The translations under genes were made by a program, and so were the position numbers. This document shows positions 1 through 34,465 of a stretch of DNA of 34,465 nt, one piece after another (position 1 is the first letter of the stretch; each line of letters starts with the position of its first letter). The notes below the pieces were generated by a model. The model was given only the letters and a program-made list of their open reading frames with translations, ran no database searches and was not told the origin of the DNA. Source of the stretch: an uncultured Clostridia bacterium (GTDB taxonomy: Bacteria > Bacillota > Clostridia > Christensenellales > UBA3700); assembly GCA_944380395.1 (NCBI GenBank), contig CALWHM010000019.1, positions 1-34,465 on the forward strand, read 5' to 3'.

Positions 1-100
1 TCTTATTTTTACTATATCACATTTACCCTCCCCACCGTCAAGTTTTGATTAAGGTAAAAAAATCAAAACCCGCCGAAAATTTATACCAAAACGGCATAAT

Positions 101-240
101 CAATAACTATTTGTTATACAATCGCGCAAAGTGTCCACAAAAGTGGACAGCTCATAATAACAAACTATGCGCAAGTGTCCACTAAAGTGGACAGCGCGCA
201 CAATAACTAACACGCGCAGGTGTCCACAAAAGTGGACAAA
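101..240. repeat. Three tandem copies of a palindrome-containing ~45-bp repeat
   Basis: The core palindrome TGTCCAC-(A/T)AAA-GTGGACA occurs at 132-149, 176-193 and 221-238, so the starts are 44 and 45 bases apart. Each copy is preceded by a GCGCA-like stretch and, further upstream, by an ATAAC-type stretch, so the unit is an imperfect ~45-base tandem repeat rather than three isolated sites. The period is close to four helical turns, which would place bound dimers on the same face. No gene lies within it. It could be a multi-operator, an iteron-like array or part of a mobile-element end; the sequence alone does not decide. Confidence 0.8.
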
Positions 241-693
241 TACCTTATAATATAATTTTGTGCCTGCCCGTCACGACCAAGTATTATAAGACTTAACGCT
301 TACGCTTCACTTCACCCCTTTCCGTCCTAGCGGAAAAATCCGCACAGCGAATTTTATAGGTTACGCTCGCAAAAGCGTGGTTTTGCTTCGCTTGTATTAT
401 ATATTGAGGTGTATGAAGTAAGCGCGCGTACACCTAACAGGTGTATAACAGGTGTATAAACTATGAAAAATACCTTGTTAAACGCCGCAATAAAACGCAC
501 TGCTTTATCGCAGGGAGCTAATTATCACCGCTTTTTTACTTGCAACCAACAGCGCCGCAGAGAAGGCGTGTCAGACGAGGAAAGACCCATTTTTGCGACA
601 GGAGCGTACTCCTTGTACGTGACTTAGAAAAAATGGGGCTTGACAAAGTATCACGCGCCTTATATGCGGTGCCCTCGTGGGCGGAAAAAGCGT
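241..693. other. Gene-free region with hairpins, no convincing CDS
   Basis: I see no supported gene here. There is a hairpin GCGGA-AAAA-TCCGC near 330-343, an ACGCT/AGCGT hairpin near 363-378, and a 54-codon plus-strand ORF (463-627) that lacks a clear ribosome site and has an Arg-rich composition unlike a normal protein. A stretch near 600-622 contains the short inverted repeat GTACTCCTTGTAC. The look is that of a non-coding repeat or element remnant; its identity is unknown to me. Confidence 0.5.
429..456. promoter_or_regulatory. Operator-like inverted plus direct repeat
   Basis: TACACCT-AAC-AGGTGTA (429-445) is a perfect 7-bp inverted repeat, and the right half AGGTGTA is repeated at 450-456, giving direct repeats 11 bases apart. 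This is the form of a repressor operator with an extra half site. No dependable gene follows it, so the controlled unit is unclear. I cannot match the site to a named regulator. Confidence 0.35.
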
Positions 694-726
694 GAGAAAA
701 AATAACGAGAGGCTTGCCGCCTCTCG
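694..726 (-). terminator. Rho-independent terminator of the hprK operon
   Basis: Stem CGAGAGGC / GCCTCTCG (706-713 with 719-726) and a TTGCC loop. On the minus strand it is followed by a T-rich run (694-703). It lies just past the stop of the last minus-strand ORF at 767, where the uvrC-hprK transcript should end. A shorter T run on the plus side may allow some bidirectional use. Confidence 0.8.
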
Positions 727-766
727 GATATTTTTGAATTAGCGTTTTCCGCCTTTGTATAAACTT

Positions 767-940
767 CTACCAGTCTTCTTTGTGGGAAATCTTAATATCG
801 GTGTAAAACTCCTTGTATTTGCGTTTGAATTTTTCCGCGTCGGTTTCAAAGTTTTGGGCGTCTTCAAGGTCGCCTTCAAAGATCTCTTCGCAGTCCTCGT
901 CGTAGCGTTCGGCAAGGCGGGAGCGTTCAAGGTTATTCAT
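767..940 (-). CDS. Small acidic protein translationally coupled to hprK
   Basis: A 57-residue ORF starting MNNLERSRLAER. I chose the ATG at 938-940 because a strong ribosome site, GGAGGG, sits 8 bases upstream inside the end of hprK. A longer frame starting at 976 has no such support. The ATG lies one base past the hprK stop, so the two are probably coupled. The product is hydrophilic with an acidic middle (DEDCEEIFEGDLED, about residues 15-28) and a Lys/Tyr-rich end. It has no signal peptide or membrane segment. I do not recognise the family. The terminator immediately downstream supports it as the last gene of the operon. A competing minus-strand frame over 739-930 is a shadow rich in Lys and Thr. 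Confidence 0.65.
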   Translation of the reverse strand: MNNLERSRLAERYDEDCEEIFEGDLEDAQNFETDAEKFKRKYKEFYTDIKISHKEDW

Positions 941-941
941 T

Positions 942-1862
942 TTATTTGCCCTCCAACATACTTTGCAGGGCGTCAAAGCCCATACTTTGCAGGCGGAAAT
1001 TGCGCGCCGCGACTTCCGCGACTATGGCAAGGTTTCTGCCCGGCATTACGGGAAGAGTGAGCATTGGCACTTGCACGCCCAAAATTTCCCGCGACGCGTT
1101 CTTATTGCCAAGACGGTCGAACTTGACGTTTTCTTCCCACTTTTTCAAGTCGAGCACAAGGTCGATGTGCTCGCTGTTCAGAATGGCGCCTACGCCGTAC
1201 ATACGGCGCACGTCTATTATGCCTATACCGCGCACTTCCATATAAAATTTGGTCTTTTCGGGTGCGGTGCCGAGCAATTTGTCCGCAACGCGCTTGACTA
1301 TGACGGCGTCGTCCGCCACAAGGCGATGTCCGCGGTTGATTAGTTCAAGGGCGGTTTCACTCTTGCCCATACCCGAATCGCCCGTTATCAAAACGCCCAG
1401 ACCCGTTATTTCCATAAGCGTGCCGTGCACGCACTCCTCGGGGGCGAGCAATTCGGAAAGAAAATTGGACAAGGTAACGGACATACGCGTGGTGACCACC
1501 TGCGAAGCAAACAGCGGCACGCCGTAACGCGACGCTTCTTCCGTGAAGTCGGAATCGGGCATAATGCCGCGCGCGAATATCACGCCGGGCACCCTGCGCG
1601 ACAACAGGCGTTTGAGCGCGGCTTTTTTATCCTCCGGCGAAAGCGAACAAAGATAATAATTTTCCGCATTGCCTATAAGCTGCACCCTGCCCGCGCCGAA
1701 ATATTCGTCAAACCCCGCGAACATAAGTCCGGGACGGTTGACCATCATTGAGTAAAAAGTTATGTACTCCAACTCACTGACATTGATGACTTCCAGATCG
1801 CACGCCTTGCAAAAGTCTTTTATGCGCATACTCTTTGCGTCCACATGTTCTTCAGGTCTCAT
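942..1862 (-). CDS. hprK: HPr kinase/phosphorylase
   Basis: This is the bifunctional enzyme that phosphorylates HPr on serine and removes that phosphate, the central switch of carbon catabolite repression in Firmicutes. The 306 residues match the family's usual length. The N-terminal domain covers about 1-140. The kinase domain has the Walker A loop GDSGMGKS at 161-168, the VADDA motif at 182-186 and the HprK signature EVRGIGIIDVRR at 209-220. The ATG at 1862 lies one base after the stop of the upstream HAD gene, with GGGGAG as ribosome site, so it sits in one operon with that gene and uvrC. A 57-residue ORF follows after one base. Its presence implies PTS/HPr-based catabolite control, which would be expected to influence the rhamnose cluster in this window, although I did not find a clear cre site. 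Confidence 0.97.
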   Translation of the reverse strand: MRPEEHVDAKSMRIKDFCKACDLEVINVSELEYITFYSMMVNRPGLMFAGFDEYFGAGRVQLIGNAENYYLCSLSPEDKKAALKRLLSRRVPGVIFARGIMPDSDFTEEASRYGVPLFASQVVTTRMSVTLSNFLSELLAPEECVHGTLMEITGLGVLITGDSGMGKSETALELINRGHRLVADDAVIVKRVADKLLGTAPEKTKFYMEVRGIGIIDVRRMYGVGAILNSEHIDLVLDLKKWEENVKFDRLGNKNASREILGVQVPMLTLPVMPGRNLAIVAEVAARNFRLQSMGFDALQSMLEGK

Positions 1863-1863
1863 A

Positions 1864-2676
1864 TCACATCTCCCCGTATTTTTCTATTACCCATGCGACG
1901 AAATCTTCGTCGTTGGTCACGCCCACTTCGTCCGCAATCGCTTTGAGCGCGGGCATTGCGTTGCCTGCGGCTATGCCCAGCCCCGCGAACTCCAGCATAG
2001 ACGCGTCGTTTTCCGAATCGCCCAAGGCTATCACTTCGCTTTTGTCCACGCCGTATTTTTCGCATATGCGCTTTATCGCTGCGCCCTTGTTTATGCCGCG
2101 CGGCAATATCTCCACCACGCTTTTGTGCGAACGGGTGAAAACCATCTCTCCGCCCGCAACGCTCCTGCCGTACTCCAAAAATTCTTCCGTGTGCTCGGGC
2201 ATCATAAGCGAAAGAATTTTTACGGGACGTATGCCGTTTTTCTCCACGTACTCGGAAAGCGGCATATCCGTGCTGTAATAGGGCACGCCGCAAATTTGGC
2301 AGAAATAGTCCACGTATTCACTGGGACGGGCGCAATTGCACTTATCGTCAAAATAGCACAATGTTTCGCAATAGTCCAGCTTTTCCAAGGCTTTGAGCAA
2401 AAAAACCGCCTTGTCTGTGGGAATGGAGTTCAGATAGAGCGGCTTTCCGCTGTCCAAGTCGTAAATGCCTCCGCCCTGATAGACCACCGCCTCACCGTGC
2501 AGTCCCAATTCCGCCGCGCGCGGACGCACCGCGGAGAACAGCCTGCCCGTGACAAGCACGAACTTTCCGCCTTTTTTTACGTATTCCGCCACCGCCGCCT
2601 TTACTTTTTCCGATACGGTGTTATCCGAACGGCTGACGGTGCCGTCAAAGTCACTGAAAATAATTTTATATTTCAT
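1864..2676 (-). CDS. Cof-type HAD-superfamily phosphatase
   Basis: A 270-residue haloacid dehalogenase-type hydrolase of the Cof/YidA subgroup, which dephosphorylates sugar phosphates, nucleotides or flavin phosphates in the cytoplasm. Motif I is DFDGT at about residues 9-13, with the nucleophile and acid Asp residues. The TGR motif is at about 44-46. A conserved Lys lies in GINKGAA near 194-200, and motif IV is GDSENDASML near 219-228. The region between is the C2-type cap with several Cys residues. The length is normal. The gene lies 54 bases downstream of uvrC and one base upstream of hprK, so it is probably co-transcribed with both. The exact substrate cannot be read from sequence. Confidence 0.92.
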   Translation of the reverse strand: MKYKIIFSDFDGTVSRSDNTVSEKVKAAVAEYVKKGGKFVLVTGRLFSAVRPRAAELGLHGEAVVYQGGGIYDLDSGKPLYLNSIPTDKAVFLLKALEKLDYCETLCYFDDKCNCARPSEYVDYFCQICGVPYYSTDMPLSEYVEKNGIRPVKILSLMMPEHTEEFLEYGRSVAGGEMVFTRSHKSVVEILPRGINKGAAIKRICEKYGVDKSEVIALGDSENDASMLEFAGLGIAAGNAMPALKAIADEVGVTNDEDFVAWVIEKYGEM

Positions 2677-2730
2677 ATGTGCATTGTACCGCGCGCAGGC
2701 GGCGTTGTCAAGCGTTTGCGTTTTTAGACG

Positions 2731-4635
2731 TTATTCTTCTTCTCCGTTATAATATTCGTACACGCTCTCCGCCGCCCGTCTGTTCACCACCTGCATTAGT
2801 TCGGGCACGGTGGCTTGCCTTATCGCGGCAATCGTGCCGAAGGATTTGAGCAGCTTTTTTGCGTTTACCGCGCCCACGTTGGGTATGTCTTCCAAAGAAG
2901 AGCGGCGCATTCGCTTGCCGCGCGTGTTTCTGTGGAAAGTGATGGCAAAGCGGTGCGCTTCATCGCGTATGCGCTGCAAAAGTTTGAGCGCGTACGAATC
3001 GCGCGGCAATATGACGGGCTCACTTTGATGAGGCACGAACACCTCTTCCTCGCGCTTGGCAAGGGAGATAAAGTTTATCTTCTCGCTCCACTTCCCCACC
3101 GCCTCCAAAACGGACGAAAGCTGACCCTTGCCGCCGTCTATCACGATAAGGTCGGGCATAGAGTTGAAGCTCACGTCCTGCTTTTGCGGCAAGTCCGCGC
3201 AATTGTTTTCACCTTCAAACTCTTCTTCTTTACCGACTTTTTCCTCTTTATTTTCTTCCTCTTCCAAGTGCGCAAGGCGGCGGGAGAGCGCCTCCTGCAA
3301 GCTGGCAAAGTCGTTATTGCCCTCCACTTCCCGGATATGGAACTTGCGGTAATGTCCGCGCGCGGGTTCGCCGTTTATGAACACCACCATCGAAGCCACT
3401 TTGTCCGTTCCCGAAACGTGCGAAATATCGTAACACTCCATTCGTGCGGGAATGCGCGGCAGGGACAGCAATTCGCCCAACTGCATCATAGCGCCCACGG
3501 TCATATTGTCATGTCTTTCGCGTACGGACAGCGATTTTTCCAAAAAGTCCTTGGCGTTGGACTGCGCCATATCCGCCAGCTGACGCCTCACGCCCTGATG
3601 GGGACAGAGCACGTTCACCTTTTTGCCCTTTAAGCCGGAGAGATATTCCGCCATGGCTTCCTCATCGTCCAGCGGAAGCGACGTGACCACCTCGTCCGCG
3701 ATGTATCCCACCTGCGACGTGTAACGCGAAATGTAGGCGGATAAAGCGCTCTTTTCATCGGGGGAAACATCCTCTATCACCTGCTTGTCCCCGCCCAGCA
3801 ATTTGCCGCCGCGCACGAACAGCACAGCCGCCACCGTGTTCAAGCCGCTGGACGCTATGGCAAACACGTCCATATTCAAGTCCTTGGGCAGCGCCGTCAC
3901 CTGCCTGCGCACCAATTTATCCAGCACGTCCAGCTTCTGCTTGTAATAAAGCGCCTGCTCGTAGTCCTCGCGCTCGGATGCCGCCTGCATACGGCTTTTG
4001 AGCATATCCTCGACTTTTTTATCGTTGCCGCTCAAAAACGACACGACTTCATCCACTTGCTTTTTATACTCTTCCCTGCTCACACTGCCCGTGCACGGAG
4101 CCAAACACCTGCCGATATGATAGTTAAGGCAGGGGCGGTGCGACGGCGGCACTTTGCCCATATTCAGACTGCACGAACGCAGAGAAAACGCCGAATATAT
4201 CAGGTCCGTAATGTCCTTGCTCGAAATGCCCTGCATATACGGACCGAAATACTTCGCGCCGTCCGCTTTGAGTTTTCTGACCACTTCCACGCGTGGAAAA
4301 TCCGCCTTTACGTCTATGCGTATGAACGGGTAACTTTTGTCGTCTTTGAGCAGAATGTTGTAAGGCGGCTTGTGCTGTTTTATCAAATTGTTTTCCAAAA
4401 CAAGCGCTTCCACTTCGTTGCGCGTAAGGATATAATCGAACGTGTAAACTTTGGACACCATGCGCGCGACCTTCTCCGTCTTTACGCCCGCGTTGAAATA
4501 TTGGCTCACCCTGTTTTTGAGAACTTTGGCTTTTCCGATATACAATATCTGCCCGGAACAGGAATACATAATGTACACTCCGGGCGATGAGGGAAGGTCT
4601 TTTATCTTTTGGCGCAAAATATCGTTCATATACAT
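2731..4635 (-). CDS. uvrC: Excinuclease ABC subunit C
   Basis: UvrC makes both incisions flanking a DNA lesion in the UvrABC nucleotide-excision complex. The 634 residues carry the GIY-YIG nuclease domain near 14-95 (PGVYIMY, LYIGKAK), the UVR helical hairpin near 205-240, the RNase H-like endonuclease (CYDISHVSG; LIVIDGGKGQ; DEAHRFAITFHR), and a C-terminal helix-hairpin-helix pair (IPNVGAVNAKKLLKSFG). A low-complexity Glu/Lys-rich insertion lies between the two halves of the C-terminal nuclease and looks like a surface loop. The ATG at 4635 is preceded by GGTGG; a second ATG two codons on is also possible. The pairing uvrC-...-hprK on one strand is common in Firmicutes. Confidence 0.97.
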   Translation of the reverse strand: MYMNDILRQKIKDLPSSPGVYIMYSCSGQILYIGKAKVLKNRVSQYFNAGVKTEKVARMVSKVYTFDYILTRNEVEALVLENNLIKQHKPPYNILLKDDKSYPFIRIDVKADFPRVEVVRKLKADGAKYFGPYMQGISSKDITDLIYSAFSLRSCSLNMGKVPPSHRPCLNYHIGRCLAPCTGSVSREEYKKQVDEVVSFLSGNDKKVEDMLKSRMQAASEREDYEQALYYKQKLDVLDKLVRRQVTALPKDLNMDVFAIASSGLNTVAAVLFVRGGKLLGGDKQVIEDVSPDEKSALSAYISRYTSQVGYIADEVVTSLPLDDEEAMAEYLSGLKGKKVNVLCPHQGVRRQLADMAQSNAKDFLEKSLSVRERHDNMTVGAMMQLGELLSLPRIPARMECYDISHVSGTDKVASMVVFINGEPARGHYRKFHIREVEGNNDFASLQEALSRRLAHLEEEENKEEKVGKEEEFEGENNCADLPQKQDVSFNSMPDLIVIDGGKGQLSSVLEAVGKWSEKINFISLAKREEEVFVPHQSEPVILPRDSYALKLLQRIRDEAHRFAITFHRNTRGKRMRRSSLEDIPNVGAVNAKKLLKSFGTIAAIRQATVPELMQVVNRRAAESVYEYYNGEEE

Positions 4636-4729
4636 ATTTTACCACCAAACGCGCTAACGCGCAAGGGAATTGCGCCGCGCCGTGAAAAGCGGCTTTTCAA
4701 ACTTTTTTGTCTATTATGCGCGCCTATAC

Positions 4730-5083
4730 TTACGCGCCCTGCGTAAAAACGCGCTCCGTCCCCACGTTCAGCACGCTTTCTATAGCGGGATCTGAAAGAC
4801 TGTAATAAGAAGTTTTGCCTATCTTTCTGCAAGTGACCATGCCCTTGTCCTTCAACAGTTTGAGCTGGTGCGACGCCGTGGTCTGATGTATCCGAACGAC
4901 CATGGCGATGTCCCCCACGCACATATCGCCCAAAGCAAGCGCGGACAATATCTTTACCCTGGTGGGGTCCGCGCACACGGCGAAAAATGCCGCAAGCGCC
5001 TCTGCCTGCTCGTTGCTGGGCATATAGCTGCGCAGCAGCCGCTCCCTTTCAAAACTTATGTATAAACTCTCCTGCGCGTTCAT
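4730..5083 (-). CDS. ArsR/SmtB-family transcriptional regulator
   Basis: A small winged-helix DNA-binding repressor. The core ADPTRVKILSAL, then the recognition helix HQTTASHQLKLLKDKGMV and the beta-wing CRKIGKTSYYSLSD, are typical of ArsR proteins. The alpha-3 region reads DMCVGDIAM and keeps only one of the two cysteines of the classical ELCVCDL metal site, so metal sensing by that site is doubtful. The start is uncertain: three ATGs (5125, 5107, 5083) lack a good ribosome site. I chose 5083, giving 117 residues, the common family length. It lies 94 bases upstream of uvrC on the same strand and back to back with a small Cys-rich ORF. No metal transporter is adjacent, so its target is unknown. 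Confidence 0.85.
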   Translation of the reverse strand: MNAQESLYISFERERLLRSYMPSNEQAEALAAFFAVCADPTRVKILSALALGDMCVGDIAMVVRIHQTTASHQLKLLKDKGMVTCRKIGKTSYYSLSDPAIESVLNVGTERVFTQGA

Positions 5084-5170
5084 ACCTATATTATAAGGCT
5101 GTGACATGCGCGGGTTTTGTCGCATATTACGGTATTGACGAAAAATTTGCGGAAAAGCGGGGAATCAACC

Positions 5171-5350
5171 ATGAATAATTCTGTGTTTGCCATATTGCTT
5201 CTGCTCACCTTGGGCACCGGAACGTGCTCGGGAGAAAACTGTCCTCCGCCCAACTCCTGCGATCCGCTGAGTCTGGCGCTGTGCTGTATGATGTTCTCTT
5301 CATGCGTGGGGAGCAGATATACTCCGCTTTCCTTCACCTGCGCGCAGTAA
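5171..5350 (+). CDS. Small hydrophobic Cys-rich protein
   Basis: A 59-residue ORF. The start at 5171 has a GGGG-containing site about 9 bases upstream. Residues 4-20 form a hydrophobic helix (VFAILLLLTLGTG). A short polar Cys/Pro stretch (GENCPPPNSCDP) follows, and then a second hydrophobic Cys-rich segment (LSLALCCMMFSSCVG). This suggests a membrane peptide or hairpin with six or seven cysteines. A well-formed terminator overlaps its stop codon, which argues that the ORF is transcribed as its own unit. I see no confident promoter. Homology is unknown to me. It faces away from the ArsR gene, which might control it. Confidence 0.5.
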   Translation: MNNSVFAILLLLTLGTGTCSGENCPPPNSCDPLSLALCCMMFSSCVGSRYTPLSFTCAQ

Positions 5351-5376
5351 CGCACGGACAAGGCGGTTACTTTTTG
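5346..5376 (+). terminator. Terminator overlapping the stop of the small Cys-rich ORF
   Basis: Stem AGTAAC / GTTACT (5346-5351 with 5366-5371), extended by GC pairs, and followed by a T run on the plus strand only. The TAA stop of the ORF lies in the left arm. The right arm runs into the last bases of the convergent membrane-protein gene. Confidence 0.6.
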
Positions 5377-5918
5377 ACTATTTTTGCGACCAAAATGCAC
5401 TCGTTTTTGAACACCCAGCGCATAAACGGATCGTAAATGCAGAATACGACAAAGCATACGCCCCATATGATATAGAACGTTACTTCATACTTGTTGCCGA
5501 AAATGTTTATTGTGTTTATCACCAGCCCCATAAGCTCCCAGCACGCCCAGAACATAAGCGCGTAATAGCCTATCTTGATAACGGTGATGACGATTATTTT
5601 CAACGCCTTGGGCAGTTTTTCGACTTTATAAAACTTGAAGTCCAAAAGCCAGGAAAGTATGGCGTAAGACCCGAACAGCATTATAAAGGGCAAGGCGTTT
5701 ATGTTTACTATTAAAAATCCTATTAAAGAAGAAACGACAAATGACATTATCGCGCCCTTCCACATCCCCTTGGTGAGCGGAATATTGATTGCTAGGGCGG
5801 CTATTATATTGAGCGCTATGGTCAGCGCGTCCACATACGCCTGCGCCACCACCGCGATAACGGCTATCGCGGCGGACACGGCGGAAAGCGCTATTTCATA
5901 TGAATAACGCTTTTTCAT
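5367..5918 (-). CDS. Integral membrane protein of unknown function
   Basis: The 183 residues contain about five or six hydrophobic segments (roughly 8-27, 33-50, 56-73, 74-92, 105-127, 140-160) with short loops and a positively charged end. There is no signal peptide beyond the first helix and no catalytic motif that I recognise. The ATG lies 3 bases past the stop of the J-like gene without a ribosome site of its own, so it is probably translated by coupling. It is the last gene of the trpS-DUF5685-J-like operon, and this placement suggests that it may anchor or work with the Cys-tailed protein. It resembles small ECF-substrate-component-like membrane proteins in size only. Confidence 0.85.
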   Translation of the reverse strand: MKKRYSYEIALSAVSAAIAVIAVVAQAYVDALTIALNIIAALAINIPLTKGMWKGAIMSFVVSSLIGFLIVNINALPFIMLFGSYAILSWLLDFKFYKVEKLPKALKIIVITVIKIGYYALMFWACWELMGLVINTINIFGNKYEVTFYIIWGVCFVVFCIYDPFMRWVFKNECILVAKIVKK

Positions 5919-5921
5919 TTT

Positions 5922-6548
5922 TTAACAGCAGGGAATAAGATCTCCGCCGCAGCACTCGCACAGACAGTCGCAGCAAATGAGCGTGCTGCAAGTATTGCAG
6001 CATGCGCTTGCGGTAGCCGCATTGCCTGCCGCCTGAGCGTCCGGACGGGCGTATCCGCCGCGCCCCTGCGCCGACTGCTGCTGAGCGTTTGCATTGTTGA
6101 TGGATTCGGTGAGCCTGTTCAGCGTGTTTTGATATTTTGCGTTGCCGGGGTCCAACGCAACGGCAAGTTCAAGCTGTTTTTTGCTCTCTATGTGCCAATT
6201 GCGCTTGTAATAAATGACGGCTTGCATATAGTGCCACTCCGCGTCGCGCGGCTCTATGGCGTCAAGCTGTTTTTGCGCTTCGTTTATCTTGCCCTGCCTT
6301 ATCAGATCTTCCACCATACCGTAAGTGCCGCCGAAATTATCGTACGACACGCGCTTGTTCAGATCTTCCATACAGTCGCTGTACGCGCGCTCCAGCTCCG
6401 CAAGTTTTTTGGAAGCTTCCATACCCACTTCACCCTCTTCAAACAGCTTGGCTTCGTATTGCTGTTTTAGGTCGTAGTAGGCGTTATCTATCTGCTCCTG
6501 AGTTGCGTCATCTTTCAATCCCAGAATTGAATAAGGACTTTTTTGCAA
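5922..6548 (-). CDS. J-domain-like protein with TPR and Cys-rich tail
   Basis: 208 residues in three parts. Residues 4-62 resemble a DnaJ domain (YSILGLKDDATQEQIDNAY) but lack the HPD tripeptide needed to stimulate DnaK, so a canonical co-chaperone role is unlikely. Residues 75-150 are TPR-like helices. The last 26 residues hold 11 cysteines in CC and CxC pairs (CDCLCECCGG) and could bind metal or be lipidated or disulfide-linked. The start is TTG at 6548, chosen because GGAGG lies 8 bases upstream. It overlaps the end of the DUF5685 gene by 41 bases. A membrane-protein gene follows after 3 bases. The family and operon partner appear conserved in Clostridia from memory; the role is unknown. 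Confidence 0.85.
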   Translation of the reverse strand: MQKSPYSILGLKDDATQEQIDNAYYDLKQQYEAKLFEEGEVGMEASKKLAELERAYSDCMEDLNKRVSYDNFGGTYGMVEDLIRQGKINEAQKQLDAIEPRDAEWHYMQAVIYYKRNWHIESKKQLELAVALDPGNAKYQNTLNRLTESINNANAQQQSAQGRGGYARPDAQAAGNAATASACCNTCSTLICCDCLCECCGGDLIPCC

Positions 6549-7398
6549 TCTTATTTCCTCCGATAATCGTTTTGGCGGTAGCGGGCAAGCCGTACCAGAT
6601 TATATTTGTCAGCACGCCCTCATACAAAGGCGTGGATATTTTGTCAAACGCGTTCATTATCGCGCTTTGGCAGGCGTTGAAGATAAAGTTCAGCTCCTGC
6701 TCTTTGTCCTTTATAAATTTTTCGCGCGAAGAAAAGTCGTATCCCGCCAAAAAGGGGTTGTAAGCGCCCTTTTTATCGTCCTTTTCCAGATCGTCGACGG
6801 CGTCTATAAGATACACCCATCTGCCCAGATTGTACAGCAGCTCACCTATATCCTCCGTAAACTTCTCCGCAAACACTTCGCGCCCTATCTCGCGCATCAT
6901 AACCGCGAACGGGTGCGCGACGCGGTCTATCTCCGCGCAGTTTTCCTTCTCCAGCTTGCGCAGCTTTCCGTATTGTTCCTTGCACACTTCGTCCGAATGC
7001 GGCAGACGTGCGCGCGATTTTTTATAGTGGCGGCGCAGTATGACTTTATCCAAAAATCCCCTGCCCGCGCCGCTTTTGTCTATCACGTCGTCTTCAAGTT
7101 TGTAGTGCATAAGTATATTGTTCGCGTCTATGCACCTGTCCGTAAGCTCGTCCCTGAGCGCGATCGTCTTTTTGCGCAGCGGGTTGAGCACGCAAACCTG
7201 ATTATCCAGCTGCTTTTCCCTGCCGTATACGCTGTGCAGCAATACGTCCAGAAAAGTTATGTCGTAATTGGTGGTAAAGCGCATTATCTGAGAGCACTTT
7301 TTTCCCACGCTCTTGCAGTATCCGCAATAGAACGCGCGGTACATTGCAAAGTCCTTTACGAACATATCGGGCTTGTCTATTATCACATACCCGTACAT
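6508..7398 (-). CDS. DUF5685 family protein
   Basis: A 296-residue protein matching the DUF5685 pattern: an N-terminal YGYVIIDKP-type start, a conserved CGYCKSVG cluster (Cys 25, 28 and 35), a central LPHSD region, and an Asp-rich helix VYLIDAVDDLEKD near 192-206 followed by KKGAYNPF. The Asp-rich helix recalls the metal-binding helices of all-alpha isoprenoid synthases, but this is only a resemblance. There are no membrane segments or signal peptide. Its ATG overlaps the trpS stop by one base (TAATG), so translation is coupled. It also overlaps the J-like gene downstream. The biochemical function is unknown. Confidence 0.88.
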   Translation of the reverse strand: MYGYVIIDKPDMFVKDFAMYRAFYCGYCKSVGKKCSQIMRFTTNYDITFLDVLLHSVYGREKQLDNQVCVLNPLRKKTIALRDELTDRCIDANNILMHYKLEDDVIDKSGAGRGFLDKVILRRHYKKSRARLPHSDEVCKEQYGKLRKLEKENCAEIDRVAHPFAVMMREIGREVFAEKFTEDIGELLYNLGRWVYLIDAVDDLEKDDKKGAYNPFLAGYDFSSREKFIKDKEQELNFIFNACQSAIMNAFDKISTPLYEGVLTNIIWYGLPATAKTIIGGNKIAKKSLFNSGIER

Positions 7399-8399
7399 TA
7401 TTCCACCAAAAGACCCACCGCATTCTGCGCCCTGCGCAATACTTTTTCCGCCCTTTCAGCCGCACGCGCCGCGCCGTCCGCGGCAATGCCCATAAGATAC
7501 GCCTTATCCGAAATAAGCTTGGAATATTCCTCTCGCACCGGTTTGAGCATAGAGGACACCGCCTCCGCCACGCGCAGTTTCAGGTGCCCGTACATAAGCC
7601 CTTCGCACTCCTTCGCCGCCTCTTCGGGAGTAGTGTTTTCCGCAACCGCCAAGATGGTGAGCAGGTTGGACACGCCCGGCTTTTTCTCCGGATCGTAAGC
7701 TATCACGGATTCGCTGTCCGTTACGGCGCGCTTGAATTTTTTGACTATTTCGTCCTCGCTGTCCAAAACGTTTATCCTGCCCATAGGGTTGGGGTCGGAC
7801 TTGCTCATTTTGGCAAGCGGATCGGAAAGACTCATTATCTTGGCTCCCGCCTTGCCCAGCTTTGCCTGAGGCACCTTAAACGTTTCGCCGTATATGTTGT
7901 TAAAGCGAATGGCGATGTCGCGCGCTATTTCAAGGTGCTGAACTTGGTCTATGCCCACGGGCACGAGGTCGGTATCGTAAAGCAGAATATCCGCCGCCAT
8001 GAGCACGGGATAGTCCATAAGCCCCATATTAACGTTATCTGCGTGTTTTGCGGATTTATCCTTAAATTGCGTCATTCGCGTCATTTCGCCCACGTAAGTA
8101 TAGCAATTGAGTATCCAAGAAAGCTGAGTGTGCGCGGGCACGTGCGATTGCACATACAAGATGTTCTTTTTCTCATCCAACCCGAACGCCAAAAACTGCG
8201 CGAGCAAAGAAAGCGTGCTTGACCGCACTTCCTCCGCCTCCCTTCTTATGGTGAGAGAGTGCAGATCCGCAACGGCAAAAATGCAGTCGTTTTCCTCTTC
8301 CTTTTGAAATTTCAGCCAATTGTTCACCGCCCCCAGGTAATTTCCCAAGGTGAGCTGGCTTGTGGGCTGAACTGCGCTGTATATGACTTTCTTTTCCAT
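7398..8399 (-). CDS. trpS: Tryptophanyl-tRNA synthetase
   Basis: Class I aminoacyl-tRNA synthetase that charges tRNA-Trp. The start is set at 8399 (MEKKVIYSAVQPTSQ), giving 333 residues, the usual length. A longer open frame to 8597 would add about 66 residues without homology and would start upstream of the promoter. The HIGH-type motif is within TLGNYLGA (residues 17-24), and the KMSKS signature is near residue 197 in LAKMSKSDPNP. GMAADGA-like C-terminal helices are intact. A sigma-A promoter at 8455-8483 gives a leader of about 50 bases with no T-box, unlike many clostridial trpS genes. It heads a coupled operon with DUF5685, the J-like protein and a membrane protein. Confidence 0.97.
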   Translation of the reverse strand: MEKKVIYSAVQPTSQLTLGNYLGAVNNWLKFQKEEENDCIFAVADLHSLTIRREAEEVRSSTLSLLAQFLAFGLDEKKNILYVQSHVPAHTQLSWILNCYTYVGEMTRMTQFKDKSAKHADNVNMGLMDYPVLMAADILLYDTDLVPVGIDQVQHLEIARDIAIRFNNIYGETFKVPQAKLGKAGAKIMSLSDPLAKMSKSDPNPMGRINVLDSEDEIVKKFKRAVTDSESVIAYDPEKKPGVSNLLTILAVAENTTPEEAAKECEGLMYGHLKLRVAEAVSSMLKPVREEYSKLISDKAYLMGIAADGAARAAERAEKVLRRAQNAVGLLVE

Positions 8400-8454
8400 T
8401 TTTCCTACCGTCTGCTTTATATTATTACGCGATTTTATATTATGCAGTATTTCA

Positions 8455-8483
8455 AGTATAACATAACCATTGTAAAAAGTAAA
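8455..8483 (-). promoter_or_regulatory. Sigma-A promoter of the trpS operon
   Basis: On the minus strand: TTTACT, 17 bases, TATACT. The predicted start is near 8448, about 50 bases before the trpS ATG. Confidence 0.7.
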
Positions 8484-8552
8484 CAAGCAGACGCATATAT
8501 GTCGTGTAATATTTTTGTATCGGCTCTCAAACCGCATATTCGCCCGCCGAAC

Positions 8553-8610
8553 GATAACGGCGCGGTTTACAGCCGTATACAACTGCGTATCCGTCATAAC
8601 GGCGCGGTTT
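8553..8610. repeat. 15-bp direct repeat upstream of trpS
   Basis: ATAACGGCGCGGTTT occurs at 8554-8568 and 8596-8610, 42 bases apart, between the hpf terminator and the trpS promoter. It may be a regulator site or a duplication remnant. No partner gene is known. Confidence 0.6.
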
Positions 8611-8614
8611 TTCT

Positions 8615-8655
8615 TAAAGAAAAAGCCTTGAAGACGCGCTTCAAGGCTTTTTTTG
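8615..8655. terminator. Bidirectional terminator downstream of hpf
   Basis: A perfect 10-bp stem AGCCTTGAAG / CTTCAAGGCT (8624-8633 with 8639-8648) and a 5-base loop. A T run on both strands makes it usable either way. It ends the hpf transcript on the minus strand. Confidence 0.88.
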
Positions 8656-8670
8656 TTTTGACCTAACTTT

Positions 8671-9201
8671 TCAGTATACCAGATCCAGCAGACCGCAGCC
8701 GCCGTCTTCCCTGCGATAAACCACGTTCACCATGCCCGTTTCACCATTGAGGAACACAAAGAACGTGTGGTCCACAAGGTCCATTTCCGCAATGGCTTCT
8801 TCCACCGTCATTTTATGCAAAGAGAACGTCTTTGTGCGCACTATCTTGTCTGCGGGCACTTCCGCCTTTTCCTGAGGAGCGGGCGCTTCTTCAAATGCGG
8901 ACTGCTTTATCTTTTTACCCAATTTGGTGCGGTATTTGCGTATCTGACCCTCTATCTTGGGCAAAGCAAGGTCGATATTGCTGTACATATTGTCGGAAAT
9001 TACTTCACTGCGTACAATATTGTTCCCCGCAAAAAACACGGTTACTTCCATGCCGTACTTGTCTTTGCCTATCTGCTTCAACGCGACTTTCATGGTTGCA
9101 TCGTCTTCAAAATAACGGGCGAATTTCTCAACTTTCGCCTCAATCACGTTTTTCAAATGATCGGATGCTTTGTAATTTTTGGAAATGATTTCAAGTTTCA
9201 T
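8671..9201 (-). CDS. hpf: Ribosome hibernation promoting factor, long form
   Basis: Binds the 30S decoding centre and dimerises 70S ribosomes into inactive 100S particles in stationary phase. The 176 residues are the long-form length. The N-terminal S30AE/YfiA domain spans about 1-97 (MKLEIISKNYKASDHLK..., with the basic IRKYRTKLGKKIK end). A linker rich in Pro and Ala follows at about 104-116, and the C-terminal dimerisation domain is at about 120-176 (FSLHKMTVEEAIAEMDLVDH, VVYRREDGGCGLLDL). An AGGAGG ribosome site lies upstream of the ATG at 9201. The gene stands alone between a terminator and a possible promoter at 9244-9272. Confidence 0.96.
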   Translation of the reverse strand: MKLEIISKNYKASDHLKNVIEAKVEKFARYFEDDATMKVALKQIGKDKYGMEVTVFFAGNNIVRSEVISDNMYSNIDLALPKIEGQIRKYRTKLGKKIKQSAFEEAPAPQEKAEVPADKIVRTKTFSLHKMTVEEAIAEMDLVDHTFFVFLNGETGMVNVVYRREDGGCGLLDLVY

Positions 9202-9243
9202 AATCAGAGCCTCCTTTTTTGAGGTTTCCCCTCTTGTAATAAC

Positions 9244-9272
9244 ATTATATCACATATTTTCCCGCAAATAAA
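9244..9272 (-). promoter_or_regulatory. Possible hpf promoter
   Basis: TATAAT on the minus strand (9244-9249), with only a weak TTTATT 17 bases upstream (9267-9272). The good -10 and poor -35 could mean activator dependence or another sigma factor. The rest of 9273-9493 is GC-rich, and I see no gene in it. Confidence 0.35.
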
Positions 9273-9493
9273 GGGGCTAAGTAAGTATTTTACAAACTTT
9301 TAGCTTTTATTATGCTTAAACTTTACACCCGCGCACATCTTCGCCTTAAAACGCGCCCCGCCCGAAAAGCGTTTTCATCAATCCCCGCCCTTTAACCCGC
9401 AACACCCCAAAACCGTACGCCCTCGCCTTTTATCCGCGAACGGCGCCCGCCTCACGCACTCCGTTAAAATTTCCCGTAACCGCGCAATATCGT

Positions 9494-9522
9494 TTGACAT
9501 CACGGCGTTTCGGTGCTAAAAT
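9494..9522 (+). promoter_or_regulatory. tRNA-Ala promoter
   Basis: TTGACA, 17 bases, TAAAAT, ending 12 bases before the mature tRNA 5' end. Confidence 0.85.
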
Positions 9523-9534
9523 AATTTCTGCCGT

Positions 9535-9610
9535 GGGGATATGGCTCAGCTGGTAGAGCGATGCGTTCGCAACGCATAGGCCACGGGTTCGAGTCCCGTT
9601 ATCTCCACCA
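9535..9610 (+). tRNA. tRNA-Ala (anticodon CGC)
   Basis: A 76-base cloverleaf with encoded CCA. The acceptor stem GGGGATA/TATCTCC contains the G3-U70 pair that marks alanine tRNAs. The anticodon stem ATGCG/CGCAT encloses the loop TTCGCAA, giving anticodon CGC (codon GCG, frequent in the genes here). The T arm is CGGGTTCGAGTCCCG. It has its own promoter and a strong terminator. Confidence 0.97.
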
Positions 9611-9614
9611 AACG

Positions 9615-9664
9615 AAACCTAAAACGAACTCCATTTTGTGAGAATCGTTTTAGGTTTTTTTTAT
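9615..9664 (+). terminator. Terminator of tRNA-Ala
   Basis: A 13-bp perfect stem AAACCTAAAACGA / TCGTTTTAGGTTT (9615-9627 with 9645-9657), followed by a long T run, starting 5 bases after the CCA end. Confidence 0.92.
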
Positions 9665-9812
9665 TAAAAAAGCTACTGCCTAACAGTAGCTTAAATCATT
9701 CGCAGAAGGAGGCGACACGCGGTGCCACTCGGAGTCCTAACTTGCTGTATAAAAGCTTCCATACAACATCACCTCCTTACACACCTAACATATTGGCACC
9801 TAATGTTTCGGT
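9661..9812 (-). ncRNA. Compact T-box-like / attenuator-like small RNA
   Basis: A complete transcription unit of about 150 bases: consensus promoter, RNA and terminator. From the predicted +1 (9812) the RNA opens with a hairpin ACACC...GGTGT enclosing AACAT/ATGTT. Next come a perfect Shine-Dalgarno AAGGAGGTG (9770-9778), a 23-codon ORF, and the motif GAG-TGGCACC-GCG-TGT-CGC-CTC (9709-9730). This matches the T-box antiterminator: two helices (GAG/CTC, GCG/CGC) around a TGGNACC bulge that pairs with the tRNA CCA end. CGCCTCCTT (9706-9714) can instead pair over 9 positions with the Shine-Dalgarno. A perfect 8-bp terminator stem AGCTACTG/CAGTAGCT follows (9671-9691). A canonical T-box Stem I with a specifier loop is not evident, and no protein gene follows, so it may be a remnant or an orphan regulator. 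Confidence 0.6.
9691..9762 (-). CDS. 23-residue leader-type ORF inside the small RNA
   Basis: An ATG at 9762 preceded by AAGGAGGTG with 7-base spacing, among the strongest ribosome sites in the window. The peptide begins MEAFIQQVRTPSG and ends LLLRMI, with its TAA at the base of the terminator stem. The T-box-like motif lies within the ORF, so ribosome passage would disrupt both the antiterminator fold and the SD/anti-SD pairing. It could be a regulatory leader peptide. Equally, it could be a by-product of the RNA structure. Confidence 0.4.
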   Translation of the reverse strand: MEAFIQQVRTPSGTACRLLLRMI

Positions 9813-9818
9813 GTTCAT

Positions 9819-9847
9819 AGTATATTCAAAATTTCTTTAATTGTCAA
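9819..9847 (-). promoter_or_regulatory. Consensus promoter of the small RNA
   Basis: On the minus strand: TTGACA, 17 bases, TATACT. The start is predicted at about 9812, exactly at the first base of the 5' hairpin. Confidence 0.82.
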
Positions 9848-9875
9848 GGTAAACGGCGGTTTATGCCGCGAAAAA

Positions 9876-9989
9876 AACGGTTTAGGAATAAATGCGGAAA
9901 TTGCTCAAAAAGATAGTTGGACAATTAAAGATATTACTGATAGAACTGAAAGATTAGTAAACGAATTACTTGATAAATACAAATTATAA
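9876..9989 (+). pseudogene. 3' fragment of a DUF262/DUF1524 (GmrSD-like) gene
   Basis: An open frame ending at the TAA at 9987-9989 encodes NAEIAQKDSWTIKDITDRTE and then RLVNELLDKYKL. This resembles the C-terminal end of GmrSD-type or DUF262-DUF1524 proteins, in which a Trp precedes the pattern xxIxxRTxxL near the terminus. These are modification-dependent restriction enzymes and relatives, common in defence islands. Nothing upstream continues the gene. The composition is much more AT-rich than the flanking operons. It is best read as a decayed scrap left after a tRNA-associated island was lost. Confidence 0.5.
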
Positions 9990-10032
9990 ATAATATTCGT
10001 TTTACGTTACGATTTGTCCACCAAAAACAAAG

Positions 10033-10064
10033 AAAACCGAACTTTTTGGTTCGGTTTTTTCTTG
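10033..10064. terminator. Bidirectional terminator downstream of fucO
   Basis: Stem AAAACCGAAC / GTTCGGTTTT (10033-10042 with 10049-10058) and a T run on the plus strand. The minus-strand continuation is also T-rich. It closes the minus-strand rhamnose operon. Confidence 0.85.
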
Positions 10065-10111
10065 TATCAAAGCGCAAAGGCATTTTGAGGCGCGATGAGC
10101 GGCGCTAATTT

Positions 10112-11260
10112 TCAGAGAAGCGACTTATAAAGCGCGATGATGTCTTCTTTGGTGGGGTCTTTGGGGTTGCCGGGGCGGCAGGCGTCGTCCATGGCGGACT
10201 GCGCCAAAAAGTCCAGATCTTCTTCCTTGACTATGCCTTTTAAATCCTTGGGTATGCCCACGTCGGCGGAGAGTTTTGCCACGGCGTCGCAGGCGGCGGC
10301 GCGGGCTTGTTCCACGCTCATATTTTCCGTGCCGTCAACGCCCATAGCTTTGGCTATGTCGCGGTATTTATCGCCCGTGGCGTCCGCGTTATAGCGCATT
10401 ACGGTAGGGAGCAAAATGGCGTTGGCTACGCCGTGGGGCGTATCGTAGAGTGCTCCTAGGGCGTGCGCCATAGAGTGCACTATGCCCAAGCCAACATTGG
10501 AAAAGCCCATACCTGCGATATATTGACCGAGAGCCATTCCCTCTCTGCCCTGCGCCTCGTTTTTGACGGCTGAACGCAGCGAACGGGCGATTATCTCTAT
10601 GGCTTTCAAGTGGAACATATCCGTAAGTTCCCACGCGCCTTTGGTGATGTAGCCCTCTATCGCGTGCGTTAGCGCGTCCATACCCGTGGCGGCGGTCAGC
10701 CCCTTGGGCATGGTGGACATCATCTCGGGATCTATCACCGCCACGACGGGAATATCGTGGGGATCGACGCACACGAACTTGCGCTTTTTCTCAACGTCCG
10801 TTATGACGTAATTTATCGTGACTTCCGCCGCCGTGCCCGCTGTGGTGGGAACGGCTATTATGGGAACGGAAGGATTTTTTGTGGGAGCGGTGCCTTCCAG
10901 ACTGCGCACATCGGCATATTCGGGATTGGCGATTATTATGCCGATGGCTTTGGCGGTATCCATAGACGAACCGCCGCCGATTGCTATGAGGTGATCCGCG
11001 CCGCTTTCTTTGAACGCTTTGACTCCCGTGAGCACGTTCTCAATGGTGGGGTTGGGCTTTATCTCGCTGTACAGTTCATAAGGGATACCCGCCTTATTAA
11101 GCACATTGAGCACTTTGTCTGTGACCTTGAATTTTACAAGGTCGGGGTCGGAACACACGAACGCCTTTTTCAAAGCGCGCCTTTTTACCTCTCCCGCTAT
11201 TTCCTTGATCGCGCCCGCGCCGTGATAACTTGTTTCATTCAATACTATTCTGTTTGCCAT
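10112..11260 (-). CDS. fucO: Lactaldehyde reductase (1,2-propanediol oxidoreductase)
   Basis: An iron-dependent group III alcohol dehydrogenase that reduces the L-lactaldehyde from rhamnose or fucose cleavage to (S)-1,2-propanediol, recycling NADH. The 382 residues align along the whole length with E. coli FucO. The NAD loop IGGGSSMDTAK is at 94-104. The conserved VPTTAGTAAEVTINYVITD block is at about 137-155. The iron ligands are Asp195, His199, His262 and His276. The start MANRIVLNET follows an AGGAGG-type site in TAAGGAGGATATTTT. It is the last gene of the operon, 15 bases after rhaD. It would reduce the lactaldehyde released by RhaD, closing a fermentative rhamnose route. Confidence 0.96.
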   Translation of the reverse strand: MANRIVLNETSYHGAGAIKEIAGEVKRRALKKAFVCSDPDLVKFKVTDKVLNVLNKAGIPYELYSEIKPNPTIENVLTGVKAFKESGADHLIAIGGGSSMDTAKAIGIIIANPEYADVRSLEGTAPTKNPSVPIIAVPTTAGTAAEVTINYVITDVEKKRKFVCVDPHDIPVVAVIDPEMMSTMPKGLTAATGMDALTHAIEGYITKGAWELTDMFHLKAIEIIARSLRSAVKNEAQGREGMALGQYIAGMGFSNVGLGIVHSMAHALGALYDTPHGVANAILLPTVMRYNADATGDKYRDIAKAMGVDGTENMSVEQARAAACDAVAKLSADVGIPKDLKGIVKEEDLDFLAQSAMDDACRPGNPKDPTKEDIIALYKSLL

Positions 11261-11275
11261 AAAATATCCTCCTTA

Positions 11276-12115
11276 TTATTTCAAATTCAAAAAGTCTTTG
11301 CGGTAGTTCTTTACTCCGAACAGCTGCAAAAGTTTGAGCATATCCTCATCCTTTATCGTGTTCTTGCGCGGCAGATGCGCGGTGAGCATATATATCTGCG
11401 CCGCTTTTTCCACCGTTTCTATAAGTCCGAAAGTTTCATCAAGCGTTCTGCCCGCTCCGTATATGCCGTGCATAGCCCACACCACAAGACGGAACTGCTC
11501 CATTTTCTTTGCGGTGGCGGCGCCTATCTCACTCGTGCCGCACAGCATCCACGGCAGCACGCCCACGCCCTCCGGAAAGACGACTATGCACTCCGTGCAC
11601 ATCTCCCAAAGCGTATGGGTGAACTCCTTTTCATCCAAAGAGTGCACAAAGTTCATTGCAAGCGTGTGCGTGGGGTGAGAGTGCATTACCACGCGGTTTT
11701 CGGGATCCACTTTCAAGCGGGCGATATGGCTCATCATATGGGCGGGAAATTCGCTGGTGGGTCTGCCGCCGTCCTCAAAGCCCCAAAGCAGCTGCACGCT
11801 TTTTCCGCTCTTGCCTATTTTCACTATGCCTAAATTGACGGCAGGGTCTTTTTCCACGTTCTTGAAGTACTTGCCCGTACCCGTGACCAAAAATATTCTG
11901 CCCTCCAAAGGCGAAAGATCCGCATCCACGCTGTTCACGCCCATAACGGGTATTTCACGCAGCACCTTATCTGTATCCAGATACTCCGCCACTTCGCTTT
12001 CTTCAAGCATATAACTTATATTTCCGCCGTTGCGTTCGTCCCAGCCCAACCTGTACATATTGGAAGCGGTAAGGCACATCTCGCGCATAAATTTCGCATT
12101 CAGAATATCCTTCAT
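11276..12115 (-). CDS. rhaD: L-rhamnulose-1-phosphate aldolase
   Basis: A class II zinc aldolase that splits L-rhamnulose-1-phosphate into DHAP and L-lactaldehyde. The 279 residues are normal for RhaD. Conserved blocks are GWDERNGGNIS (24-34), FLVTGTGKYFKNV (75-87), the Glu122 region PTSEFPAH, the zinc ligands His145 and His147 in MHSHPTH, and His216 in WAMHGIYGAG, followed by LDETFG. Its ATG overlaps the rhaA stop by four bases (ATGA), so expression is translationally coupled to the 3' end of rhaA. The premature stop in rhaA could therefore reduce rhaD translation. Confidence 0.96.
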   Translation of the reverse strand: MKDILNAKFMREMCLTASNMYRLGWDERNGGNISYMLEESEVAEYLDTDKVLREIPVMGVNSVDADLSPLEGRIFLVTGTGKYFKNVEKDPAVNLGIVKIGKSGKSVQLLWGFEDGGRPTSEFPAHMMSHIARLKVDPENRVVMHSHPTHTLAMNFVHSLDEKEFTHTLWEMCTECIVVFPEGVGVLPWMLCGTSEIGAATAKKMEQFRLVVWAMHGIYGAGRTLDETFGLIETVEKAAQIYMLTAHLPRKNTIKDEDMLKLLQLFGVKNYRKDFLNLK

Positions 12116-13350
12116 CTTTTGCCAAGCTCCTCTATCTCGTATTTGCGTATTTGCGGATAATATTCCCGCTCATTGCCCTGCCTTTTCAAATACTCCTCCC
12201 ACACGGCGGCAAACGGCAGATCCTTTATCCGCTCCTGCTCCGCCATTAAAAGGGTAAAGTTGCCCTCGTCCTGCAACTTGGCAAGTTTTTCGTGCGGAGT
12301 AAGCAGCGCTTGCAGCAACGCTTTCTGCACGCTGCGCTGACCCGTGACCCACGCGGACAGCCTGTTTATGCTCGCGTCAAAGTAATCCAAACCTATCATC
12401 ACCTTATCCAAGGCGTTGCAGCGCACTATTTCCGCGGCGATGTCCTTTATCTCGTCGTTGAAGAGCACAACGTGGTCGGAATCCCACCTGACGCCGCGCG
12501 TGACGTGCAGAGCGACTTTATCGTAAAACGCCAAAAGCGCGGGTATCTTGTCCGAAACATATTACAGCGGATGATAATGCCCGTTGTCCAAAAGACAGCA
12601 TATGCCGTTTTTAGCCGCATAGTTTTGATAAAATTCGTTGGAGCCTACCGTATAACTTTCCACGCCTATGCCGAACACCTTGCTCTCCACAGCCACTTCC
12701 ACCTTACTTCTATCGTACCCGCAGGAGAGAATTTTATCAAGACTGTCTTTTAATCTCAGGCGCGGCGTGAGCCTGTCCGCGGGCACGTCTTTAAGCCCGT
12801 CCGGTATCCAAATATTCACAAGAGTGCGCGTTTTGAATTCGTCCGCGAAATACTCGGCTATTTTCAAGCAGGCTATGCAGTGCTCCACCCAAAACGCCCT
12901 CACCTTTTCGTCCGGAGAGGACAAAGTCAAGCCGCCCTCCGCCATACGGTGCGAAAACATAGTGGGGTTAAAGTCTATGCCGTTCAGCCCCAGCTGCTTG
13001 GCAAATTCCACCCAAGGCGCAAAATGTTCGGGGCGGTAGGCGTTCCTGTCAACTTTTTCTCCGTTCAAAACGGCGTAACTCGCGTGCAAGTTCAGCCTCA
13101 ATTTGCCGGGCATAAGGGAAAACGCTTTTGCTATATCCCTTTTAAGCTCCTCAAAGTTTCTTGCCCTGCCGGGATAATTTCCCGTGGTCTGAATGCCGCC
13201 CGAAAGACTGCCGCCGCCGTCAAGTCCGATAACGTCGTCGCCCTGCCAGCAATGCACGGATATGGGCACCTCAGCCAGCTTTTTCATAGCGCGTTCCGTA
13301 TCCATACCCTCTTTAGCAAACCTTTCTTTTGCCAAATCGTATGCCGTCAT
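12112..13350 (-). pseudogene. rhaA: L-rhamnose isomerase interrupted by an in-frame TAA
   Basis: RhaA converts L-rhamnose to L-rhamnulose. The frame is continuous over 413 codons, close to the usual 418 residues, except for a TAA at 12562-12564 (codon 263). The N-terminal half (MTAYDLAKERFAKEGMDTER, HCWQGDDV, ESYTVGSNEFY, LDNGHYHP) and the C-terminal half (SDKIPALLAFYDKVALHVTR, RWDSDHVV, GLDYFDASINR) are both well conserved. The stop falls at the HPTE glutamate, so a single GAA-to-TAA change explains it. The truncated product would lack the metal-binding His/Asp residues of the second half (HVTRG, WDSDH, DYFD) and should be inactive. Its start overlaps rhaB by four bases. Alternatives are a sequencing error or a strain polymorphism. 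Confidence 0.85.
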
Positions 13351-14708
13351 ACCTCTATCTCCTTTATGTCAAAAGACTTTTTTATCATCTCGCGCGCGGC
13401 TTGAACGTCCTTTATCTCCCCGCTTGCGATCATCTGCATTATTATATTTCCCGCCGCGGTGGCTTCAACGGGTCCCGCGGTCACCTTTTTACCCGTGGCG
13501 CGCGCGGTAAGTTCGTTGAGCAGTCTGTCCCTGCTCCCGCCGCCTATGATGTGAATGCTCTCAAAAGTCTGCCCCGTGCCCGCTTCCAGCTCCTTCACCG
13601 CCGCTGCGTAGCACGCCGCAAGACTGTCGTAAACCGTGCGCAGAAGTTCGGGCATATGCATGACCTTTCCCGCCGCCGCACATATCTCCCTGCACATATT
13701 TTCGGGCGATAAAAACCGCTTGTCGTTCACGTCGATGATAACGCCGCTTGCGCCGCGCGCCCACTTTTCCATCTGCGCAAACGTGGGTTCTCCCGCTTCC
13801 TTTCTCACGCTTTGCAGCATCCACAGCCCCGTGATGTTCTTTTGATAGCGGAAGGTAAAATTCACGCTGCCCTCATTGGAATAATTGGCGTTCATACTGC
13901 CCTTATCCGTATGCGCGAACTCCTGCTCCGCGCCCAAAAGCGACCACGTCCCCGACGAGATATACGCAGAGCCGAACTTTATCGGCGCCGCCAGCACCGC
14001 GGACGCCGTGTCATGCGTGGCGGGAAGCACCACCTGAGCGTCGTATCCGACGAACTTTTTCACCTGCTCGGTAAACCGTCCCACGCTTTCTCCCGGCTGA
14101 GAAAGCGGCTTGAATAAGCGCCTGTCATATCCCAAGGCGGAAATTATCTCCTCGTCCCAATCATGAGTGCGCGCATTCACCATACCCGTGGACGTGGCAT
14201 TCGTGTACTCCTGCTTTTTCACGCCCGTCAAGCGGAAATTCAAGTAATCGGGCAACATTAAAAAGGCGTCCGCTTTTGCAAGTTTTCCGCTTATTTTATC
14301 GCACATAAGCTGATAGATGGTATTGAACGGCTGGAATTGTATGCCCGTGCGCCCGTAAAGTTTTTCAAACGGGAAAAGCGCGTGCACCTTGTCCGTCACG
14401 GCTGCCGTGCGCGGGGAGCGGTAGGAGAAGATATCTCCGACAATTTCCCCGCCGTTTAACAGCGCGTAATCCACCGCCCACGTGTCTATGCCGACAATAT
14501 CGGGGGCAAGTCCCGCCTGCCCCGCCGCTTTCAAGCCGTTAAGCACTTCTTTGAAAAGCCGTTCCGCGCCCCAAACAAGACTTCCGCCGCTTTCGCACGC
14601 GCCGTTTGAGAAGCGATACACTTCTTTCAGCTTTATTTTGCCGCCTTCGATTTCTCCCGCAATGTGTCTGCCGGAAGATGCGCCTATATCAATTGCCAAA
14701 TATCTCAT
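13347..14708 (-). CDS. rhaB: Rhamnulokinase
   Basis: A FGGY-family kinase that phosphorylates L-rhamnulose at C1 with ATP. Over its 453 residues it shows the N-terminal phosphate-1 loop DIGASSGR (7-14), the substrate region GIDTWAVDYALL (73-84), QFQPFNTIYQL (124-134), the catalytic base Asp233 in PATHDTASAV, SSGTWSLLG, and the C-terminal adenosine loop HIIGGGSRDRLLNELTA. All key residues are intact. The start MRYLAIDIGAS lies 23 bases downstream of the lipoprotein stop, and its stop overlaps the rhaA start (ATGA). The gene order rhaB-rhaA-rhaD-fucO is a complete catabolic set apart from a rhamnose mutarotase. Confidence 0.96.
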   Translation of the reverse strand: MRYLAIDIGASSGRHIAGEIEGGKIKLKEVYRFSNGACESGGSLVWGAERLFKEVLNGLKAAGQAGLAPDIVGIDTWAVDYALLNGGEIVGDIFSYRSPRTAAVTDKVHALFPFEKLYGRTGIQFQPFNTIYQLMCDKISGKLAKADAFLMLPDYLNFRLTGVKKQEYTNATSTGMVNARTHDWDEEIISALGYDRRLFKPLSQPGESVGRFTEQVKKFVGYDAQVVLPATHDTASAVLAAPIKFGSAYISSGTWSLLGAEQEFAHTDKGSMNANYSNEGSVNFTFRYQKNITGLWMLQSVRKEAGEPTFAQMEKWARGASGVIIDVNDKRFLSPENMCREICAAAGKVMHMPELLRTVYDSLAACYAAAVKELEAGTGQTFESIHIIGGGSRDRLLNELTARATGKKVTAGPVEATAAGNIIMQMIASGEIKDVQAAREMIKKSFDIKEIEV

Positions 14709-14731
14709 ATCGTTTTAAGGGTTGCTCCGCC

Positions 14732-15247
14732 TTATTGTGCCGCCGTCACCTTATCCGCGGCGGGATCAAGCTTGAACGTAAGTCCCGAAGCGGAGGGGAA
14801 ATCCACGCTTATTTCGTATACGCCCTCTTCGTTGAGAGAGTAAGTTTTCGCAACTCCGCTTTGAGCGTCCGAAAGCTTGGTGATGTTTTCGCCGTCCTGC
14901 CATGCTGCGGTTATGGTGAGCGCTCCGGGCGTTCCGTCCTCATTTATTTCCAGATCCCAAGTGCCGCTGAGCCAAGGCGTGGGAGGATTGCTGTCCCCCG
15001 TGGCGTACACTTTGAACACATTGCCGTAAAGTTCCCCCTCCACGGGCTGAGCAGGCTCGGGAATCTTTTCAAAAGAAAGATACGCCTCCCCCACAAACAC
15101 CCAAATGGCTTTGCTCTCCGTTTTGAAAGTATCGTTTTCCGTGACCGTGACCGCCTTGCCTTCCGGATCGTCGCACGCGGCAAACACCGCCGCACAGCAG
15201 ATGACGCATACTATTGCCGCTATCGCCGTCAACCATTTTTTCTTCAT
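14732..15247 (-). CDS. Small secreted lipoprotein within the rhamnose operon
   Basis: 171 residues. Residues 1-24 are a signal peptide with a lipobox ending VFAAC, so the mature protein would begin with lipidated Cys25 followed by acidic residues. The mature part is about 145 residues, Thr/Glu-rich and predicted to be mostly beta strand (AKTYSLNEEGVYEISVDF), like a small beta-sandwich. No known domain is recognised. It lies between the cytoplasmic rhamnosidase and rhaB, with a GGAAG site before the ATG. It may be a surface glycoside-binding protein for the substrate of the operon, but this is inference from location alone. Confidence 0.8.
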   Translation of the reverse strand: MKKKWLTAIAAIVCVICCAAVFAACDDPEGKAVTVTENDTFKTESKAIWVFVGEAYLSFEKIPEPAQPVEGELYGNVFKVYATGDSNPPTPWLSGTWDLEINEDGTPGALTITAAWQDGENITKLSDAQSGVAKTYSLNEEGVYEISVDFPSASGLTFKLDPAADKVTAAQ

Positions 15248-15292
15248 ATTTTTTCTTCCTTTATTTTACGGTCTGCACCGCAAATTTTCCCG

Positions 15293-17848
15293 TTAAAAAA
15301 CGTATTCTCCCGCACAAAGGGTCTGCGCTCTGCCGTCGGGAAGAATAAGCTCCGCCGTGGTGTTTGCAGGCACCTTCACTTCGTATTTAAAGCCGCCGTC
15401 CGTCTTTTCCCAGCCGCAGGAAACCGTGCCGTAAACGCTCTTATATTCCGCTTTGGCAAAAGTAAGGCTGCCGCCCGGCTGAGGTTTGATGACAAACCTG
15501 TTCTCCCCCGCCACGTTTATGCCGCACATTGAAGAGAAGAACCACTCGCACACCGCGCCCTTGGAGTAGTGGTTCAAGGAAGCAAGCCCCTTGGCTTTTA
15601 CCGTGTTGCCTTCCCACGCCTCCCATATGGTGGTGGCTCCGTTTTTGGGCATGGCAAGCCAGCCGGGAAGCTGCTCGTTTTCAAGCAGGCGGTAGGCGTA
15701 CTCTATGTCAAGTTCAGCCAGCACCTCCAAAATAAACGGCGTGGACAAAAAGCCCGTTCCCAGCCTCCAACCGTAATTATCCAGCGCTTTTATAAGGCGC
15801 TTTTTTGCGTATTCGGTCTGCTTTTCGTCCAAAAGACGCATATACACGGGTCTTACCAGCTTTGCCTGTCTGTCCGTATCCAAGCTGAATTTGGGCAAGG
15901 TGACCAGCTCGCGGTAAGCGCTTTTTGCGCCCTCACTGTACTCTTTTATTCTGTTGAGGCGCGTGTCGCGCGGCTTTCCCAAAATGTCCGCCACTTCCAG
16001 CACGCGTTTGAGCGTGAAGAAAGTGTACGCCGTGGACTCTTCGGGATGCGGAGAGGCAAAGTCATACCATTGGAAAGCGCACACATCCTCAGGTTCTGCC
16101 CACTCGCCGTAAGACTGCCCGCAATTTACGAAATACTTTCTGTTTTTACGGGAGATGCGCACGTGCCTTGCGTAAGGTCCGCCCCATTTGCCCGCGCGGC
16201 TTATCATAAAATCGGCATAGCGGAGCATCCCTTCATAGTTTTCTTCCAGAATGCGCCTGTCACCGTATTTGCGATACATATAGAGCGGGATATACACGCC
16301 CGCGCACGCCCAGCCCACGGATCCGTTCATCACCCACATAAACCAATCTTCGTTGGCAAACGGCGCTATCTGCGGAAGTCTGCCGCTCTTCCATTGCCTG
16401 TCATAGATGTCGCGCACATGCTTGCGCGCGAACGCCGCGTAATCCGTCATATAAGACGCGGTGTTAAAGAACACTTCGCTGTCCCCCGTCCAGCCCATTC
16501 GTTCGCGGGTGGGACAGTCTGTGGGGATATCTATGGAATTGCTTTTAAGCGACCACTTTGTGATCTCATAGAACTTATTGATAAGGGGATGGGAACACTC
16601 AAATGAAGAAGTTTCCTCGAACGCGCTGTACACCGCGACGGCGGTAAAGTCGTCGTCCTCAAACGGCATATCCGCGATCACTTCCGCATATTGAAATCCT
16701 CCGAAGAAAAACTTGGGGGTATATTCGTTCACGCCTTCCTTGCAGATGTAATCTATCTCTTGCAGGGGCGTTTTTTTGCCCTTATGAACGCATTGAATGT
16801 TTTTGAGAGTGAGTTCTCCGCTTTCGTCCAGCATCTCTCCCAAAGTGACGTGTACGCGCTGCCCCGCGCGCGCTTTTACGCGGAATGAGATATACCCCGC
16901 AAGGTTTTGCGGAAATTTGAGCACCGTCTTTCCCGCGGGTGTAATAATGCGCTCTGCGGGAGAAAAGCGCTCCGCTTCCTTTACCGCCACATTGTTAGGC
17001 GCGGTGATCGCCGCCTTGAATCGCGTAAGCTTGGCTTTTCCCGAATAAGAAGGGATCTTGCGCGCGTCCACCTTCTCGCCGTCTTTGAGGTCGGCAAAGC
17101 GTATGGGCCCGTCGTTAGACCACGCCCAGCTTTCATCGGTCGCAATGCGCGTTATTTTGCCGTCGGCGGAGTAAAGTTCCAGCTGCGCAAGCAGTTTGGT
17201 TTCAACGCCGTAAGTGTTTCTTCTGCCCTTTGCGCCGTTGGATCCCCTGTACCAGCCGTCCGCAAGCTGAGCCGTAACTACGTTCTTGCCGTTATGCAAA
17301 AGCTCCGTTACGTCATATGTCTGATACTGCACGCGCTTGCGGTAATCGGTGGAACCGGGTGCGAATATCTGCTCGCCCGCCTTTTTGCCGTTTATGCATA
17401 TTTCATATAAGCCGCACGCAGTTGCATAAAGGCGCGCCTTTACTACGCCCTTTACTTCAAACGTTTTTTTGAAACAGTCAACGGGATAACGCAGCTTTTT
17501 CTTGGCACGGTAATCGCCCGTTATCCACTTCGCCTTCCAATCTTCCGCGCACAGAAGTCCGTATTCAAAAACCGCGGAAGCCTTTTCCCCCTGCTTATCG
17601 TTTTCGTCCCAAAGGGTGACGCTCCACTCTACTCTTTGCCGTGATACGGGATTAAGCGGATACTCCGCCATCATAGAAGAGGAGTTGACCTTTCCGCTGT
17701 CCCAAATCGTTTTGCCCTCAGCCGCCGCCTCTATGCGATAAGCCGTCTGCTTTATGCCGCCCTCGCAAGTCCACATCAGCCTCGGGCGGGCAACGTCTGT
17801 CCCTATGGGGTCTTTTAAGTATTCCGTTTTCAAATTTATCGCTTTCAT
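15293..17848 (-). CDS. Alpha-L-rhamnosidase, GH78
   Basis: Hydrolyses terminal alpha-L-rhamnose from glycosides. The 851 residues follow the GH78 layout: an N-terminal Ig-like domain (about 1-100), a Bac_rhamnosid_N carbohydrate-binding-like domain (about 105-285, AKWIT, NGKKAGEQIFAPGSTDY, QLADGWYRG), a beta-sandwich (about 295-410), the (alpha/alpha)6 catalytic barrel (about 415-770), and a C-terminal beta domain. The catalytic region DCPTRERMGWTGD is at 444-456, with WEAWEG near 745. There is no signal peptide, so it acts inside the cell on imported rhamnosides, consistent with the adjacent symporter. It lies 30 bases after the SGNH gene. Confidence 0.95.
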   Translation of the reverse strand: MKAINLKTEYLKDPIGTDVARPRLMWTCEGGIKQTAYRIEAAAEGKTIWDSGKVNSSSMMAEYPLNPVSRQRVEWSVTLWDENDKQGEKASAVFEYGLLCAEDWKAKWITGDYRAKKKLRYPVDCFKKTFEVKGVVKARLYATACGLYEICINGKKAGEQIFAPGSTDYRKRVQYQTYDVTELLHNGKNVVTAQLADGWYRGSNGAKGRRNTYGVETKLLAQLELYSADGKITRIATDESWAWSNDGPIRFADLKDGEKVDARKIPSYSGKAKLTRFKAAITAPNNVAVKEAERFSPAERIITPAGKTVLKFPQNLAGYISFRVKARAGQRVHVTLGEMLDESGELTLKNIQCVHKGKKTPLQEIDYICKEGVNEYTPKFFFGGFQYAEVIADMPFEDDDFTAVAVYSAFEETSSFECSHPLINKFYEITKWSLKSNSIDIPTDCPTRERMGWTGDSEVFFNTASYMTDYAAFARKHVRDIYDRQWKSGRLPQIAPFANEDWFMWVMNGSVGWACAGVYIPLYMYRKYGDRRILEENYEGMLRYADFMISRAGKWGGPYARHVRISRKNRKYFVNCGQSYGEWAEPEDVCAFQWYDFASPHPEESTAYTFFTLKRVLEVADILGKPRDTRLNRIKEYSEGAKSAYRELVTLPKFSLDTDRQAKLVRPVYMRLLDEKQTEYAKKRLIKALDNYGWRLGTGFLSTPFILEVLAELDIEYAYRLLENEQLPGWLAMPKNGATTIWEAWEGNTVKAKGLASLNHYSKGAVCEWFFSSMCGINVAGENRFVIKPQPGGSLTFAKAEYKSVYGTVSCGWEKTDGGFKYEVKVPANTTAELILPDGRAQTLCAGEYVF

Positions 17849-17878
17849 AATACTCCTCCGTCCTTTTGTATCCGCGTT

Positions 17879-18694
17879 TTATGCCGTATATTTCGCCATA
17901 AAAACATTGAGATATTCTTCCATCTGCGGCGTCCACCATTTTAGGTACCCGGCTTGCGTGGGATGTATCTTATCTGCCATATAAAGCTCACGTTCTTCTT
18001 CGGTAATGTCGTTGAACTCCTTATCCGTATAAAGATCTATGACCCCTATGCCGTATTCCTCTTGTATCTGTTTCAACGCCTGCACCATCGCCGCATATTC
18101 CTCACTTTCAAAATAAGCGTTCGTATAAAACACTACGGGACAATTCCATGTCCTTTCCGCATATTCGATAATGTGTTCGACGGCGCCGCACACGGTTTTC
18201 GTATCATGTTCTTTACCTCCTCCGCTTACTTTGCCAAGACTTATATTTTTAGTCGCGTCATTGGTGGAAAGCTGCACCACAAACAGATCGAACCTTGCAT
18301 TCTTATCCATTTTTTCCATACGCGCTATGTAAGAGTTGGCGCTTCCGCCCGCCAATGTGGTGCCGCTGACCGCCTCTTTTACATACTCCGCGCCGGCGCG
18401 CACGGCTATGTAATCGGCAAAAGACGTGTGCAATGAGGACGCGCCCAGTGTGACGGATGATCCCAAAAAGGCTATATTTTTACCTTTGAGTAAGCTGTCT
18501 TCAAGCGGCTGCACGTTTTCAAGCGCGTACTCTTTGGCGTTGCCCGGCAATTTGGCAAACCTCTTATCCGCCATAAACCCGAACGGACCAAACGCATAAA
18601 GGTATCCCGACACTATAAGTCCGACAAGTACGGCTATCAGCAATACCGCCGCCGTTATACCTATCCCAAGCCCGATTTTTCCGCCCCTGCTCAT
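17879..18694 (-). CDS. Membrane-anchored SGNH/GDSL hydrolase
   Basis: A serine esterase-type enzyme, probably a carbohydrate deacetylase. I start it at 18694 (MSRGGKIGLG), giving 271 residues. A longer frame to 18871 would overlap the coding end of the symporter. Residues 10-33 form an N-terminal membrane anchor. Block I is FLGSSVT (nucleophile Ser80), block III is STNDAT (Asn145), and block V is DKIHP (Asp241, His244). All SGNH catalytic positions are present. The enzyme domain probably faces outward. It starts 10 bases past the symporter stop. A role in removing acetyl groups from rhamnose-containing glycans fits the context but is inferred. Confidence 0.85.
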   Translation of the reverse strand: MSRGGKIGLGIGITAAVLLIAVLVGLIVSGYLYAFGPFGFMADKRFAKLPGNAKEYALENVQPLEDSLLKGKNIAFLGSSVTLGASSLHTSFADYIAVRAGAEYVKEAVSGTTLAGGSANSYIARMEKMDKNARFDLFVVQLSTNDATKNISLGKVSGGGKEHDTKTVCGAVEHIIEYAERTWNCPVVFYTNAYFESEEYAAMVQALKQIQEEYGIGVIDLYTDKEFNDITEEERELYMADKIHPTQAGYLKWWTPQMEEYLNVFMAKYTA

Positions 18695-18704
18695 ACTTTT
18701 TACT

Positions 18705-20665
18705 TCATATCGATTTGGAATTCGGCTTTTCGGAATCCGCGTGCTTTTCTTCATATTCGGCAAGCGCCGCCTGCATAGCCGCATAAACGGCTTCTCCCGC
18801 CGCGCTTTCTGCTGCCCATTTTTCCTCCGCCTTTTGCTCGCGCGCCTTTTGCCCGGCGTCTTTTTCGGCAAGCTGTTCGGGCGTCATCTCGGCAAGTTTC
18901 GCCTCCCTCTTCAAGCGGGCTTTTTCCGCTTTGGCGGCGGCTTTTTCCGCAGCTTTTGCCTCGTTCTCCGCCTGCTTTGCCGCCTTTGCCTGTACGGCTT
19001 CTATATGCTTTTGCAATTCGGCTTCATAATCAAGCCCCTTCTTTTCGCACATTTCTTTGAGTTCCTTGCGGTAATACTCTTCCGCCTCTTCGTCCTGCTC
19101 CTTCTGCTCCTCGGCAGCCCTTATTTCAGGCTCTATCCACTCTTCTCCGCGCGCCTCACAAGCCGCCTTTTGGCGCATACGTATGACAAGCTGCTTTCTG
19201 CCCACCGTGTTTTCCACCGTCACGGGCATAAGCATTAGCGCATACGCAATGCCGCCTATCGTTTCAAGTCCGACAAAGAAAAGTATGAATGCCGTGACGA
19301 CGCTTTCCGGCTGATTGAATATTATGGAGAAAGTTCCGTCCGAATTTTCTATTATCTTCTGCATGGCGTCCGTGAGTTCGGGCATTGCGTTCACCGTTTC
19401 GGGAGCCAAATACCCCGCCGCGGAAATGCCGCCGTTGAATATGCCCGTGACTATGCCTGCCGCCGCCGTTATGATGACCGAATACGCGGACATCGCGACG
19501 CCGTCGCAGCGGAAGCCGTTCTTCCATTCCAGATGGTCAAGCGTGTCCGCAAACAGCGCCATAAACACATAAGCGCAAGGCAGACCGCCGATATTTTTTA
19601 TAAACTGTCCCACCAATACCACATACATATTTGTCGGCGCTATCCAGCAAATGCCGCTGCCCAGGGCATAGAGCAAAAAGCCGATGACGGTTATGTTCTT
19701 CTTTCCGAACTTTTTGGCAAGCGGCCACACGGCAAATATGCCTATACCCATAGGTATACCGCCCAACACGGATACGAGCGTCTGCGTTTTTCCGTCCGCA
19801 TATTCGCCTAAAACATAGTTGCAATAATAAGGCAAAGATACGTTTTTAAGCTGACTTGTCAGCGTGTAAAGCAGGAAATATCCGAGCAAAAGCAGCATAT
19901 ATTTATCGGTAAAAATAGCTTTGAGCTGCAATACGAAGGGGACTTTCTTTTCTTCCTTGCCGTTGGTTTCGGCGGTGACGCGCTCCTTGGTGAAGTAGTA
20001 TTCCAAAAGCACCAGCGGCAGTGATATGCAGGAGAGCACGCACATACAGATTATCCACAAGCCTTTGCTCGTGCCCAAGGAGGGGATTATCGCCATAGGG
20101 AAGATGAGCGCTACAACAATGCCGCTCATCATAATGCTGCTTATATTGTTGAACACCGCAGCACGCCGCGCTGGGAAGTGTTGCGCGTGGACAGCGGAAC
20201 CATCGGGTTGTGGCTCATATTGTATATCGTATAAGCCACCGAATAATACAGATTGTATGAGAGCATTACCCATATTATCTGCAATATCTCGTTGCTGCTC
20301 GGCACCACGAACAGCAGCACGCCCGTCACAGCCACCAGCGGAGCGGATAAAAGCAGCCACGGGCGGGCTTTGCCCTGCGCCGTGCGCGTGCGGTCTATTA
20401 CCGCTCCCATTATCACATTTGTTATGGCGTCTATTATCTTGGACACGATGGGGAACACCACCAAAAACATTCCGCCCCAAACCGTGCCTAAGCCCAGCAC
20501 GTCCGTGTAGTACACGTTCAGATATGTAGCCATGACCGCGTTGAACAAAAGCGCCCCGCAAGGACCCGCCAGATAGCCCAGCCACTTTTCCTTGTTTGTC
20601 ACGTTCTGCGATCTCACCTTGCTGTTCCAGAACCTGCCGGACAGCATTTTGCCGTTTGTGTTCAT
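18705..20665 (-). pseudogene. GPH-family sugar/cation symporter, frameshifted
   Basis: An MFS transporter of the glycoside-pentoside-hexuronide type. The N-terminal part is read in one frame from the ATG at 20665 ([65 protein letters not shown]). The rest is in another frame from about 20157 onward ([19 protein letters not shown] to the end). One missing base at about 20154-20164 joins them and restores 653 codons. As written, the N-terminal frame stops at 20141, after about five membrane helices. The C-terminus carries an unusual tail of about 145 residues, charged and Ala/Lys/Glu-rich with coiled-coil character, beyond the 12-helix core. It probably imported the rhamnoside cleaved by the neighbouring GH78 and GH3 enzymes. 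Confidence 0.82.
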
Positions 20666-20775
20666 AATTTTCCTCCTGCCGCCTGTGCGGTATTTCCCTT
20701 TTATACTTATATTTTACAGTCAATCTCACAAGATTTCTTGCATATCCGTATTATTTTTATCACATAGGTATTCAA

Positions 20776-23205
20776 TCACTTTTTATCCTTGGGGAGCGGC
20801 GGCACTTTGATGGTAGAGCACATATATTTTATCCCCTTGAAAAACTTGCCGTTGGCAAACGCGGCAAAGCCCTGAGCGAAGTTGTAAGGCATATATCTGC
20901 CCGCGCTCATAGACATACTGCACAGGGAATTGCTCTCCAATATCCTTTCCATAAAGTGCGCACCTTTTATCGCGTTGTCCCTCTCCGATCCTTCCGCCAT
21001 TTTCAGCGCCTTTTTCATCTGCGACTTGGACACGGACAGTACCGCGGCGTGCAGCAGCCTGCCCATAAATCCCGCCTGAGCAAAATCCGAAAAGCGCGAC
21101 TGCAAAGTAAACGGCTTTTTCGGCGGCAGAGGAGCGACGGCCCTGCCGTATAATTTTTCAAAAGAGGCGTCAATATCCGAAAAAGCCGCGTTTTGATAAC
21201 TTTGCAATATCTCTTTATCATAAGGGGTCACGCTCTCCCCCTCCACGCATATTTCTTCACTCAATGCGACCGTTTGACAATCTTTGCACAATTGCAGAGA
21301 GTATTCCCCGCCTTCGAGCGTCCACGCGCCCGTGCGCCCGTCGTAAAATTTCAAATCATCTGTATCAAACGTAATTTCCGCCTCGCCTTCTTCTCCCGCT
21401 GAAAGATACAGTTTGCAAAAACCGCGCAATTCGCGCACGGGGCGGAATATCTTTTCACTTTGTTTGGAAGAATACAGCTGAACTACTTCGGCACCCGCCC
21501 TAATTCCCGTATTTTTTACAATACAGCTTACACATATCCTATCTCCCTCGCGTTTTACACGCATATTACTCCACTCAAAGGAAGTGTAACTCAACCCGTA
21601 TCCGAACGGATAGCGCACCTTCTTGTGTGCGGCGGTATAGTAGCGGTATCCCACAAACACGCTTTCTTTGTATATCTCGCGCCTTTCGCGTGAAAACTCC
21701 GCTCCGAAAGGTATATCCTCTTCTTTTAGCTGCCAGGTTTCGGCAAGTCTGCCCGCAGGACAAGCCTCCCCGTACACAAGTTTTGCGCACGCCCTTCCGC
21801 CGCTCTGCCCGGGCAAATACATATTGAGTATAGCCCGAACGCCGTCCGCAAACTCAAGTTCCACGGGCGAACCGCCAAACAGCACCACGATAACTTTTCT
21901 GCCCGTCTTTATCATGGCGTCTATCAAGGCAAGCTGATTTTCCGGCAGACGCATATTTTCCCTGTCGCAGCCCTCGCTCTCCACATAGTCCGTAAGTCCC
22001 GCGAACACAAGTATTTTGTCCGCATCCTTCGCCTCTTGAACCGCCTGCTCGATAAGCTCGACGTCCGTTTTCAGCTCGTTTTCCTTATATCCGCGCACAT
22101 ATTTATAGCGTGCGCCCGCTTCATTGAACGCGCTTTTGGGAGAGCATATCTTTGTGGGATTTATCATAGAACTGCCCGCGCCCTGATAGCGCATTTTTTC
22201 AAACAGCTCTCCCGCTATCAGCACTTTTTCCTCTTTATCAAGCGGCAGAACACCGTCGTTTTTAAGCAGTACCGCGCAATCTTGAGCTATTTCGCACGCA
22301 AGTTTATCGTGCGCTTCAAAGTCGGCTTGTTCCGTGGGCGTCCCCGCATACTTTTCCGCAAGGCGCAGCACGTTTTCAACCGCTTTGTCCAAAACCTCTT
22401 CAGGCAGAGTCTTGTTCTTTATCCCGTCAAGTATCTGTTTTCTGCAAATGGCGGTATCTCCCGGCATTTCCAAGTCAAGACCCGCCCTAAGAGCCTCGAT
22501 TCTGTCCTGCATAGCGCCCCAATCGGTCATAACCAAACCGTCGAATCCCCACTCTTTCCTCAAAACTTCGGTGAGCAGCCACTTGTTTTGACTGCACGGC
22601 GTGCCGTTTATCTTATTGTACGCGCACATAACCGTGGCGGGCTTGCCCTCCTTTACCACCTTTTCAAACGGTTTTAAGTAAATTTCCCTTATCGCCCTTT
22701 CATCGGCTACGGAATCGCCCATAAAGCGGAAATTTTCCGCATTGTTCAGCGCAAAATGTTTTACGGATACGCCAACGCCTTCGCTTTGCACGCCCTCCGT
22801 CTCCTTCGCACCCATAACTCCCGCCAAATAAGGATCTTCCGAATAATATTCAAAGTTTCTGCCCGCGCGCGGGTCGCGCTTTATATTCACGCCGGGACCC
22901 AGCACTATGTTTATGCCGTAGTGCTTCGCTTCTTTTCCCAACGCCTTGCCTATCTTTAACGCGTTTTCCGTGTTCCAGCCGCACGCCACCGTGGCGGCTG
23001 TGGGAAATGCCGTGGCGGGAGAACTGCCCGTAACGCCGTTATCGCCCTCTCCGCTCTGCACCCTCAGTCCGTGCGGTCCGTCCGACATTCGCAAAGACGG
23101 GATCCCAAGCCTCGGCACCGGGTTGGTATACATAAAATTCGTCCCCGCTACAAGCGCAGCCTTTTCTTCCACCGTGAGTTTTGATAAAATTTCCCTGACA
23201 TTCAT
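20776..23205 (-). CDS. GH3 beta-glycosidase (beta-glucosidase-like)
   Basis: Retaining exo-beta-glycosidase. The 809 residues comprise the GH3 TIM-barrel domain (about 1-290), with the LRMSDGPHGLR substrate loop, the KHF motif (149-151) and the nucleophile Asp228 in VMTDWGAM. These are followed by the alpha/beta sandwich (about 310-520) and a fibronectin III-like domain (about 530-660, GYGLSYTSF). An extra C-terminal segment of about 110 residues after that (FAQAGFMGRLLHAAVLSVS, SMSMSAGRYMPYNFAQGFA) is not part of the standard fold. There is no signal peptide, so it is cytoplasmic. It is first in the minus-strand cluster and divergent from the regulator. With GH78 it could process rhamnosyl-glucosides. 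Specificity for glucose over xylose or arabinose is not proven. Confidence 0.93.
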   Translation of the reverse strand: MNVREILSKLTVEEKAALVAGTNFMYTNPVPRLGIPSLRMSDGPHGLRVQSGEGDNGVTGSSPATAFPTAATVACGWNTENALKIGKALGKEAKHYGINIVLGPGVNIKRDPRAGRNFEYYSEDPYLAGVMGAKETEGVQSEGVGVSVKHFALNNAENFRFMGDSVADERAIREIYLKPFEKVVKEGKPATVMCAYNKINGTPCSQNKWLLTEVLRKEWGFDGLVMTDWGAMQDRIEALRAGLDLEMPGDTAICRKQILDGIKNKTLPEEVLDKAVENVLRLAEKYAGTPTEQADFEAHDKLACEIAQDCAVLLKNDGVLPLDKEEKVLIAGELFEKMRYQGAGSSMINPTKICSPKSAFNEAGARYKYVRGYKENELKTDVELIEQAVQEAKDADKILVFAGLTDYVESEGCDRENMRLPENQLALIDAMIKTGRKVIVVLFGGSPVELEFADGVRAILNMYLPGQSGGRACAKLVYGEACPAGRLAETWQLKEEDIPFGAEFSRERREIYKESVFVGYRYYTAAHKKVRYPFGYGLSYTSFEWSNMRVKREGDRICVSCIVKNTGIRAGAEVVQLYSSKQSEKIFRPVRELRGFCKLYLSAGEEGEAEITFDTDDLKFYDGRTGAWTLEGGEYSLQLCKDCQTVALSEEICVEGESVTPYDKEILQSYQNAAFSDIDASFEKLYGRAVAPLPPKKPFTLQSRFSDFAQAGFMGRLLHAAVLSVSKSQMKKALKMAEGSERDNAIKGAHFMERILESNSLCSMSMSAGRYMPYNFAQGFAAFANGKFFKGIKYMCSTIKVPPLPKDKK

Positions 23206-23290
23206 AATATTACCCCTCTTTTCACGCCGTGCTCTAAGGCGCTTAAAACTTCTTTCCGATGATATTGTAACAAAAATTCCCGCCTTGTTC

Positions 23291-23319
23291 TTGCATTATC
23301 GTAATAAAAATGATATAAT
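23291..23319 (+). promoter_or_regulatory. Promoter of the AraC-type regulator
   Basis: TTGCAT, 17 bases, TATAAT, with a GGAGGA ribosome site at 23331-23336 before the GTG at 23344. The opposite strand of the same 138-base intergenic region must drive the GH3 operon. Only a TACAAT-like -10 with a poor -35 is visible for it, so activation by the regulator is plausible. Confidence 0.7.
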
Positions 23320-23343
23320 TGTAATCAATCGGAGGAACTTAAC

Positions 23344-24438
23344 GTGAACGGCTCAGACCTGCAGTATCTTTGCGGCATTATCGGCGGACTGTGCGGCATT
23401 CCCACGCGCCTCTACAAAACGGACAAACTCGTCTTTGTGCACAGCACGGCGGATCTGCCGGCAGACCCCATAACCTTGCATTCGGATGAAATATTCAAAA
23501 TAAAAGAGCACGTGGGATACTTCGTGACGCCCGATTTTTTCTACTACGGCGTTATCAATTACAAAGATTACAAGTTGGTGATAGGCCCTGCGCGGCAGGT
23601 CTACGATGACAGAACGCTCACGGACCTTGCCTTCCGTCTGGATGTTCCGCCCGAACAGACAAAAAAATTCATCTCTTCAATGAAATCCGTCATTTGCATG
23701 CCCCTTGAAAGCATTCTTCAAGTGATGATAGCCATGAATTTCGTGCTGAATAAAGAGCGGCTGGGACTTGAAAACGTGGTCATATACGACGAAGATCAGG
23801 AGCGTATGCGCAAAGCGATGGCTCGCGAACAGCTGGATAAGACGATAAAGCAATTCGACGCTTCGGAAGAAACCGTACAGCACAACACCCTTGCCACGGA
23901 GCAGACGATAATGAATATGGTTCGCAAAGGCGACGTGCAGGCGCTGGACGAATGGGCGAAAAACGCGCCCTCTTCGCGCGCGGGCATTATGGCGCCGGAC
24001 CAACTGCGCCAAGTTAAAAACACGCTGATAGTGTCCGCCACCCTGGCTTCGCGCGCCGCCATACGCGGAGGCGTGGACATAGAAGAAGCCCTCACCTTAA
24101 GCGATTCCTACATACAAAAATGCGAACTCACCGGCAACATCACGCAGCTTACCAATCTGCAATTCCTTATGATCCGCGACTTTACCGAACGCGTAAGCCG
24201 CGTGCGCTTCGGCGGCAAGTCCACTCTTGCCAAAGAGGCGGCGAACTACATCCGCCGCCACATTTCAGAGCCGGTCACCTGCGGAAACCTCGACACCCTT
24301 GCGGGCGTAAGCTCCAACCTCAAAGCCAAGCTGGAAGCCATAGGCCTTCAAGTCGCCTACTCCACTCCGCTCGGCATGCACTCCCCCACCGTGTGGCGTA
24401 CCGCCCTCAACGACTTCGTAAAAAACATTTTCAAATAA
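23344..24438 (+). CDS. AraC-type regulator lacking most of its DNA-binding domain
   Basis: 364 residues from a GTG start with a strong ribosome site. Residues 1-300 match the sensor part of clostridial AraC-type regulators: FFYYGVINYKDYKLVIGPAR, KSVICMPLESILQVM, HNTLATEQTIMNMVRKGD, APDQLRQVKNTLIVSATLAS, LSDSYIQKCE and FLMIRDFTERV. EAANYIRRHISEPV begins the usual helix-turn-helix domain, but the next 45 residues (SSNLKAKLEAIGLQVAYSTP...) do not resemble either AraC helix-turn-helix. About 60 expected residues are missing, and no other frame recovers them. The protein may be unable to bind DNA. Its position divergent from the cluster makes it the likely rhamnoside-responsive activator. Confidence 0.82.
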   Translation: MNGSDLQYLCGIIGGLCGIPTRLYKTDKLVFVHSTADLPADPITLHSDEIFKIKEHVGYFVTPDFFYYGVINYKDYKLVIGPARQVYDDRTLTDLAFRLDVPPEQTKKFISSMKSVICMPLESILQVMIAMNFVLNKERLGLENVVIYDEDQERMRKAMAREQLDKTIKQFDASEETVQHNTLATEQTIMNMVRKGDVQALDEWAKNAPSSRAGIMAPDQLRQVKNTLIVSATLASRAAIRGGVDIEEALTLSDSYIQKCELTGNITQLTNLQFLMIRDFTERVSRVRFGGKSTLAKEAANYIRRHISEPVTCGNLDTLAGVSSNLKAKLEAIGLQVAYSTPLGMHSPTVWRTALNDFVKNIFK

Positions 24439-24473
24439 CGCCCACCTGATGTTTGCGACAATTTTTAACTAAA

Positions 24474-24501
24474 AAGGCGGACGGTCGAAACCGTCCGCCT
24501 T
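24474..24501. terminator. Bidirectional terminator between convergent genes
   Basis: A perfect 12-bp stem AAGGCGGACGGT / ACCGTCCGCCTT with a CGAA loop. The minus-strand side has the better T run, so it mainly ends the lipoprotein operon, while also capping the regulator. Confidence 0.92.
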
Positions 24502-24520
24502 GTATTAAATACATAAGTCT

Positions 24521-26773
24521 TTATGCCTGTGAATCGCTTACAGGCGAATTGGATTCGGCAAACGCTCCGTTAGTTGCGGTATAGTAGACAAGATCTTCTT
24601 TTTCGACTTCGTCCACCTTGAACGAACCAGTCCAGCCGAATTTCTCCATATTAGACGATAACGTTGCCGCATCATAATTGACCGTAACGTAAGTTTCGCC
24701 GATAACGTCGCCGCCAGGTTTTCCCGCATAGCCCAATATCTTGCCGGCATAGAAGCTGCCCGCATACTCCTCGGGCAAATCAACGCTGATCTGAGCTGCC
24801 GATGAGCAGTCGTATATCTGAAGTTCAAGACAACCGCTGTACAAATAACCTGCAAGACCGCCTATCTGTACAGCCCCGGACGCAGATGCTACCGTAATAT
24901 TCATTGAAGACTGTTCATCTACAGAACAATTTCTGTAAATATGCTTGCTGACTTCCAGATATCCGACAATACCGCCAATCTGAGCGGTGGAAAGATTTGC
25001 CGTCATATCCACATTTTCGCACTTTATGTTGCTGAACGCTTCATTGCCGCCGCCGATAGCATATCCGAATACGTTACCTGCCATTGCTCTCGTTGCGATT
25101 ATATTTATAGTGCTGTCGGATACGGTTATATCCTTTGCGCGCATACCTATGCTGCCCTGTCCGTTTCTTCCGGCAAGAATACCTACGGTCACAGTGGAAT
25201 CTGCGGCGTCTATATCAACTGCAATATCGGACACTTTCAAATTTTCTATCCACAATACGTCATCGCTTGCAACGACATTGAATATACCTATAAAGTACTG
25301 TCCTGCTTCGAAAACTCCGCTGTCCTTATCTATATACAAATTGGATATGGTATAGCCGTTTCCGTTAAAAGAAGCCTTGAACGGCGTTGCCCACGAACCT
25401 ATACCTTTCCAGCGGTATTTACCGCCAACCAGATTCTCCTGGTCTACCGCCAGCGAGCCGTCGATATTATTGCCAAGTTCGTATTTATAGTTTGCGGAAG
25501 CCGCAATCGTATCGTTAATGGCCTGCAACTCTTCAACGGTAGTTATTGTAACCGTTTTATGCGTAATTGTCAGTGTTACCGTATCGCTCGTTTTGGACAG
25601 AGAGTAGCAATCCGCATTCTCCTTAACGGAATAAGTTACAATCACTTCATAGCTTCCCACATTGATTTGGTTATTGCCTGAATATGAAGCTTCCACGTTT
25701 TCCGGAAGTTGTGTCGCGACCACAGACTTCGCGGTACCGTCATATTCGGTCTGCGTACCATCAAATAAGACGCCGCTCATATCTATTTGCGCCCTGTTGA
25801 CGGACAACGTGGCCATAAATGTTTTATCATTGTAATTTGCATTTCTGATGGTTGCGGTAACCTGTACACTTCCCGGCTTGGTAAGCGAATTGTTTGCAGA
25901 GTAAGCAACGGTAAAGCCTTCCGGCAGTTTTTCCGCACCTGTCAGCGCAAGTTTATGCTCTGTTCCGTCATATGTAAAGGACTTATCCGTAAATGTTATG
26001 CCTTCAAGCATATCTTCGCCCATATCGGCTTTGTTTATCTTCCATTGTAGCGTTACCGGCTTAGCGTCCACCGTTTCCTCATCAAATTGAACAAGGCAAG
26101 TGTAATTATCCGCTTTTATACCCTTATTATTTATCAAAGTGTACTTGATATATTCGGGAAGCGGTTTAAGTTCCACGCTGTGCTCGGTTCCGTCATATGT
26201 AAATTCCGTTGTTTGAAGCGCAATATCGGCTGTATCCACTTTTGCTTTTGTAACCGTCAATGTTGCCGTCATCGGATCGTAAGTATAATTCGGATCCGTG
26301 CTTGTAAAGCTTGCGGTAACTTCCAGCGTACCGGGCTTTGTCAATTTATTTGCGGTATAAGAAACGCTGACACCCTCCGGAAGAGCCCCGCTTATTACAA
26401 GTTCATGCTCGGTTCCGTCATAAGATACTGTCTTGTCTTCAAAAATGACGGCGTCCGCAGAACCTTTTGCCGCAGTAACGGTAAGCGTAGCCTTCATATC
26501 GGGAATGACCACTTTATCGTTTTCATGCGTAAAATGAGCAATCGCCTCCACGCTGCCGACATTGGTTATTTTATTGTTTTCATAGGTGACGGTAACCCCT
26601 TCGGGCAATTCACCGCTTACCGTAAGTTCGTGCTCCGTGCCGTCAAAAACCACTGTCTTGCTTTCAAACTTTACTCCGGACATATCCACTTCCGGAACGC
26701 ACGCTGACAAAGCAAGAGCAATGGTAACCGCGACTATGGCAAGAAGCAGAATAAAAGATACTCTCTTTCTCAT
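24521..26773 (-). CDS. Lipoprotein with five MBG-like repeats and a GLUG-like domain
   Basis: 750 residues. A signal peptide with lipobox LSAC (Cys25) anchors it outside the membrane. Five Ig-like MBG-type repeats follow, each marked by F/YDGTEH or YDGTAK at residues 43, 118, 193, 268 and 344, a strikingly regular 75-residue spacing, with a conserved LPEGVTVTY turn. From about 415 to 720 a beta-helix-like region contains GLUG-type elements (FKASFNGNGYTISNLYID, IGGIVGYLE, IGGLAGYLY). Such proteins are typically stalk-like surface adhesins or glycan binders. The ATG follows GGGGAG and lies 3 bases after the upstream gene's stop, so both are one operon. No catalytic residues are recognised. Confidence 0.9.
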   Translation of the reverse strand: MRKRVSFILLLAIVAVTIALALSACVPEVDMSGVKFESKTVVFDGTEHELTVSGELPEGVTVTYENNKITNVGSVEAIAHFTHENDKVVIPDMKATLTVTAAKGSADAVIFEDKTVSYDGTEHELVISGALPEGVSVSYTANKLTKPGTLEVTASFTSTDPNYTYDPMTATLTVTKAKVDTADIALQTTEFTYDGTEHSVELKPLPEYIKYTLINNKGIKADNYTCLVQFDEETVDAKPVTLQWKINKADMGEDMLEGITFTDKSFTYDGTEHKLALTGAEKLPEGFTVAYSANNSLTKPGSVQVTATIRNANYNDKTFMATLSVNRAQIDMSGVLFDGTQTEYDGTAKSVVATQLPENVEASYSGNNQINVGSYEVIVTYSVKENADCYSLSKTSDTVTLTITHKTVTITTVEELQAINDTIAASANYKYELGNNIDGSLAVDQENLVGGKYRWKGIGSWATPFKASFNGNGYTISNLYIDKDSGVFEAGQYFIGIFNVVASDDVLWIENLKVSDIAVDIDAADSTVTVGILAGRNGQGSIGMRAKDITVSDSTINIIATRAMAGNVFGYAIGGGNEAFSNIKCENVDMTANLSTAQIGGIVGYLEVSKHIYRNCSVDEQSSMNITVASASGAVQIGGLAGYLYSGCLELQIYDCSSAAQISVDLPEEYAGSFYAGKILGYAGKPGGDVIGETYVTVNYDAATLSSNMEKFGWTGSFKVDEVEKEDLVYYTATNGAFAESNSPVSDSQA

Positions 26774-26776
26774 TTT

Positions 26777-29700
26777 TTACTCCCCTGTTTTACTTTTTAT
26801 TATATTATCCGTAGACCAGCTCTCCCAATCTCTGCTGCCGATCACGGTCATAATATTTTTTACTGTGGTCGCCGCGTCCGTACCGTCTTGTTGCATTTTT
26901 TGCTCAAAAGTTATTTGCTTGCCGTCTGTACTCTGCCATTTAAGCGTCTTCAAATACTTTTCCGCAACGGTAAAGGATGATGCGGTGTCAATATATTTAT
27001 ACACTTCATATGCAGGTTTCTTGTCCATTTTCGGGTCGCCGTTATTATATCTGAAATATTTCAGCAATCCGAATCTCGCATTGTTCAGCGCCTCTTCTTC
27101 CACATCCCAGCCTCTGTAATATATGAATGCCTTTACGCTTTCAAGATTAGCGCTCTTATAGTAAGCATAGGCAAGATTTCCCGCTTGAATATTCATATCC
27201 TTCTCGGAATTCGTATAAGAAGATAGTCCGCCCTCGGTAATATATACAGAACGCACCTGTCCGTTTACAAGCATATCCTCGCTATGCAGGTAATCGTCCA
27301 TTACCTCCAAATTCGTATATGTTATCAACGAAGAAGTTTCATAGCTGTCTGTCATTCCGGACGCCACTCCGGTTGTTGTATCATGAAGCAGCATTTCGCT
27401 GTACTGCAAATAATATCCGTAAGGATGCGCCGCAATGCCCCAATCGAAATCGCCCTGCGCTTTAGACCGAGTGTTAAGTCCGTCCAATATGGCTTTGGGA
27501 GAATATGTGTGCTCACTGGTTTCAAGTTTCAGCTGTGTTGCCGATTGCGCCCAATAGTGCGCAAAAGACGTAAGCACTTGATTCTGCGCTTTATATTTTT
27601 TAACCGCCAGGTTTGCTATTCGCAAAAGCCGGTAATACTCATCGGTATATACAGATGTGGAAAGCGGCGACTCATCTACATCGGTCATGGAATTCCATTT
27701 CATGGAAAGATCCACTTCGTTTCCTATGACATATGTCTCCACTTGTCCGCAATAATCGTTGTCCTCAGGATCTCTGGAATATCTTTCCGCAAGAAACTCA
27801 AACAATGCCAAAATATAATTGTAGCTGCGCTGCGTGCTTGTATTGAGCGCATATACGACAGACTCTGCCGTATCGTTATACAGCCTTGCGGATTCATAAT
27901 GCAGAAAATAAGGGGATCCCAATTGATTATCCATGCCCAAATTTATAGAATAGACCACCAATGTAACTTTTGCTCCCAAATCGGTAAAGTTTTTGATCGC
28001 CCCGTCAAGTTCTTCGACCGTCTCTTTCCAGAAGAAATAATCCGTGCCGTTCACGGTATGCTTATATGTGTTTTCGTCGTTATACCTGTTTATAAAATAA
28101 TTTTCATACACCGTGCCATCGGTGCCAACATCTTCTCTGGGCATAATAAAGTCGATAAGAGGAAGATTGACCTTAACATGTCCCAACCCCAAATCTTCTA
28201 TAAATATTTTATTTATTTCCTTCGTTTCGTTATCGGCAGCATTATCCGTACCTACAAATAAACCTTTTATACTGTCGGTCTGCACGGCGCTTACTTCATA
28301 TTCCGCGTCTATTTCCGTAGCATAAAATGGACCCGCCAATACCTCCTGATTTTGAACAACATAGTATTTATAATAAAGCATGTCGGTTCCGGTTTTCCCA
28401 CCGATATAGCGATCCAATACCACGTCGCTCTTTATCCCGCAGAAATAGTATCCCACATTATAATCCGCAACTGCCACTTGCATATCAACTTCCGTAACGG
28501 AAACACCGCGATAATCTTCATTCGGTAAATATGTGTAAGAAGGAAGCGCTATCACGTTGGCAATGCCTGCGCTACCCACGTCGTTTATTTGCAACGTTAT
28601 ATCGGAAGACGACACATGGACCTCTATTTTATCTTTGTAATCACGATCGACAGACCAAATCGCAACCAAATGACTGTCCTGTCTTATCTCCCAAAAATCG
28701 CCCGATGTCGCCACTATCTGTGAAGTATCCGTATTATACCATGTGACAAACTCACTTCCGTCCTTTGTCGGCACCGGCAGCGAATACGACACCCCGTATT
28801 CCATTTCCGCCACATCGTCGCCTGACAGAGTCCCGCCTTGAGCGTCAAAAAATACATTCACCGTTTCCTTATAATTGATATGTACCGCAACCATTACCTC
28901 CGCGCGCACATTCCAATATGTTTCGTCTACGATTATCGATATAAAGCATACGCCTACTTCCGTATTGTTGCCGTCTTCAAATATTTCAAAACGCGCATCT
29001 GCCCTCTCGTCGGAAAGTGTATACTCGGGATATATCGGCTTTCCCGTATAATAAAAATTCTGGTTTCCTTCCGCGGTTATGGTTATAGTTTCCTTATCTT
29101 TTATAACAGCTTTTACCTGTTTTGTATAAGTCTGTCCGTCTATTGTTCCGGAAAGCACCAGTTCGTGTTCTCCTTTTTGCGTAAAGACGTTGTCGCGCGC
29201 CTGTCCGTTCTCTGTGACTGTGACAGGCGAATTAAGCGGTATTGTGTAATAATCCACGCTGTACGAGTCTTGATTTCCGTAATAAAAAACTTGCTCTTCG
29301 GACGCATAAATACCGGGAGCGTTGCTTTCCGCAATTATAACGCAAAACTCCTTGGTGACTGAAGTATAATATTCATCGCCTTCGACATGTACTATAAGAT
29401 TGTATTTTCCGGGTTCCGTAAATACATCGGGCGCACGCTCTCCCGTTTCTTTGATCGTAACGGTGCGTTTCGCGCCTACGGGCGAAATCGTGGATATAAA
29501 ATAATATAGTTTTCCTTCTTGATAATAATATAGTTGGGTTTCCTCCGCCGTAATCTGCGCGGACCGTTTTTCTATCACCACTTTTACGGTTTTCGTGGCG
29601 GCGATATACCCTTCTTTTTCGGCTTTGATCGTAACATCATATTCACCGATTTGCGTAAAAGAATTTTCAACAGCCGATCCGTTGACCGTGAACGTTACAG

Positions 29701-29911
29701 TAACCTCATCGGATGGGGTGACAGTATAACTTATACTATGCGCTTCTCCGTCATAGTAAAAATGAAATTCATCCGCCGCTTCAAGCACTATAGGCGTAGG
29801 CTCCTCAGGTGTTTCGTCATCCTTACACCCTGCAGCCAATATACCTATCGCCGCTATTAAAGACAGTATCACAACAACAAGCGTGATATTACGTAATATC
29901 TTATTTTTCAT
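26777..29911 (-). CDS. Modular lipoprotein with Ig-like repeats and DUF5722-like TIM barrel
   Basis: About 1044 residues from the ATG at 29911, preferred over the adjacent TTG because of spacing to GAGGAG. The lipobox is LAAGC near residue 29. Four Ig-like repeats are marked by FYYDG, YYYQEG, FYYGN and FYYTG near residues 53, 129, 210 and 287. An InlB B-repeat-like module lies at about 350-420 (FFDAQGGTL, FVTWYN). A beta-rich linker follows, and then about 545-1000 a DUF5722-like glycosidase-fold domain with TYVIGNEVD (Glu733), AAHPYGYY (830) and VYITEGGLSS (Glu894). The two glutamates are positioned like the acid/base and nucleophile of clan A glycosidases. It is probably a surface enzyme with its own binding stalk. 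Its substrate is unknown. Confidence 0.88.
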   Translation of the reverse strand: MKNKILRNITLVVVILSLIAAIGILAAGCKDDETPEEPTPIVLEAADEFHFYYDGEAHSISYTVTPSDEVTVTFTVNGSAVENSFTQIGEYDVTIKAEKEGYIAATKTVKVVIEKRSAQITAEETQLYYYQEGKLYYFISTISPVGAKRTVTIKETGERAPDVFTEPGKYNLIVHVEGDEYYTSVTKEFCVIIAESNAPGIYASEEQVFYYGNQDSYSVDYYTIPLNSPVTVTENGQARDNVFTQKGEHELVLSGTIDGQTYTKQVKAVIKDKETITITAEGNQNFYYTGKPIYPEYTLSDERADARFEIFEDGNNTEVGVCFISIIVDETYWNVRAEVMVAVHINYKETVNVFFDAQGGTLSGDDVAEMEYGVSYSLPVPTKDGSEFVTWYNTDTSQIVATSGDFWEIRQDSHLVAIWSVDRDYKDKIEVHVSSSDITLQINDVGSAGIANVIALPSYTYLPNEDYRGVSVTEVDMQVAVADYNVGYYFCGIKSDVVLDRYIGGKTGTDMLYYKYYVVQNQEVLAGPFYATEIDAEYEVSAVQTDSIKGLFVGTDNAADNETKEINKIFIEDLGLGHVKVNLPLIDFIMPREDVGTDGTVYENYFINRYNDENTYKHTVNGTDYFFWKETVEELDGAIKNFTDLGAKVTLVVYSINLGMDNQLGSPYFLHYESARLYNDTAESVVYALNTSTQRSYNYILALFEFLAERYSRDPEDNDYCGQVETYVIGNEVDLSMKWNSMTDVDESPLSTSVYTDEYYRLLRIANLAVKKYKAQNQVLTSFAHYWAQSATQLKLETSEHTYSPKAILDGLNTRSKAQGDFDWGIAAHPYGYYLQYSEMLLHDTTTGVASGMTDSYETSSLITYTNLEVMDDYLHSEDMLVNGQVRSVYITEGGLSSYTNSEKDMNIQAGNLAYAYYKSANLESVKAFIYYRGWDVEEEALNNARFGLLKYFRYNNGDPKMDKKPAYEVYKYIDTASSFTVAEKYLKTLKWQSTDGKQITFEQKMQQDGTDAATTVKNIMTVIGSRDWESWSTDNIIKSKTGE

Positions 29912-29990
29912 CAATTCTCCTCACCACGGCCGAATTTCCATCTCCTTCCATCGTGTTCCGACCGAATATAGTATCATACAATATACTCTT

Positions 29991-30019
29991 ATTATAATCG
30001 CACTGCGTCGAAAAGTCAA
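29991..30019 (-). promoter_or_regulatory. Promoter of the DUF5722/MBG lipoprotein operon
   Basis: On the minus strand: TTGACT, 17 bases, TATAAT. The predicted start near 29984 gives a leader of about 73 bases. Confidence 0.82.
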
Positions 30020-30104
30020 ATATTTTGTCTAATTATAAAAAATCTAAAAATTTTACACATAATATTCTTTTCTTGCAATAAAACTTATTTTTTTCGATAT
30101 CGTA

Positions 30105-30134
30105 TTGCAATACTAGCGCAGTTTAGGCTATAAT
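30105..30134 (+). promoter_or_regulatory. Promoter of the propeller lipoprotein pair
   Basis: TTGCAA, 18 bases, TATAAT, ending 16 bases before the ATG at 30151; GAGG at 30142-30145 is the ribosome site. It is back to back with the minus-strand promoter at 29991-30019. Confidence 0.7.
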
Positions 30135-30150
30135 AGACATTGAGGTATAT

Positions 30151-31407
30151 ATGAAAAAGAAAATTTTGATTTTTTTTGTTTTGACAATAACGGTTATTTT
30201 GTCGGCGGTATTTTTTGCCTGTAAGGACGACGAACCTCTTCCCGATCAGCCCGAAGAAACAGCACCTCTTACGCCCGCAGATGAAACTTTTTTGTTCGAT
30301 TTGCTTGGCGCCGATAAAAACGCAAGTGACGCGACGGTCAAATTAATGCCGGCCCCGTACGGCGACAGCCTTGCTTCTCTGAATACCGAGCTACTGTCTT
30401 TAACGGCAGATCACGATAAAGATTCCGACATTTATTCCCTGTATTATTGTGTAAAAGAATCAACTAGCTATACCGTATACAAAACCATATCGCAAGACGG
30501 CATTACTTGGGACTTCAACGGCAGTAAGGAGCGGTATGTTTCTTCCGACGGAGTTGCCACGATAGTAGCCGGAAATCCCGGGTTTTATGTGGAAAACAAC
30601 GGGGAACTTCGTCTTAAAAGCCTTGACGGAGCACAAAATATCCCTCTCGGATTATCCGGATCTGTTTGCTCGGCTTTTTTCGCAAACGGAAAATATCTGA
30701 TATATGCCGTAACAGAAAGCGGTATTACGAATCTTTGCATTGTGCAAAACAACACTCCGTCCGTAACAACGGTTGAAGACAATATCGCCTCTTCTTATTC
30801 CGCAGGGAAATATGTGTTCGAATACGGAGATAAATATTTGTCTTTAAACAAAAGAAGTGCGAATGGTTCGCAGGATTTTACGGTTTCGTATAGTCTTGAC
30901 GGAAAAGCATTCTCATCTTTTAACGGCGCCTATATCGCCGCGGATCGCGATCCTGCTTCCTCTAACGGAATGCGTCAATGCTCAAGATTCGTCGCAAACG
31001 GCGCATTTGATGTAGTGAGCGACAACGCCAATCAAGACAAAAGTTTCGGCATATACTTATATGAAGTAAAAAACGGAGTTACTACGCTTAGACTGTTTAA
31101 GCTAAGACAAGGCGGTGTTGCGGCTCTTTACGGGAATTTAGACGGTGCTACGGTAACAACGGCTAATATCCAAGCGCAAGCAGTGTCTCTTATTCTCAAC
31201 TACCAAACGGGAGCAGCCGGATATATTGACTTGGAAATTTTTAATAAAAACGGCACTTCCGTATTTAATATCCATATTCCTAGGGGCAACTACACTGCCT
31301 ACAACATTGCGTTGAGCGGTGAAGCGATATCGGCTTTCGGTGACGGCGCCGTTATCAAAATGCGCTTATATGACGCTTATCTTTACGACATACGCGCGGA
31401 GGGCTGA
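30151..31407 (+). CDS. Lipoprotein, divergent beta-propeller-like, paralogue of the next gene
   Basis: 418 residues with a signal peptide and lipobox FFAC (Cys24), then an acidic Pro-rich linker (KDDEPLPDQPEE). The middle is beta-rich with short blade-like pieces (YSLYYCVKES, YTVYKTISQDGITWDFNG, FTVSYSLDGKAFSSF) typical of five-bladed propellers related to GH43/GH32-type folds. The blades are degenerate, and I do not see a full set of catalytic acids. The last 75 residues (SLILNYQTGAAGYIDLEIF, NIALSGEAISAFGDGAVIKM) match the C-terminus of the downstream protein. It may bind rather than cleave the same glycan. It is 3 bases upstream of its partner, in one operon. Confidence 0.8.
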   Translation: MKKKILIFFVLTITVILSAVFFACKDDEPLPDQPEETAPLTPADETFLFDLLGADKNASDATVKLMPAPYGDSLASLNTELLSLTADHDKDSDIYSLYYCVKESTSYTVYKTISQDGITWDFNGSKERYVSSDGVATIVAGNPGFYVENNGELRLKSLDGAQNIPLGLSGSVCSAFFANGKYLIYAVTESGITNLCIVQNNTPSVTTVEDNIASSYSAGKYVFEYGDKYLSLNKRSANGSQDFTVSYSLDGKAFSSFNGAYIAADRDPASSNGMRQCSRFVANGAFDVVSDNANQDKSFGIYLYEVKNGVTTLRLFKLRQGGVAALYGNLDGATVTTANIQAQAVSLILNYQTGAAGYIDLEIFNKNGTSVFNIHIPRGNYTAYNIALSGEAISAFGDGAVIKMRLYDAYLYDIRAEG

Positions 31408-31410
31408 GTA

Positions 31411-32898
31411 ATGAAAGATCGTAAATTCATATATATTTTATCCGCACTGCTTTTGGTTATTTTATGCGGAACGATAATTTTGACCGCCTGCGATGACGAC
31501 CCTACCACCCCCGCTTATGTGTTTCACGATCAAGCAGAGGACATAAGCGGAAGCAGGCAGCTGTTTTTGGATACCCTGCTTATCAACGAAGAAAAAACCA
31601 CCGCGCAAGCTACCCTTAATTCCCCCGTGCGCAGCGAAGAAGTCATACTTTTCAACGATCCTTGGCAAGGAAACTGCTGCGACTATTTTACCGTCTTTGA
31701 AGATATAGACAAAAACGGCGTAAAATTTTTCAGGCTGTACTATATCGGCAGATGGATCTACTCCGAAGAATATCCCGATGTGCTCCGCATATGTTACGCA
31801 TACAGTTACGACGGATATAACTGGGAGTTCCCCAACCTCGGGCTCAGAGAAGTCAACGGCAATAAAAACAACAATGTCATCCTCGACGATACCGACCAAC
31901 TGTTCGATAATTTCTTTGTATTCAAAGACTCCAATCCCGAATGCGACCCCTCAGAAAAATACAAGGCTTTGGGGGAATATTATGAATATTTGGGAGGTCC
32001 CGTCGACCTGCGTGCATGGGTATCCCCGGACGGCATAAACTGGACTTGTAAAGGTACCGTCATGGCGCCCGGCACAGGCACTTTCGATTCCTTAAATACT
32101 TGCTATTATGACGATGCAATAAATAAATATGTACTTTATTCCCGTAATATGTTCTATGACGCACAAGGTATTTCCTATCGCGCCATACAAAGGAGCGAAT
32201 CAGACGATTTTTACACTTGGTCCGCGCCGAAATTTATCTCATATGCAGACGGCGAAAATATGCAAATGTACACTAATAATATATCGCGTTACTATAGAGC
32301 GCCTCAATATTATATCGGTCACCCTACCCGTTATACTTCGCCCGACGAGATCTCTCCGGGAGCGGACAGAGTGACCGACAGTATTTTTATTTTCTCTCGC
32401 GACGGACTTACTTTCGAGCGCACTTCCGAAACATGGATACTCAATCGCCCGAAAGACGATATAAATTGGACATACGGCGATTCTTATTTTGCAGCAGGGA
32501 TACTTCAGACAAAGGATGCGTTCGGAAATGATGTGATGTCTTTCTACACTAACGAAGATCGTTTCTCTGAAACAGGCACAAAATTCGTCAAATACGACAT
32601 GCGCCTTGACGGATTTGTCTCTTACGATGCTTTGGGATGCAACGCCGATGTTGTTACAAAACCCGTTAAATTTTCGGCGGGATCTCTTTATCTCAATTAC
32701 CGTACCGGCATTGGCGGCGAAATAGTCGTCAGTTTGGAGGACAAAAACGGAGCTACATTGCTTAAAACCACTCTTACCGGCGACTTCACAGATAAGCTTG
32801 TGTTCAATGACGAACAGCTTGCTCCTTTCAAGGACAAAGGCATTGTCTTGAAGATACAATTACGTGACGCACAAGTCTATTCATATATGTTCGATTGA
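31411..32898 (+). CDS. Secreted lipoprotein, five-bladed beta-propeller glycosidase-like
   Basis: 495 residues with a signal peptide and lipobox LTAC (Cys27). The start of the mature domain, SRQLFLDTLLI, then EEVILFNDPWQG, FFRLYYIGRW and LRICYAYSYDGYNWEFPNLGL, follow the pattern of GH43/GH32-like propeller proteins often annotated as putative glycosyl hydrolases in gut and environmental bacteria. Repeated blades (WVSPDGINWTCKG, RSESDDFYTWSAPKF, FSRDGLTFERTSETW) support this. The C-terminal beta-sandwich (about 420-495) is shared with the upstream paralogue. GGAGGG in the upstream gene's end is the ribosome site. Substrate and catalytic residues are not assigned. Confidence 0.82.
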   Translation: MKDRKFIYILSALLLVILCGTIILTACDDDPTTPAYVFHDQAEDISGSRQLFLDTLLINEEKTTAQATLNSPVRSEEVILFNDPWQGNCCDYFTVFEDIDKNGVKFFRLYYIGRWIYSEEYPDVLRICYAYSYDGYNWEFPNLGLREVNGNKNNNVILDDTDQLFDNFFVFKDSNPECDPSEKYKALGEYYEYLGGPVDLRAWVSPDGINWTCKGTVMAPGTGTFDSLNTCYYDDAINKYVLYSRNMFYDAQGISYRAIQRSESDDFYTWSAPKFISYADGENMQMYTNNISRYYRAPQYYIGHPTRYTSPDEISPGADRVTDSIFIFSRDGLTFERTSETWILNRPKDDINWTYGDSYFAAGILQTKDAFGNDVMSFYTNEDRFSETGTKFVKYDMRLDGFVSYDALGCNADVVTKPVKFSAGSLYLNYRTGIGGEIVVSLEDKNGATLLKTTLTGDFTDKLVFNDEQLAPFKDKGIVLKIQLRDAQVYSYMFD

Positions 32899-32922
32899 TG
32901 CAAAGTATCTTTTAGCCCCACG

Positions 32923-32958
32923 ACCGCGGCAATCGTTTTTTGCCGCGGTTTATGCATT
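32923..32958 (+). terminator. Terminator of the propeller lipoprotein operon
   Basis: A perfect 10-bp stem ACCGCGGCAA / TTGCCGCGGT (32923-32932 with 32940-32949), followed by a loosely T-rich tail, 25 bases after the stop. Confidence 0.75.
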
Positions 32959-32994
32959 TTATCGTTATTTGCTGAAAAATTTTTTATAAAATCA

Positions 32995-33023
32995 TTGACA
33001 CGTTAAAATTTATCTCGCAAAAT
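32995..33023 (+). promoter_or_regulatory. Possible promoter of the GtrA-family gene
   Basis: TTGACA, 17 bases, CAAAAT. The -35 is perfect and the -10 is weak. It ends 21 bases before the chosen ATG. Confidence 0.45.
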
Positions 33024-33044
33024 ATAAGAAAGGTGGGAAAAGTT

Positions 33045-33692
33045 ATGAGCAATACGGACAAAATCGACGATATTACAAAAAACGACGCTTCATCAAGCGC
33101 CGCTTCTTCGCAGGACAACGCCAAAAGTAAAGCGTCCGCCGCGCTGGACAAAGGCAAGGCTTTTATGGGACTCCATAACAACATTTGGCAGATAATCAAA
33201 TTCACGTTTATAAGTCTTATCGCTTTTATCGCGGAGTTTGCCTCAATGTACGCTCTGCAATACGGACTGGAAGACGCCTTGGGAAATAAGCCCTTCGATT
33301 GGTTTATCTTCCGCTACGATCCCGGCCGCGAAGGCGCTTTCGGCACGGCGGGCTTTATCGCAATGCTTGTTTCAAAATGCATAGCGGAAATAATCTCCTT
33401 CACCATAAACCGTAAAAAAACTTTCAATGCAAATAACAACATAGTTTTCAGCGCAATAGCCTATGTGCTCACCGTCATAGCGCTCATCCTCTTCACCACT
33501 TGGATGGCGGGCGCTCTCGGCGACGCGATAGGTCCGCATATCGGCGCAGATTGGGGCAACACGATAAGCAAATTGCTCGGCTCTATTATAAGCTGGGTGG
33601 TGATGTTCCTTATGGATAAGTTCGTTATAATGCGCAAAATCGATAAAAAAGACCCTCGCCCCGACGACAATACCGAAGCAAGCGACAATTAA
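33045..33692 (+). CDS. GtrA-family membrane protein
   Basis: 215 residues. The ATG at 33045 is chosen; a GTG four codons earlier overlaps the AGGTGGG ribosome site. A hydrophilic Ser/Ala/Lys-rich N-terminal region of about 45 residues precedes four membrane helices (IIKFTFISLIAFIAEF; GFIAMLVSKCIAEIISF; AYVLTVIALILFTTWMA; LLGSIISWVVMFLM). The GtrA-like NRKKTF motif follows helix 2 and DKFVIM follows helix 4. GtrA-type proteins take part in translocating lipid-linked sugars used for cell-surface glycosylation. The gene is monocistronic here, between the lipoprotein locus and tRNA-Thr. Its partner glycosyltransferase is not in the window. Confidence 0.9.
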   Translation: MSNTDKIDDITKNDASSSAASSQDNAKSKASAALDKGKAFMGLHNNIWQIIKFTFISLIAFIAEFASMYALQYGLEDALGNKPFDWFIFRYDPGREGAFGTAGFIAMLVSKCIAEIISFTINRKKTFNANNNIVFSAIAYVLTVIALILFTTWMAGALGDAIGPHIGADWGNTISKLLGSIISWVVMFLMDKFVIMRKIDKKDPRPDDNTEASDN

Positions 33693-33713
33693 AATTTTTG
33701 TACGTCAAAATAA

Positions 33714-33742
33714 TTGACACGCCGTCTTCAATCAATTATAAT
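33714..33742 (+). promoter_or_regulatory. Perfect-consensus promoter of tRNA-Thr
   Basis: TTGACA, 17 bases, TATAAT. It ends 53 bases before the tRNA. Confidence 0.92.
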
Positions 33743-33795
33743 AATTAGGCACTTAAAGGCGCCGAACCTCACAAAATCGGCACAAAATTGAATAT

Positions 33796-33871
<76 letters not shown>

Positions 33872-33875
33872 GACG

Positions 33876-33905
33876 AAAAACCACAAGATATTGTGGTTTT
33901 TCTCT
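33876..33905 (+). terminator. Terminator of tRNA-Thr
   Basis: Stem AAAACCACA / TGTGGTTTT (33877-33885 with 33892-33900), a 6-base loop and a T-rich tail. The left arm AAAAACCACAAGA is repeated directly at 33920-33932. Confidence 0.85.
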
Positions 33906-33953
33906 TATTTTGCGGCTAAAAAAACCACAAGAGCGCACCATAACTAAATGTTG

Positions 33954-34207
33954 TAGCAAACACGGTAGCAAACACTTTTACGAATCATTCTCGTTATTCG
34001 GGACATTGAACCGTCATCTCGGGCGACCCTTTTTTCGGACTGTCTAAGGCGCTCAAAAACTGCCTTTTTCGGGCGTAATAGCAAACAATAGCAAACAACT
34101 GCCCCGACCGTTCTTTGACGGCGAAAAATTTTTTGCTTCCAACAGCGCTTTCACCGCCGTCTTCTTTTACTCCGTTTTTGAGTGCAATAGCAAACAAATA
34201 GCAAACA
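33954..34207 (+). repeat. Six TAGCAAACA repeats in three helically phased pairs
   Basis: TAGCAAACA occurs at 33954, 33966, 34079, 34089, 34188 and 34199 (9 bases each). Within pairs the starts are 12, 10 and 11 bases apart; the pairs are about 125 and 109 bases apart. All copies have the same orientation. Such phased direct repeats next to a tRNA 3' end are what arm-type sites of a tyrosine integrase look like. A 67-codon minus-strand ORF across them (33994-34197) is probably a by-product. I see no other gene between 33906 and 34266. Confidence 0.75.
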
Positions 34208-34217
34208 CTTTTCGCAG

Positions 34218-34247
34218 TAAAAAAGCCGCCGCATTTTCAGCGTCGGC
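34218..34247 (-). terminator. Terminator of the partial minus-strand gene
   Basis: On the minus strand: GCCGACGC, 7-base loop, GCGGCGGC (one mismatch), then six Ts, 20 bases past the stop codon. Confidence 0.8.
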
Positions 34248-34266
34248 TCATTGCAGAGAAGTGGTG

Positions 34267-34465
34267 TCATCTTTTCTTTTTTGGGTCGGTGCCTCCTTCG
34301 TCCACCGTCTTTATCAATTCGTCTATGGACGACACACCATAGCCGTCCATCAGACGGGCGATGTTTTGCAAAAACTCGTCTCCGCTTCCGGAAGATTTTT
34401 CTTCGGATTCTGTCGGCGGTTCGATGTCTTGTCTCGGCAAGCCGATCGGCTGTCTTGCTTGACTA
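34267..34465 (-). CDS. C-terminal part of an unknown protein, truncated by window end
   Basis: An open frame of 65 codons plus a TGA stop (34267-34269), entering from the window's right edge. The visible part has a polar Pro/Glu/Ser-rich linker (EPPTESEEKSSGSGDE), then a helical segment FLQNIARLMDGYGVSSIDEL, and ends with the basic tail GGTDPKKKR. A good terminator immediately downstream supports it as a real gene. The family is not recognisable from this end. Given the neighbouring repeats it is probably cargo or a mobility function of an integrated element, but this is inference. Confidence 0.65.
   Translation of the reverse strand, partial: SQARQPIGLPRQDIEPPTESEEKSSGSGDEFLQNIARLMDGYGVSSIDELIKTVDEGGTDPKKKR

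Follow-up and report, generated by a model that had tools for sequence, protein, structure and literature searches.

What does a compact, apparently self-contained transcript with a T-box-like motif do in the genome of an uncultured Clostridia bacterium? The initial annotation of this locus left three options, a minimal tRNA-sensing RNA, a regulatory peptide gene or a remnant. The DNA that we analyzed, here called the window, is a stretch of 34,465 nt of contig CALWHM010000019.1 (assembly GCA_944380395.1). On its minus strand, positions 9847-9661 hold a unit composed of a promoter, a 5' hairpin, a Shine-Dalgarno sequence (SD), an ORF, an anti-SD and a terminator.

Layout of the unit in the window

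The features of the unit and its surroundings are the following.

9819..9847, minus strand: sigma-70-type promoter TTGACA-17-TATACT, −35 at 9847-9842 and −10 at 9824-9819, 11/12 consensus matches
9781..9814, minus strand: hairpin H1 at the transcript start, loop GGTGCCA at 9800-9794, based on folding and covariation
9770..9778, minus strand: SD AAGGAGGTG, predicted to be closed by the anti-SD at 9714-9706
9691..9762, minus strand: 23-codon ORF MEAFIQQVRTPSGTACRLLLRMI, ATG at 9762 and TAA at 9693-9691
9744..9767, minus strand: hairpin H2 in its short form, TGTAT..ATACA around GAAGCTTTT, from the predicted fold
9715..9733, minus strand: H3 region with loop TGGCACC (the T-box bulge of the initial annotation), stem weak here with 3/4 aligned pairs
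9706..9714, minus strand: anti-SD CGCCTCCTT, 8/8 aligned pairs with the SD, mean predicted probability 0.99
9661..9692, minus strand: intrinsic terminator, stem 9692-9670 and T-run
9535..9610, plus strand: tRNA-Ala(CGC), 3' end facing the unit, probable attachment site
9597..9630, plus strand: probable att repeat copy 1 (tRNA 3' end), 34 nt, 71% to copy 2, spacing 413
10010..10043, plus strand: probable att repeat copy 2, 34 nt, 71% to copy 1
9879..9989, plus strand: 36-codon fragment with a weak likeness to the GmrSD_C end (15.8 bits against a curated cut-off of 23, E=0.013)

The earlier feature list was right, since every element in it (promoter, 5' hairpin, SD, 23-codon ORF, GAG-TGGCACC-GCG at 9730-9718, SD pairing and terminator) is present on the minus strand. 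The description as a self-contained transcript also holds, the unit having its own promoter and terminator. Between 9500 and 9950 there are two promoter-like sites, that of the unit (11/12) and one on the plus strand (9/12), and the terminator of the unit is the sole one detected. Two features were absent from the earlier description: the H1 loop is exactly complementary to TGGCACC at 9727-9721, and the tRNA-Ala(CGC) gene converges on the unit at 93 nt from the match of the covariance model described below. The window transcript folds with −48.4 kcal/mol (z-score −2.32; 3/200 shuffles equal or better). This z-score and an architecture that recurs at 16 loci outside the window, spread over 15 other genomes or records (17 loci in all), are the evidence that the arrangement goes beyond chance.

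Relatives and conserved RNA structure

Searching 60 related genomes at the DNA level gave matches in three, namely the window's own, G031 (locus L008, 83% identity over 88 nt to the window unit) and G026, whose match (L009) was dropped as a chance SD-like match. When 296 genomes of the order were searched by pattern, matches came from the own genome and G139 (L011); pattern matches L009, L010, L016-L025 and L143-L145 were dropped as chance. The scan of named genomes gave at least 117 stretches, mostly of one Streptomyces gene, of which eight were read and all were screened for the H1-loop motif. Among the matches listed, the true members were L092, from an uncultured Clostridia MAG, and L058, from Candidatus Stercoripulliclostridium merdipullorum, whose element equals that of L011; the other stretches listed were dropped as chance. 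The sampling of named genomes is accordingly incomplete.

Covariance model R1, built from L008, L011 and L092 only with the window left out, recovers the window at 78.8 bits (E=1.8e-18). It matched 3/47 genomes of the family and, at E<=0.05, 14/396 genomes of the order; 12 were kept, one with two copies, after rejection of L158 and L159, which have no AAGGAGGTG and no H3 motif. Model R2 was built from six relatives with a longer ORF, the H3 stem of R1 being replaced by a CCCG/CGGG stem. It matched 4/41, 4/161 and 2/40 genomes in three families, adding three new loci, and across the class 1/291 genomes, which was the window's own; among the 21 genomes listed, 14 belong to the order. Built from long-ORF members only, R2 recovers the window at 44 bits together with the other five short forms, and all 17 loci match it at E<=2.8e-7, although only six of them built the model and eleven, including the six short forms, did not.

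The distribution is sporadic, with members found only within one clostridial order. The own genome has one full copy, its five further matches covering just 16-27 nt, and two near-identical copies of the window unit (L150 and L160) lie in one other genome. With the queries tried, phage, plasmid and viral-contig collections gave no true member. Neither the RNA nor the peptide matched a family in Rfam, Pfam or NCBIfam, the Rfam search of the window and 11 relatives including the abiF motif RF03085; the literature was compared short of a full review.

Computation shows that the loci form one homologous family with covarying H1, H2 and H3 and conserved SD:anti-SD and loop complementarity. In alignment A5 (17 rows, 30 pairs), which was fitted using the R2 structure and is biased in its favor, 94.3% of the cells are standard pairs as compared with 85.4% in 500 shuffles, which do not preserve relatedness. 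Changes on both sides affect 12 pairs and 42 cells, versus 6.0 and 12.1 in the shuffles, and 0/500 shuffles reach any of five measures. As a control, sliding the partner by 1-3 columns gave 37-51% pairing. Across the 17 members, two-sided changes occur in all six pairs of H1 and in three pairs each of H2 and H3. The arms of H3 vary together (CCCG/CGGG, CCCA/TGGG, CTCG/CGAG and, by eye, CCTG/CAGG in L008), with 4/4 aligned pairs in 11 members, 3/4 in five including the window, and a gap in L157.

The loops of H1 and H3 can form 6/6 pairs in 14/17 members and 5/6 in three, which suggests a kissing contact. In A5 this loop-loop helix is 97.9% paired with no two-sided change; L157, gapped at this place, has GGCGCC facing GCGCC, by eye a compensated variant. 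The SD:anti-SD helix, 95.6% paired in A5, has no two-sided change either. In register it has 8/8 pairs in 11/17 members and 7/8 in six, so that all 17 are covered. In 13/17 members, nested folding predicts pairing between the SD and the 3' end at P>=0.9, the values for the others being 0.69 (L008), 0.35 (L173), 0.00 (L155) and 0.00 (L160). For the window, the lock in the proposed SD/anti-SD switch is thus supported by both its aligned pairs (8/8) and its predicted probability (0.99). We take the SD to be an extended match to the 16S rRNA tail and the anti-SD to resemble that tail.

A short CTCC occurs before or in the 5' arm of H3 in many members. In the predicted fold of L155 it pairs with the SD, a pairing that would exclude H3 and could possibly act as a transient second lock.

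The conserved structure bears directly on the T-box reading. The letters of the window allow a UGGCACC bulge with GAG/CTC and GCG/CGC helices on either side, tRNA genes are nearby, and the UGGNACC motif with short flanking complement is a likeness to T-box riboswitches (RF00230). However, the antiterminator helices flanking the UGGN bulge can be drawn in the window letters only. When they were mapped from the window onto A5 for pair counting, 72.9% of the cells were paired over the 17 sequences as compared with 72.8% in shuffles, no covariation was found, and two key pairs were unpaired in 9/16 and 11/16 sequences. A different hairpin through the same letters, H3, does covary, and UGGCACC is its loop in the relatives. 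The Rfam T-box model gave no match on 9600-9900 at E up to 10, none at the gathering threshold in the window or in 11 relatives, and none in L155 at E up to 5. Excerpts of PMC7778990 define the T-box by a Stem I with a specifier; none was seen by eye or as a covariance match, H1 alone standing upstream of the SD. The unit also lacks terminator competition and, in the window, a regulated downstream gene, as the convergent tRNA gene follows it. The T-box antiterminator identity was rejected on account of the Rfam results, the helices without covariation and the place of the motif in the H3 loop, and a minimal T-box or other tRNA sensor seems to us extremely improbable. A UGGNACC hairpin loop can mimic a T-box.

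Reading frame and genomic sites

Eleven members, the long forms, have an ATG at the same position after the SD and a conserved peptide start: MKALLKALM, MKALFKALM, MKAIFKALM, MQAFFEALM, MESFFETLM, METFCKVLM and, with an insert, MQAFAEKLTQALM. Codons 2-9 of ten of these were used for a coding test, L148 being omitted for its insert. The pairwise differences by codon position were 126/27/146, and the differing codon pairs comprised 80 synonymous and 129 nonsynonymous ones. The mean BLOSUM62 score of differing codons was 1.86 in frame versus 0.27 and −1.20 in the other frames. Shuffling letters within columns as a coding control was not significant (323/1000), and overlap of H2 with the conserved codons may add to the frame signal. 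An early reading of the family as a noncoding RNA with a non-conserved ORF was revised because the longer relatives show this conserved frame.

Conservation over the 11 long members is confined to the first nine codons. Five of them stop after 19 or 23 codons and have similar ends, two stop after nine, and four have no stop within 40 codons. The six short forms are the window, L150, L160, L008, L011 and L092. The first three keep the ATG with a tail unlike that of the long members, the window ORF resembling the conserved peptide only at its start (MEAF), and the other three have ATC (L008), ATT (L011) or ATA (L092) at the start-codon position. An ORF is thus present in the 11 long members and in 3/6 short forms. 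The initial annotation had named broken SD, ORF and stems in other copies as speaking against its reading; SD and stems are kept, and the ORF is lost in L008, L011 and L092. Its alternative of a regulatory peptide gene gains support from the relatives, 11 of which encode the conserved-start peptide. Six peptides had no match to Pfam and NCBIfam at E<=1. The hydrophobic moment was reached by <5% of shuffles for three of seven peptides and not for four, and because of this mixed outcome we do not call the peptide amphipathic.

A promoter-like site upstream of H1 occurs in 12/17 members, and a terminator-like stem with a T-run follows the unit in 13/17. Antisense promoter-like sites are weak (9/12 matches) and occur in 8/17; none is conserved among the 17, the sites lying at differing places except in three near-identical copies.

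Computation further shows that the ends of tRNA-inserted elements recur at the unit. In 7/17 loci the 3' end of a convergent tRNA follows it at a distance of about 80-130 nt, a count for which just 14 nt of downstream sequence exist in L177. The facing tRNAs are Ala (window), Ser (L152, L153 and L008), Val (L160) and Arg (L092), and the unit of L011 is faced by a 21-nt fragment that matches the end of the neighbouring tRNA-Lys exactly. In the window, positions 9597-10043 are probably the scar of an element integrated at tRNA-Ala(CGC), with the unit inside, and the GmrSD_C-like fragment is likely a remnant of that element. The remnant option of the initial annotation is thereby supported, as the window copy probably lies in a scar and its ORF has diverged. 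At L152 (L162 7043-8911), 17 nt are repeated exactly at a distance of 1,868 nt from the tRNA-Ser end. Within the 1.87-kb stretch bounded in this way are the unit, a regulator-like ORF and a radical SAM gene, with no integrase seen; the stretch may be a tRNA-site element of a non-autonomous kind. No such long repeat was found at the other five tRNA loci within the stretch examined. The four genus mates whose sequence after the same tRNA-Ala(CGC) could be read (L185, L188, L189 and L190) differ there from the window and each have a different sequence, so that this site is by these flanks an insertion hotspot.

Genes near the various loci include a large serine recombinase, a G2P-like Rep and, about 9 kb off, a phage integrase, as well as M78 peptidase, AbiH, AAA_21, TIR-methyltransferase, Ku and GmrSD_C proteins. 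Within 6 kb no family recurs beside most loci, whereas a few do so at two or three.

Some minor observations concern the same sites. Repeated tRNA ends are seen in some of the four genus mates. Elsewhere in the own genome (L192, G000:C28), another tRNA is followed by a hairpin, AACGAAACCTAAAACGAACT.., that resembles the hairpin separating tRNA-Ala from the unit in the window, and no unit follows there. In the window itself, a rhamnose isomerase-like frame with one in-frame stop was recognized by eye at 12112-13350 (minus strand).

Interpretation of the unit

The explanation that we favor, giving it about an even chance, is that the unit is a short-form copy, probably partly decayed, of a mobile-element mini-gene family whose transcript is a self-locked mRNA similar to those of hok and aapA. 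The transcript, of roughly 150-190 nt, would fold with H1 ahead of the SD and the downstream anti-SD paired with the SD. Through their complementary loops, H1 and H3 can tie the 5' part of the RNA to the 3' part. Translation would stay blocked by the lock until the SD is opened by trimming of the 3' end, by melting, or by a partner or competitor. The opened mRNA would then yield a small peptide (MKALLKALM...) that putatively harms or arrests the cell or stabilizes the element. The timing of the lock and the action of the peptide on the cell we infer by analogy. In the lineage of the window, the peptide would have been largely lost and the RNA architecture mostly kept. Several results count against this explanation: two-sided changes are lacking in both the loop-loop and the SD:anti-SD helix, a conserved antisense promoter is missing, the peptide end is variable, three short forms have no standard start, and the column shuffle gave 323/1000. 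The lock, moreover, is not predicted in L160 and L155 and is weak in L173 and L008, and A5 was fitted to the model.

The hok/sok system is a mini-mRNA on mobile DNA. According to excerpts of PMC6733600, a distant anti-SD closes the SD in hok and aapA mRNAs. The unit resembles hok/sok in this closure by a downstream anti-SD, and aapA/IsoA of Helicobacter in being a small-ORF mRNA with a distant 3' anti-SD that closes the SD by 5'-3' pairing (same excerpts). AapA3, however, is 30 residues long and has IsoA3, encoded on the opposite strand, as its antisense RNA, whereas the unit encodes 9-23 residues (or has no stop within 40 codons), has a putative loop-loop contact and shows no evident antisense RNA. 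To our knowledge, there is no sequence relation between the unit and aapA/IsoA. An evident antisense partner likewise sets hok/sok apart, and the peptide of the unit is unrelated to it as far as seen and has no Pfam match. Two features of type I toxin-antitoxin systems were found, predicted structural SD sequestration (7/8 or 8/8 pairs in 17/17 members, P>=0.9 in 13/17) and a small ORF under its own promoter (promoter-like site in 12/17). Membership is not claimed, since no antisense RNA is evident and the toxicity is putative. As to the adjacent protein toxin gene typical of type III or abiF systems, no family was shared by most loci within 6 kb, and RF03085 had no match. As excerpted from PMC12373285, RCd22, the abiF RNA of C. 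difficile, is similar in being an RNA of about 100 nt with its own promoter and terminator in prophage DNA; unlike the unit, it lies upstream of abiF and has RF03085 motifs, neither of which was seen at the unit loci.

Other explanations differ in where they place the function. The window copy may be a dead relic that has no present role there, a serious if somewhat unlikely possibility to which the probable att-flanked scar with a protein fragment, the weak H3 stem (3/4 pairs) and the ORF tail unlike that of relatives all point; its promoter, H1, SD:anti-SD, loop complement and terminator are nevertheless intact, and near-identical copies occur twice in another genome (L150 and L160). We consider unlikely a minigene-type trap, in which a strong SD would load ribosomes on a very short or non-stop ORF and peptidyl-tRNA drop-off or stalling, not the peptide, would burden the cell. 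Lambda bar minigenes are carried on integrating DNA and consist of a very short ORF preceded by a strong SD; bar lies near the phage attachment site. The conservation of the first nine codons only, the ORFs that end after 9 codons in two members and lack a stop within 40 codons in four, and the SD as a presumed extended match to the 16S tail fit such a trap, but 5/11 long members are properly stopped after 19 or 23 codons with similar ends, a length of 19-23 codons that distinguishes several members from bar. We also know of no lock of this elaborate kind in bar. Toxic accumulation of peptidyl-tRNA is described in excerpts of PMC8012679, where lambda bar papers are cited.

That the family is a structured noncoding RNA, such as an antitoxin or effector RNA, with an incidental or accessory ORF would agree with the three members without a standard start, in which the hairpins persist with altered stems alongside the loop complement and SD:anti-SD. 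We judge this quite unlikely in view of the frame-specific conservation in 11 members, the lack of a protein family recurring beside most loci and the lack of any Rfam match, including the abiF motif RF03085. The unit precedes a Ku gene in L154 and a SecA-like ORF (by eye) in L176, both in the same direction, as a leader or attenuator of a downstream gene would; yet a convergent tRNA end follows in 7/17 loci, a terminator-like site in 13/17, and the neighbours differ from locus to locus, which makes this role very improbable.

The self-locked mini-gene explanation can also be taken further, to a stand-alone class of self-timed mini-mRNAs that carry their own copy of the 16S tail as anti-SD, sense ribosome availability or host damage and release the peptide without an antisense partner. 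With an internal 16S-tail copy, opening would depend on competition between this copy and free 30S subunits, and the released peptide of about nine conserved residues would trap ribosomes or be toxic. We put this forward as a speculative and rather unlikely extension. The family itself combines an RNA structure well supported by covariation, including a 5'-3' lock, with a conserved micro-peptide, and it is found in uncultured Clostridia, often at mobile-element attachment ends. Should the peptide prove toxic or ribosome-trapping, the unit would be a very small stabilizing or defence module, and the members without a start codon would separate the roles of the RNA from those of the peptide.
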